Assembly (NCBI GenBank): GCA_004213885.1 | Contig: SGYL01000001.1 | Location: 1-64,000, forward strand | Direction: 5' to 3' | Origin: Alphaproteobacteria bacterium | GTDB taxonomy: Bacteria > Pseudomonadota > Alphaproteobacteria > Puniceispirillales > Marisalimonadaceae | Length of the DNA: 64,000 nt | In this document: positions 1 to 64,000 of the stretch, piece after piece | Numbering within the stretch: the first letter of the stretch is position 1 | Layout: every line of letters begins with the position of its first letter | Translations under genes and position numbers: made by a program | The notes under the pieces: model-generated | The model's input: the letters and a program-made list of their open reading frames with translations, nothing else | Told to the model about the DNA's origin: nothing | Database searches by the model: none

Positions 1-1
1 A

Positions 2-1192
2 GATGGTTGGTTTGAAAAGGACCTCGAAGAAGTATGGATGAGCCACGGTGATCATGTAAGTGAAATGGCACCTGACTTTAAAGTTTTAGCAACTTCAAAA
101 AATGCACCTTTTGCGATGGTTGCTGATAAAAAAAGAAATTTTTATGGTGTTCAATTTCATCCTGAGGTTCATCATACTCCAAAAGGAAAAGTTTTATTTG
201 ATAATTTTTTAAAAATCTCAGGCTTCAAACGTGATTGGACAATGCAATCATTTTATGAAGATGCAATTAAAAATATCAGAAAAGAGATTGGTAACAATAA
301 AGTCATTTGCGCACTATCAGGTGGAGTTGATAGTTCTGTGACGGCAATCCTTTTACACAAGGCTATTGGTAATAATTTAACCTGTATTTTTGTTAATCAT
401 GGATTGCTTAGGAAAAACGAGCATTCAGAAGTTTTAAAAATGTTCAGAGATAATTATAAAATACCTCTTATTTACGCTAATGAAAGCAACCTTTTTTTAG
501 ATAAATTAAAAGGTGTTACAAGTCCAGAAAAGAAAAGAAAAATAATTGGAAATTTATTTATAAAAGTTTTTCAAAAACATGCAAAAAAAATGGATAACAT
601 AAAGTTTTTAGCTCAAGGTACATTATACCCTGATGTAATAGAGAGTGTTTCTGTTAATGATGGTCCCTCTGTTACTATAAAATCACATCATAATGTTGGT
701 GGTTTACCTAAAAGAATGGGTTTGAAATTAATTGAGCCTTTAAGAAATCTTTTTAAAGATGAAGTTAGAAAATTAGGAAATGAATTAAACTTACCTAAAA
801 CATTTATAAATCGACATCCATTTCCAGGACCTGGATTAGCTATAAGATGTCCAGGAGAAGTGACAATTAAAAAAGTTAAAATTTTACAAAACATTGATGA
901 AATCTTCATCGACCAAATCAAGAAATATAACTTTTATGACGAAATTTGGCAGGCTTTTTCAGTATTATTACCAACAAGGTCTGTTGGCGTGATGGGAGAT
1001 AAAAGAACTTATGACTATGCTTGTGTGTTGAGAGCCGTAACTTCTGTAGATGGAATGACAGCTGATTATTTTAAATTTGATCAAAGTTTTCTTTCTGATA
1101 CATCAACAAGAATTATCAATGAGGTTAGTGGTGTTAATAGGGTAACTTATGACATTACTTCAAAACCACCTGGCACAATTGAGTGGGAGTAG
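2..1192 (+). CDS. guaA: GMP synthase (glutamine-hydrolysing), 5'-truncated
   Basis: Makes GMP from XMP, glutamine and ATP in purine synthesis. The frame is open from base 2, so the gene begins before the window and most of the N-terminal glutamine amidotransferase domain is missing. Seen: the end of that domain with the His-Glu of the catalytic triad ([11 protein letters not shown]), the ATP-pyrophosphatase P-loop SGGVDSS, the C-terminal dimerisation region with [11 protein letters not shown], and the canonical C-terminus GTIEWE. The nearest ATG, at base 38, is internal to the conserved VWMSHGD motif and is not the real start. It is followed by a short AT-rich spacer and convergent genes. Confidence 0.97.
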
Positions 1193-1250
1193 TACTTGTT
1201 TCTTAACCCTTGATAACATTGAGTTCACACTAAAAAAAAATTTAAAAATA

Positions 1251-1694
1251 TTAAACATTTTTTTTTATTAAGTATTTTTGAATACCTTCAAATACTAATT
1301 CTTGATTTTGATTAATTATTGTTGCTTTCATTTCAATTATACCCGTAGTTTTTTGAGAAACTAAATTAATGATTTCAAGTTCTGGATATAAAGTATCATT
1401 TTTGTATACTGGCTTTAGAAATTTGCCATTAATTTCAATCATTCCTAATAAACTTTGTCTAACCTCTGATGGAAAACTTCCTGCACCAGCAGCTGTTTGA
1501 GACATAACTTGGATACCATGAGCCAGCATATCTTTATGACCTTTTTGTTTACAAAATTCTACATCATAGTGAATTGGGTCATTGTCTCCTGAAACACCCT
1601 GAAACATTGAAAAAATACCGCTTGTTTGAGTCCTTGAAGGAAGTATATACTTGTCTCCAAGATTAAAATCTTCAAAATATTTATTTTTGATCAT
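1251..1694 (-). CDS. MaoC-like hotdog dehydratase
   Basis: 147-residue single-domain hotdog protein of the MaoC/(R)-specific enoyl-CoA hydratase family. The hydratase-2 signature is visible as DNDPIHYD (about residues 37-44), followed by the AHG turn. Family members hydrate 2-enoyl-CoA thioesters, but the substrate cannot be read from sequence. It lies 33 bp downstream of the FleQ-like activator on the same strand and is probably co-transcribed with it. No obvious functional link to flagella; it may simply be an operon neighbour. Confidence 0.8.
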   Translation of the reverse strand: MIKNKYFEDFNLGDKYILPSRTQTSGIFSMFQGVSGDNDPIHYDVEFCKQKGHKDMLAHGIQVMSQTAAGAGSFPSEVRQSLLGMIEINGKFLKPVYKNDTLYPELEIINLVSQKTTGIIEMKATIINQNQELVFEGIQKYLIKKNV

Positions 1695-1727
1695 ATCAAA
1701 GCAGTTAATTTAAGAATTAAAAATTTA

Positions 1728-2864
1728 TTAATTAGTATCATTTTTTGTAATTGAGAATTTTTTCATTTTCTCAATTAGGGTAGTTCTTCTTAGCTTTAAA
1801 ATGTCTGCTGCGTTGGCAATTTTTCCATTAGTCTTTTCTAAAGCTGCTTCAATTAATATTATCTCAATATCTTGTAAATGACGTCGAATATCAATTTCGT
1901 CATAGAAAGTAAACCAATCTTTATAATTATTTGGATGAGGAAGATTATTAACATTAGTTTCTTCATCACCGTTGTCATCAAATTCAACTTCATCCATTAA
2001 CTCTGATGTTACATCCCAAATCTCATTTTGTTCTTCAATTGTGTTTGGAGCTTTCAACCTTAAGAGGTTTTCAGTAACATTTGTACTTGTAACATCTTGA
2101 CCCTGAAAAAGTATACATGCTCTTTCAATTAAATTTTTTAATTCTCTTACGTTACCAGGCCAATTATGTCTTGTAAGTGCTGTGATTGCTTCAGTTGTAA
2201 ATTTTGGCTTAAATTCATCTTCGGTATCTACTTTTTTTAGCAAATTTAATACTAAGTCAGGTATATCATCTCTTCTTTCAGCTAGTGATGGTACCTGTAT
2301 AGGTAAAACATTTATTCTAAAGAAAAGATCAGCTCTAAATTCCCCACTTTCAACTTTTTTTTCTAAATCTCTATGAGTTGCACATATAAGTCTAAGATCA
2401 ATTTTAATATCTGTAGATCCTCCAACTCTTTGAATTGTTTTATTTTCAATTGCTCTTAATAATTTTGCTTGGAGCGCCAAGGGCATATCACCTATCTCGT
2501 CGAGGAACATTGAACCACCGCTTGATTGTTCAAATTTACCTTTTCTTAGTTTATCAGCTCCAGTAAATGATCCTTTTTCATGTCCAAATAGTTCTGATTC
2601 CAATAACTCTGAAGGAATGGCTGCGCAATTGACTGTTATTAAAGGTCCATTTCTTGGCGAAGAGTTGTGAATTGCTCTTGCAATCACGTCTTTACCAGTT
2701 CCAGTTTCTCCAAGTATTAAAGCGGTACTGTTCGTTTTGGATATCATTTGAATTAATTTTATTAATTCATCAGTTTGTTTGCTTTTACCAGAAATTAAAT
2801 TTCTGATGTTAAAGTTGTTACTCTTTTGGGTTTTATGGTCTGATATTTTTGTGACAGATGCCAT
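1728..2864 (-). CDS. Sigma-54 activator, FleQ/FlrA-like, lacking the N-terminal sensory domain
   Basis: 378-residue AAA+ enhancer-binding protein. Walker A GETGTGKD lies at about residues 52-59. The sigma-54 contact loop reads GSFTGA (about 98-103) rather than the usual GAFTGA. A Walker B-type LDEIGDM and WPGNVREL follow. After an acidic linker there is a Fis-type helix-turn-helix (AANAADILKLRRTTLIEKM-like region, about 345-370), resembling the C-terminus of FleQ. Only about 25 residues precede the AAA+ domain, so there is no receiver or FleQ domain and activity is probably set by level or partners. Divergent from flbD and the flagellar cluster, so inferred to be a flagellar master activator. 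Confidence 0.85.
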   Translation of the reverse strand: MASVTKISDHKTQKSNNFNIRNLISGKSKQTDELIKLIQMISKTNSTALILGETGTGKDVIARAIHNSSPRNGPLITVNCAAIPSELLESELFGHEKGSFTGADKLRKGKFEQSSGGSMFLDEIGDMPLALQAKLLRAIENKTIQRVGGSTDIKIDLRLICATHRDLEKKVESGEFRADLFFRINVLPIQVPSLAERRDDIPDLVLNLLKKVDTEDEFKPKFTTEAITALTRHNWPGNVRELKNLIERACILFQGQDVTSTNVTENLLRLKAPNTIEEQNEIWDVTSELMDEVEFDDNGDEETNVNNLPHPNNYKDWFTFYDEIDIRRHLQDIEIILIEAALEKTNGKIANAADILKLRRTTLIEKMKKFSITKNDTN

Positions 2865-2898
2865 TTAAGTGTCAAAATTTTGTATTTTGTTATTATTA

Positions 2899-2926
2899 AT
2901 TATATAATGTCATAAAACTGACTCAA
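2899..2926 (-). promoter_or_regulatory. Candidate sigma-70-type promoter for the FleQ-like gene
   Basis: On the minus strand: -35 TTGAGT (2921-2926), 16-bp spacer, -10 TATAAT (2899-2904). The start codon follows about 35 bp downstream of the -10. Fits a housekeeping promoter for the top-level activator. Confidence 0.45.
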
Positions 2927-2998
2927 TAAAAAGGCTTTTTTAAAATATTTTTCCTTAGATATTCAAGTCTATAATTTAAATTTTTGTAAATTTCTGTT

Positions 2999-3016
2999 TT
3001 GGCAAACTTCTTGCTT
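2999..3016 (+). promoter_or_regulatory. Sigma-54 (-24/-12) promoter of flbD
   Basis: TTGGCA...TTGCTT with the invariant GG (3001-3002) and GC (3013-3014) separated by exactly 10 bases. It lies 26 bp before the flbD ATG, with an AGGAG ribosome site between. The first promoter of the fliE-flhB transcription unit. Confidence 0.85.
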
Positions 3017-3041
3017 CTGAGTTTGTATTAAGGAGTTATTT

Positions 3042-4226
3042 ATGAATCATGTAATAATTATAGGTAAAAATTTAAATATATTTGAAGATTTAAGTAATTT
3101 TTTTGAAAACAGAAATATATCAATAATTAAACCAAATGAAAATAATGATTTACCAAACCTTTCAGGAGTAGCCTTGAGTGGCTTAAATATTGAAACAATT
3201 ATTTGTTCTACAGAATATGAAAAACATTTAGGTGGCCAAGAAAAATTACTAGCTTTTGCAAGAGAAAACAAAATAAAAAAAATTATTATTATTTCAGAAG
3301 ATAAAAATATAAAAGATTACACTATTATAAATGAATTAGGTGGAGCACTAAAGAGATTAACGTTTAATGATATTTATAATAAAATAACAAAAGAGATAAT
3401 TTTTCATTGTTGTGTAACAGATAATTCTTATTCAGCAGGTGATGAAAAGACCTTTGAACTGCTTAGTTTATCTAGAAGAGTAGCATTAACTGATGTCACT
3501 GTATTTATTAATGGCCCAACTGGTTCTGGCAAAGAAGTTCTAGCAAATTATTTACATGAATATTCACCAAGAAAAAATGAACCCTTTGTTGCGGTTAATT
3601 GTGCTGCAATTCCAGAAAACATGTTAGAGGCAATTCTTTTTGGCCATGAAAAGGGTGCTTTTACAGGAGCCTCGTATGCAAATAAGGGGATTTTCAGGGC
3701 TGCTGAAAAAGGTACTTTGTTATTAGATGAAATTTCTGAGATGCCTTTATCTTTGCAAGCAAAATTATTACGTGTTTTACAAGAAAAAAAGGTAACTCCT
3801 GTTGGAGGCCAAAGGGATATTGAAATTGATGTAAGAGTTTTAGCTACTTCTAATAGAGATATGGTAACTGAGGTAAAGCAATCTAGATTTAGAGAAGATT
3901 TATATTACAGATTAAATGTGTTTCCTCTTCAAACAAAAAATTTAAAAGATAGAAAGGATGATATTTTCCCTATAGCTTTAAAAATTTTAGAGAAACATTG
4001 TAAAGAAAAGCAAATACCAATAATTTCTTCCGAAGCACAAGAAGTTATTCTTAATCACGATTGGCCAGGTAATGTAAGAGAATTAGAAAACACATTACAG
4101 AGAGCACTTGTATTATGCGAAGGCGATAAGATAACAAAAACTTCAATTATGATTGACAAATCTCTTAACAATATGTCCTCAGATGGTCAGGTTGAGAGTT
4201 TTATTGATAGATATAATTATGCATAA
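3042..4226 (+). CDS. flbD: FlbD-like sigma-54 activator with degenerate receiver and no HTH
   Basis: 394-residue flagellar enhancer-binding protein. Residues 1-110 look like a receiver fold, but the usual Asp pair, phospho-acceptor Asp and Lys are not recognisable. An AAA+ domain follows: Walker A GPTGSGKE (about 158-165), intact GAFTGA (about 205-210), LLLDEISEM, and WPGNVREL. The protein stops about 35 residues after that with no Fis-type helix-turn-helix, unlike Caulobacter FlbD; the missing DNA-binding domain recalls H. pylori FlgR. First gene of the flagellar run, preceded by its own sigma-54 promoter and 25 bp before fliE. Start supported by AGGAG upstream. Confidence 0.9.
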   Translation: MNHVIIIGKNLNIFEDLSNFFENRNISIIKPNENNDLPNLSGVALSGLNIETIICSTEYEKHLGGQEKLLAFARENKIKKIIIISEDKNIKDYTIINELGGALKRLTFNDIYNKITKEIIFHCCVTDNSYSAGDEKTFELLSLSRRVALTDVTVFINGPTGSGKEVLANYLHEYSPRKNEPFVAVNCAAIPENMLEAILFGHEKGAFTGASYANKGIFRAAEKGTLLLDEISEMPLSLQAKLLRVLQEKKVTPVGGQRDIEIDVRVLATSNRDMVTEVKQSRFREDLYYRLNVFPLQTKNLKDRKDDIFPIALKILEKHCKEKQIPIISSEAQEVILNHDWPGNVRELENTLQRALVLCEGDKITKTSIMIDKSLNNMSSDGQVESFIDRYNYA

Positions 4227-4251
4227 AGTAGTTAGTTAAAAAGGATTTAAA

Positions 4252-4560
4252 ATGTCTAAAATAAATGGAAATATAATACAAAACAACTTAAGAGCAGATG
4301 TTTTAAATAAGGCAACAAAAGTATTAGATAACAAAAGTTCTGTCGACTTCAGTTCAAAAATTCACGACGCAATAAAAGAAGTTGCAGACTCTCAAACTAA
4401 AGCTAATCAAATTACTAAAGATTATGAATTAGGAAAAGAAACTGATCTTACAAAAGTTGTCATGCAACAACAAGTAGCAAATATTGCTTTTCAATTAACA
4501 TTAAATGTAAGAAATAAAGTTTTAAGTTCATACAAAGATATTATGAACATGCCAGTATAA
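4252..4560 (+). CDS. fliE: Flagellar hook-basal body protein FliE
   Basis: 102 residues, normal length for FliE, the MS ring-rod junction protein. The conserved C-terminal half is clear: an LTKVVMQQQVANIAFQLTL segment and a final helix RNKVLSSYKDIMNMPV. AAGGA ribosome site upstream. Sits between flbD and fliF, the usual order. Confidence 0.95.
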   Translation: MSKINGNIIQNNLRADVLNKATKVLDNKSSVDFSSKIHDAIKEVADSQTKANQITKDYELGKETDLTKVVMQQQVANIAFQLTLNVRNKVLSSYKDIMNMPV

Positions 4561-4582
4561 ATAATAGATAAAGGATAAAATT

Positions 4583-6298
4583 ATGGCTGAAGCAACAGGA
4601 ACAGAGATAACAAATACGAATACAGGAATTCTATCAAGAATCTCTGGAATATTTTCTAATGTTAAAAAATTAAGATCAGATCCAGCAGTTCAGAAATCAG
4701 TTCCTCTAGCTTTTGGAATAATTGTGACTTTTGTCGGAATCATTGCTTTTTATTTAATGCAAAAGCCTGAAATGACAACTTTATTTTCTTCTTTACCAGA
4801 AAACGAAAAATCTGCAGTTTTTGACGCACTAAAACAAAATGGTGTAGATGTTTCATTAAATTCTGCAACTGGAGAAGTTATTGTTCCAGTCGGTGATTAT
4901 CATAATGCAAAAATGTTATTAGCATCACAAGGGTTACCTTCTTCTGTACCAGATGGTTATTCTTCTTTAAATGAAATGCCAATGGGAACAAGTAGGTCAG
5001 TGGAAGCAGTAAAAATTAAACAAACTCTTGAAGCTGAGTTATCAAAGTCATTAAATTTCATTTCTGGCATTTCATCTGCAAGAGTTCATCTCGCAATCCC
5101 AGAAAAAACTGTTTTTGCTCGTGAAACTGCTTTACCTTCTGCCTCAGTTTTTGTTAGATTGGCATCAGGACGCTCATTAGGAAGGCAACAAGTTCAATCT
5201 ATTGTTCATTTAGTATCCTCATCAGTACCAAATCTACCATCTGAGAATGTTACTGTAATTGATCAATTTGGTGAATTATTATCAAAGCCAAAAACAGATA
5301 GTAGTATTTCTGCATCGGAAGAACAAATAATTCAACAAATGAAGCTAGGTGAAATTTATAGATCGAAAGTTATTTCTCTTTTAACACCAATGATAGGTGC
5401 TGGAAATGTGAAAGCAGAAATAAATGTGGATATGAATTTTACAAAAAAAGAGATTACCGAAGAGTTAGTTGATCCAGAAGGCAATGCTATAAGAAGTGAA
5501 CAAAATACTTTAGATGAATCAGGAGACGCTGAAGCTCAAGGAATTCCGGGTGCATTGGCAAATCAGCCACCACTTAAACCAGATTTAAAACAAGATTCTC
5601 CGAATGCCAAAGGTGGAATAGGTAATATAAAGTCAAGAAGTCAATCTACAGTTAAAAATTATGAAGTAAGCAAAAAAATTGAAACAACGTTACCTCAAGT
5701 TGGTAAAGTGACAAAAATAAAAGCTGCAGTTGTTATAAGAGAAAATAAAATAACTTCAGAAGATGGAACTGTTTCATTTGAAAAAGTTGATCCAAAAAGA
5801 TTAGAAGAAATAAAGATGCTAGTAATGGAAACACTCGGTTTCGATGAAAATAGAGGTGATAGTGTAACTGTAAAAAGTAGTCCTTTTGTAGACACATTAG
5901 AACCTATTTCTATTCCTTGGTATGAAAGTGGAACATTCAAAGAATTATCCAAACAACTTGGTATGATATTAATATTTGCTATAATTACATTTGGAGCTTT
6001 ATTACCCTTATTAAGAAGAGTAATAGTTCCTGCATCATTTTCTTCGGGGGCTCCTGTAATTAGTGATGGTGATTTTGAAGAAGAGTTAGATAAAGTTGAA
6101 GTTCAAGAAGGTGATACTTTGGAAGATATAAAAGCAAAGTTAAAACCAAAAAAACAGGCAATATCAGCAGAGATGTTGGATACCGCAAACACTTATGATG
6201 ATAAAGTGGCTGTTATTAGAATGATTGTAGGAGATCAAGCTGGTAGGGTATCAAATGTATTTAAAAATATGATGAAAGAACAACCAATAGACAATTAA
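4583..6298 (+). CDS. fliF: Flagellar MS-ring protein FliF
   Basis: 571 residues, full length. A membrane segment lies near residues 43-62 (AFGIIVTFVGIIAFYLM), followed by the secretin-like ring-building domains (ISGISSARVHLAIPEK, ENVTVIDQFGELLS). A low-complexity periplasmic region, a second membrane segment (about 455-475) and a cytoplasmic tail that binds FliG come after. It forms the basal-body platform in the inner membrane. Followed 25 bp later by fliG. Confidence 0.97.
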   Translation: MAEATGTEITNTNTGILSRISGIFSNVKKLRSDPAVQKSVPLAFGIIVTFVGIIAFYLMQKPEMTTLFSSLPENEKSAVFDALKQNGVDVSLNSATGEVIVPVGDYHNAKMLLASQGLPSSVPDGYSSLNEMPMGTSRSVEAVKIKQTLEAELSKSLNFISGISSARVHLAIPEKTVFARETALPSASVFVRLASGRSLGRQQVQSIVHLVSSSVPNLPSENVTVIDQFGELLSKPKTDSSISASEEQIIQQMKLGEIYRSKVISLLTPMIGAGNVKAEINVDMNFTKKEITEELVDPEGNAIRSEQNTLDESGDAEAQGIPGALANQPPLKPDLKQDSPNAKGGIGNIKSRSQSTVKNYEVSKKIETTLPQVGKVTKIKAAVVIRENKITSEDGTVSFEKVDPKRLEEIKMLVMETLGFDENRGDSVTVKSSPFVDTLEPISIPWYESGTFKELSKQLGMILIFAIITFGALLPLLRRVIVPASFSSGAPVISDGDFEEELDKVEVQEGDTLEDIKAKLKPKKQAISAEMLDTANTYDDKVAVIRMIVGDQAGRVSNVFKNMMKEQPIDN

Positions 6299-6323
6299 AA
6301 CATAATAAGAGATAGGATATAAA

Positions 6324-7364
6324 ATGGCTGAACAAGTATCTACAACTGAAGATATAAATGATCTATATGATAGTTTAACTGGGACTCAAAAATGTGCAAT
6401 TTTGATGATGTTGCTTGGAGAAGATGAAGCTGCAGAAATAATGAAAAATCTCTCTCCAAAAGAAGTTCAAACTTTGGGTAGTGCTATGTACTCAGTGCAA
6501 GGTTTGCCTCAAGAAACTGTTAACTTGGTTCTTGATGAATTTTTAGCAATTATAAAAGGGCAAACAAGTTTAGGTATTGAAGGAACAAGTTATATTAAAA
6601 ACGTTTTAACAAAAGCGCTTGGAGAAGATAAGGCTGAAAGTGTTTTGGGAAGAATTACACCACAGGATAGTGTTAAAGCTATTGAAATTTTAGAATGGTT
6701 AGATGCAAGGTCAATTGCAGAATTGATTTTGGAAGAACACCCACAAATTATAGCATTGATTATTTCTTATTTAGAGCCTGGTATTGCCGCTGATGTATTA
6801 AATCTTTTACCAGAAAATATTCAATCAGACATTGTTAAAAGAATAGCCACACTTCAAACCATTCAACCTGAGGCTTTGTCAGAGTTAAATCGAGTAATGC
6901 AAAAAGTATTTTCATCAAATGCAAGTTTAAGAGCTAGTAAAGTTGGAGGAGTACAAGCAGCAGCCAAAATTATGAACTTCTGTAAGCAAGATATGGAAGG
7001 AAGAATAATGAAAGATATATTAAAAGCTGACAAAGCATTAATGCAGGGAATTCAAGATAATATGTTTGTTTTTGAAACATTATTACTTTCAGATGATAAA
7101 TCTCTTCAAACTCTTTTAAGAGCGGTTGATGATGAATTAATTATTTTAGCTCTTAAAGGTGCTGATGATGAGCTTAGATCAAAATTATTTGGTTGTATGT
7201 CTCAAAGAGCTGCAGCAAATATACAAGATGAAATGGAAGCATTAGGGCCTGTAAGATTAACAGAAGTTCAGGAAGCTCAAAAACAAATAATTGCTATAGC
7301 GAGAAGAATGTCTGATGAAGGGTCAATTGTTCTTGCCGGTCGTGGTGGTGATGATTTTGTATAA
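6324..7364 (+). CDS. fliG: Flagellar motor switch protein FliG
   Basis: 346 residues. All three FliG domains are recognisable: N-terminal (QKCAILMMLLGEDEAAEIM), middle with the EHPQ motif (LEEHPQIIALIISYL), and C-terminal charged torque domain (DDKSLQTLLRAVDDELIILALKG) ending in GDDFV. Transmits torque from the MotA-type stator to the C-ring. Lies between fliF and fliH. Confidence 0.97.
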   Translation: MAEQVSTTEDINDLYDSLTGTQKCAILMMLLGEDEAAEIMKNLSPKEVQTLGSAMYSVQGLPQETVNLVLDEFLAIIKGQTSLGIEGTSYIKNVLTKALGEDKAESVLGRITPQDSVKAIEILEWLDARSIAELILEEHPQIIALIISYLEPGIAADVLNLLPENIQSDIVKRIATLQTIQPEALSELNRVMQKVFSSNASLRASKVGGVQAAAKIMNFCKQDMEGRIMKDILKADKALMQGIQDNMFVFETLLLSDDKSLQTLLRAVDDELIILALKGADDELRSKLFGCMSQRAAANIQDEMEALGPVRLTEVQEAQKQIIAIARRMSDEGSIVLAGRGGDDFV

Positions 7365-7383
7365 AATTTAAAAGAGTAATGTT

Positions 7384-8460
7384 ATGGTAAATATAAACCA
7401 GAGTGAAGATAAGAATGAGGAGTTAAAACTTTCTCCTTTAGGAATTGATGAGATTAATTCTGTTATTAAATCATTTAAAAATTCAACATTTAATCAAGAA
7501 GAATTATATAAAAAAGATGAAAAAAACTTTGTAAAAAAAACATTATTTGATTTAGCAAAAGAATCTGAAAGAATTTTATCGGAAGAAAGCCAAAGTAAAA
7601 CTGATATCTCAAGTGAAGAAAATGTTGGCATAAGTGAAGAGATTGTTAAAGACATTAATCAAAATGATAAACCTGAAAATATTCATTCTATTAACGATTT
7701 AGATGAAAACAATAATAAGGAAAAAGAAGAAGAACATATTAATAGAGCAATCGATGAAACCATAAAATCAGATGAAGTTTCAGAAGAAAAAATTAGTGAT
7801 GAACATAAAAAATCAGATGAAGTTTCAGAAGAAAAGGTTAATTATAAACAAGAAAAATCAGACGAAGATTTAGATGAAAATATCAATAAAAATGTAAAGG
7901 AACTAAACGAAAAAAATCCTGACACTAATTCTGCTGAAACAAATAAAATTGAATATGAAGAAAAAACACTTGAAGCATTAGACTCAGTTCGTGAAGCTGT
8001 AACAAAATCTTTAGAAGAAAATGTTGAAACCCAAAATGTAGAAATTAAAAATAATACAGATGACTCAAAAAATAATTCTAATGAAGTTATTTCTGAAATT
8101 AGTTTAATTAATAATCTATTTAAAAATATTAGAGAAATAAGCAATGAAGAAATTGAAAATGTAGTTAAGTCAAAAGTCATAGAATTAGCCGAAGATGTAA
8201 TTGGTTACCAAATAGAAAAATTTCCTGACAAGTTTTTAAAAAAAATTAAAAATAGTATTAATGAGATAAAAAGTATTAATAACGATATTAAAATTTATCT
8301 TAATGATGAAGACTTGAAGCTATTAAATAAATTTATAGAAAATAATAAATCAGAAATTACTTTTAAATTGGAATTGGATTCTTCTTTAGGCAGAGGTGAC
8401 TTTACAATAGATATTGGTGGAGTGATTCAGGCAATAAAGTATAAAAAAGTAATAGAGTAA
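7384..8460 (+). CDS. fliH: FliH-like regulator of the flagellar export ATPase
   Basis: 358 residues, longer than typical FliH (about 200-240). Assigned by position between fliG and fliI and by the C-terminal region (about 240-358), which resembles FliH/V-ATPase subunit E: helical, then DLKLLNKFIENN and a DFTIDIGGVIQAIKY end. The N-terminal 230 residues are highly acidic and low-complexity, rich in D, E, K, N and S, with a duplicated SDEVSEEK block. The acidic part is probably disordered; similarity there is not informative. Ends 4 bp before fliI. Confidence 0.8.
   Translation: MVNINQSEDKNEELKLSPLGIDEINSVIKSFKNSTFNQEELYKKDEKNFVKKTLFDLAKESERILSEESQSKTDISSEENVGISEEIVKDINQNDKPENIHSINDLDENNNKEKEEEHINRAIDETIKSDEVSEEKISDEHKKSDEVSEEKVNYKQEKSDEDLDENINKNVKELNEKNPDTNSAETNKIEYEEKTLEALDSVREAVTKSLEENVETQNVEIKNNTDDSKNNSNEVISEISLINNLFKNIREISNEEIENVVKSKVIELAEDVIGYQIEKFPDKFLKKIKNSINEIKSINNDIKIYLNDEDLKLLNKFIENNKSEITFKLELDSSLGRGDFTIDIGGVIQAIKYKKVIE
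7764..7835 (+). repeat. Tandem 27-bp direct repeat inside fliH
   Basis: Identical 27-bp units at 7764-7790 and 7809-7835 (period 45 bp, in frame), each coding KSDEVSEEK. Lies in the acidic linker of FliH; probably a replication-slippage expansion. Confidence 0.75.
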
Positions 8461-8463
8461 ATT

Positions 8464-9786
8464 ATGAATTTTACGTCCATCATTTCAGAAAAAATTAACA
8501 ACATATCTGTTGAAAAGAATATAATTCATATTGGAGAGGTAAAAAAATTTGATGGTAATATCGTTTATACAGACCCTTTTCCAGCTCCAATTGGAAGTTT
8601 GTGCTTAATACATGATTGTCATAAAAACAAAATCATGTCCGAAGTTATTAGTTTTGATGAAAAATATAATATGCTTGCCGTATTAGGGCAAAATCCAAAT
8701 TTAATTATAGGTTGTAAAGTACAGTTAATAGATGATGGAAAAAACATTAATATTGATGAAAGGATTTTAGGACGGATTACAGATGCATTTGGTAATCCAT
8801 TAGACGATAAACCTTTAGATAAAATGAAAGAGGAGTGGCCCTTAATGGGGAAGTCTATGAATCCTCTTAAAAGAAAGCCAGTAACAAAACCTTTAGATGT
8901 AGGAATAAAAATTATCAATTCACTTTTAACAGTAGGGCAAGGTCAAAGATTAGGTATTATTGCAGGTTCAGGAGTAGGAAAATCCATTTTAATAAAAATG
9001 ATGTGTCAATTTACCAATGCAGATGTAGTTGTTCTAGGTTTAATTGGTGAACGTGCAAGAGAAGTTGGAGTAATGGTGCAAAGTCTTTTTAATAATGAAA
9101 ACGAAAATAATATTACAGTTGTTGCTGTTCCTGCAGATCAATCACCACTTTTAAGGGTAAGAGGTGCTAATAGAGCAACTGCGATAGCCGAATATTTTAG
9201 AAGTAAAAATAAAAATGTTTTATTAATCATGGATAGTTTGACTAGAATAGCCCATGCAAAAAGAGAAATTGGTCTTTCTTTAGGAGAACAACCAACGTCA
9301 AAAGGTTATCCTTCATCAGTTATTTCAATGATACCTAATCTAATTGAAAGAACTGGAAACTCAGATACTACTAATGGAAGTATTACAGCTTTTTATACTG
9401 TTTTAGCAGATGCAGACGATCATAATGATCCTGTAGTTGATACTGCAAGGGCCATTTTAGATGGTCATATTTTGTTAAGTAGAAATAATGCACAAATGGG
9501 AATTTATCCTGCGGTAGACATAACAAACTCAGTTAGTCGTGTAATGAATGAAATTATTAAACAAGATCATTTAGAGATAGCACAAAAATTTAGAGCTCAT
9601 GTTTCTTCTTATATTGAAAATAAAGATCTTATGATGATGGGTGGATATGTTCAAGGAAAGGATACATTGCTTGATGAGGCAATTACACTTTGGCCAAAAA
9701 TTATTGATTTTATATCCCAAAAAGAAAATGAAAAAATTAACTACAGTGAATGCATATCAAAACTATTGAAGCTATATAATGGATAA
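8464..9786 (+). CDS. fliI: Flagellar export ATPase FliI
   Basis: 440 residues, normal length. F1-ATPase beta-like: P-loop GSGVGKSILI (about residues 168-177), catalytic GERAREV segment, Walker B LLIMDSLTR, and the LGEQPTSKGYPSSV signature of type III export ATPases. Energises unfolding and loading of export substrates at the FlhA/FlhB gate together with FliH and FliJ. Overlaps fliJ by 8 bp, so the two are probably translationally coupled. Confidence 0.97.
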   Translation: MNFTSIISEKINNISVEKNIIHIGEVKKFDGNIVYTDPFPAPIGSLCLIHDCHKNKIMSEVISFDEKYNMLAVLGQNPNLIIGCKVQLIDDGKNINIDERILGRITDAFGNPLDDKPLDKMKEEWPLMGKSMNPLKRKPVTKPLDVGIKIINSLLTVGQGQRLGIIAGSGVGKSILIKMMCQFTNADVVVLGLIGERAREVGVMVQSLFNNENENNITVVAVPADQSPLLRVRGANRATAIAEYFRSKNKNVLLIMDSLTRIAHAKREIGLSLGEQPTSKGYPSSVISMIPNLIERTGNSDTTNGSITAFYTVLADADDHNDPVVDTARAILDGHILLSRNNAQMGIYPAVDITNSVSRVMNEIIKQDHLEIAQKFRAHVSSYIENKDLMMMGGYVQGKDTLLDEAITLWPKIIDFISQKENEKINYSECISKLLKLYNG

Positions 9787-10201
9787 AATAAAAAAAGAAA
9801 TAAAGTTATTCAGACTTCTTGAAAAATTAAAAAAAAGGGATCTATATAATCATCTTAATAATGTAAATTTACTAAATGAAGAATTAGATAAAACTAATCA
9901 ATTATTGTCTAAAATTAATAATATTATTCAAGAAAACACTGAAAAAACTGATAATCATATACTGGGTGCAACTTTTAAAAACAAGAGCAAAGTTGTAAAT
10001 GTTATGAGTAAACAAAAATACATTGCAGAAAATAAAAAAGGTTTTTTATTAGAACAAAAAAATAAAACTGATTTAGAAATTGCAAAAATTTTCATCCAAA
10101 AAGATAAGATAGAAAAAAAAGTCCATAACAAGAAAATAGAATTTAGTGAGTTTCAAGATTTAAAATTTGAAATAACAAATAGAAATTTTAAAAAAAATTA
10201 A
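9779..10201 (+). CDS. fliJ: Probable FliJ, export ATPase stalk protein
   Basis: 140 residues, predicted almost entirely as a charged two-helix coiled coil, which fits FliJ in length and shape. Primary-sequence identity to FliJ is not visible by eye; the call rests on position immediately after fliI (8-bp overlap) and before fliK. FliJ sits in the FliI hexamer centre and helps couple export to the proton gradient. Confidence 0.7.
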   Translation: MDKIKKEIKLFRLLEKLKKRDLYNHLNNVNLLNEELDKTNQLLSKINNIIQENTEKTDNHILGATFKNKSKVVNVMSKQKYIAENKKGFLLEQKNKTDLEIAKIFIQKDKIEKKVHNKKIEFSEFQDLKFEITNRNFKKN

Positions 10202-10203
10202 TT

Positions 10204-10220
10204 GTGGCATTTAATTTGCA
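10204..10220 (+). promoter_or_regulatory. Sigma-54 (-24/-12) promoter before fliK
   Basis: GTGGCA...TTGCA with GG (10206-10207) and GC (10218-10219) exactly 10 bases apart. Starts right after the fliJ stop codon and 27 bp before the fliK ATG. An internal promoter of the flagellar operon. Confidence 0.8.
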
Positions 10221-10246
10221 TTTTTCTTTGTTGTTAAAGGTCAATT

Positions 10247-11449
10247 ATGGATAAAATTAGTACACAAAAATTTAATGTTAATGTTAAAAACAGTGATATG
10301 TCAAAATCTGATGACGTGTTAGGGGCTTTATTTTCTATGCCGATGATAGCTGATGAGAAAAAAGTTAAAGGAAAAATAATTGATGAATTTATTGTAAACC
10401 CTTCAATTGAAAAAGTATTAAATTCTAAGAAATCATCTAAATCTTTAGGTAAGTTAGAGATTATGTATAAAGAATTTTTTTCTGGAAATTCAAAAAAACA
10501 AGCTAATGGCTTAATGTTTAAAAATGATCAGGTTTTTGATTTTAATTCAACAAAAATTCCAAACGTTTTAAGCCTAGATTTAAAACTAGATAAGTTATCA
10601 AAAATCAATCATGCAAACAATGATGGCACTAAAGATTTAGATTTAAAAATTAATGCAAGCGATGAAAATGAAAAGCGACTTCTAAAGGCTTCAGAAAAAA
10701 TTAATTTAGCAATTAGTCCTCATAATAATTTTGTAAACAAAAACAATGTGAAAAAGAGTATTTCAAATAAAAACAATTTAAATGATATTTTTGCTAAGCT
10801 TGATCATTTGAAAGAAGATATAAAGTCCAATAACTTTGAAAATAAAATAATGTTCTATGAAAATGAAATTACTTACAAACAACTAAAAGTTAATAGTGAA
10901 ACTAATAGTTTTGCAAATAATATTGATCAAATGAACAAAGTTGAAAATTTTAATTTGAGAAATAATTTCAGTCAGAATCAATTTAATGGGGATAAAAATT
11001 TGAATTTTGTTCTAGATCAAATGATTGAAGAATTAGATATGTCAAAACTTGGTTGGACAGAAAAATTAATTTTGAGAATTGAAAAAGGTTTTAAAGAAGA
11101 TGAAAATCATATTGAAATGGCTTTAAAGCCAAAAGAGTTAGGTAATTTAAAAATTAATTTAAAAATAAAAGATAAAAGTGCAAATGTCATCATAAAAGTT
11201 GAAAATGCAGCTAGTATGGTAGCTTTACAATCAAATGAGGGTTTGTTAGTTAAGAGTCTATCAGAACAAGGTTTTATATTAGAAAAAATCAATTTTGAAA
11301 ATTCATTAATGAGTTCAAATAAAGAAAATAAAAATTCATCCGAAAATAATAAAGATAATAATTTTAATAAAGATGAGGCTACAATCTTAGATGATGAAGA
11401 ACATTATAAAGATGACAATTTAAATTACTTAATTAATATTAACGCTTAA
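10247..11449 (+). CDS. fliK: Flagellar hook-length control protein FliK
   Basis: 400 residues. The N-terminal two thirds are variable and rich in N, K and S, as expected for the ruler part. The conserved C-terminal FliK domain is visible at about 280-350: a MALKPKELGNLKINLKIKD segment followed by VIIKVENA and LLVKSLSEQGFILEKINF. Measures hook length and switches the export gate through FlhB. Preceded by its own sigma-54 promoter, allowing expression separate from the early export genes. Confidence 0.88.
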   Translation: MDKISTQKFNVNVKNSDMSKSDDVLGALFSMPMIADEKKVKGKIIDEFIVNPSIEKVLNSKKSSKSLGKLEIMYKEFFSGNSKKQANGLMFKNDQVFDFNSTKIPNVLSLDLKLDKLSKINHANNDGTKDLDLKINASDENEKRLLKASEKINLAISPHNNFVNKNNVKKSISNKNNLNDIFAKLDHLKEDIKSNNFENKIMFYENEITYKQLKVNSETNSFANNIDQMNKVENFNLRNNFSQNQFNGDKNLNFVLDQMIEELDMSKLGWTEKLILRIEKGFKEDENHIEMALKPKELGNLKINLKIKDKSANVIIKVENAASMVALQSNEGLLVKSLSEQGFILEKINFENSLMSSNKENKNSSENNKDNNFNKDEATILDDEEHYKDDNLNYLININA

Positions 11450-11463
11450 AAGTGAGATAAAAA

Positions 11464-12060
11464 ATGGCTGAAGTTAAAGAAGAAGAACAACAAAAAAAAG
11501 GTGGAATTTTAAAAATTATTCTTTTTGTGATTGGTGGGATACTTTTGATTATTCTAGGCCTAGGAATTGGGTATTTTATTTTTGGTGGAGAACCAGAACA
11601 GGATCCTTCTCAAGAAGTTAATCAAATTATTGAAGGAGAGCCAAAGGTAAAAGATGATCAGAATAAAGATAAAAATACTGATGAAACTAATGAGGAGGGA
11701 ATAATCACAAAAAATGTAAAAACAGTTCCAGATGTTGATGCTTATGAAACAACATATTTTGAATTTCCTGGTGACTTCACTACAAATTTGAAAAATAGTA
11801 AGAAGTTTTTACAAATTAGTGTTGGTGTTTCAACTCAATATGACGAAAAAGTAATTGAGATGGTTGACCAGCATCAGTTAGCCTTAAGATCTGTTATTTT
11901 ATCAGTTATTAGTGATTTTTCTGAAGAAGGAATATTAGGAAGTGAAGGTAAAAATGCCCTTTCTGAAAAGTTACTTAAGGAAATGAATGCTAAACTTGAA
12001 TCTCTAAAAGAATTTCCAGGGATTGAAGGTGTTTATTTTACAAGTTTTGTAGTACAGTAG
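11464..12060 (+). CDS. fliL: Flagellar basal body-associated protein FliL
   Basis: 198 residues. Short cytoplasmic N-terminus, one membrane segment (about 18-40, IILFVIGGILLIILGLGIGY), a charged linker, then the FliL periplasmic domain (YFEFPGDFTTNLKNSKKFLQISVGV, ending in a beta strand VYFTSFVVQ). Supports the stator around the MS ring. 14 bp after fliK and 8 bp before fliM. Confidence 0.93.
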   Translation: MAEVKEEEQQKKGGILKIILFVIGGILLIILGLGIGYFIFGGEPEQDPSQEVNQIIEGEPKVKDDQNKDKNTDETNEEGIITKNVKTVPDVDAYETTYFEFPGDFTTNLKNSKKFLQISVGVSTQYDEKVIEMVDQHQLALRSVILSVISDFSEEGILGSEGKNALSEKLLKEMNAKLESLKEFPGIEGVYFTSFVVQ

Positions 12061-12068
12061 GATTTTAA

Positions 12069-13040
12069 ATGTCGAATACGTCAAGGAAATTATCATCAGA
12101 AGAAGTTTCAGCCTTAATGGAAGGTTTGAAGTCTGGTGAAATTAATTCTGGTGATGGTCTGAATAATGACATAGAGGTAACATCTTTTACTTTTGGATCT
12201 GATAATCTAGAATTAATGGGTGATTATTACGCTTTAAGGTTAATAAATGAACGATTTGCAAGAATGGTAAGAGCGATATTTTTGCCAATGTTAAGGTTAC
12301 AACCTAAAATTAACCCTTTTCCACCTGAAGTAAAAACTTATGATGAATATAGTGCGGGTCTAGAGAATTTTATGAGTTTAACAACATCTCGCATAGAAGA
12401 ATTAAAAGGATCTATGCTATTAGTAATGGATCCTTCATTTATCAGTACATTAACAAATTGTTATTATGGAGGAAAACTAGCAAGTCTTCCTTTAAAAAAA
12501 GCTGAGTTTACAGCAACAGAAGAAAGAATAATAGAGATAGTTAGCGATGGAATTGGCAGAGCTTTAGAAAATGCTTGGAAAGATTTAATGCCAATTTCAA
12601 TCAAAAATGTTGGTAGAGAAATAAACCCTCAATTTGCGACCTTGGTTGAGTCTTCAGATTCGGTAATAATATGTTCATTTGTTATTCAATTACCAAACGT
12701 AGATTCTGCGTCATTTGATGTCATATATCCATTACAAACGCTCAAACCAATTGCCTCGCTTTTGAGATCTAGAGTCAATACAGATGTAGTTGAAGATGAC
12801 AAAACTTGGAGAGAAAGATTACAAAACTCTGTTTTAAATGTACCTTTACCTGTTTCTGCTATTTTGAGTGAACCCAAAGTAAAAGTTTCTCAAATGGTTA
12901 ATTTTAAAAAAGGTGATTTACTGCAATTAGGTCCTGTTGAAGGTGTTGATTTTCTAGTCGATAAAAAAATATTATTTAAAGCAGAAATTGGCGAGTCAAA
13001 TGGACAAGCCGCAATAAGTCTTAAAAACAGAATTTCTTAA
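12069..13040 (+). CDS. fliM: Flagellar motor switch protein FliM
   Basis: 323 residues. N-terminal LSSEEVSALMEGL is the CheY-binding-like motif. A middle CheC-like domain (about 55-240) includes the LMGDYYALRLINERFARM start, and a C-terminal SpoA surface-presentation domain (about 255-320) ends the protein. Forms the middle of the C-ring and sets rotation direction. Same operon as fliL and fliN, with 8- and 10-bp gaps. Confidence 0.96.
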   Translation: MSNTSRKLSSEEVSALMEGLKSGEINSGDGLNNDIEVTSFTFGSDNLELMGDYYALRLINERFARMVRAIFLPMLRLQPKINPFPPEVKTYDEYSAGLENFMSLTTSRIEELKGSMLLVMDPSFISTLTNCYYGGKLASLPLKKAEFTATEERIIEIVSDGIGRALENAWKDLMPISIKNVGREINPQFATLVESSDSVIICSFVIQLPNVDSASFDVIYPLQTLKPIASLLRSRVNTDVVEDDKTWRERLQNSVLNVPLPVSAILSEPKVKVSQMVNFKKGDLLQLGPVEGVDFLVDKKILFKAEIGESNGQAAISLKNRIS

Positions 13041-13050
13041 GGGAGAAAAT

Positions 13051-13368
13051 ATGGCTGAATTAGATCAAGAAAATAATATTGAGACACAAAGTGATCAATC
13101 TGAAGTTAGTATTGATAACTTAAAAGTCTTGGAAAATATTGAGGTAAAACTTACTGTGGAAGTTGGGTCATCTCAATTAAAAATACGTGATCTTTTAAGG
13201 CTGAATGAAGGTTCTGTTGTTGAGCTAGAAAGATTAGCTGGAGATCCCTTAGATATTCTTGCTAATGGTGTCCAAATTGCAAGAGGTGAAGTGGTTATGG
13301 TTGGAGAGCGATTTGGAGTAAGGTTTACAGAAGTTTCTAATCCTCAAGACACTGTTAAAAAATTATAA
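13051..13368 (+). CDS. fliN: Flagellar motor switch protein FliN
   Basis: 105 residues, a single SpoA domain after an acidic 25-residue lead. Conserved IEVKLTVEVGSSQLKIRDLLRLNEGSVVEL-type core (about 30-60), with NGVQIARGEVVMVGERFGVRFTE afterwards. Lower part of the C-ring. AGGGAG ribosome site upstream; last gene before the internal fliO promoter. Confidence 0.96.
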   Translation: MAELDQENNIETQSDQSEVSIDNLKVLENIEVKLTVEVGSSQLKIRDLLRLNEGSVVELERLAGDPLDILANGVQIARGEVVMVGERFGVRFTEVSNPQDTVKKL

Positions 13369-13424
13369 ATCAAAATTTTGACAAATTTTATTCAATTATT
13401 TCAGTAATTTACATAATTTAGTCA

Positions 13425-13442
13425 TTGGCACTATTCTTGCTT
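13425..13442 (+). promoter_or_regulatory. Sigma-54 (-24/-12) promoter before fliO
   Basis: TTGGCA...TTGCTT with GG (13427-13428) and GC (13439-13440) exactly 10 bases apart, 22 bp before the fliO ATG. The only gap near 100 bp inside the operon (13369-13463) carries this promoter, so the export-gate genes have their own start. Confidence 0.85.
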
Positions 13443-13463
13443 ACCTTAAATGTGAGGTAAGTT

Positions 13464-13898
13464 ATGAATGAAAGTATTTTAAATCCATATACAATAATAA
13501 TTGTTTTAAGCTTTTTGGCTGTTTTTGTTTTGGTAGCTTTTTTTATTAGAAAAAAAAGTAGTTCACTCAAGAAAATAATTAATAACAAAAAAATTAATGT
13601 TATTGAGTATTCACCAATAAGAGGTGGATATTCTGCAATAATTTTTTCAGTAGAGAAAGAAAAGTTTTTTTTCGTCGGTCATAAATCAGGTTATTCAAAT
13701 CTTGCACAAATTTTAACATCACAAGAAGAAAAAGTTCAAAAAACTACAAATGATGTAAACGAGCTTAACGAAAATAATAAAATTTTTAATACTTCTATAG
13801 AAAAAGAAAAAACACCTATTTCTTCTAAGATTGAAACAAAAAAGCCTTTACAACAAGTTAATATATCAGATCTTCTTGCATTACATAAAAAGAGTTAA
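13464..13898 (+). CDS. fliO: Flagellar export assembly protein FliO
   Basis: 144 residues. One N-terminal membrane segment (about 10-28), a basic stretch, then the short FliO domain with RGGYSAIIFSVEKEKFFFVGHKSG and a poorly conserved tail. FliO helps assemble the FliP ring. Called from fold outline and position directly before fliP (2-bp gap). GAGG ribosome site upstream of the ATG. Confidence 0.85.
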   Translation: MNESILNPYTIIIVLSFLAVFVLVAFFIRKKSSSLKKIINNKKINVIEYSPIRGGYSAIIFSVEKEKFFFVGHKSGYSNLAQILTSQEEKVQKTTNDVNELNENNKIFNTSIEKEKTPISSKIETKKPLQQVNISDLLALHKKS

Positions 13899-13900
13899 TA

Positions 13901-14692
13901 ATGAAAAAGTATTCGAAAAATTTAATAAATTTGCCTTTAAAATTTTTAATAATTCTTGCATTTATAATTTTTTGTACTAGCAATCCTGTGTTTGCAAATG
14001 AATTGCTTAATGGGTTACCTGCTTTAAATGTAAATACTAATGGAGATAAAACAGAATATTCATTACCACTCCAAATTCTAATACTTATGGGTGCATTAAC
14101 AATTTTGCCCTCTTTAGTTTTAGGCATGACAAGCTTTACTAGAATCATAATAGTAATGTCAATTTTAAGACAAGCTCTAGGAACACAACAAACACCGCCT
14201 AATCAAGTAATTATTGCAATTTCTTTGTTTTTAACTTTTTTTATAATGAGTCCAACCTTAACAAAAATTTATAATGAAGCAGCAACACCATATATGAATA
14301 ATGAAGTTACTGCACAAGAAGCTGTCGATAATGCAAGTAAGAGCATTAAAAACTTTATGGTGAAAAATACAAGAAAAACTGATCTTCTGATGTTTTCTGA
14401 CCTGGCAGGCATTGAAAAAAAATTTGAAACTAATGAAGAGATACCCTTCCGAATAGTATTACCAGCCTTCATGACAAGTGAATTGAAAACTGCATTTCAA
14501 ATTGGATTTTTAATATTTCTACCTTTTTTAGTTATCGATATGGTTATTTCTTCCATATTGATGTCATTAGGTATGATGATGCTTTCGCCAATGCTAATTT
14601 CATTGCCATTTAAATTATTACTTTTTGTTTTAGTTGATGGATGGGCGATGACAGTTGGTTCATTAGTAAGTACTTTTTCAGTAGGGGGGTAA
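13901..14692 (+). CDS. fliP: Flagellar export gate protein FliP
   Basis: 263 residues with a cleavable-type signal peptide (about 1-32, ending NPVFA), as is normal for FliP. Highly conserved LPLQILILMGALTILPSL, MTSFTRIIIVMSILRQALGTQQTPPNQV and FLPFLVIDMVISSILMSLGMMM segments. Core of the FliPQR gate. One base separates it from fliQ. Confidence 0.97.
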   Translation: MKKYSKNLINLPLKFLIILAFIIFCTSNPVFANELLNGLPALNVNTNGDKTEYSLPLQILILMGALTILPSLVLGMTSFTRIIIVMSILRQALGTQQTPPNQVIIAISLFLTFFIMSPTLTKIYNEAATPYMNNEVTAQEAVDNASKSIKNFMVKNTRKTDLLMFSDLAGIEKKFETNEEIPFRIVLPAFMTSELKTAFQIGFLIFLPFLVIDMVISSILMSLGMMMLSPMLISLPFKLLLFVLVDGWAMTVGSLVSTFSVGG

Positions 14693-14693
14693 T

Positions 14694-14963
14694 ATGACTT
14701 TTGATGAAAATGTCTCAATGCTTAGTTTAGCGTTTTATAAAGTGATTATGATTTGTGGCCCTATATTAGGTTTGGCTTTAGCAATAGGTTTGCTTATTGG
14801 CATATTTCAGGCAGCCACATCAATTAATGAAATGACACTAAGTTTTGTACCAAAAGTAATTGTTGTTCTAATAGGAATTGCATTTTTAGGAAATTTTTTT
14901 ATGGTTGGATTATCAGATTATTTTTCTTTTATATTTGATCAAATTTCAGGTGTTGGAATTTAA
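14694..14963 (+). CDS. fliQ: Flagellar export gate protein FliQ
   Basis: 89 residues with two membrane helices, normal for FliQ. Conserved GLLIGIFQAATSINEMTLSFVPK. Part of the FliPQR export channel. Begins right after fliP. Confidence 0.97.
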   Translation: MTFDENVSMLSLAFYKVIMICGPILGLALAIGLLIGIFQAATSINEMTLSFVPKVIVVLIGIAFLGNFFMVGLSDYFSFIFDQISGVGI

Positions 14964-14974
14964 AAAGTATAATT

Positions 14975-15778
14975 ATGAATGCATTAGTTTTTCCAGGAAT
15001 TGATTTAACAAATTTATACCAGTTAGTTCTAACTTTTTTTTTCTCTTCTCTAAGAATTAGCGCATTGTTAATAAGTATGCCTTTTTTTTCAACAAGTTTT
15101 ATTCCTCTTCAAGTAAGAATTGTTTTATCGATGTGTATAACATTTTTTATTTTTCAAACTATAACATTACCTAATTTAATGGAAATTAGCATTTTCAGTA
15201 TATTTATAATTATTCTCGCTGAGATTGGCTTAGGTTTATCAGTTGGCTTTATTTTAAATATTCTCTTTTCAGCTGCCTCTGTAAGTGGAGAAAAAATTGC
15301 ATCTACTGCCGGATTATCTATGGCTAATATGGTTGACCCACAGTCTGGAGGTCAAACTTTAGTAATTAGTACAGTTTTATCTTTATTTCTTATTAGCATT
15401 TTTTTATCTCTTGATGGACATTTATTTGTAATAAAAATGATAATTGAAAGTTATAATTATCTACCAATTGGTGAATCTCTAAATTTCAGGGAAGTAAGTA
15501 ATGCAGGAATTTTTGCATTTGGAAGAATGTTATATTTAGGAAGTTTGATTATGTTGCCTGTTGTGGGAGGAATGTTATTAATAAATCTAGCTGGTGGAAT
15601 AATAACAAGATCTGCACCAACTTTAAATTTGTTCTCATTTATTTTTCCAATAACTTTAATAGGTGTATTTATTTTTCTCTATTTAGCTTTAGGAACCATA
15701 GCCAATGCTTTTTCAGACTTAGTTGGTATTAGTATAAATTTAATTGATAATGTATTGCATTCAAAAGAGTATAAATAA
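14975..15778 (+). CDS. fliR: Flagellar export gate protein FliR
   Basis: 267 residues, six predicted membrane helices. Conserved EIGLGLSVGFILNILFSA and AGLSMANMVDPQSGGQTLVI segments. Completes the FliP5Q4R1 gate. Its stop codon overlaps the flhB start (taATGg, one base), so the pair is translationally coupled. Confidence 0.97.
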   Translation: MNALVFPGIDLTNLYQLVLTFFFSSLRISALLISMPFFSTSFIPLQVRIVLSMCITFFIFQTITLPNLMEISIFSIFIIILAEIGLGLSVGFILNILFSAASVSGEKIASTAGLSMANMVDPQSGGQTLVISTVLSLFLISIFLSLDGHLFVIKMIIESYNYLPIGESLNFREVSNAGIFAFGRMLYLGSLIMLPVVGGMLLINLAGGIITRSAPTLNLFSFIFPITLIGVFIFLYLALGTIANAFSDLVGISINLIDNVLHSKEYK

Positions 15779-16935
15779 TGGCTGAAGAACAAGATTCCCA
15801 AGAAAAAACGGAAGAACCCACCCAACGAAAAATTGATAAATCAATTGAAGATGGTCAATTTCTTACTTCCAAAGAGATGTTTGTTTTTACATCTGTTTTT
15901 ATAGGGTTATTTACATTAGTTTTTATTTCTTCATTGTTTCCAAATTTTATGTCGATGTGGAAAAGTTTTTTTATATTTTCATTAGAAGAATTAGATTACC
16001 AAAAACCTTATTTAGGGATATTAAAATTAATTAAAATAATAATTATTTTAACTTTATTAATTGGGTTCCCATTATTGATAACTTCAATAATTACTCAATT
16101 TTGTGTCGGAAGTGGAATCCATTTTTCACCTAAAGCCTTCAGTTTTAAAGGTAATAAAATTAATCCTCTTACTGGACTAAAAAGAATGTTTTCAATGCAA
16201 AGTTTAATTGAATTAATAAAGTCAATATTAAAGGTATCCCTTTTAGGTGGAATTTCAGGTGTTATTATATATTTTGATTTAATTAATATAATTCATTTAT
16301 CAGAAAGAAGTCTTTATCAAGCACTAAAAGGATATGTTATATTATTTCCGAAATTGACTATATATTTATTAATCGCTTTAGCTGTTATAGCAATGATTGA
16401 TTTTATTTGGCAAAAACATTCTCATAATGAAAAATTAAAAATGTCTATAAAAGAAATCAAAGATGAAATGAAAGATACTGATGGTTCACCTGAAGTTAAA
16501 CAAAAAATTAGAAAATTACAAAATGAAATTTCTCAGCGAGCAAGTCAACAGAGTTCTGCTTTAGAAGATGTAAAAGATGCATCAGTTGTCATAACAAACC
16601 CAACTCATTTTGCTGTAGCATTAAAGTATGAAGTAGGAGAAGAGGGAGCTCCTAAAATTTTAGCAATGGGAAGAGGCTTAATGGCGGAAAAAATCATGAA
16701 ATTAGCCGATGAAAAAAATATAAATATTTTTAGTAGCCCATTATTGGCTAGAGCTCTATACTTTACTGGTCAAATAGGAAAAGAAATATCTGAAGATCTT
16801 TATGCAAGTGTTGCAGCTATACTGGCTTATATATTTAAAATTGAAAAAGGTGAATTTTTAGAAAAACCTGAAATTGAAATACCAAGTGATTTACAATTTG
16901 ATGAGTTTGGTAATAAAAAAGTAGAGGATATTTAA
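15778..16935 (+). CDS. flhB: Flagellar export switch protein FlhB
   Basis: 385 residues. N-terminal EKTEEPTQRKIDKSIEDGQ is the FlhB signature; four membrane helices follow; the cytoplasmic domain carries the self-cleavage motif NPTH at about residues 274-277 (VVITNPTHFAVAL). Cleavage there switches export from rod/hook to filament subunits on a FliK signal. Its stop overlaps the next gene's start by one base. Confidence 0.97.
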   Translation: MAEEQDSQEKTEEPTQRKIDKSIEDGQFLTSKEMFVFTSVFIGLFTLVFISSLFPNFMSMWKSFFIFSLEELDYQKPYLGILKLIKIIIILTLLIGFPLLITSIITQFCVGSGIHFSPKAFSFKGNKINPLTGLKRMFSMQSLIELIKSILKVSLLGGISGVIIYFDLINIIHLSERSLYQALKGYVILFPKLTIYLLIALAVIAMIDFIWQKHSHNEKLKMSIKEIKDEMKDTDGSPEVKQKIRKLQNEISQRASQQSSALEDVKDASVVITNPTHFAVALKYEVGEEGAPKILAMGRGLMAEKIMKLADEKNINIFSSPLLARALYFTGQIGKEISEDLYASVAAILAYIFKIEKGEFLEKPEIEIPSDLQFDEFGNKKVEDI

Positions 16936-17150
16936 TGAAAAAGAGAAAAGGTTTTGGACAGTTAATTATTACTTTTGCCTTTGTATATTCAGCTTTACTT
17001 TGTCACTTTCATGCCAGTGAACTTAAAGAAAATGGAGATTTATATACGGCTTTATTGTATTGGTTCTTTGGTTTAACTGCATTAGCGGGTGCATTTAGAT
17101 TTAAAATTGCAGGATTTATAGAAAAACTAATTGGTAAAAATAATGAGTAA
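16935..17150 (+). CDS. Small two-helix membrane protein after flhB
   Basis: 71 residues, unrecognised. Two predicted membrane segments (about 8-26 and 40-58) separated by a short acidic loop, and a basic end. Starts on the last base of flhB and overlaps the next gene by 8 bp, so it is surely translated with the flagellar operon. Function unknown; position suggests a flagellar accessory role. Confidence 0.7.
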   Translation: MKKRKGFGQLIITFAFVYSALLCHFHASELKENGDLYTALLYWFFGLTALAGAFRFKIAGFIEKLIGKNNE

Positions 17151-17331
17151 AAAAGTATTTTGTCATGGTTGTAAATATTTTTTTATAACACACAGGATTA
17201 AAAGACCCTGGGGCTGTAAAAAGTTTGGTTTTATTTCAAAAATTCTTCCTTCTTTAGAAGTTTCTATGACAACTGGTATGGAATGTGCATATAGAATAAA
17301 GAGCAATTTTAAAAATAGAGGTTTAAAATGA
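17143..17331 (+). CDS. Small Cys-rich protein of flagellar loci
   Basis: 62 residues from the ATG at 17143, which overlaps the previous stop; an in-frame upstream start at 17131 is less likely. Cysteines occur as CHGC, WGC and MEC, with the pattern C..C..F(Y)-T-H...-PWGC..FGF-K...PS...-GMEC. This matches a small conserved protein often mis-annotated as uracil-DNA glycosylase in bacterial genomes. Possibly metal-binding. Overlaps the next gene by 4 bp. Confidence 0.75.
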   Translation: MSKKVFCHGCKYFFITHRIKRPWGCKKFGFISKILPSLEVSMTTGMECAYRIKSNFKNRGLK

Positions 17332-18041
17332 ATGATAAAGTTGATGCCGTACAAGAAAGTATCAAGCTAGCTCTAGATGCAGCTGACGCAGCAACCGATG
17401 TGACTTCAGAATATAATACTGTGAGGAAGCAACATAAAAATTTGGAGGATAAAGTGAAACAAATTCATAAATATACAACAGTCGTTTTCGTTTCATCAAT
17501 AGTTTCAGGAATTTTTGTTGTAATTGTATCAGCTTTTTTGTTTATGCAGGGCTCTAGTAAATTAGATACTATGACTGAAACAAGTAGAGAAGCATTGGTT
17601 GTGTTTGCAGAAAATGTAGACAGTGTAAATAAATCACTTGAAAGTCTGAATAAAGCTATAAATAAACAAGATGAATTTTTAGCAGTAAATAAAAAAGTTA
17701 TAACTACTATGAATAAAATGGAAAAGAAAATTACGGAGTCAAATAAGCTGACAGCAGCAGAACTTAGGATAATATCAAACTCCTTGGTTAGTGAATTAGA
17801 TACATTTTCTAAAAATTCTGTTAAAAATAATAATGAATTAAAAAAAACATTGGCTAATTTTGCATCACAAAGCTCTAAAGCTTTAAAAAAATCAATGGAA
17901 TCAATGAGTAAAAATCCAATTTATAATAAAATAATTGCAAATCAATCAATGCAATCTCAGCAGATAAATGCATTAATCAAAAAGAACAATAGTCTTGTAA
18001 GTAAAATGAAAGACAAGGCTGCTATGATTAAATACCCTTAA
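17328..18041 (+). CDS. Membrane-anchored coiled-coil protein
   Basis: 237 residues, not recognised. Short cytoplasmic N-terminal helix, one membrane segment at about 47-70 (VVFVSSIVSGIFVVIVSAFLFM), then about 165 residues of heptad-like coiled coil rich in K, N and S with no cysteines. The shape recalls chemoreceptor or stator-associated proteins but no signalling domain is present. Its ATG overlaps the upstream stop by 4 bp, so it belongs to the flagellar operon. Confidence 0.75.
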   Translation: MNDKVDAVQESIKLALDAADAATDVTSEYNTVRKQHKNLEDKVKQIHKYTTVVFVSSIVSGIFVVIVSAFLFMQGSSKLDTMTETSREALVVFAENVDSVNKSLESLNKAINKQDEFLAVNKKVITTMNKMEKKITESNKLTAAELRIISNSLVSELDTFSKNSVKNNNELKKTLANFASQSSKALKKSMESMSKNPIYNKIIANQSMQSQQINALIKKNNSLVSKMKDKAAMIKYP

Positions 18042-18062
18042 ATTATAAATTAAAATAACATC

Positions 18063-18818
18063 ATGGAAAATAGCAAAACATCAAATTCTATTAACGAAGA
18101 GCTAAATGAGTTAAGTAGAAAATTTTTGAAAATTACAAATGTAAAGATCTTTTCTAATGCATATAATCTTAGGTTAAAAGAAGATGATATTATAGTAGGT
18201 TTTAATGGTGAATATTTTAACTCATCATATGAAGATCTTAAAAAAGTGCTTGATGCAGATGAAGAAGAAAAAATTCTTACAATTTTTAGACAAGGGGTAT
18301 GTTTTAATATTACTACAAAATCATCTTTAGGTATTTCATGTGAAGAAATAGATGAAACCCATATCAAAGAATTTTCTAATACTGACATCAAAAATCATTT
18401 TGAAAAAAATAAAATTTACAAACAGTTTGAGGTATATAAAAATTTTAGAAAAAATGGTTTTGTATTAGATCTTGAACTTTCGATATTAGCGAGTATAGCA
18501 CCTCCATTATGGATGTTATATCATAGATTATGGATAAATTTTTCTTACACAATAATCTTTTTAGTTATAATGTTTTTGGTTTCCCCGTGGTTATTTTGTA
18601 TATCCTGGGTATTAAAGTCTTGGTACTACGGATTAAATCAAATAAATGTATTAAGAAATTTTTATAATAATAAAGATTATAGATTATTTTTAATTCTAAC
18701 TTCTTTAAATGAAGAAGAAGCTCAAACAATATCTAGAAAATTAGATCCAAAAATTGATTTTGATTACTCTTATCTTGAGCCACCTGTTCGTGATGAAGAT
18801 AGTTTAAATACTTTATAA
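18063..18818 (+). CDS. PDZ-like plus membrane-domain protein (DUF2628-like tail)
   Basis: 251 residues. Residues about 35-90 look like half a PDZ fold: LKEDDIIVGFNGEYF, then YEDLKKVL and ILTIFRQGVCFNI. Residues about 145-215 hold hydrophobic helices with PPLWMLYHRLWINF and WYYGLNQINVLRN, resembling DUF2628 membrane proteins; I hold that assignment loosely. Last gene of the plus-strand flagellar run, 21 bp after the coiled-coil gene, convergent with the stator operon. Role unknown. Confidence 0.7.
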   Translation: MENSKTSNSINEELNELSRKFLKITNVKIFSNAYNLRLKEDDIIVGFNGEYFNSSYEDLKKVLDADEEEKILTIFRQGVCFNITTKSSLGISCEEIDETHIKEFSNTDIKNHFEKNKIYKQFEVYKNFRKNGFVLDLELSILASIAPPLWMLYHRLWINFSYTIIFLVIMFLVSPWLFCISWVLKSWYYGLNQINVLRNFYNNKDYRLFLILTSLNEEEAQTISRKLDPKIDFDYSYLEPPVRDEDSLNTL

Positions 18819-18857
18819 TTTTATCTAAATATTATGAATTTAAATTTAACTTATAGA

Positions 18858-19568
18858 TTAGTTATTTTGATTTTCTACTTCTTTAACTATTTCTTTTTGT
18901 TTTAAGTTTTCGTTTAATTTCAAGTATAAATTAACTTTTTTAATAAATATTTCATCATCTTTTTCAGTAGATTGAAAATAATTACCTAATATCTGCTTAC
19001 GTTTTAAAACACCAAGAAATTTTCCTTCACTTTCAACTTTTAAATGCGTATTATCAATTTTTTTTGTTGCTAAAGTAGCAATTTTAGCTTCAATAAATTC
19101 ATTTTGTACAGCTGCTCTAATTCTTAAGCCTGTATTAGTTTTAATTTTGGTTAATCTCATTACTAAACTATTTGTTCTTCTAATTAAGTCATCGCCTATT
19201 TCTTCCAATTGCATTCTAGAAGGAGGTGGTACTTTTACTGAAAGAAATTGTGAATTTTCTTCTTTTAATTTAGCAGGAAAGCCCGCTTCTTTTATTGTGG
19301 TTATTACTGTTTCTAAATTATCTCTACTATAAACCATCACTTCTAAATTAAGAGGATCATTAGGAGCTTCTATATTTGCGATATCAGCTAGCCTTCTTTT
19401 TCTTCCATCTATCATCACATATATACTATTAAACACTGCAATATTGGCATCTTCAGACTTTATTTCAGTAATTAAATCAGCGAAATCCTCGATAGCTTTA
19501 GAAAAGTTAGATATTGCTTCTGTAGAATAACTTTCTAAATTTTCAGGAGTTAAACTTTGTTCTGCCAT
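18858..19568 (-). CDS. Degenerate ribosome recycling factor-like protein in stator operon
   Basis: 236 residues. Residues about 20-190 follow the RRF plan: helix, beta domain (IYVMIDGRKRRLADIANIE, then LNLEVMVYSRDN), KVPPPSRMQLEEIGDDLIRR (about 112-131; RRF has VPLPPLTEERRKDL at this point), and a long helix. The arginine-rich RNVRRDA site that RRF uses on the ribosome reads RLTKIKT here. An extra tail of about 45 residues follows. It lies 15 bp after motB, so it is probably co-expressed with the motor. Normal frr is expected elsewhere. Fold call by eye; the function is inferred to be non-ribosomal. Confidence 0.65.
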   Translation of the reverse strand: MAEQSLTPENLESYSTEAISNFSKAIEDFADLITEIKSEDANIAVFNSIYVMIDGRKRRLADIANIEAPNDPLNLEVMVYSRDNLETVITTIKEAGFPAKLKEENSQFLSVKVPPPSRMQLEEIGDDLIRRTNSLVMRLTKIKTNTGLRIRAAVQNEFIEAKIATLATKKIDNTHLKVESEGKFLGVLKRKQILGNYFQSTEKDDEIFIKKVNLYLKLNENLKQKEIVKEVENQNN

Positions 19569-19583
19569 ATAATAATATTGAAA

Positions 19584-20762
19584 TTAATATTTAATTTCTA
19601 TTTCAATCCTTCTATTTTTTGATCTACCCGCTGCATCATTATTTGAAGCCAATGGTTTTGACTCACCATAGCTTATTGCCATGAGGCGATCTAAAGGTAT
19701 ATCTCCAGATTTTGATATCGATTGGACTACACTTGATGCTCTTGCAGCAGCTAAATCCCAATTATCTCTATATTGTCCACCAAATATTAAAGGGACATTG
19801 TCAGTATGACCTGATACGTTAATTTGTCCTGATCCTTTTTCACTAACTTTAGCAATTTTTCCCATTATTTTTTTTGCATTTTCTGTTAGTTCTGCAGATC
19901 CAGATCTAAATGCTCCAGCTGAACCAACGGTGATAATAACTCTGTCTTTTTCTCTTTTTACATCAGTTAAACCCTGTCCAATTTCTTGTTTTAAAGCTAC
20001 TTTGAATTCATCTTCGGCACTTTTTGCTTTAATTTTAGTTTCTTCAGTTTTTCTTTTTTCTTCTTTTTCTTCTTTATTAATTTTTTCTATTTTATCTATT
20101 AATGCTTTGTTATTTTCACTAGCCATTGCTATAGCTTTGATCTCATTGTTTATCCCGCCAATTAATACATCTGTGTCATAATTTCCAGATTTATTCCTAG
20201 CATCTTCTATCGCTGTAATAGTTTTTGAGACAACATCTTTTATATCTTTACTCTTTTCATTATTTATTTTGACAACTACTTTATCGTTAATGACTTCTGT
20301 AGAAACACTTTTATCTAAATCAATTGATTTAAGAGCCTCTTCTAGCTTTTTTGCTTTTTCAATACTTTCTGAACTGGATTTTGAACTCTCTCTTTTATCC
20401 TCTTCAGACTTAAGGTCTAAATTTTTTTGTTCTGTATTTGTAGATTGTTGTGTCATATTTTTTGTTACTGAAGGATCAGGAGAGGGGCTAAAATTTAAAG
20501 CCAATACTGTTGTTCCTCTAGGTTGCTCTACGACGGGGACCACCCTTTGAATACCAAAAGCGTTTTTTAAGCTACCACTAATTTGTTTAAATTTTGGTAC
20601 ATTAAATTCAGCAAATGAAAGAATAAGAACAAAAAATGCCATCAATAATGTTGCCATATCAGCAAAAGTAGCCATCCATGCAGGAGCACCTGGTGGAGGG
20701 CATTTAGGACATTCTTCTTCTTCTTGCTCTTCTACATTAGGGTTTTCTTGTGCTTCAGCCAT
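19584..20762 (-). CDS. motB: Stator protein MotB/PomB
   Basis: 392 residues. Cytoplasmic start with the PomB-like CPKCPPPGAPAWM; the single membrane helix carries the ion-binding Asp at residue 35 (ATFADMATLLMAFFVLILSF). A plug/linker of about 170 charged, coiled residues is followed by an OmpA-like peptidoglycan-binding domain (about 265-392: INVSGHTDNVP, DLAAARASSVV, SKNRRIEIEI). The CPPPG motif suggests Na+ coupling. 12 bp after motA. Confidence 0.95.
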   Translation of the reverse strand: MAEAQENPNVEEQEEEECPKCPPPGAPAWMATFADMATLLMAFFVLILSFAEFNVPKFKQISGSLKNAFGIQRVVPVVEQPRGTTVLALNFSPSPDPSVTKNMTQQSTNTEQKNLDLKSEEDKRESSKSSSESIEKAKKLEEALKSIDLDKSVSTEVINDKVVVKINNEKSKDIKDVVSKTITAIEDARNKSGNYDTDVLIGGINNEIKAIAMASENNKALIDKIEKINKEEKEEKRKTEETKIKAKSAEDEFKVALKQEIGQGLTDVKREKDRVIITVGSAGAFRSGSAELTENAKKIMGKIAKVSEKGSGQINVSGHTDNVPLIFGGQYRDNWDLAAARASSVVQSISKSGDIPLDRLMAISYGESKPLASNNDAAGRSKNRRIEIEIKY

Positions 20763-20774
20763 GTAAATACCTTT

Positions 20775-21539
20775 TTAAGCAGCTTCCTCTATTTTAGCTT
20801 GTAGTTTAGGGGGTAAATTAGCTATGAGTTGATCAGTAATGTTTCTAGGACTTTCACCTCTTGAAATATATTTTAATCCCATAACAACCATTTCTCTATA
20901 TAATGCTTCATGTGCAGAGTAATTCTCTAATTTTGTGACGATAGGCATAAAAATACAATTAGCAATCATCGCACCATAAAGTGTTGTTAAAAGTGCAACA
21001 GCCATTGCAGGTCCAATTGCTTTAGGATCAGCCATGTTTCCTAACATTGCAACTAAACCAATTAGAGTTCCAATCATACCCATTGCTGGAGCCAAGTCTA
21101 CCCATGCTTGGAAAACACTTTTCATATTATCATGGCGTCTAATCATACCTTTAACTTCTCTATTTAATTGTTCTGTTAATTTTGTTTCATCAGCTCCATC
21201 AACTAGCATTTGAAGTCCTTTTTCAAAAAATTTATCTGGCACCTCTTGGCCTTCTAGAGCCATCATTCCGTCTTTTCTTGCTATTCCTGCTAATTCTGTA
21301 ATCCTTGTTATCAATTCATCATGTTTTTTTGCACCTGGTAGAAAGACTTTTGCCAAAGTTCCAAATGATGCCAGGAAATCTGGTAATGTAGATCTATACA
21401 TAACCGCAAAAAATGTTCCACCGATTACAATTAACATTGAAGGGGTATCTATAAATGGACCAATTCCTCCTGATGAAACCATTGCACCAGCTATCATTCC
21501 TAGTGTTCCAACTAAACCAATTAAAGATGCTATATCCAT
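20775..21539 (-). CDS. motA: Stator protein MotA/PomA
   Basis: 254 residues, four membrane helices. Begins MDIASLIGLVGTLGMIAGAM, as PomA does, and includes the cytoplasmic torque loop and GMIGTLIGLVAMLGNM / GAMIANCIFMPI helices 3 and 4. Forms the stator with the downstream motB; together Na+-type by sequence. Transcribed from a sigma-54 promoter at 21588-21604. Confidence 0.96.
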   Translation of the reverse strand: MDIASLIGLVGTLGMIAGAMVSSGGIGPFIDTPSMLIVIGGTFFAVMYRSTLPDFLASFGTLAKVFLPGAKKHDELITRITELAGIARKDGMMALEGQEVPDKFFEKGLQMLVDGADETKLTEQLNREVKGMIRRHDNMKSVFQAWVDLAPAMGMIGTLIGLVAMLGNMADPKAIGPAMAVALLTTLYGAMIANCIFMPIVTKLENYSAHEALYREMVVMGLKYISRGESPRNITDQLIANLPPKLQAKIEEAA

Positions 21540-21574
21540 TTTTTATTCCTCATTAAATATAAAAAACATGATTT

Positions 21575-21592
21575 TAGGCATAAATTCTGCAA
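21575..21592 (+). promoter_or_regulatory. Sigma-54-like promoter toward the DUF1566 gene
   Basis: TAGGCA...CTGCAA with GG (21577-21578) and GC (21589-21590) exactly 10 bases apart; the base before GG is A rather than the usual T. Its GC is the same GC used by the minus-strand motA promoter, so the two overlap head to head. About 50 bp to the downstream ATG. Confidence 0.55.
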
Positions 21593-21604
21593 GAATAAGA
21601 CCAA
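21588..21604 (-). promoter_or_regulatory. Sigma-54 (-24/-12) promoter of motA-motB-RRF-like
   Basis: On the minus strand TTGGTC...TTGCA, with GG (21602-21601) and GC (21590-21589) exactly 10 bases apart, about 50 bp before motA. Shares its -12 GC with an opposed promoter at 21575-21592. Confidence 0.75.
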
Positions 21605-21640
21605 AATCAAAAAGATTAAAAAAAACATTAAGGTTATTAT

Positions 21641-22135
21641 ATGTGTAGAATGCTTTCTAGTAAATTTATAAAACTTATTATAGGAATATTTTTTTTATTT
21701 TTAACCCCTAAACTTGTTATAGCATCTGAATATATACCAAGAGGGTACTTTGTTATTGATTTGAAAAATAAAATCGAATGGATGACGTGTCCGGTAGGCA
21801 TGGTTTGGAATAAAAACACTTGTAATGGAATAGCTAAAAAATATGAACTGAAATTTTTGCCAGATATTATTAATATAGCTAACAAACAATTGGAAGGTAG
21901 TTGGAGATTACCTACAAGAAAAGAATTAGAAAGTTTAATATGCGTTAAATGTGAAAAAGTTAAAATTAATTTAAAAATATTTCCAAAAACACCTCCAGAA
22001 CCTTTTTGGACAAAAGATAAAAACTACTGGCAACCAAAATTTAATTGGATAGTTAATTTCTTAAACGGAAATACATTTGGTCGTTATCCAGGATACAAAC
22101 CTAATTACATACGGTTGGTGAGAGATAGAAATTAA
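21641..22135 (+). CDS. Secreted DUF1566 (Lcl C-terminal-like) protein
   Basis: 164 residues with a signal peptide (about 1-28, ending KLVIA). The mature part has the DUF1566 hallmarks: WRLPTRKELESLI in the middle and an end of the form NWIVNFLNGNTFGRYP...YIRLVRDR. Four mature cysteines in pairs (TCPVGMVWNKNTC and ICVKC) suggest disulfides. These C-type-lectin-like domains occur in surface adhesin or assembly proteins. A second ATG at 21650 could be the start. Divergent from motA, with overlapping sigma-54 promoters. Confidence 0.75.
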   Translation: MCRMLSSKFIKLIIGIFFLFLTPKLVIASEYIPRGYFVIDLKNKIEWMTCPVGMVWNKNTCNGIAKKYELKFLPDIINIANKQLEGSWRLPTRKELESLICVKCEKVKINLKIFPKTPPEPFWTKDKNYWQPKFNWIVNFLNGNTFGRYPGYKPNYIRLVRDRN

Positions 22136-22344
22136 TTTTTTTTATCTTTGAAATACTCAAAAATTTTGTAAATCGTTATTAAAATACCTGAAACTAAAAT
22201 AACATAAGCTGCATTTTCTGGAGTTATGAATTTAAGATAATGTAATTTGTCTTTTTGAATTAAAGCTAACAATATAAGCAAAAAAACTGATAATAAGAAT
22301 ATTCTTATTATTTTACATATTTTGCATGATGTCGAAAAAAACAT
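22132..22344 (-). CDS. Small two-helix membrane protein
   Basis: 70 residues, unrecognised. A CKIC pair near the N-terminus, then two hydrophobic helices (about 12-29 and 42-60) and a lysine-rich end. Its stop overlaps the convergent DUF1566 gene by 4 bp. Composition is plausible for a real membrane protein, but nothing beyond that supports it. Confidence 0.45.
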   Translation of the reverse strand: MFFSTSCKICKIIRIFLLSVFLLILLALIQKDKLHYLKFITPENAAYVILVSGILITIYKIFEYFKDKKN

Positions 22345-22545
22345 TAAAATTTGCTTGTCAACTTAATGACTCTTCTAAAATTAAATAAAGACCAATAATC
22401 AAACATTAATATCATATTATATTAAATTTAACAGCTGATATAGTTTTTAATTGTCAAATTTCTGTCTTTAAAAACATGTCAAATTAAAGTTTTGATTTTT
22501 TAAACAAATTTTTCTTTGATGAACAAAATACATAGGAGATTTGTA
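22345..22545. other. Spacer upstream of rpoN
   Basis: About 200 bp of AT-rich DNA. The only structure I see is the direct repeat GTCAAATT at about 22453 and 22489, possibly a regulator site, and a GGAG ribosome site just before the rpoN ATG. No convincing -35/-10 pair and no ORF. Confidence 0.3.
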
Positions 22546-24024
22546 ATGAAAATTAATCAACAGTTAAAAATAAAGCAAAATCAGTCTATTGTAATGACTC
22601 CACAATTACAACAAGCAATTAAGCTTTTACAACTTACAAATATTGAATTAGCCGAATATGTAGAAAATGCTAAATTAGAAAATCCATTTATAAAAGAAGA
22701 TCTTAATATTAAAAAGATAGAAATAAATGAACAAAAAACTTCTGACGTATTAGAAAATACTAAACAAAATGAGGATCCATTAAAGATTAATAGTGATTTA
22801 GAAATGAATAATTCTTTTGATACGCATATTTCAGAGAGATCTTTTGAAAAAGATAATACAACAATTAAAAATAATTTTGAAAACAAAAATACCTTTTTAT
22901 CTGAAGTAATTGAAAATACTGTATCAAATAAAATTTCTTTAAAAGAATATCTGACTAATCAAATAACGCTCTCCTTTGAAAAAAAAGATCAATCTGTTGC
23001 AATTTCTCTAATTGATTACTTGCATCCAAGTGGTTGGTTAATCCATCCAGTTGAGGATATTGCTGAGGAATTAAACAAACCTGTGAATTACATTGAAGAA
23101 ATAATACAACATTTACAATCCCTCGAGCCAATTGGGATATTTGCAAAAAATTTATCAGAATGTCTCAAGATACAACTCAAAGAAAAAGGTGTTTTAAATG
23201 AAACATATCAAGTTTTGATAGATAACTTAACGTTAATAACAAAGGGTAAAATTAAAACTCTTACAAAATTATGTAAAATAGAAAATGACAAAATTATTCA
23301 AATGATCAACATAATCAAAACATTAAATCCTAAGCCAGCAGAAAATTTTATTGATGAACCATTAAGTATCTCTGAGCCGGATATTATCGTATCAAAAACT
23401 AATAAAGGTTGGAAAATTGATTTAAATAGATCAACTCTTCCAACAATAGATTTAGATGAAGATTATATAAGTGAGATATCTAATTTAAATCTTGGGGGAG
23501 ATGATAATGAGTTTACAGCAAATAAAATTGGGGAAGCGAAATGGCTTCAAAAAGCTGTTGATCAAAGGAATAAAACTATATTAAAAGTTGCTTCAGTAAT
23601 TTTACAAAAACAAATTAGTTTTTTTAAGCATGGATTAAGTCACATGAAGCCTCTAATTTTAAAAGATGTTGCGGATGCTATAGGTATGCATGAAAGTACA
23701 GTTTCAAGGGTAACAAATAGTAAATTGATTTTAACTGATTGGGGATTATTATCTCTTAAAGAATTTTTTTCTGCAGCTATTCCAAGTTCTGAAGAAAGTG
23801 ATAAGCATGCAGCTTCAGCCGTAAGGGAAGCGTTAAAGAAGTTAATTTCTACAGAAGTTTCAAGCAAACCTCTCAGCGATGAAAAGATTGCAGATGTTTT
23901 ATCTAATCAGGGGATAGACGTAGCTAGGAGAACTGTAGCTAAATATAGAGACATGTTGAGTATTCCTTCAAGCGCAGAAAGAAAAAGACGATCGAAATTG
24001 AACAAATTATTATCTACTGGTTGA
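22546..24024 (+). CDS. rpoN: RNA polymerase sigma-54 factor
   Basis: 492 residues from the ATG at 22546, chosen because GGAG precedes it and the conserved Gln-rich region I begins there (MKINQQLKIKQNQSIVMTPQ); an upstream in-frame start at 22516 adds 10 unconserved residues. Region I, an acidic region II, the core-binding domain, the HTH (MHESTVSRVTNSK) and the RpoN box ARRTVAKYRDML (about 459-470) are all present. Supplies the sigma factor for the -24/-12 promoters in this window. Confidence 0.97.
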   Translation: MKINQQLKIKQNQSIVMTPQLQQAIKLLQLTNIELAEYVENAKLENPFIKEDLNIKKIEINEQKTSDVLENTKQNEDPLKINSDLEMNNSFDTHISERSFEKDNTTIKNNFENKNTFLSEVIENTVSNKISLKEYLTNQITLSFEKKDQSVAISLIDYLHPSGWLIHPVEDIAEELNKPVNYIEEIIQHLQSLEPIGIFAKNLSECLKIQLKEKGVLNETYQVLIDNLTLITKGKIKTLTKLCKIENDKIIQMINIIKTLNPKPAENFIDEPLSISEPDIIVSKTNKGWKIDLNRSTLPTIDLDEDYISEISNLNLGGDDNEFTANKIGEAKWLQKAVDQRNKTILKVASVILQKQISFFKHGLSHMKPLILKDVADAIGMHESTVSRVTNSKLILTDWGLLSLKEFFSAAIPSSEESDKHAASAVREALKKLISTEVSSKPLSDEKIADVLSNQGIDVARRTVAKYRDMLSIPSSAERKRRSKLNKLLSTG

Positions 24025-24162
24025 AACTAAATTAGCTAAAACTTTTAATGGGATAATTTTCTTTTGATAAACTTTGTTATTTTTATTAAATATTTTTAAG
24101 TTAATTTTGAGATCGGCAAGATCATTATTTTTTAAATCATCATTTCTTTTATGCAACTTCAT
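24010..24162 (-). CDS. Possible 50-residue protein after the M23 peptidase gene
   Basis: An ORF of 50 codons running from ATG 24162 to TAA 24010. GGGG lies 7 bases before the ATG. The product is basic (K/N-rich first half, IIPLKVLANLV near the end), no known family. It starts 44 bp downstream of the M23 stop on the same strand and overlaps the 3' end of rpoN by 15 bp. Could be a real small gene or chance. Confidence 0.35.
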   Translation of the reverse strand: MKLHKRNDDLKNNDLADLKINLKIFNKNNKVYQKKIIPLKVLANLVSTSR

Positions 24163-24206
24163 TATAATACCCCTTTATTCTAGAGAGTTGCATTTTATAT
24201 GCCAAA

Positions 24207-25556
24207 TTAATTTGTATCTGCAATTGATTTTAGACTATTTCTACTTAATAATTTCCTGCCAATTGAAAAGTAAATAGCAGGATCTTTTGACTTCCCATTA
24301 ACGGATATTTCATAATGTAAATGAGCACCATCTACTCTGCCAGTTCTTCCCATTTTACCAATAACTTGACCTTCAGAAACAATTTGACCTTTCTTGACTA
24401 GTATTTTAGCAAGGTGTCCATAAGTAGTTTTAATTCCGTAGTTATGTCGAATTCTAATAACTTTGCCAAATGAGCCATGGTACCCAGCAAAAGTTACAAC
24501 CCCATCCGCTGATACCTTTATATTTTCCTGCCATGTACCAGCTAAATCAATACCATGATGGAAACGCCATTTTTTTGTCACTGGATGTTTTCTTTTTCCA
24601 TACTTACTAGTTACATAATAATGTTCCATAGGTGGTTTTAAAGGTATAAATTCTAATGCATTTTTATAAATAGCTAGTAAATCTAATCGTTCTCTGAAAG
24701 CTATTAAAAATTTTTCAGCGTCTTCTTGATAATCTAGTTCTTTATTGATTAAGTTTCTAACTTTTTGAACTCTATTGTCTTTTAATTCTAAATCAAGTTT
24801 ATCAAATACTTGTTCTAAATTAGATAATTCATTATCTAAAGATGAAATGAATCTGAAGTTGGATGCTCTTTCATCAAGTTTGGGAGGCGATATATAAAAA
24901 GCATTATCATTGTCTACATCTTTTAAATTCATGTTATTATTTGGTTCATTTTTCTTAAATACTTTGGTATCAGAGTTATTTAAATTTGGAAAAATTTTTG
25001 AATTAGAGGCAAGTTTTGTATTTTGTTCCTCGATTATATTTGATTTATCTAATTTATCTGTATAAATTTTTTCTTTAATTAAATATTCTGAGTTTTTAAC
25101 TAATTTGGTATTAAAATTAATTTCATTTGTTTGTTCAGGTAAGCTAATATTGGTTTCAAGACCAATTTTATTATCATTAGATTTTGTCTCATCTATATTT
25201 ATTTCATTTAAAACAGACTTTGATTCTACTTCGTTTGATTTATCCTCTTTAATATTTGTTGGCAAGTTAGCTGATGCTTCGGTAATGATATCTTTTTGTG
25301 CAACGTCAATAGCCGATGAGATGCCAACAACCGAATAGTAAACAATGCTTGATACTCCAACCACAATAGTTAAAGCTAGAGAAACGTAGTGAGAAAGTTT
25401 AAAGTGTATTTCTATAGGGCCACGTCTAGTAAAGATCAAAAATCTTCGTTCTGATAATAGTCCAACCTTTGGCTTTGTGAAAAGATCTCCAAATCTAATA
25501 CCCTTTTTAACAGATGGAAATTTTTTAGACAGTTTTTTTATTGTTGAATTATTCAG
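24207..25556 (-). CDS. M23 (LytM-like) membrane-anchored peptidase
   Basis: Murein endopeptidase-type protein: cytoplasmic lead, a membrane helix (SHYVSLALTIVVGVSSIVYYS), a long charged coiled region, then the peptidase domain with the zinc ligands HHGIDLA and HLHYE. No ATG or GTG begins the frame. TTG 25439 is the first usual start, but the sequence before it (LLSERRF...) matches the juxtamembrane lead of alphaproteobacterial M23 proteins, so the real start lies upstream. I placed it at CTG 25556, preceded by GGAG and just after the upstream stop; ATT 25499 is another option. Divergent from three bactofilins. Confidence 0.85.
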   Translation of the reverse strand: MNNSTIKKLSKKFPSVKKGIRFGDLFTKPKVGLLSERRFLIFTRRGPIEIHFKLSHYVSLALTIVVGVSSIVYYSVVGISSAIDVAQKDIITEASANLPTNIKEDKSNEVESKSVLNEINIDETKSNDNKIGLETNISLPEQTNEINFNTKLVKNSEYLIKEKIYTDKLDKSNIIEEQNTKLASNSKIFPNLNNSDTKVFKKNEPNNNMNLKDVDNDNAFYISPPKLDERASNFRFISSLDNELSNLEQVFDKLDLELKDNRVQKVRNLINKELDYQEDAEKFLIAFRERLDLLAIYKNALEFIPLKPPMEHYYVTSKYGKRKHPVTKKWRFHHGIDLAGTWQENIKVSADGVVTFAGYHGSFGKVIRIRHNYGIKTTYGHLAKILVKKGQIVSEGQVIGKMGRTGRVDGAHLHYEISVNGKSKDPAIYFSIGRKLLSRNSLKSIADTN

Positions 25557-25559
25557 TTT

Positions 25560-25922
25560 TTACTCCAATACATTCAATAGTAGCATAAATATACCTATAT
25601 TTGAAAACACCTGTAATAGCATTAGAAATACTAAAACTTTAGAAGAAATTGGGTTTTTAACTGATAATTGAACCGAAGGAAATTCTTTACTATTTTGAGT
25701 TAAAGTTTTTGATTTTGATAAGTCATTGTTATAACTAGATTTAATTTCTTCTTTTTGTTGATTGTTGAATTCATTTTCTAATTTAGTAATTCTTTTTTTT
25801 TCTTCATAATTAACATTTTTTTCAAGATTGGGTTCATCATGAATATCACTTTTATTATCATCTTCAAATTTGATTCGCATCTTTTCTATTCTTTCGCGAA
25901 TATCAATTACTTGTTCTGCCAT
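25560..25922 (-). CDS. Coiled-coil protein with C-terminal membrane anchor
   Basis: 120 residues, no known family. An N-terminal amphipathic helix (DIRERIEKMRIKFEDD), a charged coil, and one C-terminal hydrophobic helix (about 93-117) as a tail anchor. AGGA ribosome site before the ATG. It is in the same reading frame as the M23 gene and separated from its open frame only by one TAA. Probably works with the peptidase; transcribed from a sigma-54-like promoter opposed to that of the bactofilins. Confidence 0.7.
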   Translation of the reverse strand: MAEQVIDIRERIEKMRIKFEDDNKSDIHDEPNLEKNVNYEEKKRITKLENEFNNQQKEEIKSSYNNDLSKSKTLTQNSKEFPSVQLSVKNPISSKVLVFLMLLQVFSNIGIFMLLLNVLE

Positions 25923-25949
25923 ATTAATAATCCTATATATTATTGATAC

Positions 25950-25967
25950 TTGGCTTGTTTATTGCAC
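25950..25967 (+). promoter_or_regulatory. Sigma-54 (-24/-12) promoter of the bactofilin operon
   Basis: TTGGCT...TTGCAC with GG (25952-25953) and GC (25964-25965) exactly 10 bases apart, about 105 bp before the first bactofilin. The leader between is very AT-rich. Confidence 0.75.
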
Positions 25968-25979
25968 TATTTATACCAA
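25962..25979 (-). promoter_or_regulatory. Sigma-54-like promoter toward the membrane protein and M23 gene
   Basis: On the minus strand TTGGTA...GTGCAA with GG (25977-25976) and GC (25965-25964) exactly 10 bases apart, about 40 bp before the ATG at 25922. Shares its -12 GC with the opposed bactofilin promoter. Confidence 0.6.
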
Positions 25980-26071
25980 AATTGATTGAATTATAATAAA
26001 AACAGATATAGTTTATTATAAATTCAATTTATTATATATTATAAACCTTTATTTAAATTAGGAAAAGTAAA

Positions 26072-26407
26072 ATGGCAAATAAAACTGACGGCGAAGTAGA
26101 AAAATCAATTATATCTTCAGATATGAAGATAAAGGGTAAAATTACGGCTTCTGGAGGGCTTGTCTTGCTTGGAAATGTTGTGGGAGATATTAAATGCAAT
26201 AGTCTATCTATAGAAGAAACTGGAGTTCTTAAAGGAAATATTGATGCAGAGTTAGTTTCGATAGCTGGTAAATTTGATGGCCAAGTTTTATCTGAAGTGG
26301 TTTCAATTCGTTCAACAGGTTCTGTAACTGGTGAAGTCTCATACGATAATATTTCTATCGATGAAGGTGCCAAAGTTGAAGCGCAATTAGGAAAAAAGAA
26401 ACAATAA
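26072..26407 (+). CDS. Bactofilin 1
   Basis: 111 residues. Bactofilin (DUF583) beta-helix: repeated short strands with G at turns (ISSDMKIKGKITASGGLVLLG, then VVGDIKCNSLSIEETGVLKG). Short disordered N-terminus, a basic C-terminal KKKQ. Bactofilins polymerise without nucleotide on the membrane and recruit cell-wall enzymes. First of three tandem paralogs. Confidence 0.93.
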   Translation: MANKTDGEVEKSIISSDMKIKGKITASGGLVLLGNVVGDIKCNSLSIEETGVLKGNIDAELVSIAGKFDGQVLSEVVSIRSTGSVTGEVSYDNISIDEGAKVEAQLGKKKQ

Positions 26408-26438
26408 ATAAAATAAATTTTAGTTAATAGGTGTAGTT

Positions 26439-26816
26439 ATGGCAGAAAAACAAGCAGTTTTAGGAAATGGAGCAAAATTTACAGGAAAAATTAATAATTC
26501 TAAGTCAATAGAAATTAATGGCTCTGTACAAGCAGATTTGGTTACTGAAAAAGTAACTATTGGATCTACAGGTAATTTTAAGGGTGCAGTTAAATCTGAT
26601 CTAGTTGTTATTGCTGGAGAATATGAAGGAAAAATGAAAGCTGACAGCATTTGGCTAACAGAAAGTTCTCGAATAAGTGGTGAAATACATTATAAATCTT
26701 TGCAAATGGATAGAGGTGCAGCTTTGAATTGTCGTGTGGTTCATAATTGGGATAAAAAAGAACAAGCTAAAAAGCAAGAACCAGCTGAAGAAACGCAAAA
26801 CGTTAAAGAAGAATAA
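26439..26816 (+). CDS. Bactofilin 2
   Basis: 125 residues. The same beta-helix core (FTGKINNSKSIEINGSVQADL, then YEGKMKADSIWL) with a longer charged C-terminal tail rich in K, E and Q. 31 bp after bactofilin 1. The paralogs are diverged from each other, so this is an old duplication and they probably have separate roles. Confidence 0.93.
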   Translation: MAEKQAVLGNGAKFTGKINNSKSIEINGSVQADLVTEKVTIGSTGNFKGAVKSDLVVIAGEYEGKMKADSIWLTESSRISGEIHYKSLQMDRGAALNCRVVHNWDKKEQAKKQEPAEETQNVKEE

Positions 26817-26859
26817 AATATTATTCTTAATGATTAAAAATTATTTTAATAGGTGAAAA

Positions 26860-27174
26860 ATGAGTGAAACAACATATATATCAGAAGAATTAATTATGGA
26901 AGGTACATTAGACTCCTCCGGCTCAGCAGTTGTTATTGCTGGAAGGTTTAAAGGGGAATTAAGAGCCAAAGATGTACTATTAGAATCAAATAGTGTTTTT
27001 GATGGTAATTTAATCGCAGATAAAGTTACTTTGGGAGGACTTGTTAAGGGAGAAGTTGCCGCAAATATTCTTAATGTTTCAAGTAGTGCTAGAGTTGAAG
27101 GAAACTTAAAAACAAATTCTTTATCAATTGATCTAGGTGCAGAGGTTGCAGGTAATATTAGTAGGATTTCTTAA
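26860..27174 (+). CDS. Bactofilin 3
   Basis: 104 residues, almost only beta-helix (EELIMEGTLDSSGSAVVIAGRF, then ARVEGNLKTNSLSIDLGAEVAG), with no long tails. Begins 43 bp after bactofilin 2 and ends 1 bp from a convergent gene. Confidence 0.92.
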   Translation: MSETTYISEELIMEGTLDSSGSAVVIAGRFKGELRAKDVLLESNSVFDGNLIADKVTLGGLVKGEVAANILNVSSSARVEGNLKTNSLSIDLGAEVAGNISRIS

Positions 27175-27175
27175 G

Positions 27176-27430
27176 TCAAGTTTTACAAGCGGTCTCAATA
27201 CAATCTTGAAAAAATTGAATTGTATCTTCTTTGCCAATTATCTTAGTTAATTTCATAGCTGCATATCGACCCGAAGAAAGGCTTACAGCAAGCTCATTAT
27301 TTTCAGTGATTGAGTAATTGTTAAGCTTTTCTTCAATTTCATCTCTAATTCTACACAACTTGATTTTTGTTATTAACTGTTCATCATATTTATCTTTGAG
27401 ATGATCATTTAAATTAATTACATTTGCCAT
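27176..27430 (-). CDS. Small helical hypothetical protein
   Basis: 84 residues, unrecognised. Starts MANVINLNDHLKDKYDEQ, predicted mostly helical with a coil in the first half, and ends FFQDCIETACKT. GGGAG ribosome site upstream. Convergent with bactofilin 3 with a 1-bp gap and divergent from the hydrolase gene; resembles small conserved alphaproteobacterial cytosolic proteins in style only. Confidence 0.6.
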   Translation of the reverse strand: MANVINLNDHLKDKYDEQLITKIKLCRIRDEIEEKLNNYSITENNELAVSLSSGRYAAMKLTKIIGKEDTIQFFQDCIETACKT

Positions 27431-27493
27431 TTTAATCTCCCAGTATATAAAATAAATACGACAAAAAATTTAAAATTTAAATAAAAAATTAAG

Positions 27494-28297
27494 ATGAAAT
27501 TTAAAGTTTATAAAAATGAAAAGCAATTGAGCAATGAAGAATTCTATTTTAATGATCAAAAAACAATTTTCATTTTTCATGGTCTTTTTGGTAGAGCAAA
27601 AAATTGGCACTCTATCGCCTTAAGAATAAGTTCAATATTTGATGGTACTATAATAGTTTTTGATTTAAGAAATCATGGAGAAAATAATCCATCAACTGAG
27701 ATTTCTTATTCAATAATGGTTAATGATGTGTATGAATTTATTAAGGAAAAAGATATTAACAAATTTTCAATTATAGGTCATTCAATGGGTGGAAAATTAG
27801 GTATGTTATTTACACTTTTATATCCACAATTTGTAAAACAATTATTCGTAGTAGATATTGCACCGGTTGATTATCCAAGAGAAGACATTGAAATAGTTGA
27901 TCATCTTTTAAAGATAGATATTAAAAAGTGTAAAAGTAGAAAAGATGTTGATATGCAATTATCTAATTATATCAATGATAAAGAATTAAGATCATTTTTA
28001 TTACAAAATTTAAATTTTAATAATGGGATATATTCTTGGTCATTAGATTTAAATACAATTAAAATTGGAATGAAATATTTAAGAGGTTTCCCAATTGACT
28101 TGATTTCAAACGTATCTCATATCGATACCTTGTGTATTTTTGGAGAAAATAGTCCTTATATAAATAAAAAATACAAAGATAAATTCAAAAAATTATTTAC
28201 AAATCTTAAATTTTTTAAAATTGAAGATGCTGGTCACTGGTTACATGTAGAGAAACCACAAGAATTTATTAAGATAATTTCAAAAAAATTAATTTAA
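27494..28297 (+). CDS. Alpha/beta-hydrolase, YbfF-like esterase
   Basis: 267 residues. Oxyanion HGLFGRAKNW, nucleophile elbow GHSMGGKLG (Ser about residue 95), and the final histidine in DAGHWLHVEKP. FGENSPYI matches the NSPY region of YbfF esterases. Physiological substrate unknown. Followed 31 bp later by purU. Confidence 0.85.
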   Translation: MKFKVYKNEKQLSNEEFYFNDQKTIFIFHGLFGRAKNWHSIALRISSIFDGTIIVFDLRNHGENNPSTEISYSIMVNDVYEFIKEKDINKFSIIGHSMGGKLGMLFTLLYPQFVKQLFVVDIAPVDYPREDIEIVDHLLKIDIKKCKSRKDVDMQLSNYINDKELRSFLLQNLNFNNGIYSWSLDLNTIKIGMKYLRGFPIDLISNVSHIDTLCIFGENSPYINKKYKDKFKKLFTNLKFFKIEDAGHWLHVEKPQEFIKIISKKLI

Positions 28298-28328
28298 TTT
28301 AATTATTAATTACAATATAAGAATACAC

Positions 28329-29198
28329 ATGGATAAAAATAAAATTTATTTATTGCGTTTAAACTGTAAGGATCAAGTTGGTATCGTCTCGAAGATATCA
28401 ACTCTTTTGGCGAATAAAAACTGTAATATTATTGAATCTAAACAGTTTACTGATCAGGATACAAATAGCTTTTTTATCAGACAAAGTTTTCAACTGCCAA
28501 ATGAATTAAGCATAGAAACTATTAACAATGAATTTAAAAGTTTATCAAATATTTTAAATGCTAATTATGAAATTAGACATATACATAAAACACTTAAAAC
28601 TCTTATTTTGGCATCAAAACTTGATCATTGTCTAATCGAACTTATTAATAAAACAAAAAATAATAACTTAAATTTATCGATTGAAGCAGTTATATCAAAC
28701 CATAATGATTTAAAAAAAATAACTTCGTTAGAAAATTTACCTTTTTATCACTTTCCAATTAATAATGATAAGTTGAAGCAGGAGAAACGAATCATTGAAT
28801 TTATAGATGAAAAAAAAATTGATATTATAATTCTAGCTAGATACATGCAAATTTTGTCTAGAAATTTTGTTGATCAATTTTATGGAAAAATTATAAATAT
28901 CCATCACAGTTTTTTACCAAGTTTTAAAGGTGCAAAACCTTACCATCAAGCTTTTGAACGAGGAGTTAAAATAATTGGAGCAACAGCTCATTTTGTTAAT
29001 CAAAATTTAGATGAGGGACCTATAATTGAACAAGATGTTGAAAAAGTTGATCATGAACTAAGTCCAAGTGATTTAGTAACAATTGGAAAAGATATTGAGG
29101 CAAGAGTTTTGTATAAAGCTATAAAAAACTTTAGTGAGGGTAGAGTTTTTTTAAATGGGAAAAAAACTATTGTGTTTAAAGGAGACAAAATTTTATGA
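28329..29198 (+). CDS. purU: Formyltetrahydrofolate deformylase
   Basis: 289 residues. N-terminal ACT domain (about 7-80, DQVGIVSKISTLLANKNCNI), then the formyltransferase fold with ihHSFLPSFKGAKPYHQAF and GATAHFVNQNLDEGPII, which carry the catalytic Asn-His-Asp set. Hydrolyses 10-formyl-THF to formate and THF. Overlaps trxB by 4 bp. Confidence 0.95.
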   Translation: MDKNKIYLLRLNCKDQVGIVSKISTLLANKNCNIIESKQFTDQDTNSFFIRQSFQLPNELSIETINNEFKSLSNILNANYEIRHIHKTLKTLILASKLDHCLIELINKTKNNNLNLSIEAVISNHNDLKKITSLENLPFYHFPINNDKLKQEKRIIEFIDEKKIDIIILARYMQILSRNFVDQFYGKIINIHHSFLPSFKGAKPYHQAFERGVKIIGATAHFVNQNLDEGPIIEQDVEKVDHELSPSDLVTIGKDIEARVLYKAIKNFSEGRVFLNGKKTIVFKGDKIL

Positions 29199-30130
29199 AT
29201 GATATTTTAAGAGATATTGTCATTATCGGCACAGGTTCTGCTGGACTTACTGCTGGAATTTATGCAGCTAGAGCAAATTTAAAACCTCTAATTTTGGAAG
29301 GTCTTCAACCAGGTGGACAATTAACTATTACAACTGATGTTGAAAATTATCCTGGGTTCTCTGATGTTGTTCAAGGTCCTTGGCTTATGGATCAAATGAA
29401 ATCACAAGCTTTAAACGTAGGTGCAGAAATAATAAACGAACTAGTTACGAGTGTAGACTTTACTGAGAAATTAAAAATAATTAAATGTGATAGTGGCAAA
29501 ATCATTAAAACAAAATCTGTCATAATTTGTACTGGAGCACAAGCTCGTTGGCTTGGAATAGAGAGTGAAAAAAAATTTAATGGTAGAGGTGTCTCTGCTT
29601 GTGCAACTTGTGACGGTTTTTTTTATAGAAATAAGAATGTTGCAGTTATTGGTGGTGGAAACACAGCTGTTGAAGAGGCATTATATCTATCTAAAATATG
29701 TTCAAAAGTAATTTTAATTCATAGAAGAGATAATTTGAGAGCTGAAAAAATATTGCAAGATAGAGTTTTTTCTAGAGAGAATATCGATTTTTTGTGGAAT
29801 TATGTAGTCGAAGATTTTATTGGAAATGATAAAGGCTTAAATTGTTTGAACTTAATATCTACTAAAGACAACTCAAAAAAAAGTATTAATGTAGATGGAG
29901 CATTTGTAGCTATTGGTCATGTTCCTTCTACTGCATGTTTTACAAATCAAATTCTTTTAGACAAAGAAGGGTATATTGAAGTTACAGAAAAGGGGTCTAC
30001 CTTAACAAATATTAAAGGTGTATTTGCTGCTGGTGATTGTGTTGACAAAATATATAGACAAGCCATTACAGCTGCAGGCATGGGTTGCATGGCTGCTTTA
30101 GATGCTGAAAAATGGTTGCAAGAATCTTAA
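29195..30130 (+). CDS. trxB: Thioredoxin reductase
   Basis: 311 residues, normal length. FAD motif GTGSAGLTAGIYAARA, redox-active CATC (CATCDGFFYRN), NADPH motif GGGNTAVEEALYL, and the C-terminal FAD motif GVFAAGDCVD. Reduces thioredoxin with NADPH. ATG overlaps the purU stop. Convergent with the polyamine operon, with only 1 bp between. Confidence 0.97.
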   Translation: MNDILRDIVIIGTGSAGLTAGIYAARANLKPLILEGLQPGGQLTITTDVENYPGFSDVVQGPWLMDQMKSQALNVGAEIINELVTSVDFTEKLKIIKCDSGKIIKTKSVIICTGAQARWLGIESEKKFNGRGVSACATCDGFFYRNKNVAVIGGGNTAVEEALYLSKICSKVILIHRRDNLRAEKILQDRVFSRENIDFLWNYVVEDFIGNDKGLNCLNLISTKDNSKKSINVDGAFVAIGHVPSTACFTNQILLDKEGYIEVTEKGSTLTNIKGVFAAGDCVDKIYRQAITAAGMGCMAALDAEKWLQES

Positions 30131-30131
30131 T

Positions 30132-30998
30132 TTATTTTAAACAAAGCTTCATTAAATCATATATAATATTTGCAGACAAATAATCATAAGCATGAAAATT
30201 TTCTATTGGAGCATATTCAACATAATCGATTCCTATAATTTTTTTGTTTTCGATTAATTTTTCTAAAATTAAAAAAGTTTCATTGTAATATAATCCATTT
30301 GGAACTGGTGTTCCAGTCGCAGGCATTATAGATGGATCTAAGCAATCTGAATCAAATGTGATGTAAATATTTTTTGGAAAGTTTTTGGGTAATCTAATAT
30401 TCGGATTTTTTCTGTAGTCTTCTATGCTTTTGTAATTAATATTGAATTCATCTCTTAATTTAATCTCTTCATCAGATTGAGCTCTAACACCAAATTGAAA
30501 TATTGGAATATTTTCTTTATGTATTTTATACATCACAGTTGCATGAGAATTCACACTTCCATTATATGTTTTTCTTAAATCAGCATGAGCATCAAATTGT
30601 ATTATGCCAAAATCTTGATTAATGTTATTAAATTTTTTTTTAAATCCCTTTATAACACCAAATGTCAAACTGTGTTCGCCGCCAATACAAACAGGAATTT
30701 TATCTTTTTTTAAAATATCAAAAATTAAATTCTCTATATTTTGAAATATTGAGTTGAAATTTAATGAACAATCAAATGCATCATGTGTATATATACCAAA
30801 ATCACATGGGCTATTGTGATTTCTTTCAAGCTGATTACTGGCATTAATTATAATTTCTGGAGCTTTAGATGTCCCTGTGCCGTAAGATACAGTTTTTTCT
30901 AAAGGTATAGGTAAAATGTGAAATTTAGAAAAATTGAAACTTTTTTCTTTTACAGATAATTCTTCTCCCAAAAATAAATTTTTTTTTAAATTTAACAT
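30132..30998 (-). CDS. speB: Agmatinase / ureohydrolase
   Basis: 288 residues from ATG 30998; a TTG at 31016 would add six residues inside nspC. Ureohydrolase manganese motifs: GGEHSLTFG, FDAHADLR and DSDCLDPSIMPATGTPVP. With speA upstream in the same operon it most likely converts agmatine to putrescine and urea. Last gene of the polyamine operon. Confidence 0.9.
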   Translation of the reverse strand: MLNLKKNLFLGEELSVKEKSFNFSKFHILPIPLEKTVSYGTGTSKAPEIIINASNQLERNHNSPCDFGIYTHDAFDCSLNFNSIFQNIENLIFDILKKDKIPVCIGGEHSLTFGVIKGFKKKFNNINQDFGIIQFDAHADLRKTYNGSVNSHATVMYKIHKENIPIFQFGVRAQSDEEIKLRDEFNINYKSIEDYRKNPNIRLPKNFPKNIYITFDSDCLDPSIMPATGTPVPNGLYYNETFLILEKLIENKKIIGIDYVEYAPIENFHAYDYLSANIIYDLMKLCLK

Positions 30999-30999
30999 T

Positions 31000-32169
31000 T
31001 TAATTTCTTGTTTCAAAATCTTTGAAATGAAAAGATTTGATTATTTTAAAATCATTATTATCACTATTCCATAATACAACTTCAGGATGGTTAATCCCAT
31101 TAAAAAAATTAGTTTTCACTAATGTATAATGCGCTTGATCCAAGAATACAACTTTATCTCCTATATTAGGATTTTTTAAAAAATAATATTCTCCAATAAT
31201 ATCTCCAGCTAAACAACTTGGTCCACCTAAAACAACTTTTTTTCCTTTAACTGGTTCATTCATTAATGTTGGTCTATATGGAGCTTCGATTACGTCTGGC
31301 ATGTGACAAACAGGACTTATATCTGTGATGCCAATATTTGGAATTTTGTTATTATCTCCTTGAATGTAATCTAAAATTTCACCAACCAAAATACCTGATT
31401 CAAAAACAACAGCTTCGCCAGGTTCTAATATAATTTGACAATTTGTTTTTGCTTTTAATTCTAAAAGAAAATTAGTTAGTTTAGTTAATTTATAATCTGA
31501 TCTGGTTATGTGGTGTCCACCTCCTAAATTGATCCATTCTAAGTTTTTAACTACATTTTTTAAATAAGGCCAAATCTTATTCCATGTATTTTCTAAAGCA
31601 TCAAAATTTTGTTCGCATAAAGAGTGAAAATGAATTCCTTTAATATAGGTAAAGTCAATTTTATCTAATTGATTTATATGAATGCCTAGACGAGAATTTA
31701 AATTTGAAGAATTATACTTAGAAACATCAACTTCAGAATATAAAGGGTTTATTCTAACGCCAATATCTATGTTTTTATTTACACATAATTTTTTGTATTT
31801 GTTGATCTGTGAAATAGAATTAAAAGTCACGTGTTGTGAACATTTTAAAATTTCATCAAATTCAGATTCTTTAAATGCAGGTGAATAAGTACTAATTAAA
31901 CCTCCAAAGTATTTTTTACCAAGTTTTGCTTCATTTAAACCGGATGCACAAACACCATCTAGCACATTTGAAATAATAGGAAGTAAACTTTTAAGAGAAA
32001 ATGCTTTTAATGCTAAAAGAATTTTAACGTTCGTATCAGTTTTTAATTTATGAAATATTTCTAAATTATCATTAATAACCTTAGTATCAATTACATAACT
32101 AGGAGAAGAAATTTTAGATAAATCAAGGTTTTTAAAATATTTTTTATTGACTTTAACGGTTTTAAGCAT
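31000..32169 (-). CDS. nspC: Carboxynorspermidine / carboxyspermidine decarboxylase
   Basis: 389 residues of the alanine-racemase-fold, PLP-dependent family. Lysine in LLALKAFSLKS near residue 50, then GIHFHSLCEQ, the glycine-rich NLGGGHHITR, EPGEAVV, and CHMPDVIE near the active cysteine. Decarboxylates carboxyspermidine (or carboxynorspermidine) to the triamine. Placed right after the dehydrogenase that makes its substrate. Confidence 0.93.
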   Translation of the reverse strand: MLKTVKVNKKYFKNLDLSKISSPSYVIDTKVINDNLEIFHKLKTDTNVKILLALKAFSLKSLLPIISNVLDGVCASGLNEAKLGKKYFGGLISTYSPAFKESEFDEILKCSQHVTFNSISQINKYKKLCVNKNIDIGVRINPLYSEVDVSKYNSSNLNSRLGIHINQLDKIDFTYIKGIHFHSLCEQNFDALENTWNKIWPYLKNVVKNLEWINLGGGHHITRSDYKLTKLTNFLLELKAKTNCQIILEPGEAVVFESGILVGEILDYIQGDNNKIPNIGITDISPVCHMPDVIEAPYRPTLMNEPVKGKKVVLGGPSCLAGDIIGEYYFLKNPNIGDKVVFLDQAHYTLVKTNFFNGINHPEVVLWNSDNNDFKIIKSFHFKDFETRN

Positions 32170-32170
32170 T

Positions 32171-33376
32171 TTAGAAGTTTACAGGTTTATCTAATTCAAC
32201 AACTTTGTTTGGTAGTCCATATAGTTTTAAAGCATCTATAAATGGATCAGGGTCAAATTGTTCTAAATTCCAAACACCAGGTTTAAACCATGTTTTATTT
32301 AATATTAATAAAGATCCAATCATTGCTGGAACACCAGTTGTATAAGAAACAGCTTGACTTTCCACTTCTTCAAAACATTTCTTATGATCACAAACATTAT
32401 AACAGTAAATTGTTTTAATTTTTTTATTTTTTAGACCACTAATTATTGTTCCTATGCAAGTTTTACCTTTTGTATTTTCCCCTAAAGATTTTGGATCTGG
32501 TAAAACTTCTTTTAAGAACTCAAGTGGTATAATGTCCATATTTTTGAATTTTATTGGTTTGATAGAAGTTAGACCAACATTTTGTAAAACATTTAAGTAA
32601 TTCAAGTATTGATCTCCAAATGTCATCCAAAATCTTGCTTGTTTTAAATCTCTAAAATTTTTTACTAAACTTTCAAGTTCTTCGTGGTACATAAGATACA
32701 TGTTTCTTTTACCAACCTCTGGAAAATCAAATTCAATTTTTTTAGATAATGGATCACCAGTTATCCATTTTCCATTTTTATAAAATTTACTTTTTTGTGT
32801 AATTTCTCTTATATTTATTTCTGGATTAAAATTAGTTGCAAAATGTTGACCATGATCTCCACCATTGCAATCTAAAATATCTAAATAGTGAATTTCATCC
32901 AAATAATGTTTTTTAATATAAGCTGTATAAACATTTGTAACTCCTGGATCAAAACCAGAACCAAGTAGTCCCATCAAATTTTTTTCTTTAAATTTATTAT
33001 TTAATTCCCATTGCCATTTGTATTCGAACTTTGCTTCATCTCTGGGTTCATAGTTAGCAGTATCTAAATAATTAACATTTTTATTTAAACAAGCTTGCAT
33101 TATATTTAGATCCTGGTAAGGCAAGGCCAAATTTACAACTAGTTCAGGAGTGTATTTTGATATAATCTTTGATGTTTCAGAAATATTATCTGCATCCAAT
33201 TCTTCGATATTAATATCAAGATTATATTTTTTTTTTATTTGTTTTTGAATTTTTTTACAATTATCAATTGTCCTACTTGCCAAAGTTATTTCTTTAAAAT
33301 TATTTGATAATTGAGCCATTTTATGAATTGCTACAGAAGAAACTCCACCTGCACCGATGATAAGGATTTTACTCAC
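32171..33376 (-). CDS. Carboxynorspermidine synthase (saccharopine dehydrogenase-like)
   Basis: 401 residues from GTG 33376, chosen because GAGG lies 5 bases upstream; a second in-frame GTG at 33382 sits on that site. NAD(P) motif ILIIGAGGVSSVAIHK, and the family signature GSGFDPGVTNVY. Condenses a diamine (putrescine here) with aspartate semialdehyde and reduces the Schiff base. Its location between speA and nspC supports this role over lysine metabolism. Confidence 0.92.
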   Translation of the reverse strand: MSKILIIGAGGVSSVAIHKMAQLSNNFKEITLASRTIDNCKKIQKQIKKKYNLDINIEELDADNISETSKIISKYTPELVVNLALPYQDLNIMQACLNKNVNYLDTANYEPRDEAKFEYKWQWELNNKFKEKNLMGLLGSGFDPGVTNVYTAYIKKHYLDEIHYLDILDCNGGDHGQHFATNFNPEINIREITQKSKFYKNGKWITGDPLSKKIEFDFPEVGKRNMYLMYHEELESLVKNFRDLKQARFWMTFGDQYLNYLNVLQNVGLTSIKPIKFKNMDIIPLEFLKEVLPDPKSLGENTKGKTCIGTIISGLKNKKIKTIYCYNVCDHKKCFEEVESQAVSYTTGVPAMIGSLLILNKTWFKPGVWNLEQFDPDPFIDALKLYGLPNKVVELDKPVNF

Positions 33377-33387
33377 AACCACCTCGA

Positions 33388-35262
33388 TTAATTTTCAAAA
33401 TAAGTATAACCATCTATAGACGCTTTAAAATTTTTTAACAATTGATTTTTTTCATTATTACTGATTAGGTTTTTTTTGTAGAATCTATTAGTTTTTTCAG
33501 AAAATATTTTTAAAACTTCACTTGATGAATATTCAACATAACTCAAAACTTGAGAAATTTTATCTCCAATTTGTTCATGTACAATTTTGAATTTACCATT
33601 ATCTTCTAATTTTACTGTTGATATATTTGTGTCACCGAATAAATTATGAAGATCTCCTAGAGTTTCTTGGTAAGCACCAATAAAAAAAACACCTAAATAA
33701 TATTCTTCATTTTTTTTTATCTCATGTATTGGTAATGTATCTTTTATTCCGTCATTTAAGACAAACTTTGCAATCATACCGTCACTATCACAAGTAATAT
33801 CATTAAGAATGACACGTTTATTTGGTTTACGATTTAGTTTTTGAATTGGTGCTATTGGATGTAACTGATCTATTGCCCACATATCAGGTAAACTTTGAAA
33901 TAATGAAAAATTCCCATGATATATATCAGCTAAATTATTCAATTTGTTTGATATCGGATTAGAATTTAATTTTTTTTCTTCTACAAATGCTTTAATTTTA
34001 TTTAAAACAAATAAATATGTTTTTTCAATTTTAGAAATTTCTGACAAATTTATTTGGCCATTCCTAAATAAAACTCTCAATTCGTCTCTATAATAATTAA
34101 GATCATTAAAACATTCTTGTATTCTATTTTCATTAATGTAATTTAAGATTTGTATCATATAAGATAAATAGATATGGTCTTTTTTATTTAAGATTGGGCA
34201 TGACTTTACATCAAAAATAGTTGTATCTAAGATATTGAAAACTAAAATAGAGCTTGGAGCTACTGTTGCTCTTCCAGATTCTGTTATTACTATAGGATGA
34301 TTAATTTTTGCTTTGTCGAATTCAAGTTTGAGAGTTTCAACTATGTTAATACAATATTCTTCCATTGAGTAATTAATAGAATGAAATTTTGATTTGTTTT
34401 CGCCGGTATAATCAACACCAAGACCTCCACCCAAATCTATAAATTTCAATGGTGCTCCGAAATTAGAAATTTCAACAAAAAATCTACAAGCTTCTTGAGT
34501 ATATTTCCTTATTTCTATGATATCTGGTACTTGACTACCTAGGTGAGAATGTTGAAGAATTAAGCAATCTAATAATTGATTTTTTTTTAATTTATTAAGA
34601 GCTTCTGTGATTTTATCTACGGGAAGCCCAAAAGCACTTCTATCACCACTTGATTGAGACCATTTTCCACTTATTAAATTTGTTAGCTTAATTCTTACAC
34701 CTAATAAAGGTTTAATTTTAAGTGAATTAGATATTTTGATAATCAAATCTAGTTCTTTAAGACTTTCAATTACAAGTATAGTTTTGATATCAATTTTGTT
34801 TGAAAGTAATGATAACTTTACAAATTCTTCATCTTTTGTTCCATTGCAAACAATTAGCGCATTTTTAGTTAAGTTTTGACTTAAAGCTATTAGTAATTCA
34901 GCTTTTGAACCAACTTCTAATCCAGAATTAAATTTTTTACTGTATTTGACTACGTTTTTTATAACTTGAGATTGTTGATTAACTTTTATTGGATAAATAC
35001 TCTTAAATTTATTTTTATATCCAATGGTTTTAATAGAGTTATTAAAATTTTCATTAATTTCTTTAATCATAAACTCTAAATAATTAGCAACACGAATGAT
35101 ATAAGGAGGGGATAGTTTTTGGTTTAGTTTCTTTACAATTTTAGTAAGGTCAATAGGGTTGCTTTGTTTTTTTAGAGGATTTAATAAACCTAGATTTCCA
35201 TTTTCTAGTATTTTGAAGAAACCTTTACCCCATTTTTCTATGCCATAAATATCATTTGTCAT
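33388..35262 (-). CDS. speA: Biosynthetic arginine decarboxylase
   Basis: 624 residues, near the usual 630. PLP lysine in YPIKVNQQSQVIKN, GLEVGSKAELL, HSHLGSQVPDI, and LGGGLGVDY are all present. Makes agmatine from arginine, the entry to the putrescine route with the downstream speB. First gene of the four-gene operon, with a candidate promoter so close that the mRNA may be leaderless. Confidence 0.97.
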   Translation of the reverse strand: MTNDIYGIEKWGKGFFKILENGNLGLLNPLKKQSNPIDLTKIVKKLNQKLSPPYIIRVANYLEFMIKEINENFNNSIKTIGYKNKFKSIYPIKVNQQSQVIKNVVKYSKKFNSGLEVGSKAELLIALSQNLTKNALIVCNGTKDEEFVKLSLLSNKIDIKTILVIESLKELDLIIKISNSLKIKPLLGVRIKLTNLISGKWSQSSGDRSAFGLPVDKITEALNKLKKNQLLDCLILQHSHLGSQVPDIIEIRKYTQEACRFFVEISNFGAPLKFIDLGGGLGVDYTGENKSKFHSINYSMEEYCINIVETLKLEFDKAKINHPIVITESGRATVAPSSILVFNILDTTIFDVKSCPILNKKDHIYLSYMIQILNYINENRIQECFNDLNYYRDELRVLFRNGQINLSEISKIEKTYLFVLNKIKAFVEEKKLNSNPISNKLNNLADIYHGNFSLFQSLPDMWAIDQLHPIAPIQKLNRKPNKRVILNDITCDSDGMIAKFVLNDGIKDTLPIHEIKKNEEYYLGVFFIGAYQETLGDLHNLFGDTNISTVKLEDNGKFKIVHEQIGDKISQVLSYVEYSSSEVLKIFSEKTNRFYKKNLISNNEKNQLLKNFKASIDGYTYFEN

Positions 35263-35269
35263 AATCGCT

Positions 35270-35297
35270 TTATTAGAGGTAAAAATAATTTATTCAA
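35270..35297 (-). promoter_or_regulatory. Candidate promoter of the polyamine operon
   Basis: Minus strand: -35 TTGAAT (35292-35297), 16-bp spacer, -10 TAATAA (35270-35275). Only 7 bases separate the -10 from the speA ATG and no ribosome site is visible, which fits a leaderless transcript. Confidence 0.4.
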
Positions 35298-35314
35298 GTA
35301 AATTTTAATAATTA

Positions 35315-35343
35315 TTGAAACATCTAATTCATCGATATATATA
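35315..35343 (+). promoter_or_regulatory. Candidate promoter of msrA
   Basis: -35 TTGAAA (35315-35320), 17-bp spacer, -10 TATATA (35338-35343). The msrA ATG begins 6 bases later with no ribosome site, again fitting a leaderless transcript. Confidence 0.45.
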
Positions 35344-35349
35344 CTAACT

Positions 35350-35907
35350 ATGACCATTTCCAATGATGTATATAAAAAGCCAATTGATTACGAACCATCC
35401 TCCTCTGAAGTCATTTATTTTGGCATGGGATGTTTTTGGGGAGCAGAAAAGCTTTTTTGGAACAGAAATGGCATTCATGTAACAGCTGTCGGCTATTCCG
35501 CTGGTAATACAAAAGACCCAACATATAAAGATATATGTTATGGAGAAACTTATCATGCTGAAGTAGTTAAGCTTGTATACGATCCATATAAAATAGACAC
35601 TTTTCAGCTTCTTAAAATTTTTTGGGAGGGGCATAATCCAACTCAAGGGATGAGACAAGGTAATGACATTGGAACTCAATATAGATCTATTATAATAACT
35701 ACAAATGAAAAACAATTTGAATTAGCTAAATCAACAAAGAACAAATATGAAGAATTATTAAAAAAAAATGGGTTTGCTAAAATAACAACAGAGATACAAA
35801 ATTTTAAAAATTTTTATTACGCTGAAGAATATCATCAACAATATCTTTTAAAAAATCCAAATGGCTATTGTGGTATTGGTGGGTGTAATGTCACTTACAA
35901 TAATTGA
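35350..35907 (+). CDS. msrA: Peptide methionine sulfoxide reductase A
   Basis: 185 residues. Catalytic Cys in [13 protein letters not shown] (about residue 28), [34 protein letters not shown], and two C-terminal resolving cysteines in YCGIGGC. Repairs oxidised methionine. Divergent from speA. Confidence 0.96.
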
Positions 35908-35909
35908 TC

Positions 35910-35936
35910 TTGACCTTCACTTATATTTATTATATT
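35910..35936 (+). promoter_or_regulatory. Candidate promoter before rpmJ
   Basis: -35 TTGACC (35910-35915) and -10 TATATT (35931-35936), spacer 15 bp, which is short. A GAGG ribosome site lies before the rpmJ ATG. Confidence 0.3.
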
Positions 35937-35954
35937 GAATTCAATGAGGTTATT

Positions 35955-36080
35955 ATGAAAGTAGTTAGTTCACTAAAAACACTTAAAGTTAGAGATAGAA
36001 ATTGCCAAGTTGTAAGACGAAGAGGTAGACTTTACGTTATAAATAAAAAAAACCCTAGGTTTAAAGCTAGACAAGGCTAA
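35955..36080 (+). CDS. rpmJ: Ribosomal protein bL36
   Basis: 41 residues, very basic: begins [18 protein letters not shown], continues with RRRGRLYVI and ends NPRFKARQG. This is the longer, zinc-less alphaproteobacterial (YkgO-like) form with only one cysteine. GAGG upstream of the ATG. Nine bases before the next gene. Confidence 0.95.
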
Positions 36081-36089
36081 ATTAATTTA

Positions 36090-37238
36090 ATGAATCATAA
36101 AAAATGCTACAATTTTCAAGACTTCAGGAGCCTTGCAAAATCTAAGCTACCCTCTCCTATATTTAATTATATAGATGGAGCAGCAGATGATGAAGTCACA
36201 TTCCGACGAAACACATCATCATTTGATGATGTCAGTTTAATACCTAGTGTACTACGTGGTGTAAAAGATGTTGATATTTCTACTACAATTTTTGGAAAAA
36301 AACTTGAGATGCCAGTATATTGTTCTCCAACAGCTGTGCAAAGATTATTTCATTATGAAGGCGAGAGGGCTGTTGCAAAAGCGGCTGATAAATTTGGAAC
36401 AATGTTTGGTGTATCTTCGCTTGGAACAGTAAGTGTTGAAGAAGTATCGAAAATTTCGTCATCTCCAAAAATGTTTCAATTTTATTTTCATAAAGATAGA
36501 GGTCTTAACAATAGTATGTTAGAAAGAGCAAAGGCAGCTAAATTTGATGTTCTAGCTCTAACAGTTGACACTATCACTGGAGGAAATAGAGAAAGAGATT
36601 TAAGAACAGGGTTTGTCATTCCACCACGTTTTACTTTAAATAGCTTGTTGGAATTTATTTTAAAGCCTTATTGGGGTATCAATTATATAACAAGTCCTAA
36701 ATTTGAACTTCCTCACTTGCAAGATTATGTTGGGGCAGGTACTTCTGCAATGACATCAATTGGTGACTATTTTACAAACATGCTTGATCAATCAATGAGT
36801 TGGAAGGATGCTGAAGATCTTGGAAAAAAATGGGGTGGACATTTTGCACTTAAAGGTGTTGTTAGCGTTGAAGATGCTAAAAGAGCCATTGATATAGGTT
36901 GCACAGGAGTAATTGTATCAAATCATGGTGGAAGACAACTTGATGGCTCCGTTTCACCGTTTGATCAATTAGCAAAAATTGTTGATGCAGTTGGAGATAA
37001 AATTGATGTTATTTGTGAAGGTGGAATTCAAAGAGGAACACATATACTAAAAGCTCTTTCTATGGGTGCTAAAGCCTGTGCAGGTGGAAGGCTTTATTTG
37101 TATGCATTAGCTTCTGCAGGTGAGAAAGGTGTTGAAAGAGCACTTGGCTTATTAAAAGAAGAAATTATTAGGGATATGAAATTAATGGGATGCACCTCAA
37201 TCGATCAATTGAATAGATCAAATTTACATTATACTTAA
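36090..37238 (+). CDS. lldD: FMN-dependent L-lactate dehydrogenase / alpha-hydroxyacid oxidase family
   Basis: 382 residues. TIM-barrel flavoprotein: FNYIDGAADDEVTFRRN at the start, SPTAVQRLFH, LTVDTITGGNRERDLR, and the active-site VSNHGGRQLDGSVSPFDQL with catalytic His and Arg. Length and RERDLR fit LldD-type quinone-linked L-lactate dehydrogenase, but glycolate or other 2-hydroxyacids are possible. Ends 2 bp from the convergent fumarase. Confidence 0.85.
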   Translation: MNHKKCYNFQDFRSLAKSKLPSPIFNYIDGAADDEVTFRRNTSSFDDVSLIPSVLRGVKDVDISTTIFGKKLEMPVYCSPTAVQRLFHYEGERAVAKAADKFGTMFGVSSLGTVSVEEVSKISSSPKMFQFYFHKDRGLNNSMLERAKAAKFDVLALTVDTITGGNRERDLRTGFVIPPRFTLNSLLEFILKPYWGINYITSPKFELPHLQDYVGAGTSAMTSIGDYFTNMLDQSMSWKDAEDLGKKWGGHFALKGVVSVEDAKRAIDIGCTGVIVSNHGGRQLDGSVSPFDQLAKIVDAVGDKIDVICEGGIQRGTHILKALSMGAKACAGGRLYLYALASAGEKGVERALGLLKEEIIRDMKLMGCTSIDQLNRSNLHYT

Positions 37239-37240
37239 AA

Positions 37241-38842
37241 TTATTTAAAAAAATCATTGCCTTTATTATCAATGACCATGAATGCAGGAAAATTTTCAAC
37301 CTCTATTTTCCAAACTGCTTCCATTCCTAATTCAGGATATTCTAAAACTGATACCTTTTTAATTGAATTTTGAGCAACATTAGCTGCGACTCCTCCAATT
37401 GAACCTAGATAAAAACCTCCAAATTCTTTGCATGAATCAACAACTATTTGTGATCTGTTTCCTTTTGCGAGCATAACCATTGATCCTCCAAATTTTTGAA
37501 ATTTTGGCACATAACTGTCCATTCTTCCGGCTGTTGTAGGGCCAAATGAACCTGAAGGTAGACCTTTTGGCTTTTTTGCAGGTCCTGCATAATAGACTGG
37601 ATATTTTTTAAAATATTCTGGAAGATTATTATTTTTATCTAAATATTCTAAAATTTTTGCATGAGCTATATCTCTTGCTACTATTAGAGGGCCAGTAAGG
37701 CTTAACCTTGTTTTAACTTTACATTTATTTAATTGATTTAAGATTTTATCCATCCCACTTGTTAGGTCAATATGAATTATTTCTTCATCTAAACTTTCTT
37801 CAATTTCAGGTAAATATTTGGCTGGATTTGTCTCAAGCTTCTCTAAAAAAATTCCTTTTGAATTTATCTTTCCAAATATTTGTCGATCTGCTGAACAAGA
37901 AACTCCTATACCAACTGGCATAGATGCTCCATGCCTAGGTAATCTAATGACCCTTACATCATGACAATAATATTTGCCACCAAATTGTGCGCCGATTCCC
38001 ATTTCTTGGGTCATTTTTAAAATAATTTCTTCCCATTCTTTATCTCTAAAAGCATGACCTGTTTTTTCATCTCCTCTTATTGGGAGTTCATCTAGATATT
38101 TTGTTGATGCTAGTTTTACAGTTTTTAAATTTAATTCAGCGGATGTTCCTCCAATAACAATTGCTAAATGATAAGGTGGACAAGCGGCGGTCCCAAGAGA
38201 AATGATAATCTCATATAAAAATTTTTTTAAATCTTTTGGATTTAAAATTGCTTTTGTTTGTTGATATAAAAAGCTTTTATTTGCTGAACCACCTCCTTTT
38301 TGAATAAAAGTAAATTTATACTCATCACCCTCAGCGGCGTATAAATTAATTTCTCCAGGTAAATTGTTGTTAGTATTTTTTTCTTCGAACATTGAAATTG
38401 GAGCAAGTTGAGAAAATCTAAGGTTATTTTTTTGATAACTATTATATATACCTCTTGATAATTCTTTTTCTTCATTAAAATCTGTAAATATGTTTTTCCC
38501 TCTGTACCCATTAATTATTGCCGTCCCAGTATCTTGACACATAGGTAAAACTCCGGATGCAGAAATATTTGCATTTTTTAACATTGTTAGTGCAACAAAA
38601 TGATCATTTTTAGATGCCTCTTTATCATCCAGAATTTTTTTTAGTAATTTAAGGTGTGAACTTCTGTAAAAATGGGAAATTTTGTAAAACGCATTTTCAG
38701 TTATTATTTTTAGTGCTTCAGGTTGAATTAATAAAATATTTTTATTTTGGAAAGCTTTGAAGCTTACATGATCGCTTTCTATTAATTCATATTCAGTATT
38801 ATCATTAGTTATAGGAAACATTGTTGAAAAAGCAAAACTCAT
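37241..38842 (-). CDS. fumA: Fumarate hydratase, class I (iron-sulfur)
   Basis: 533 residues, the one-chain class I form with N-terminal alpha and C-terminal beta domains. Three iron-sulfur cysteines are visible in [25 protein letters not shown] and GVSCSADRQ; the beta domain has [11 protein letters not shown]. Hydrates fumarate to malate in the TCA cycle. 18 bp upstream of it lies sspB on the same strand. Confidence 0.96.
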
Positions 38843-38860
38843 AATAAATTCCTTTTGATT

Positions 38861-39349
38861 TTAATCTTCTTTTTTAGATCTAAATGCATCCAATGAGAAT
38901 ATTTCAGCGTTAAATTTTTGCTTTTTATCTTCATTGGATTTATGTGATGATATTTTTTTTTCTTTTTTTTTATTTTCTGTTAGAAAATCTTTTTTAAATT
39001 GTAAACTAAAGCCGACTGATGGATCTGAAAAAGATGTGATAGAATTAAATGGAACAGAAATATTTTTTTTCTTTCCACTAAAAGAGAGAACAACTGAAAA
39101 TTTATGATCATCAATAATGAGATCCCAGAACTGATGTTGCAAAATAATCTTAATTTCATTATCTTCTCCAGCCTTCAATTCAGACGGTACTTTTACTCCA
39201 TCATGTGTCGAATCAAATGAAATATAAAAATGATGATCACCTGGAAGTCCTTCCTCATTAACTAATTCTAATGATTTCTTGACAACTAATCTTAGTGTTT
39301 CTTCAACTATTTGATCATAATCAATGTTTTTTTTAACTATTTTATCCAT
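38861..39349 (-). CDS. sspB: SspB-like ClpXP adaptor
   Basis: 162 residues. The SspB fold is recognised in LPGDHHFYISFDSTHDGVKVP and the HQFWDLIIDDHKFSVVLSFSGKK core, followed by a lysine-rich linker and a short end (DAFRSKKED) where the ClpX-binding motif usually sits. It delivers ssrA-tagged proteins to ClpXP. The ssrA gene is 96 bp upstream on the same strand, after a terminator. Confidence 0.92.
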   Translation of the reverse strand: MDKIVKKNIDYDQIVEETLRLVVKKSLELVNEEGLPGDHHFYISFDSTHDGVKVPSELKAGEDNEIKIILQHQFWDLIIDDHKFSVVLSFSGKKKNISVPFNSITSFSDPSVGFSLQFKKDFLTENKKKEKKISSHKSNEDKKQKFNAEIFSLDAFRSKKED

Positions 39350-39415
39350 TTCAAACTCAAAAAAAAATTGTATTTTTATTATATTTTATGAGAAAGAATT
39401 TTTACAGATAAATTT

Positions 39416-39444
39416 AAAAAAAAAGGCAAGACCTAAGTCTTGCC
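39416..39444 (-). terminator. Rho-independent terminator of ssrA
   Basis: Perfect 8-bp stem GGCAAGAC / GTCTTGCC (39425-39432 with 39437-39444), four-base loop, and nine T on the minus strand (39416-39424). Just 3' of the tmRNA coding piece. Confidence 0.92.
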
Positions 39445-39445
39445 C

Positions 39446-39700
39446 TTGAGTTTCTGTTGCCAGGCAGTTCAACCCCGCCGATCCTTGCTAGAGGATAGGA
39501 CTTTAATTTCGGTTACTTTAGCTGCTAAGCAGCTGCTGCAACCGGAGCGTAGTTGTCGTTTGCAACTATTAAATAGCCCGATATCGGTGGTACAATGCCG
39601 AGTAAAAGTTTTATTTTTATCACACACGTCGATCCTATTTCACCCCCTTAATATTTTTTGGTGGAGGTGCCGGGTACTGCCCCCGGGTCCGCAGAGCTTA
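39446..39700 (-). ncRNA. ssrA: tmRNA, circularly permuted two-piece form
   Basis: On the minus strand the acceptor piece comes first, with the T-arm CCGGG-GGCAGTA-CCCGG and the 3' end CACCTCC-A-CCA (ending at 39659). An 11-base AT spacer (39648-39658) follows, then the coding piece starting GGGGGTG (39647) and AGGATCGACG. GGGGGTG pairs with CACCTCC as the 7-bp acceptor stem. The tag frame (39563-39525) codes ANDNYAPVAAAA then TAG. The outer ends are approximate. This permutation is typical of alphaproteobacteria. Confidence 0.95.
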
Positions 39701-39820
39701 TTTTATAAAATGTTTATTACTATAGTCATTTAAGACTTAATAAATATATATTAATTTCAAAAATTATTAAAGAGCAATGACAATTAAAATACTTTTTGTT
39801 ATTAATATTTAGAGGTTAAA
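39701..39820. other. Divergent spacer ssrA / thyA
   Basis: 120 bp of AT-rich DNA that must carry the promoters of both genes. Several weak -10-like stretches are present but no pair I trust. Confidence 0.3.
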
Positions 39821-40612
39821 ATGATACAATACTTAGATTTACTAAAAAATGTTTTTGATAATGGTATAATAAAAAAAGATAGAACTGGTGTTGGAACAAA
39901 ATCACTTTTCGGGTGGCAAATGAGATTTGATTTAAGTAAAGGTTTCCCTCTTTTAACTACAAAAAAACTTCACATTAAGTCAATTGTTCATGAACTTTTA
40001 TGGTTTGTTAAAGGAGATACAAATATAAAATATTTGAATGATAATAATGTACATATTTGGGACGAATGGGCAGATGATAATGGTAATTTAGGTCCAGTTT
40101 ATGGAAAGCAATGGCGTTCATGGGAGAATAATGGAGTTGAAATTGACCAGTTAAAAAATGCAATTGAATTAATTAAAAATGACCCAAGTTCAAGAAGAAT
40201 CATTGTTTCGTCGTGGAATCCAGCAGATGTTTCAAGAATGGCTTTACCTCCTTGTCATTGCTTGTTTCAATTTCATGTAATAGACAATAAACTTTCTTGC
40301 CAACTTTACCAAAGAAGTGCAGATATTTTTTTAGGAGTTCCATTCAATATAGCTTCATATGCTCTTCTTACTCATATGATAGCTGATTTAACAAATTTAA
40401 ATGTTGGATTTTTTGTACATACGCTTGGTGATGCACACCTATATCTAAATCACCAAGATCAAGCTAAAGAGCAATTAACTAGAAAACCGAAAGATTTACC
40501 TAAACTTGTTATTAATAAAAAAAGAAAAAATATTGATGAGTTTGAATTTGATGATTTTACATTTCAAAATTATTCACCAGATGCACACATTAAAGCTCCA
40601 ATAGCAGTTTAA
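39821..40612 (+). CDS. thyA: Thymidylate synthase
   Basis: 263 residues, normal length. [19 protein letters not shown], catalytic Cys in [13 protein letters not shown] (about residue 146), [19 protein letters not shown] and the C-terminal IKAPIAV. Makes dTMP with methylene-THF, giving DHF that the next gene (folA, 4 bp later) recycles. Confidence 0.97.
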
Positions 40613-40616
40613 TTGC

Positions 40617-41168
40617 GTGGAAACGATTGAAAAAAATAAATTTCGTATAGTTACAATTGTTGCTGTCTCTAAGGATTTTATAATTGGTGACGGTAATCAA
40701 ATGTTATGGCATTTACCAAATGATTTAAAAAGATTGAAATCTATAACTTATGATAATCCATTAATAATGGGAAGAAAAACTTTTGATAGTATTGGCAAAC
40801 CTTTACCAGGAAGAGCAAATATTATTTTAACTAATAAAAAAAATCTTAAAGATGACATTAACTTAGGAAAATATTTTGTACAAAATTTTGAAGACGCAGT
40901 AATAAAAGCCAATGATTGGATTAATAAAAAGTTTAAAAAAGATGAACATAGTACAAAAAAAATTTTTATTTTTGGGGGAGGTGAAATATATAAATTAGCT
41001 TTAAATTTTTGTAGTCAAATTGAACTTACTCTAGTCGATATTAATTTAAAAAAAGGAGTTACCTTTCCTTTTATCGATGAGAAAAAATGGAAAAAAAAAT
41101 TGGTTCAGAAAGTTGAGGGAAATGAAAGTTATCCACCTCATTCTTTTTGGGTTTATAAAAGAAAATAA
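40617..41168 (+). CDS. folA: Dihydrofolate reductase
   Basis: 183 residues from a GTG start 4 bp after thyA. IVAVSKDFIIGDGNQMLWHLPNDLKRLK, then IMGRKTFDSIGKPLPGR and IFGGGEIYKLAL identify DHFR. Reduces DHF to THF with NADPH. The thyA-folA pair is a classic coupled operon. Confidence 0.96.
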   Translation: METIEKNKFRIVTIVAVSKDFIIGDGNQMLWHLPNDLKRLKSITYDNPLIMGRKTFDSIGKPLPGRANIILTNKKNLKDDINLGKYFVQNFEDAVIKANDWINKKFKKDEHSTKKIFIFGGGEIYKLALNFCSQIELTLVDINLKKGVTFPFIDEKKWKKKLVQKVEGNESYPPHSFWVYKRK

Positions 41169-41169
41169 A

Positions 41170-41961
41170 TTAAATTTTGATTTTTTTTTGAATTTTTTGG
41201 CTTATATCAAAGAAAGATTTGAAAATTACATCATCTTTTTTTTGTTTTATGATTGGGTGTTGAGTATCATATTTTTTAATTAAATTTTCACTAATTGGTA
41301 ATTCCCCAAGTACCTCCAAGTCTAAGTTATTAGCTAGTTTAAGGCTTGATTTTTTCCCAAAAATATAATGTTTTTTTTCACATTCATCACATATATAGTA
41401 ACTCATATTTTCAATTAAACCTAGAATTGGTAGATTAACTTTTCTAAACATATTTATACCTCTTTTAACGTCTAATAACGATAATTCTTGAGGTGTAGTT
41501 ATTATTAATGCACCACTAACATCAATTTTTTGAGAAATTGTTAATTGTACATCTCCAGTTCCTGGAGGAGTATCAATGATTAAAATATCTAACTCTCCCC
41601 AGGCTACATCTTTCAGTAATTGTGTGACTGCCTTGATGACCATGGGCCCTCTCCATATATTAGCTGTTTCTTCCGGTACTAAATAACCAATTGACATTGT
41701 TTTAAGACCATTAACCTCAATTGGTAAGAAGTTCTTATTTTCAATTTTGGGTTCTTTATTTGTATTTAGTAATTTAGGTAAACTAGGACCATATATATCA
41801 GCATCTAATAAACCTACTTTGAATTTAAAATGCTGAAAAGTTAATGCTAAGTTGAGAGCAAATGTTGATTTTCCAACACCACCTTTACCACTTGCTACAA
41901 GTATTACGTGTTTAGCAAATTTTGGTATTTTTAAAAATTTGTTAATATTATCATTTTCCAT
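41170..41961 (-). CDS. mrp: Mrp/ApbC-family iron-sulfur carrier ATPase, short form
   Basis: 263 residues. Deviant P-loop ASGKGGVGKSTFALNLA (about 22-38), DADIYGPSLPKLL, WRGPMV, IDTPPGTGDVQL and the cluster-binding pair CDEC in MSYYICDECEKKH. The N-terminal MIP18/DUF59 domain of longer Mrp proteins is absent. Transfers Fe-S clusters to target proteins. Convergent with folA (1-bp gap), divergent from hflK. Confidence 0.92.
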   Translation of the reverse strand: MENDNINKFLKIPKFAKHVILVASGKGGVGKSTFALNLALTFQHFKFKVGLLDADIYGPSLPKLLNTNKEPKIENKNFLPIEVNGLKTMSIGYLVPEETANIWRGPMVIKAVTQLLKDVAWGELDILIIDTPPGTGDVQLTISQKIDVSGALIITTPQELSLLDVKRGINMFRKVNLPILGLIENMSYYICDECEKKHYIFGKKSSLKLANNLDLEVLGELPISENLIKKYDTQHPIIKQKKDDVIFKSFFDISQKIQKKIKI

Positions 41962-42049
41962 AATATCATCATATAGATAATATTATTGAAAAATAAATTT
42001 ATAATTTTAATTTTTAAAAAAATAAAAGATTAAGGTTGAAATTTTTTTA

Positions 42050-42078
42050 TTGAAACAAATATCTATGACATATATATA
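42050..42078 (+). promoter_or_regulatory. Candidate promoter of hflKC
   Basis: -35 TTGAAA (42050-42055), 17-bp spacer, -10 TATATA (42073-42078), about 14 bp before the hflK ATG, so the leader would be very short. TTGAAA also resembles a heat-shock -35. Confidence 0.45.
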
Positions 42079-42092
42079 TTTCGGGTGTAATC

Positions 42093-43175
42093 ATGAACAA
42101 CAACAATTCAGGCCCTTGGGGCAACAATGATAATAATCAAAGTCCTTGGGGAAGAAGACCTAACAACCAAACACCTCCTGACGTGGATGAAATTATCAAA
42201 AATAGTAAAGACAAATTCAAAAAATTCGTGCCATCAAATTTTGGTGGAGGTAAAGGCTTATCTATAATATTTCTCATATTAATAGCACTATGGCTTGCAT
42301 CTGGTATTTACAGAGTAAACCCACAAGAACAAGGTGTAGTTTTAAGGTTTGGTGAATTTGTTAGGACAACCCAACCTGGTCTTCATTATCATTTGCCTTC
42401 ACCCATAGAAAAAGTAATTACACCGGATGTAACCAGAGAAAACAAAATAGAGATAGGATATAGAGGTTTCGGTGGTGGTACTGCAAATAGAAGAGATGTT
42501 CCCGATGAGTCAAAAATGATAACTGGTGACGAAAATAATATTGATATTGATTTTGTGGTTTTTTGGAAAATATCTGATGCTGGTAAATACTTATTTAATC
42601 TACAAGATCCCCCTGAAACAGTTAAAGTTGCTGCTCAATCGATAATGAGAGATATAATTGGTCAAACTAAGATACAAACAGCATTAACAGGTGGCCGTCA
42701 AAACATTCAGTTAACAGCCAAAACCTTATTACAGGACTTATTAAACCAATATGAAGCTGGTGTTGAAATAAGAGATGTCCAACTACTTTCAGTGGACCCA
42801 CCACAAGAAGTTATTGATGCTTTTAATGATGTGCAAAGAGCTAGGCAAGATAGAGACACACTAATAAATGAAGCTGAAGCTATAAGAAACGATATTGTTC
42901 CAAGAGCTAGAGGAGAAGCAGCACAAATGATTAATGAGTCACAAGCATATGAAAGTCAGGTAGTAAATAGAGCTAAAGGTGATGCTGATAGATTTATTTC
43001 AGTTTATGAAAGCTATAAAATTAATCCAGACGTGACCACATCTAGAATTTATTTGGAAACAATGGAGAAAGTTTTAGTAAATGTTAACAAAATTATCATG
43101 GATAAATCTGCAAGTTCTTCTGGTATTGTTCCTTATTTACCCATTGATAAATTACAAAATAAAGGATCGAAATAA
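42093..43175 (+). CDS. hflK: FtsH modulator HflK
   Basis: 360 residues. Gly/Asn/Pro-rich N-terminus with two PWG motifs, one membrane helix (about 66-82), then the SPFH domain (RVNPQEQGVVLRFGEFVRTTQPGLHYHLP) and a coiled C-terminus. With HflC it caps and modulates the FtsH protease. Overlaps hflC by one base. Confidence 0.96.
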   Translation: MNNNNSGPWGNNDNNQSPWGRRPNNQTPPDVDEIIKNSKDKFKKFVPSNFGGGKGLSIIFLILIALWLASGIYRVNPQEQGVVLRFGEFVRTTQPGLHYHLPSPIEKVITPDVTRENKIEIGYRGFGGGTANRRDVPDESKMITGDENNIDIDFVVFWKISDAGKYLFNLQDPPETVKVAAQSIMRDIIGQTKIQTALTGGRQNIQLTAKTLLQDLLNQYEAGVEIRDVQLLSVDPPQEVIDAFNDVQRARQDRDTLINEAEAIRNDIVPRARGEAAQMINESQAYESQVVNRAKGDADRFISVYESYKINPDVTTSRIYLETMEKVLVNVNKIIMDKSASSSGIVPYLPIDKLQNKGSK

Positions 43176-44044
43176 TGTCTAATATCAAAATTTTATCTTA
43201 CACAGTTGGTATAATTGTATTATTTATTTTGTATAGTTCATTCTTTACTGTTGATCAAACCAAACAAGCAATAGTTTTACAATTTGGTGAACCAAAAAGA
43301 GTTATTACAAAACCAGGCTTAAATTTTAAGATCCCCTTTATACAAGAAGTTACACTCTTTGAAAAAAGAGTTCTTTCACTAGTTTCTAGCGATTCTGAAG
43401 AAGTAATTCTTTCAGATCAAAAAAGATTAGAAGTTGACACCTATTCAAGATTTAAAATTATCGATCCATTACTATTTTTTCAAACTGTTCGAAATGAGAA
43501 TGGAGCAAGACAGAGACTAGAATCTATAATTGATTCATCTGTTAGACGTGTTTTTGGTAAACTTGAATTAATATCAATTTTGTCTGATGCTAGACAAAAA
43601 ATTGTAGATGATATTGGTTTAGAGGTAAATGATATTATTAAAAGACTAGGTATGGAAATAATTGATGTTCGAATTAGAAGAGCTGATTATCCTGAAGCAA
43701 CAAGTCAAAATATATTTAACAGAATGAGATCTGAAAGAGAACAAGAAGCTAAAGAGTTTAGAGCACAAGGGGCTGAAGAGGCTCAAAAGATAAGATCTGA
43801 TGCTGAAAAACAAAAAACAATTTTGCTTGCAGAGGCTCAAAGGAAAGCTGAAGCAATTAGGGGTAATGGTGATGGAGAGGCTATTAAAATATATGCAGAC
43901 GCCTTTGGAAGAGATTCAAAATTTTTTAAATTTTACCGCTCTATGCAAGCATATGAAAAAACTTTTGTCGATAAAGACACTACTATGATTTTGTCACCTG
44001 AAAGTGAATTTTTTAATTTCTTTTCAGATAAAAAAGGGAATTAA
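43175..44044 (+). CDS. hflC: FtsH modulator HflC
   Basis: 289 residues. N-terminal membrane helix (about 7-25), SPFH domain (VDQTKQAIVLQFGEPKRVI), RMRSEREQEAKEFRAQGAEEAQKIR coil, and a conserved end. Partner of HflK. Followed by degP 72 bp later. Confidence 0.96.
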   Translation: MSNIKILSYTVGIIVLFILYSSFFTVDQTKQAIVLQFGEPKRVITKPGLNFKIPFIQEVTLFEKRVLSLVSSDSEEVILSDQKRLEVDTYSRFKIIDPLLFFQTVRNENGARQRLESIIDSSVRRVFGKLELISILSDARQKIVDDIGLEVNDIIKRLGMEIIDVRIRRADYPEATSQNIFNRMRSEREQEAKEFRAQGAEEAQKIRSDAEKQKTILLAEAQRKAEAIRGNGDGEAIKIYADAFGRDSKFFKFYRSMQAYEKTFVDKDTTMILSPESEFFNFFSDKKGN

Positions 44045-44116
44045 GCCTTCTTCTTTTTACCATATTTATGACATTTTTATCTAGTCTATATAAATTTATT
44101 TTTTTGAGGAATATGT

Positions 44117-45538
44117 ATGATTATTGATTGTAAATTTAAAATTATTATAACTACTGTTATTTTACTATTTTCATCTTCTTTAAGTTTCGCAAAAAAAGCT
44201 CCAGATAGTTTTGCTAATTTAGCTGAAATTTTAAGTCCGTCAGTAGTTAATATTTCAACAACTACAATTATAGAAGATAGAAAAAATAATCTACCAACTT
44301 TCCCTCCTGGGTCACCATTTGAAGAATTTTTTAAACAATTTCAAGAGCCTAACCAAGGTAAAAGAAGAGCCCAATCTCTTGGTTCAGGTTTTATTATTGA
44401 TAAAAAAGGTTATATCATCACTAACAATCACGTAATTGATAATGCCGAAAAAATCAAAGTTATACTTCATGATGATCAATCTTTTGAAGCCGAGGTTGTA
44501 GGAAAAGACCCTAAAACAGACGTTGCATTACTAAAAATTAATCCAAAAAATACTAAATTAAAAGCTGTAGAATTTGGTGACTCAAATAATTTAAGAGTAG
44601 GTGATTGGGTCATGGCTATCGGTAATCCTTTTGGTTTTGGAGGTACAGTGACAGCTGGAATTGTATCTGCAAGAGGAAGAAACATAGGAGGGTCATACGA
44701 TGATTATATTCAAACTGACGCCTCAATAAATAGAGGGAATTCAGGTGGACCTTTATTTGATATGAAAGGTAATGTTGTAGGCATAAACACTGCAATATTT
44801 TCTCAATCAGGTGGATCTGTGGGCATAGGTTTTGCTGTATCATCCAATTTAGCAAAACAAGTTTCAGATCAACTAAGAAAATATGGTCGTACAAAGCGAG
44901 GTTGGTTAGGCGTTTTAATTCAACAAATAACAAAAGAGATAGCAGAATCTTTAGGTTTGAAAAATACTCATGGAGCACTGGTATCATCAGCAACCGAAAA
45001 TGGTCCAGCATATAAGGCTGGTATAAAGTCTGGTGATGTTATTTTAAAATTTAATGGTATTAAAATAAAAAATATGAATGAACTACCTAAAGTTGTAGCA
45101 GGAACACCTGTTGGAAATTCTGTAAAGGTTGAAATTTGGAGAAATGGTAAAATAAAGACTTTAAATGTAAAGTTAGGTGAATTAGAGTTGGCTGAAAATA
45201 ATAATCTAATTGATAATAAGCAAAACAAAGGTCTAACTAAAGCATTTCCTAAAATAGGTTTTGAAATAAAACAATTAGACGATCAAGATATTAAAAAGTA
45301 TAAATTAAAGGATTTTACTAAAGGTATTATTATTTCTAATGTTAAAAGTAATAGTAAAGCCTCTAAAAGTGGCCTTAGGGAAGGTATGATTATAGTAAGA
45401 GTGGGGCAATCCGAAGTTTCAGATTTAAGTGTAATAACTGATGCTATAGAAAAGGCAAAAAAACAAAAAAGAAATGCACTATTAATGCTAGTTAATTTTG
45501 AAGGCGCAGATAGGTTTGTTGCTGTTGAAATATTTTAA
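44117..45538 (+). CDS. degP: Periplasmic serine protease/chaperone Do (DegP-type)
   Basis: 473 residues. Signal peptide ending SLSFA (about 28). Trypsin-like domain with His (NNHVIDNA), Asp (KTDVALLKI) and Ser (RGNSGGPLF), then two PDZ domains (about 265-355 and 380-470). Degrades misfolded envelope proteins. The hflK-hflC-degP order is common in alphaproteobacteria. Convergent with serB with a 2-bp gap. Confidence 0.96.
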   Translation: MIIDCKFKIIITTVILLFSSSLSFAKKAPDSFANLAEILSPSVVNISTTTIIEDRKNNLPTFPPGSPFEEFFKQFQEPNQGKRRAQSLGSGFIIDKKGYIITNNHVIDNAEKIKVILHDDQSFEAEVVGKDPKTDVALLKINPKNTKLKAVEFGDSNNLRVGDWVMAIGNPFGFGGTVTAGIVSARGRNIGGSYDDYIQTDASINRGNSGGPLFDMKGNVVGINTAIFSQSGGSVGIGFAVSSNLAKQVSDQLRKYGRTKRGWLGVLIQQITKEIAESLGLKNTHGALVSSATENGPAYKAGIKSGDVILKFNGIKIKNMNELPKVVAGTPVGNSVKVEIWRNGKIKTLNVKLGELELAENNNLIDNKQNKGLTKAFPKIGFEIKQLDDQDIKKYKLKDFTKGIIISNVKSNSKASKSGLREGMIIVRVGQSEVSDLSVITDAIEKAKKQKRNALLMLVNFEGADRFVAVEIF

Positions 45539-45540
45539 AA

Positions 45541-46428
45541 CTAAATTTGATAATCTTGTAAATATAGAATCCCTTTCAAATTTGTATGATTGAAAACAAC
45601 ATCTGCTACATTGTTTAGTATTTGCTTTCCTTTATATGATACACCAATGCCTGTTAGTTTTATTAAATTAACATCATTGGCTCCATCACCTACTGAAATT
45701 ACATCATTTAGTGTAAAATTAAGCTTTTTTAAATAACTTTTAGTAATATCTAATTTTGCATTTTTATCTAAAATTGGGCTTTGTACACATCCATTAAGTA
45801 CAATTTTGCCATCTTTTTTTTTATATAAAAAATTATTACAGTGGTAATAATCAAATCCGATTTTTTTTGCTATATAGCTTACCGAAGGAGAAAATCCACC
45901 TGAAATAAGTACAGTTATACATGAATTAGCTTTCATCTTTTCAACTAGTTCTATTGCACCATCATTGATTTGAATTTTATTATTTAACTTGAAAATATTT
46001 TCTAAAGGATAGCTATTTAATAGATTTATTCTCTGTACAAGTGCATCTTTAAAATCTAATTCACCTCTCATAGCTCTTTTTGTAATATTTTTTATTTCAT
46101 TACCTATTCCAGCATCTTCAGCTATTTCGTCTAGGCTTTCTTCCTCAATAATGGTGCTATCCATATCGCAGATTAAAATTCTCTTTTTTCGTGGAGATGA
46201 AATATTTAAAAAATTTATATCAATTGGTAAATTTTTAAAAATATCTTCAATTTTTTTTTTTACATTATTATTAAATTCTTCTAGACACCATTCATAAAAA
46301 TCATTTTTTACAATCTCTCTATTTGAAAATTCAATATTTTGATTACTTAAAATCAAATTAATTTGATTAATCAGAACATTATCAATTTTAAAATTTGATG
46401 AGTTTGATATAAATAAATAATTAGTCAT
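45541..46428 (-). CDS. serB: Phosphoserine phosphatase
   Basis: 295 residues from ATG 46428 (MTNYLFISN); a longer in-frame start at 46470 would run into the miaA coding region and is rejected. HAD motifs CDMDSTIIEEESLDEIA, SGGFS and VGDGANDVNLI. Last step of serine synthesis. Divergent from miaA by 27 bp. Confidence 0.96.
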   Translation of the reverse strand: MTNYLFISNSSNFKIDNVLINQINLILSNQNIEFSNREIVKNDFYEWCLEEFNNNVKKKIEDIFKNLPIDINFLNISSPRKKRILICDMDSTIIEEESLDEIAEDAGIGNEIKNITKRAMRGELDFKDALVQRINLLNSYPLENIFKLNNKIQINDGAIELVEKMKANSCITVLISGGFSPSVSYIAKKIGFDYYHCNNFLYKKKDGKIVLNGCVQSPILDKNAKLDITKSYLKKLNFTLNDVISVGDGANDVNLIKLTGIGVSYKGKQILNNVADVVFNHTNLKGILYLQDYQI

Positions 46429-46455
46429 TATAATTTTTAAAATATTACATTTGAT

Positions 46456-47370
46456 ATGTCCATAATTCAATTAATAGAAAGTAAAATTTTAGATTCAAGT
46501 TTTGATGAAACTCCAATTATAATAATTTCTGGCCCAACAGGAATAGGTAAGTCAAATTTAGCTTTATCTTTAGCCAAAAAAATAAATGGGGTTATAATTA
46601 ATGCAGACTCAATGCAGATATATAAAGAGTTAAAAATAATATCATCTCAACCAAGTAATAGAGATAAAAAATTAGTTTCTCACGAATTATATAGCATAAG
46701 ATCAATTTGCCAAAGTTTTTCAGTTATGGATTGGTTGGAACTAGTTGAAAAAAAACTTGATGAAATTTTTAATATAAATAAGATACCTATTATAGTTGGA
46801 GGGACTGGTTTATATATTAAATCAGCAATAAATGGAATATCAAAAATACCAAAGGTTGATAAGGAAGTTTTAGATAATTGTTTAAAACTTTTTGAAAAAA
46901 TTGGAATAATTGAATTTAAAAAATTAGTAAAAAAAATAGATGAAAATTTTATTACTAAAAATATTGATAAACAAAGATTGATCAGGGCTTATTCAGTCTA
47001 TTTACAAACTGGTAAAGCTATTTCAGAATGGCATAAAAGTTCTGAAGTTAATAAAATATATAATACTTTTTTTTCAATCTTGTTAGAACAGGAAAGAGAA
47101 AAAAATTATAAAAATTGTGAAAATAGATTTGACGAATTTATTGACAAAGGGGCTATCGAAGAGGTGAGATCTGTAAAAGAAAAAAATTTTGATAGATCTC
47201 TACCAGGATTTAAATGTTTAGGAGTTAATTGGATTATAAAATATTTAGATAAGGAAATTTCTCTTAATGATGCAATTGTATTGAGTAAACGCGATACTAG
47301 AAGATATGTAAAAAGACAATTGACTTGGTTTAGACATAATTTTAAGCCAGATCTAATTTTAAGAATATAG
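46456..47370 (+). CDS. miaA: tRNA dimethylallyltransferase
   Basis: 304 residues. P-loop SGPTGIGKSNLALSLA, INADSMQIYKELKI, VGGTGLYIKSAING, and a C-terminal RDTRRYVKRQLTWFRH. Adds the isopentenyl group to A37 of tRNAs reading UNN codons. A TATAAT (46429-46434) lies about 20 bp upstream. Followed by the ilv operon. Confidence 0.96.
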   Translation: MSIIQLIESKILDSSFDETPIIIISGPTGIGKSNLALSLAKKINGVIINADSMQIYKELKIISSQPSNRDKKLVSHELYSIRSICQSFSVMDWLELVEKKLDEIFNINKIPIIVGGTGLYIKSAINGISKIPKVDKEVLDNCLKLFEKIGIIEFKKLVKKIDENFITKNIDKQRLIRAYSVYLQTGKAISEWHKSSEVNKIYNTFFSILLEQEREKNYKNCENRFDEFIDKGAIEEVRSVKEKNFDRSLPGFKCLGVNWIIKYLDKEISLNDAIVLSKRDTRRYVKRQLTWFRHNFKPDLILRI

Positions 47371-47388
47371 ATGTCAAACAATAATATA

Positions 47389-47417
47389 TTGACCAAATTA
47401 ATAAACAAAGTTATTTA
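47389..47417 (+). promoter_or_regulatory. Candidate promoter of ilvBHC
   Basis: -35 TTGACC (47389-47394), 17-bp spacer, -10 TATTTA (47412-47417), 15 bp before the ilvB ATG. No room for a leader peptide or attenuator. Confidence 0.45.
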
Positions 47418-47432
47418 ATATTGTAGATAATT

Positions 47433-49187
47433 ATGTTAAATAAAAGTATGAATGGTGCCGAAGCGCTTATAAAAGCACTAATTGAAAATGATGTAGATAC
47501 TGTATTTGGTTACCCAGGAGGAGCCGTATTACCAGTATACGACGCTATTTTTAAAAATAATCGAATAAAACATATTTTAGTAAGACATGAGCAAGCTGCA
47601 GTTCATGCTGCCGAGGGTTTTGCAAGATCTACAGGAAAGGTTGGGTGTGTATTAGTAACTTCTGGTCCGGGCGCAACGAACGCCATAACGGGACTAACTG
47701 ATGCATTAATGGACTCTGTACCATTGGTGTGCATTACTGGGCAAGTGCCAACACATTTGATAGGAACTGATGCCTTCCAAGAAGCAGATACGACAGGAAT
47801 TTCTAGGCCAGCAACTAAGCATAATTATCTTGTAAAAAAACCAAAAGATTTATGCAAAGTAGTTCATGAAGCATTTGAAATTGCAAGTACGGGTAGACCT
47901 GGTCCAGTTCTAATTGATTTACCAAAAGATATTCAACTTTCAGAAGTGAAATATGAAAAAAAAACTGTAGTAACTAGTAAAAAAATTATTATAAACCAAT
48001 CTGTAAAAAGTAGTGAAATAAAAAAAATAGTTGATTTAATTTTAAGTTCAAAAAAACCAATTTTTTATGGTGGTGGAGGCATTATAAATTCTGGAATGGA
48101 AGCGTCACAATATTTAAATAAAATTATAAATTTATTAAGTGCTCCTGTTACACTTACTTTAATGGGGCTTGGAGCTATTGCTCATGACAATAAAAACTTT
48201 CTTGGAATGTTGGGTATGCACGGAACTTATGAGGCTAATTTAGCTATGCATCATTGTGACTTGATGATCAATGTTGGTGCTAGATTTGATGATAGAGTTA
48301 CTGGTAGATTAGATGCTTTTTCACCAAATTCAAAAAAAATTCATATAGATATCGACCCTTCTTCGATTAATAAAATAGTTCAAGTTGATTTACCTATTAT
48401 CGGAGATGTAAAAGTTGTTTTAAAAGAAATTTATAAAGAGCTTAAAAAAAGAAATTTAAAAACATTTTCTTGTAAAAGTTGGTGGTCAGAAATTAATAAA
48501 TGGAAAGAAAAAAAATCTCTTTCATATTCAACTGATGAAGTAATCATTAAACCTCAATATGCTATTGAAAAACTATATAAATTAACAAAATCAGCTGATC
48601 CTTTTGTAACTACTGAGGTCGGTCAACATCAAATGTGGGCAGCACAATATTTTGGTTTTTCAAAACCTAATCATTGGATGACATCTGGAGGTTTAGGAAC
48701 TATGGGGTATGGTCTGCCAGCTTCAATCGGAGTTCAAATAGCAAATCCAAAATCTTTAGTTATAGATATAGCCGGAGAAGCGTCATTTTTGATGAACATG
48801 CAAGAATTATCTACTATCGTACAATATAATCTACCAATTAAGATATTTATTATTAATAATCAATGGATGGGCATGGTAAGACAATGGCAAGAGTTAATTC
48901 ATGGATCTAGATATAGTGAGAGCTATACAGATTCTTTGCCGGATTTCATAAAACTAGCTGATAGTTTCGGCATTAAAGGAATTAGAGCTGAAAAGATGAA
49001 TGAGCTGCAAAGTGTTATCTATCAAATGTTGGAGCATAATGGTCCAGTGTTAGCAGATATATGCGTTGCAAAAGAAGAAAATTGTTTTCCAATGATACCA
49101 TCTGGATCTGCTCATTATGATATGATTTTAAATAAAGAAGACAAAAAGAAACAAAAAGTTTCATCGGATGGATTGGCTCTTGTATAA
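47433..49187 (+). CDS. ilvB: Acetolactate synthase, catalytic subunit
   Basis: 584 residues. [16 protein letters not shown], catalytic Glu in [28 protein letters not shown], and the TPP/Mg motif [12 protein letters not shown]...IINN. The first acid of the metal motif is Glu here where many homologs have Asp. Condenses pyruvate in valine, leucine and isoleucine synthesis. 2 bp before ilvH. Confidence 0.96.
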
Positions 49188-49189
49188 TC

Positions 49190-49747
49190 ATGTCAATATA
49201 TGAAAAATTAAATATACAAGAGAAAGAAAGTATAAGAACTCTGACAGTTGTTGTAAATAATGAGCCTGGAACTTTAGCAAGAGTGATTGGTTTATTTTCT
49301 GGAAGAGGATATAATATTGAAAGTTTAACTGTTACTGAAATTGATAATAAAAGAAATCTCTCTAGAATTTCTATTGTAACTAAAGGTACTAGTAACACTA
49401 TAGAACAAATTAAATCACAATTATCAAGACTTATACCAGTTCATCTTGTAAGAGATTTGACACTTGAAGGTCCATTCATAAAAAGTGAATTAGCTTTGGT
49501 AAAAGTTGTTTCTTCTGGTTTAGATAGAGTGGAAGCTTTAAGAATTGCAGATACTTTTAGAGCAAAAACTCTCGACGTTACATTAAAAAGTTTTGTTTTT
49601 GAATTAACAGGAAAACCTAATAAAATAGACGCATTTGTGGACTTAATGAAATCTCTTGGTGACATTGAAATTTCACGTACTGGTGTTTCCGCGATGTCTA
49701 GGGGATATAAAACTGAAACTAAAATTATAAATAAAATTTTTGAATAA
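49190..49747 (+). CDS. ilvH: Acetolactate synthase, regulatory subunit
   Basis: 185 residues. N-terminal ACT domain (TLTVVVNNEPGTLARVIGLFSGRGYNIESL) and C-terminal regulatory domain (ELALVKVV to SRTGVSAMSRG). Binds valine and stimulates the large subunit. Followed 17 bp later by ilvC. Confidence 0.96.
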   Translation: MSIYEKLNIQEKESIRTLTVVVNNEPGTLARVIGLFSGRGYNIESLTVTEIDNKRNLSRISIVTKGTSNTIEQIKSQLSRLIPVHLVRDLTLEGPFIKSELALVKVVSSGLDRVEALRIADTFRAKTLDVTLKSFVFELTGKPNKIDAFVDLMKSLGDIEISRTGVSAMSRGYKTETKIINKIFE

Positions 49748-49755
49748 ATTAATAA

Positions 49756-50784
<1,029 letters not shown>

Positions 50785-50827
50785 TTTATATTATGTTAAG
50801 ATTTTTATAAAGAAAGGTAATATTTAA

Positions 50828-51859
<1,032 letters not shown>

Positions 51860-51889
51860 TTATTTGATTTATGATTACATATACTTTGT

Positions 51890-52783
51890 ATGCTTTTTGA
51901 AAAAAGTAAATTATATAAAAACAAACTATTTAATTCATTATTAATTTTAATCTGCTTAATTTTAATATTTATAGGCAAGTTAGATTTAATCGCTCTTAGA
52001 AATTTATCTTCTTTTTTAACTGACTTTTTTTCTCCAATTTCTAATTTCGTAAGCAAACCAGCATTAGAATTAGAGAATGTTATAAAAGATGTTCAATCTG
52101 CAACGTTTCTAAGGGATGAAAATATAAAACTTAAAAGTGAAAATCGTAGACTTAAGATTATTGAAACAAAATTAGCAAATACAGAAAGTGAGTTAATTGA
52201 ATTAAAAAAATTATTAAATTTTAAAATTAATCGAAATAAAATTATTTTTACTGGAAGAGTATTAAATATTTCTGGAGGAACTTTTGCAAAGACTATGGTT
52301 ATCAATGGAGGTAGTGTAGATGGCATAAAAAAAGGACAACCAGTAATTTCATCTTTAGGTTTAGTAGGCTCTGTAATAAGTGTTGGACCATCTTCAAGTA
52401 GAGTATTATTAACAATTGATATAAATTCTATGATACCCTCATATTTAACTCAAAGTGGTTGGCCAGCTATTGCTCAAGGTGAAAATGGAAAATTATTAAA
52501 ATTAAGATTTTTATCTTCAGAAGCTAAACCTATTATTGGAGAAATTATAGAAACTTCCGGACATGGTGGTGTTTTCCCATCTGGTGTAAATGTTGGAAAA
52601 ATAATATCCATGTCAAATGGAAATTATTATGTCCAGCCACTTCCTAACCCACAAAAATTAAGATTTGTTTCTATAATCTCTAATAGTGATTTAGAGAATA
52701 GAAAAAAATCTAAAGGATTTGCACCTCTTCAAGAAAATCAAAACAAAATAAATTTGAAAGGTTTTAATAAATTTAGTAATTAA
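51890..52783 (+). CDS. mreC: Rod-shape determining protein MreC
   Basis: 297 residues. Membrane helix (about 10-28), coiled coil (about 65-105), then the beta domain (FTGRVLNISGGTFAKTMVINGGSVDGIKKGQPVISSLGLVGSV). Bridges MreB to PBP2. 30 bp after mreB. Confidence 0.95.
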   Translation: MLFEKSKLYKNKLFNSLLILICLILIFIGKLDLIALRNLSSFLTDFFSPISNFVSKPALELENVIKDVQSATFLRDENIKLKSENRRLKIIETKLANTESELIELKKLLNFKINRNKIIFTGRVLNISGGTFAKTMVINGGSVDGIKKGQPVISSLGLVGSVISVGPSSSRVLLTIDINSMIPSYLTQSGWPAIAQGENGKLLKLRFLSSEAKPIIGEIIETSGHGGVFPSGVNVGKIISMSNGNYYVQPLPNPQKLRFVSIISNSDLENRKKSKGFAPLQENQNKINLKGFNKFSN

Positions 52784-52793
52784 ATTTATCTCA

Positions 52794-53306
52794 ATGGAAA
52801 AGTATAACTCAGAATTTTTTTTTAATAATCTAATTTTTACCCTGATTATTTTAGTTGCTTCTTTTTTACAAATTTCTTTAAATTTTCTATCATTCTTTGT
52901 AATCTCGCAGCCATATATTTTAGCTATAGTTTTATTTCTTACTATAAGAAGAGTAAATTATGAATTATCTAGTATTCTAATAATTTTGTATGGACTACTA
53001 TATGATCTTATAACAGGAGGACTAATAGGAATTCATTCTTTGCTTTTTTTATTTTTGAAGTTGTTTACATTAAATTTAAGTATAAGTAATAAGATCTTAA
53101 AAAAATATGGTGAATGGTTTTTATTTTCTTTTTCGTATATCATAAGTTTATTAATTATGAAGGTCATTTTTGTAATCGTAAATTTTAAATTTCCTGATAT
53201 TTATGCAGTTATGTTTAATATTGGAACAACTCTTTTACTTTTTCCAGTAATTTTATTTTTAATTGATGTACCAAAAATAGTTTTAAAAGTATTTGTAAGT
53301 AAATGA
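52794..53306 (+). CDS. mreD: Rod-shape determining protein MreD
   Basis: 170 residues, five or so membrane helices; YGLLYDLITGGLIGIHSLLFL is the conserved MreD segment. Called also from position between mreC and mrdA; its stop overlaps mrdA by 4 bp. Confidence 0.9.
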   Translation: MEKYNSEFFFNNLIFTLIILVASFLQISLNFLSFFVISQPYILAIVLFLTIRRVNYELSSILIILYGLLYDLITGGLIGIHSLLFLFLKLFTLNLSISNKILKKYGEWFLFSFSYIISLLIMKVIFVIVNFKFPDIYAVMFNIGTTLLLFPVILFLIDVPKIVLKVFVSK

Positions 53307-55126
53307 AAAATCTAAATTTAAAAAAAAATATTGAAAGAAGATTTTTTTTATTATCTGCCTTAAAAGGGATTTCTTTTGGAGTCCTGTCATGGAGGTTATT
53401 TGACCTTCAAATAATCGAAAATAAAAAGTATGATAAATTATCTAAAAACAATCAGTTTAATTTTAGTTTAGTTGTTCCAGAAAGAGGTGAAATTTATGAT
53501 AGAAAAGGTAGAGTTTTAGCAGCAAATAGAGATGCTTTTAGTTTATACATAAAATCATCTCAAAATTTAAATTTAAAGAAAATTTTAGATAAGCTTTTAT
53601 TGATTACAAATCTTAACAAAGAAGATGTAAATAATTTTAAAAACAGATATAAAAATTTAAAAAAAAATAATGTTAATGTATTTATTACAGATAATCTTTC
53701 TCAAAGAGATATTTCTAAAATAGCTGTAAGATTACATGAGTTTCCAGAGGTAAATTTTTTAATGACTAAAAAAAGGGTTTATCCTCAAGGAACAATAACA
53801 AGTCATTTAATAGGGTATACTGGAAAATTGACTGAACAAGATTTAAAAAAAAATAAAAATCTAATAAATTTTTCTAATTTACGAATTGGAAAATATGGTT
53901 TAGAGAAATTTTTTGATAATAAGCTGAGAGGTGAATTTGGAAGAAGAAGAGAAGAAGTTAATGCCAGAGGAAAAATTATAACTTCTAATTTGTATGAAAA
54001 ACCTAATGCTGGAAAAAATTTAAATCTTAGTATTGATTTAAATATTCAATCATATGCATTAACTAGACTTCAAAACCTTAATTCAAAAAAATCAAAATTC
54101 AATGAACCAGAAACAGGTTCTGTAGTGGTAATGGATGTAAACACAGGAGAACTAGTATGTTGTGTCTCATCACCAAATTTTAATCCAAATATTTTCACTA
54201 GAGGCATCAAATCTAAAGAATGGAAATCCTTAATTAATAATAAAAAGGCACCTCTTCTTAATAGAGCTGTTTCTGGCCTCTACTCACCTGGTTCTACAAT
54301 CAAAATGGCTGTGGCACTTGCTGCTTTAGAAAATGGTATAATTGGTTATGATAAAAAGTTTTTTTGCAACGGAGTTAAAGAATATGGTGATATGAAATTT
54401 CATTGCTGGCATAAATATGGACATGGAAATATAAATTTGTCACAAGCAATAGAAAGATCATGTGATGTGTTTTTCTATGAACTTGGATTAAAAGTAGGTA
54501 TTGAAAAAATTGGTTTAATGCTTAAAAAACTTGGTTTAGATGGAAATATTAATTTAGAGTTAAATGAACTTCGAAAAGGTTTAGTTCCCTCTAAGAAATG
54601 GAAGTTAAATGTTAAAGGAACACGCTGGACTCCTGGAGAAACTATTAATGCTTCTATCGGTCAAGGTTATATGCTTAGTAATCCTATTGAGTTAGCTACA
54701 ATGGTTTCTAGAATAGCAAATTCAGAATTGTCAGTTGAACCAACATTATTATCTGGTAAAACAAAAAAATTTGCAAAATTAGATATAAATAAGAATCATT
54801 TAAATTATATTAAAAGTGCAATGTCAAATGTAGTCAATAGTGAATTGGGTACAGCATACAAATCTAAGTTAAAAATAAAAAATTTTAAAATGGCAGGGAA
54901 AACAGGAACTGTACAGGTTGTAAGAATTTCTGAAGATGAAAGGGAAAAAGGAATTATTAAAAATAAAGATCGTGAATGGAAAAAACGTGATCACGCCTTA
55001 TTTGTAGGTTATGCACCATTAGAAAAACCTAAATATTCAATTTGTGTCATTGTTGAGCATGGGGGAAGTGGCTCTACTGTCGCTGCACCTGTTGCAAAAG
55101 ATATAATGGAAAAATTATTAGTTTGA
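53303..55126 (+). CDS. mrdA: Penicillin-binding protein 2
   Basis: 607 residues. N-terminal membrane helix, dimerisation domain (PERGEIYDRKGRVLAANRD), transpeptidase with SPGSTIKM (active Ser), SCDVFFYELG (SxD-like) and KTGT. The lateral-wall transpeptidase partner of RodA, 12 bp downstream. Confidence 0.97.
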   Translation: MKNLNLKKNIERRFFLLSALKGISFGVLSWRLFDLQIIENKKYDKLSKNNQFNFSLVVPERGEIYDRKGRVLAANRDAFSLYIKSSQNLNLKKILDKLLLITNLNKEDVNNFKNRYKNLKKNNVNVFITDNLSQRDISKIAVRLHEFPEVNFLMTKKRVYPQGTITSHLIGYTGKLTEQDLKKNKNLINFSNLRIGKYGLEKFFDNKLRGEFGRRREEVNARGKIITSNLYEKPNAGKNLNLSIDLNIQSYALTRLQNLNSKKSKFNEPETGSVVVMDVNTGELVCCVSSPNFNPNIFTRGIKSKEWKSLINNKKAPLLNRAVSGLYSPGSTIKMAVALAALENGIIGYDKKFFCNGVKEYGDMKFHCWHKYGHGNINLSQAIERSCDVFFYELGLKVGIEKIGLMLKKLGLDGNINLELNELRKGLVPSKKWKLNVKGTRWTPGETINASIGQGYMLSNPIELATMVSRIANSELSVEPTLLSGKTKKFAKLDINKNHLNYIKSAMSNVVNSELGTAYKSKLKIKNFKMAGKTGTVQVVRISEDEREKGIIKNKDREWKKRDHALFVGYAPLEKPKYSICVIVEHGGSGSTVAAPVAKDIMEKLLV

Positions 55127-55138
55127 ATAAGGTTAGAA

Positions 55139-56248
55139 ATGTTTTCTTATAATAACAAGTTTTACAAACCTGACAGTATTTTGAAAAAACTCCTTAAAAT
55201 GGATTGGATACTATTATTTTTGGTTTTAATTGTATGTATAATAGGTATTGGTGCGCTTTATTCAGCAGGAGATGGCAGTTTAAATCCGTGGGCAATTAAT
55301 CATATATATAAAATTATTTTGGGTTTTTTAATAATATTTATTTTAAGTCAGTTTAATATTAATTTTATAATGAATTTTTCAGTCGTTTTATATGTATTTT
55401 GTATTTTATGTTTAATCTATGTTATTTATTTTGGAGTTGGAGATGTAAAAAGATGGATTAATCTTAAATATTTTTTTTTTCAACCATCAGAATTAGCGAA
55501 AATATCTATAATTTTATTGTTAGCAAAGTTTTTTACATATTATCCAAATAATTCAAAAAATTATTTATATAACATTTTTGCAATTTTTTTAGTTCTTACA
55601 CCTGGGTTTTTAATTGTTAATCAACCAGATCTTGGTACTGGCTCTATGTTAATATTACTTGGTTTTGCTATAATTTTTGTAAATGGTTTATCATGGAATA
55701 TTATTTTCTCAATAGTACTAGTATCTTTAATTTCTCTTCCTATACTATGGCAAAACTTATTTGAATATCAAAAATATAGAATTTTAGTTTTTTTAAACCC
55801 TGAATTAGATACTCTTGGGAAAGGTTACCAGATAATGCAATCAAAAATTGCAATAGGTTCTGGAGGAATGTTTGGTAAAGGATTTTTAACTGGAAGTCAA
55901 AGTAGACTAGATTTTTTACCAGAAAAACATACCGATTTTGTATTTACTTTAATTTCAGAAGAAATGGGTTTTGTTGGTTCTATGTTAGTATTAACATTGT
56001 ATTTTGTTATTAATATTATTTTGATAAAAGAATTTTTGAAAGAGGAAAATGTTACTAATAAAATTTTAATTTTTGGGGTTTTATTTTTAATTTTTTTGTA
56101 TGTTTTTTTTAATATTGGTATGGTAACTGGTTTAATACCTGTAGTAGGAGCTCCACTTCCTTTCATAAGCAATGGGGGAACTTCTCTTATAACAATCTTC
56201 ATTGGATTAGGTGTAATTCAAAGCATAAGAGTTAGTAGAAATGTTTAG
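55139..56248 (+). CDS. rodA: Peptidoglycan glycosyltransferase RodA
   Basis: 369 residues, SEDS family with about ten helices. FQPSELAKISIILLLAKFF, NQPDLGTGSMLI and GAPLPFISNGGTSL are the family signatures. Polymerises lipid II with PBP2. Overlaps the next gene by 8 bp. Confidence 0.97.
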   Translation: MFSYNNKFYKPDSILKKLLKMDWILLFLVLIVCIIGIGALYSAGDGSLNPWAINHIYKIILGFLIIFILSQFNINFIMNFSVVLYVFCILCLIYVIYFGVGDVKRWINLKYFFFQPSELAKISIILLLAKFFTYYPNNSKNYLYNIFAIFLVLTPGFLIVNQPDLGTGSMLILLGFAIIFVNGLSWNIIFSIVLVSLISLPILWQNLFEYQKYRILVFLNPELDTLGKGYQIMQSKIAIGSGGMFGKGFLTGSQSRLDFLPEKHTDFVFTLISEEMGFVGSMLVLTLYFVINIILIKEFLKEENVTNKILIFGVLFLIFLYVFFNIGMVTGLIPVVGAPLPFISNGGTSLITIFIGLGVIQSIRVSRNV

Positions 56249-57251
56249 ATTTTTTAAAATTAAAAAATGGTTGTTATGGTCATGGTTAGGATCATTTTTA
56301 ATTTTATTTTCATTATGGATTCAAGTTAAAATTGACGTGAAAATAAATGAGTGGTTTGGAAAGTTTTATGATATGATACAAAAAGCATTAGGTTCGCCTA
56401 ATTCTATAACTATCGAAGAATATTGGGATAGTTTATTTTCTTTTATTAGTTTAGCAGGAATGTATGTGGGCTTGTATGTAATAATAAGTTTTTTTACAGC
56501 TCATTATTTATTTAGGTGGAGAACAGCAATGGTTGAATGGTATCATTCTGTATATAATACTGCTAGGAATATTGAAGGAGCCGCCCAAAGGGTTCAAGAA
56601 GATACTGTTAAATTTGCAAGAATAATGGAATCACTTGGTACAAGCTTAGTGGAGTCTATAATGGTTTTAATTCAGTTTATACCAATCTTGTTTGGATTAT
56701 CTTTAGGAATTCCAATTTATTTTTTTGGTGATTGGCAATATGGATTAATTACTGGTGCACTTGTATGGACTATTGGAGGAACAATTTTTTTAATTGGACT
56801 TGGCTGGATATTAAGGTTAGTAGGGGTTGAATATGATTTGCAAAAAAAAGAAGCAGCATACAGAAAAATTTTAGTTATTGCAGAAGATGATAAGTATGTT
56901 CGACCAAAAAGTATAGATGAATTGTTTAGTGATGTTAAACAAATACATTTTCTAAGTTATTTGAGATACCTTTATTTTAATATTGGTAGAATGGCTTATT
57001 TACAAGCTAATGTATTAAGTGCGTATGTTTTTCTTGCGCCAGCTATTGTTGCTGGTGTTGTAACTTTAGGAGTTATGCAACAAATAATTAGAGCATTTGG
57101 TAGAGTTGAGGGATCAATGCAGTACTTATTAAAGGCATGGCCTACAATTATAGAATTAGCAAGTGTTTATAAAAGACTTAGAGAATTTGAAAAACAGATA
57201 ATATTAAGTGGTGGAGATAACAAAGCTCTCATAGAAAATGAAAAATCTTAA
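56241..57251 (+). CDS. SbmA/BacA-like inner membrane transporter
   Basis: 336 residues, six or more helices. The SbmA/BacA hallmark EGAAQRVQEDTVKFARIMES is clear, along with TAHYLFRWRTAMVEWYH and WPTIIELASVYKRL at the end. SbmA and BacA take up peptides by proton motive force and, in rhizobia, affect lipid A and envelope. Length is somewhat short of the usual 400. Overlaps rodA by 8 bp and the glycosyltransferase by 14 bp, so expressed with the elongation genes. Confidence 0.88.
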   Translation: MFRFFKIKKWLLWSWLGSFLILFSLWIQVKIDVKINEWFGKFYDMIQKALGSPNSITIEEYWDSLFSFISLAGMYVGLYVIISFFTAHYLFRWRTAMVEWYHSVYNTARNIEGAAQRVQEDTVKFARIMESLGTSLVESIMVLIQFIPILFGLSLGIPIYFFGDWQYGLITGALVWTIGGTIFLIGLGWILRLVGVEYDLQKKEAAYRKILVIAEDDKYVRPKSIDELFSDVKQIHFLSYLRYLYFNIGRMAYLQANVLSAYVFLAPAIVAGVVTLGVMQQIIRAFGRVEGSMQYLLKAWPTIIELASVYKRLREFEKQIILSGGDNKALIENEKS

Positions 57252-58038
57252 TTTTTCGATTGGAATTTTAAGTTGGAAGGGTTATGCAAGCCTTTACAAT
57301 TCATTAAAAAGTTATGAAGAAAATGGATTAAATTCTTTAACACATTATAAATTCATTTGTTTACCTGAATATAATAATGAAGGAATAAAAATCTGCAAAA
57401 ACTTTGGATATAAACCTATTTTATTTAAAAAGAATATTGGTATCTTAAATGGGTTTAAAAATTTAGCATTAAACATGCCTGAGGGACCTTTATTACTTTT
57501 AGAAAATGACTTGCCTTTAGTTGCGAATGGTAAGATAACTTATACTTTACTTAAACAGTCACTTGAACATTTGTACAAATATAAAGCAGCGCAAGTTAGA
57601 TTAAGAAGTATTAAAGATCCCGGCAAACCTTTCCATGCTATAAACAAATATAAAGAATATTGGGGTTTTGGAACTATAAAAAAAATAAAAAGATTGCTAA
57701 GGCCAAACAAAGCAAAAAAGTTAATTGGCACAGGAATATATAATGAAAAAGATCCACATATAAAATTTCCTAAATATATATCAAAATTAGAAAATAATTC
57801 TTATTTAATTACGTCTGAAATTATGAATTGGTCAAACTTAGCAATTATGGTTGATAGAAATTTCTTTTTAAAAGTAATTATCGAAGAGGCTGAAATTACT
57901 GATAGTAACAAAAAAATAAATGGATTTAAAAATATTGAAATTGAGCTAAATAAGAAGTGGTGGAGAGATAAAAGATGGAATTTGATTATAACAAATGGCT
58001 TATTCAAACATTTAAGAGTTGATGATAGAGGATACTAA
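57238..58038 (+). CDS. GT-A-type glycosyltransferase-like protein
   Basis: 266 residues. N-terminal nucleotide-sugar transferase layout: SIGILSWKGYASLYNSLKSYEE, KNIGILNGFKNLALNMPEGPLLLLENDLPL (the END replacing a DxD motif). The rest has no clear signature and no membrane helix. Sugar and acceptor unknown; context suggests cell envelope. Starts inside the SbmA-like gene and overlaps the convergent glmU by 4 bp. Confidence 0.7.
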   Translation: MKNLNFSIGILSWKGYASLYNSLKSYEENGLNSLTHYKFICLPEYNNEGIKICKNFGYKPILFKKNIGILNGFKNLALNMPEGPLLLLENDLPLVANGKITYTLLKQSLEHLYKYKAAQVRLRSIKDPGKPFHAINKYKEYWGFGTIKKIKRLLRPNKAKKLIGTGIYNEKDPHIKFPKYISKLENNSYLITSEIMNWSNLAIMVDRNFFLKVIIEEAEITDSNKKINGFKNIEIELNKKWWRDKRWNLIITNGLFKHLRVDDRGY

Positions 58039-59333
58039 TTTTTTTTCTTAGTAATTGATCTATCTTTTTTATTAACTTGTCTTTCCCTTCCAATTGCAAG
58101 ATCACCATGATCAACATCCTCAGTAATGACTGAACCAGCTCCAATAGTACTATTATTACCAATTTTTAAGGGTGCAACCATAGTTGAGTTTGAACCAACA
58201 AAAGCATTAGAACCAATAAAAGTTTTATTCTTTTTATGACCATCGTAATTACATGTGATTGATCCTGCGCCTATGTTAGTAGATTTTCCAATTGAAGTAT
58301 CACCTATATATGAAAGATGGTTAATTTTAACTTCTTTTTCTGAAATTACATTCTTTAATTCTACAAAATTTCCAATTTTATTTTTTTCATTTAAAACAGT
58401 ATTACCTCTTATTCTTGCAAAAGGACCTATTGACACATTTTTTTTTATATAGCAGTTTTCTAAATGACAAAATGACAAAATATTTGATCCACTGTCAATT
58501 TTAACGCCTTCACCAATAAATACATTGGGAAAGATTGTCACATCTTTTTTAATAATAGTATCATAAGAAAAGTAATTAGTTTCAGGATCAATTAATGTTA
58601 CTCCCTTATTAAGAAAAAAATGTCTTAGTTTTGTTTGAATAATTTTTTCAGCTAAAGCTAGATCTTCTCTAGAATTCACTCCTAGTATTTCTTGTTCATC
58701 AATATGAATTAGATCTATTTGAAGATTATTTTTATAAGCTATTTCCACAACTTCCGTTAAATAATATTCTTTTGACATATTATCGGGTTTAATCTTTGAT
58801 AGTAAATTGAACATTATGTCGCTATTAAAAGCCATTATTCCACCATTACACAAAAGTGAATTTAATTTTCCATTTCTATCTTCAGTAATTTTTACTGGTT
58901 TACCATTTTGAGATAAAATAATTTTTCCATATGAGTTCTTACGATTATTTTTAAAGGAGGTTAATGCAATATCATTACCTTGTTCAATAGAGTTAATGAG
59001 TTTTTTTATGGTTTTTTTTGTGATAAAAGGAGTATCAGCAAAGCATATAACAATCACACCTTTGAAATTTTTCAGTTCTTTTTTTGTTTGAATGACTGCA
59101 TTACCTGTGCCTAATTGATCATTTTGAATGACAATTTGATTAGTTTTAGAATATTCTGAGTAATTAATATTTTTAGACGTTACTATTATTTTTTTATTTA
59201 TTTTAATTGAATTGTGAGTGTTAAGAACCCAATCAATAAGTTTTAAGTTTGCAACTTTATGAAATGGTTTAGGAGTAATTGACTTCATCCTAGAACCTTT
59301 TCCTGCTCCAAGTATAACTGTACAAACATTCAT
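58035..59333 (-). CDS. glmU: Bifunctional GlmU uridylyltransferase/acetyltransferase
   Basis: 432 residues. Nucleotidyltransferase motif LGAGKGSRMKS near the start, QLGTGNAV, ICFADTPF, then the left-handed beta-helix acetyltransferase (VFIGEGVKI to ITCNYDGHKKNKTFIGSNAFVGSNSTMVAPL, and ATIGAGS-like turn). Slightly shorter than E. coli GlmU. Makes UDP-GlcNAc from the product of glmS (via GlmM). Divergent from glmS. Confidence 0.96.
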   Translation of the reverse strand: MNVCTVILGAGKGSRMKSITPKPFHKVANLKLIDWVLNTHNSIKINKKIIVTSKNINYSEYSKTNQIVIQNDQLGTGNAVIQTKKELKNFKGVIVICFADTPFITKKTIKKLINSIEQGNDIALTSFKNNRKNSYGKIILSQNGKPVKITEDRNGKLNSLLCNGGIMAFNSDIMFNLLSKIKPDNMSKEYYLTEVVEIAYKNNLQIDLIHIDEQEILGVNSREDLALAEKIIQTKLRHFFLNKGVTLIDPETNYFSYDTIIKKDVTIFPNVFIGEGVKIDSGSNILSFCHLENCYIKKNVSIGPFARIRGNTVLNEKNKIGNFVELKNVISEKEVKINHLSYIGDTSIGKSTNIGAGSITCNYDGHKKNKTFIGSNAFVGSNSTMVAPLKIGNNSTIGAGSVITEDVDHGDLAIGRERQVNKKDRSITKKKN

Positions 59334-59393
59334 TATTTATTTATATATTTTAATAACAAAAATTCAAATTTATTATGTAAATGGGTAATATTT

Positions 59394-61229
59394 ATGTGTG
59401 GTATAGTTGGTATCGTTGGAAAATTAAATGCGTGCAAAAGTGCTTTAAATGTTTTGAAAAACCTAGAGTACCGAGGGTATGATTCTGCTGGATTAGCTTA
59501 TTTAGAAAAGAACCACATAAATACAATAAAAGCTTTAGGAAAATTAAATAAATTAAAGTCAAAATTTGAATTTTTGGAAAAAGATATAAAAGATATTTCA
59601 ATTGCAATAGGCCATACTCGCTGGGCAACTCATGGAAAAGTTTTGTTGGAGAACACACATCCAATTTTATCTGAAAATGTAGCTGTAGTTCATAACGGTA
59701 TTATTGAAAACCATGATCAAATCCGTTTAGAATTAAAAGAAAAAAATGTTGTTTTTGAAACATCAACTGATACGGAGGTAATTCCGCATTTATTAAGTAT
59801 TTCAATGAAAAAGACTAATAATTTCTTTGATGCTTGTGTTTCAGTAGTAAAAAAAATTGAAGGAGCATATGCCTTTGCTGCTATTCATAGTTTAAAGGAA
59901 GAGATTTTTGTTGCTCGAAAAACATCACCTTTAGTTCTAGGATTAGGTAAAGGTTATAATATTGTAGGCTCTGATGCTCAGTCCATTTCACATATGGTCA
60001 ATGAAGTGATTTATTTAAACGACGGTGATTATGCTATTTTAAACAAAACAAATTTCCAAATTTATGATTTTAATAATAACGAAGTTGAAAGAGAAAAGAT
60101 AAACATTAAATCAAATTTAAATTTCTTAAATAAAGATGGTTATAAACATTTTATGGAAAAAGAAATCCATGAACAGCCTAATGTGTTAATTAACACTATT
60201 GGTAGTTTAGTAAGAGAAGAAAATGACTTAAATATTTTTCCAGAAAAAATGAATATACAAAAAAACTTTGGCATCACAATTTGTGCAGCTGGAACTAGTC
60301 ACTATGCTGCTATGGTTGGAAAATATTGGATTGAAAAATTTTCATCTATTCCAGTAAATGTAGAACTTTCATCTGAATACAGGTATAGAAACCCTGCTAC
60401 AGCAATGTATTCATGTATGATAGTTATTTCTCAATCAGGGGAGAGTATTGATACTTTAATGGCTATGAGAGAAGCAAAAAGATTAAATTTGACAACAACA
60501 GCAATAACAAATGTAGAAAATAGTTCAATTGATAGAGAAGCTGATTACTCTATTTTGACCCATGTTGGACCTGAAGTTGGGGTTGCAAGCACAAAATCTT
60601 TTACCTCTCAGTTAATAGTTTTGTTATCTATTGCAATGAAAATTGGAATGTATAATCAAAAAATTACTTCAGAAAAATATCAGAGTTTTATCCAAAATTT
60701 AAAATTAGTACCAAACTTTTTATCTAAAATTTTGTCACTTAATGAAGAATTTATTAACTTAGCTCAATCTATAAAAAATAGCCAAAATATTCTCTATCTT
60801 GGTAGAGGTATACTTTACCCCTTGGCACTAGAAGGAGCATTAAAACTTAAAGAATTAAGCTATATACACTCTGAGGGTTTTGCCGCTGGCGAGATGAAAC
60901 ATGGACCAATAGCACTGATTGAAGAAGGTTTACCAATTATAATGTTTTTAACATCTGATGGGATAGAAGAAAAATCAATTTCTAATCTTCAAGAGGCATT
61001 AGCAAGAGGGGGGGAAGTATTTTTGATTTCGGATAAAAAAAATATAAATAAAATATCTTTTATTGAAAATAAAGTTTTAATTCCATCTTTTCAAGATACT
61101 TGGAATGATGTTTTTTCTCCAATTTTTATGTCAATACCAGCTCAATTAATCGCTTATCATGTTGCTAGGGAAAGGGGAACTGATGTTGACCAACCAAGAA
61201 ATTTAGCAAAGTCTGTTACAGTCGAATAA
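59394..61229 (+). CDS. glmS: Glucosamine-6-phosphate synthase
   Basis: 611 residues. N-terminal nucleophile CGIVGIVG (Cys 2), GHTRWATHG, VVHNGIIENH, two SIS sugar isomerase domains (CAAGTSHYAAMVGKYW, SQSGESIDTL, SEGFAAGEMKHGPIALI), C-terminal QPRNLAKSVTVE. First step of the hexosamine route to cell wall and LPS. Confidence 0.97.
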   Translation: MCGIVGIVGKLNACKSALNVLKNLEYRGYDSAGLAYLEKNHINTIKALGKLNKLKSKFEFLEKDIKDISIAIGHTRWATHGKVLLENTHPILSENVAVVHNGIIENHDQIRLELKEKNVVFETSTDTEVIPHLLSISMKKTNNFFDACVSVVKKIEGAYAFAAIHSLKEEIFVARKTSPLVLGLGKGYNIVGSDAQSISHMVNEVIYLNDGDYAILNKTNFQIYDFNNNEVEREKINIKSNLNFLNKDGYKHFMEKEIHEQPNVLINTIGSLVREENDLNIFPEKMNIQKNFGITICAAGTSHYAAMVGKYWIEKFSSIPVNVELSSEYRYRNPATAMYSCMIVISQSGESIDTLMAMREAKRLNLTTTAITNVENSSIDREADYSILTHVGPEVGVASTKSFTSQLIVLLSIAMKIGMYNQKITSEKYQSFIQNLKLVPNFLSKILSLNEEFINLAQSIKNSQNILYLGRGILYPLALEGALKLKELSYIHSEGFAAGEMKHGPIALIEEGLPIIMFLTSDGIEEKSISNLQEALARGGEVFLISDKKNINKISFIENKVLIPSFQDTWNDVFSPIFMSIPAQLIAYHVARERGTDVDQPRNLAKSVTVE

Positions 61230-61255
61230 ATTCAGACGTATTTATCAAACGTTTT

Positions 61256-61279
61256 AAAAATTTGAAAACAAATTTTTTT
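61256..61279 (+). terminator. Weak AT-rich terminator after glmS
   Basis: AAAAATTTG / CAAATTTTT stem of 9 bp with a 4-base loop and a short T run. Only one G-C pair, so stability is low; it may serve both converging genes. Confidence 0.3.
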
Positions 61280-61285
61280 AATAAA

Positions 61286-61546
61286 TCAATTTGAGTTTGA
61301 TACGTATCCTTTATGAATAGTTGTTTGATGATTATTTTTTCTCATATCAATTATTTTATTTATTGGTCTAATTTCATTCAAAAAAGCTATTAAGTTAGCT
61401 TCATCTTCTTTTGATCTTTTCTTACCTAATATTGTTTTAAAATTCTCAATTGATCCAAAATTTTCTTTAATGGTGAAATCATCAATATTGTATTGTTTAA
61501 AATTCCTATTTATATGATTTTCAACTAATGTTATTTTAACAGACAT
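61286..61546 (-). CDS. Small hypothetical protein, 86 residues
   Basis: Start set at ATG 61546 because AGGAG lies just upstream; an ATG at 61561 overlaps the palindrome. Basic and hydrophilic (MSVKITLVENHINRNFKQYN, later LGKKRSKEDEANLIAFLNEI). No family recognised. A perfect inverted repeat sits in its promoter/leader. Confidence 0.55.
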   Translation of the reverse strand: MSVKITLVENHINRNFKQYNIDDFTIKENFGSIENFKTILGKKRSKEDEANLIAFLNEIRPINKIIDMRKNNHQTTIHKGYVSNSN

Positions 61547-61559
61547 ATTTTCTCCTATC

Positions 61560-61578
61560 ACATTCTTATAAAGAATGT
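61560..61578. promoter_or_regulatory. Perfect 8-bp inverted repeat, possible operator
   Basis: ACATTCTT-ATA-AAGAATGT, arms 61560-61567 and 61571-61578. On the minus strand it includes a TATAAG that could be a -10 for the 86-residue gene. Symmetric, no T run, so operator rather than terminator. Confidence 0.4.
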
Positions 61579-61731
61579 AATAACATTGGGAAAACTAAAG
61601 TTTTTAAATTAGTATGTAATCTACTAATTGAATAAAATTTAATCAGGAGTTTAAAATTTTGTTTAAACTCTAAACATAATTTTTATTGTTTTATAAACGA
61701 AAATTAAAATCTATGGAATAAGGGACAATTT

Positions 61732-62193
61732 ATGGGATTTATGAGCCAAAGGTATGTACCTCATTGTTGTTTAGTATATCTAACAGAAAAACAAAAATAT
61801 CTTACAAAAATTATTAAATGTGATGAAGAATTGATTTTAAAAGATATAGGAAGCATTGATATTTTTAAGGAGAAAATTGTAAAAGGTGAATTTTTGGAAA
61901 ATGATATTTTTCTATATGAAAGAAGTAAAAATGGTAGTGAAGTTTATGTTTGGGAATGTGAACCAATGAAAAAAGATAAATTTTTTAATTATATTTACGA
62001 AGAAAAACCAATAGATATTTTTTTTGGCATAGGTGAAGGAAAAGTTTATGTAGAAGAGGGTAGATTTAATTCTGAAGATGAAGGTAAAAAAAAACTTTTA
62101 GATGATAATGGTTACTTAATTGATAATCCAAATTATAGATTTAAAGAGTTTGAAAAAAATCACGAGCTATTTAGATTTTGCAAATTAGGGTGA
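61732..62193 (+). CDS. Hypothetical acidic protein, 153 residues
   Basis: Not recognised. Starts MGFMSQRYVPHCC; a mix of beta-like and charged segments, rich in E, K and D, no membrane helix. Preceded by a spacer of about 170 bp that contains the palindrome. Base use like its neighbours. Confidence 0.6.
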   Translation: MGFMSQRYVPHCCLVYLTEKQKYLTKIIKCDEELILKDIGSIDIFKEKIVKGEFLENDIFLYERSKNGSEVYVWECEPMKKDKFFNYIYEEKPIDIFFGIGEGKVYVEEGRFNSEDEGKKKLLDDNGYLIDNPNYRFKEFEKNHELFRFCKLG

Positions 62194-62251
62194 AAAAATT
62201 GAAATTATATAAAATTTATATTAACCTTCCTTCTGAAGCGTTTGAAATGTA

Positions 62252-62443
62252 TTATTCTAATGGTCTCTTAAATATCAAATAATTATTATTAATCCCATCA
62301 TTTAAACCTTGTCCAACAAATTCCCAACCTTCTTGACCAGGTTTATTGATATCTTTTTCAAATTTTTCATCTCTTACCCCTTTGAAAAATCCTTTGTAGT
62401 CGTCTCTAGCTGCCTTAAATGTTTTATATTCCCATCTCTGCAT
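62252..62443 (-). CDS. DUF4177-like small protein
   Basis: 63 residues. MQRWEYKTFKA at the start, and NKPGQEGWEFVGQGL in the middle, follow the DUF4177 pattern (WEYK... then N-x-x-G-x-EGWE). GGAG ribosome site upstream. Function of the family unknown. Confidence 0.7.
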   Translation of the reverse strand: MQRWEYKTFKAARDDYKGFFKGVRDEKFEKDINKPGQEGWEFVGQGLNDGINNNYLIFKRPLE

Positions 62444-62526
62444 TAAAAATCTCCATTTAAATTTATTTAAGTCTATAAAATTATATTTAATTTTTAAAAA
62501 TAAATAAATATTAAGTGTGATTAAAT

Positions 62527-63330
62527 TTAATTAAAATGAATTTTTTTTAAAAAATGTAATACTTTATAATTAAAAGCTTTTGGGTTCTCTATATTAGTAA
62601 GATGACCAGCTTCTTTAATTATTGAAAATTCACTATTTTGAATTAATTTGTGAATTTCTAATGCCATAGATGGTGGTGTTAATGTATCCTTTTCTCCAAC
62701 TAAAATTAAAGTTGGAACAGCAATTTTTGGAAAGATATGGTCATGAAAAGTAGACATAGAAGTGTCTATAGTTTTTAAATAGCTCTCTTTGTGTAATTTA
62801 CTCATAGAACTAACTAATTCTTCAATAGCTACTTTATTATTTAAATTACCTACTAAGGACTTTGTTACTGGGAGGGCAATATCTTTAGGTTGTAATCCTT
62901 CCAAAAGAGGTTTTTTTCTACTATTAATAAATTTGTCAATTTCATCCTTTTCTAAATTTCCAAGGCCGAAATGAGTATCACATAACACCATAGATTTAAC
63001 TTTTTCAGGATGTTTTTCATAAAATAAACATGCAATTTGCCCACCCATAGACAAACCGATGATATGTGCTTTATTTCTATCAAAATATTTATAGATACTT
63101 AGTAGATCATTTATGACATCATCGAAAAAAAGTTCACCTTTATAATCTTCACTTTCACCATAACCACGGGTGTCCCAAGCAACACACAAAAAATGTTTTG
63201 ATAATATAGGAAAATTTAAATCCCAATTATCTTTATTCCCACCTATTCCATGTAAAAAAATTAGCATATCGCCTGTCCCATCATGTTTAATGCTTATTTT
63301 AGGTTTATTAGATACAAAAGTTTTTTCCAT
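62527..63330 (-). CDS. Alpha/beta-hydrolase (PcaD-like)
   Basis: 267 residues. Oxyanion HGIGGNKDNWDLN, nucleophile GLSMGGQIA (Ser about residue 94), acid VGEKDTLTPP, and His in EAGHLTNIENP. Resembles 3-oxoadipate enol-lactonase and related hydrolases, but no aromatic pathway genes are near, so the substrate is open. Confidence 0.85.
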   Translation of the reverse strand: MEKTFVSNKPKISIKHDGTGDMLIFLHGIGGNKDNWDLNFPILSKHFLCVAWDTRGYGESEDYKGELFFDDVINDLLSIYKYFDRNKAHIIGLSMGGQIACLFYEKHPEKVKSMVLCDTHFGLGNLEKDEIDKFINSRKKPLLEGLQPKDIALPVTKSLVGNLNNKVAIEELVSSMSKLHKESYLKTIDTSMSTFHDHIFPKIAVPTLILVGEKDTLTPPSMALEIHKLIQNSEFSIIKEAGHLTNIENPKAFNYKVLHFLKKIHFN

Positions 63331-63406
63331 AAATTATTAAACATCTTTTTAATTTCAAATTATTAAAAAACTATATATTATAACTATAAATTTTTATAAA
63401 ATTAAA

Positions 63407-63622
63407 ATGAATTTATTTAAATTAAGCAGAATCATATCTTTAGTGAGTTTTTTTTGTATAATAATATCATTTTACTTATTAATTTTTGAAAAAAAAAGTG
63501 CCACAGCAGATGAATTAGTTTTAGTCGTATTAGTATCAGTTGTATATTTGGTGCCAATTTTGATTTTTAATTATATTTGTTTTAGAGAAATTACTTTCTG
63601 GATAAAAAAGACTAGAGACTAA
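63407..63622 (+). CDS. Small two-helix membrane protein
   Basis: 71 residues, unrecognised. Two hydrophobic helices (about 8-27 and 38-58) and a basic KKTRD end. Overlaps the convergent gene by 11 bp. Plausible but only by composition. Confidence 0.5.
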   Translation: MNLFKLSRIISLVSFFCIIISFYLLIFEKKSATADELVLVVLVSVVYLVPILIFNYICFREITFWIKKTRD

Positions 63623-63995
63623 TAGTATTTAAATACATTTTAATTTTTTTTTCATAAGAAAAACATGAATTATTTTTAAACTTTTGAAAATATTTTTCCG
63701 TTTCACCTTGAATTTCATAGTTAATAAAATCTACACAGCTTTTTATATAATTATTTATTTCAATAAGTAAAATTTTATTTATACCATCAATTGTTTCATT
63801 ATTTGTGAGTTTAATCAATTGCAACAATTCATTTTCTGCAAAGGTATTAAAAACAAAACTCAATTGTAAATAAGTATCTTCATACATATAATCGTGGGGA
63901 ATTTCTTCGTTCCATATTTCGTTAGGTAATGTCCAATTTTGATTTAAATTAAATTTTAGAAGTTTAAGTTTTAATTCTTGAAAAGTATCTATCAT
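63612..63995 (-). CDS. Hypothetical helical protein, 127 residues
   Basis: Not recognised. Begins MIDTFQELKLKLLKFN; mostly alpha-helical, with ELLQLIKLTNNETIDGINKILL in the middle. ATG lies 5 bases from the window edge, so a longer form is possible. Confidence 0.5.
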   Translation of the reverse strand: MIDTFQELKLKLLKFNLNQNWTLPNEIWNEEIPHDYMYEDTYLQLSFVFNTFAENELLQLIKLTNNETIDGINKILLIEINNYIKSCVDFINYEIQGETEKYFQKFKNNSCFSYEKKIKMYLNTISL

Positions 63996-64000
63996 GTAAT

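Follow-up and report, generated by a model that had tools for sequence, protein, structure and literature searches.

Mirrored sigma-54 sites in two divergent spacers

The spacer between the divergently transcribed genes motA and DUF1566 raises the question of whether one short block of DNA can act as a sigma-54 promoter for both of its neighbours. Within the window (the whole 64,000-nt stretch of DNA that was analysed) the plus strand reads GG at 21577-78, GC at 21589-90 and CC at 21601-02, confirming letter by letter the GG-N10-GC-N10-CC arrangement, with -24/-12 spacing in both directions, that the first-pass annotation had reported. This block (E1; 21577..21602; GGCATAAATTCTGCAAGAATAAGACC) has TGCA at its centre and, because TGCA is its own reverse complement, a single GC can stand as the -12 element of both strands. 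E1 lies between the start codons of motA (minus strand, 20775..21539, ATG at 21539), an open reading frame with a MotA_ExbB domain (PF01618) that encodes a stator protein and is followed by a motB-like open reading frame (19584-20762, minus strand), and of the Lcl_C (formerly DUF1566) gene (plus strand, 21641..22135, ATG at 21641; PF07603), whose product has a signal-peptide-like N-terminus. Two further reading frames lie beside these genes. One (18858-19568, minus strand) adjoins the motB-like gene and has a weak match to a ribosome-recycling-factor domain, and its protein resembles at its start that of an ORF near motB in another family (L240:11468-12067). The other (22132-22344, minus strand; 70 aa) sits on the opposite strand between DUF1566 and rpoN and resembles small ORFs in the same place in sister families.

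The same geometry had been noted a second time in the window, and the sequence bears this out, with GG at 25952-53, GC at 25964-65 and CC at 25976-77 around another TGCA centre (E2; 25952..25977; GGCTTGTTTATTGCACTATTTATACC). E2 is likewise situated between divergent start codons, those of a gene for a 120-aa protein with no Pfam match (minus strand, 25560..25922, ATG at 25922), which leads an operon with a Peptidase_M23 gene (minus strand, 24207..25439; PF01551), and of a bactofilin gene (plus strand, 26072..26407, ATG at 26072; PF04519). This is the first among three bactofilin-like genes (26072-27174), further matches to the bactofilin protein being present at 26451-26732 and 26866-27159.

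The four half-sites were ranked by a sigma-54 matrix whose training set consisted of other sites, namely the one-way flgB and one-way motA promoters of relatives and three single sites of the window. Among the 127,966 18-mers of the window, to which the ranking is confined, the half-site directed at motA (21587..21604, minus strand, TTGGTCTTATTCTTGCAG) ranked 3, that directed at the M23 operon (25962..25979, minus strand, TTGGTATAAATAGTGCAA) 10, that directed at bactofilin (25950..25967, plus strand, TTGGCTTGTTTATTGCAC) 12 and that directed at DUF1566 (21575..21592, plus strand, TAGGCATAAATTCTGCAA) 15. In all four, 10 bases separate the -24 GG from the -12 GC (consensus TTGGY...TGCW), and the weakest of them, directed at DUF1566, has TAGG instead of TTGG. 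Matches resembling sigma-70 promoters occurred near E1 and E2 at about the same frequency as in shuffled sequence.

The proteins that a sigma-54-dependent promoter requires are also encoded here. The gene for sigma-54 itself, rpoN (plus strand, 22516..24024), is located between E1 and E2, and its product carries the full set of three Pfam domains, together with a canonical RpoN box (ARRTVAKYR). Pfam analysis further identified two AAA+ sigma-54 activators, one with a Fis-type HTH (1728..2864, minus strand) and one with no recognised HTH (3042..4226, plus strand). The interval that separates the M23 gene from the 3' end of rpoN contains in addition a solitary sigma-54-like site (TTGGCATATAAAATGCAA; GG at 24203-24202, minus strand; rank 5 in the window), with an unannotated 50-aa ORF just downstream (24010-24162, minus strand). 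Such a site and an ORF of 50-64 aa recur in this position in five relatives (L085, L086, L089, L090 and L091), and in a more distant family the position is taken by a 206-aa ORF (L240:4618-5238).

Conservation of the geometry and its gain and loss

E1 is present upstream of motA in all 30 family genomes examined, which span four genera, and E2 in the bactofilin spacer of 28/28, with the six GG/GC/CC columns invariant in both sets. Identity to the consensus was 98% over the 30-bp element vs 73% in its flanks for E1, and 88% vs 59% for E2. The pattern used to collect these sequences included the motif, yet no locus of either set was missed, and all the spacers were read individually.

A test anchored on the motA-directed promoter alone gave a sharper result. 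Scanning named genomes with the DUF1566 family yielded 79 loci, from SAR116-cluster bacteria and other marine Alphaproteobacteria, and motA was divergent from DUF1566 in all of them. An opposite-strand GG exactly 12 nt from the motA GC was found in 45 of the 63 distinct spacers, vs 0-2 at each of the other offsets (4 to 40). The same spike at the exact offset was seen at E2 (28/28) and at a third locus, E3 (10/10 distinct spacers). The letters of the spacer vary among three clades while the geometry is constant (TAGGCAYAAATTC, TTGGTATAGATTC and TTGGTACTAAAGT). On a MotA tree the mirrored state falls in three separate clades and needs five changes, at least four of which are forced by well-supported branches. 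Near misses were also read, with TTTTGC for TTTTGG at L212, and with L221 lacking a GG that is present in its sister L219.

The sigma-54 site directed at motA is found across the order. In sister families this promoter is single (TTGGTAY...TTGCW) and lacks the mirrored arm. In several lineages without the overlap (L230, L233, L225, L229, L082 and L083) DUF1566 has a separate sigma-54-like site some distance off, which supports its being a sigma-54 gene independently of motA. A strict DUF1566-directed site was not found in the spacers read from the L196-L210 group.

E3 is a mirrored element at flgB, present in 12/12 genomes of three sister families (e.g. TTGGCATCCTATTTGCAAATTCTACACCAA). Where the neighbourhood was read, its other side faces a divergent gene of unknown function; this partner of flgB (L094:3969-4730 and equivalents), which had no Pfam match, recurs in several families. 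In the window's own family flgB has a one-way promoter, with a mirrored CC in 1/18. Because both flgB and motA supply such one-way controls, the mirrored arm is not a by-product of a sigma-54 promoter as such. Retention of a single orientation in relatives, which the first-pass annotation had regarded as counting against its reading, is therefore real in several sister lineages, but the window's family and two other clades keep both orientations, and the combination that it had named as support, a conserved element with drifting flanks in a divergent spacer, is present at E1, E2 and a third locus.

Across the class (385 genomes), exact matches to TTGGY-N8-TGCA-N8-RCCAA numbered 41 vs 5 for the reversed pattern, an approximate control only, as its central word is different. 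Those matches that lie in divergent spacers and are not buried in a longer ORF belong to flagellar-region pairs (flgB, motA and bactofilin); most of the exact matches elsewhere are inside genes. A phylum-wide search for TTGGCA-N6-TTGCAA-N6-TGCCAA, in which one mismatch was allowed, returned no perfect match in 299 genomes. As a rough guide, given that so strict a pattern would miss E1 itself, these searches suggest that at this stringency the layout is rare outside SAR116-like bacteria and a few other marine lineages. An unrelated alphaproteobacterium carries TTGGCACGGTCCATGCATGTACAGGGCCAA between a gene resembling the FlhB C-terminus and flgB (L153; G276:C3:789024-789053), which is possibly an independent case, represented by one genome of its family.

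A shared -12 element and the alternatives to it

Conservation at all three loci supports the earlier proposal of head-to-head sigma-54 promoters with one GC in common, and the most probable reading of the sequences, to which we assign a probability of roughly 0.82, is that E1 and E2, together with E3 at flgB in the sister families, act as bidirectional sigma-54 promoters, each with one palindromic -12 common to both directions. The -24 GG would lie 12 nt off the shared GC on each side, so that a closed complex of RpoN-RNA polymerase could face either way. Opening by an activator would follow, with melting proceeding outward from the shared GC, to give two divergent transcripts. At E1 the predicted start sites are ~21602 (plus strand) and ~21577 (minus strand), and the 5' ends of the transcripts would be complementary over an overlap of ~26 nt. 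Two complexes could not coexist, and one polymerase at a time would occupy the element. As both genes would belong to one flagellar regulon, depending on the same sigma factor and presumably on the same activator, the default outcome averaged over time would be co-expression, at a ratio set by the two half-sites. Counting against this reading are the weakness of the DUF1566-directed half of E1, the L196-L210 group with no strict site for DUF1566 in the spacers read, and the roughly one motif that chance predicts for the window. We infer transcription from both sides, mutual exclusion and ratio-setting from the arrangement of the elements.

The first-pass annotation had gone further, holding that the stator operon and its partner would be expressed either/or at any instant. 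For occupancy of the DNA this is sound; for expression it does not follow, as at sigma-70 bidirectional promoters competition appears only under strong activation (PMC12825309). A true switch is conceivable since a closed complex of sigma-54 persists without transcribing until the activator acts. A polymerase parked one way might then hold the other gene off, and an activator-gated choice of orientation might fix the ratio of stator to partner or make cells alternate between them. We regard such a switch as unlikely; if real, it would set these elements apart from what sigma-70 bidirectional promoters are expected to do.

Less probable again is one-sided firing, from the motA-directed promoter at E1 and from just one of the two sides at E2, with the other half-site a decoy at which a silent, wrong-way closed complex serves as a brake. 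Sigma-54 holoenzyme does bind without transcribing, and most E. coli sigma-54 sites are inactive under the conditions tested (PMC4591121); at E1, moreover, the half-site on the DUF1566 side is the weaker one. A pure brake, however, needs neither a second gene nor so exact an arrangement at three loci. The mirrored arm occurs close to the start of a divergent gene of the flagellar region, and the separate DUF1566 sites in lineages without overlap likewise speak against a decoy.

It is more doubtful still that the conserved block is the operator of another regulator, containing one sigma-54 promoter and a mirrored GG that belongs to the operator. In the window's family the conservation of E1 does take in more than the six sigma-54 columns (98% across 30 bp) and the element contains an inverted repeat, ATTCT-GCA-AGAAT, but this repeat is absent in other clades (e.g. 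TTGGTATAGATTCTGCAACTTTAATACCAA) in which both -24 arms and their spacing are kept, and what E1, E2 and E3 have in common is sigma-54 letters and spacing rather than any single operator sequence.

Accidental symmetry of a promoter centred on TGCA, against an AT-rich background, is scarcely credible and is refuted for E1 and E2 by their conservation (30/30 and 28/28) and the exact-offset spike, not by rarity in a single genome, a count that lends the element weak support: with 258 TGCA in the window and a one-sided GG rate of 6%, base composition predicts ~1 double-sided motif where 2 were seen, and of the 13 copies of GG-N9-TGCA-N9-CC in the genome only E1 and E2 are clearly in divergent spacers, the 11 others being mostly inside long ORFs.

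Comparison with known divergent and bidirectional promoters

E1, E2 and E3 combine a symmetric core, elements for both orientations and conservation, which are among the features by which bidirectional promoters are recognised in general. In the sigma-70 kind, according to PMC10268837 (citing Warman et al. 2021 Nat Microbiol), the two directions have a common -10 and starts mostly 18 bp apart, with 10 and 23 also common. The two directions do not compete at the basal level of transcription, which is too weak for this, and one represses the other only when strongly activated (Warman et al. 2026, PMC12825309). Both kinds would have a pseudo-symmetrical core common to opposite strands, use by polymerase in either orientation but never both, and overlapping 5' ends. 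E1 and E2, however, would share the sigma-54 -12 and not a -10, the predicted starts are ~25 bp apart rather than ~18 bp, an ATP-driven activator would be needed and complexes would wait closed. By analogy, E1 and E2 would work like a sigma-70 bidirectional promoter without being members of that class.

Divergent sigma-54 pairs within one spacer, some under one activator, have been described for zraP//zraSR and hycA//hypA of E. coli and for the Azotobacter VnfA1 targets (PMC4987338, PMC9542535). The two E. coli pairs are separate and non-overlapping, their -24 GGs lying 142 bp (zra) and 116 bp (hyc/hyp) apart with no GG-N10-GC-N10-CC, whereas the half-sites of E1 and E2 overlap. Compact divergent flagellar spacers are also known among Alphaproteobacteria from Rhodobacter sphaeroides, in which flagellar promoters are controlled by CtrA and one activator site can serve both directions (PMC6180460), but these are not sigma-54 -24/-12 promoters and what they share is the activator site rather than a core element. 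Literature searches on sigma-54 promoters that overlap, face each other or are bidirectional returned only divergent pairs or unrelated cases, and a sigma-54 promoter with a shared -12 was not found in the literature searched, which covers subscription papers poorly, making an earlier description possible. The earlier remark that the layout was not familiar as a described class consequently stands, within that literature, for the sigma-54 form; for the principle it does not, as the sigma-70 promoters outlined in PMC10268837 share their -10 likewise.

Bacterial gene control has only recently come to include bidirectional promoters, which the literature searched describes for initiation of the sigma-70 type. 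If flagellar loci of streamlined marine bacteria gain and lose a conserved sigma-54 form, the principle would extend to a mechanistically unrelated sigma factor. Since sigma-54 complexes wait in the closed state, an element of the E1 type would also offer a clean test of competition between polymerase orientations. Promoter annotation that records only the higher-scoring strand would overlook one half of an element of this kind.

Two smaller observations concern activation. The activator genes at 1728-2864 (minus strand) and 3042-4226 (plus strand) are a divergent pair, apparently complementary in their domains, and recall FleQ/FleT of R. sphaeroides. For that species, PMC6180460 describes a joint role of FleQ and FleT in fla1 expression. 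In several relatives (L058, L061 and L063), repeated words containing GTAGTA (e.g. TTGTAGTACGTT) were seen by eye in the bactofilin-side spacer, ~50-100 nt past E2, and might be activator sites.
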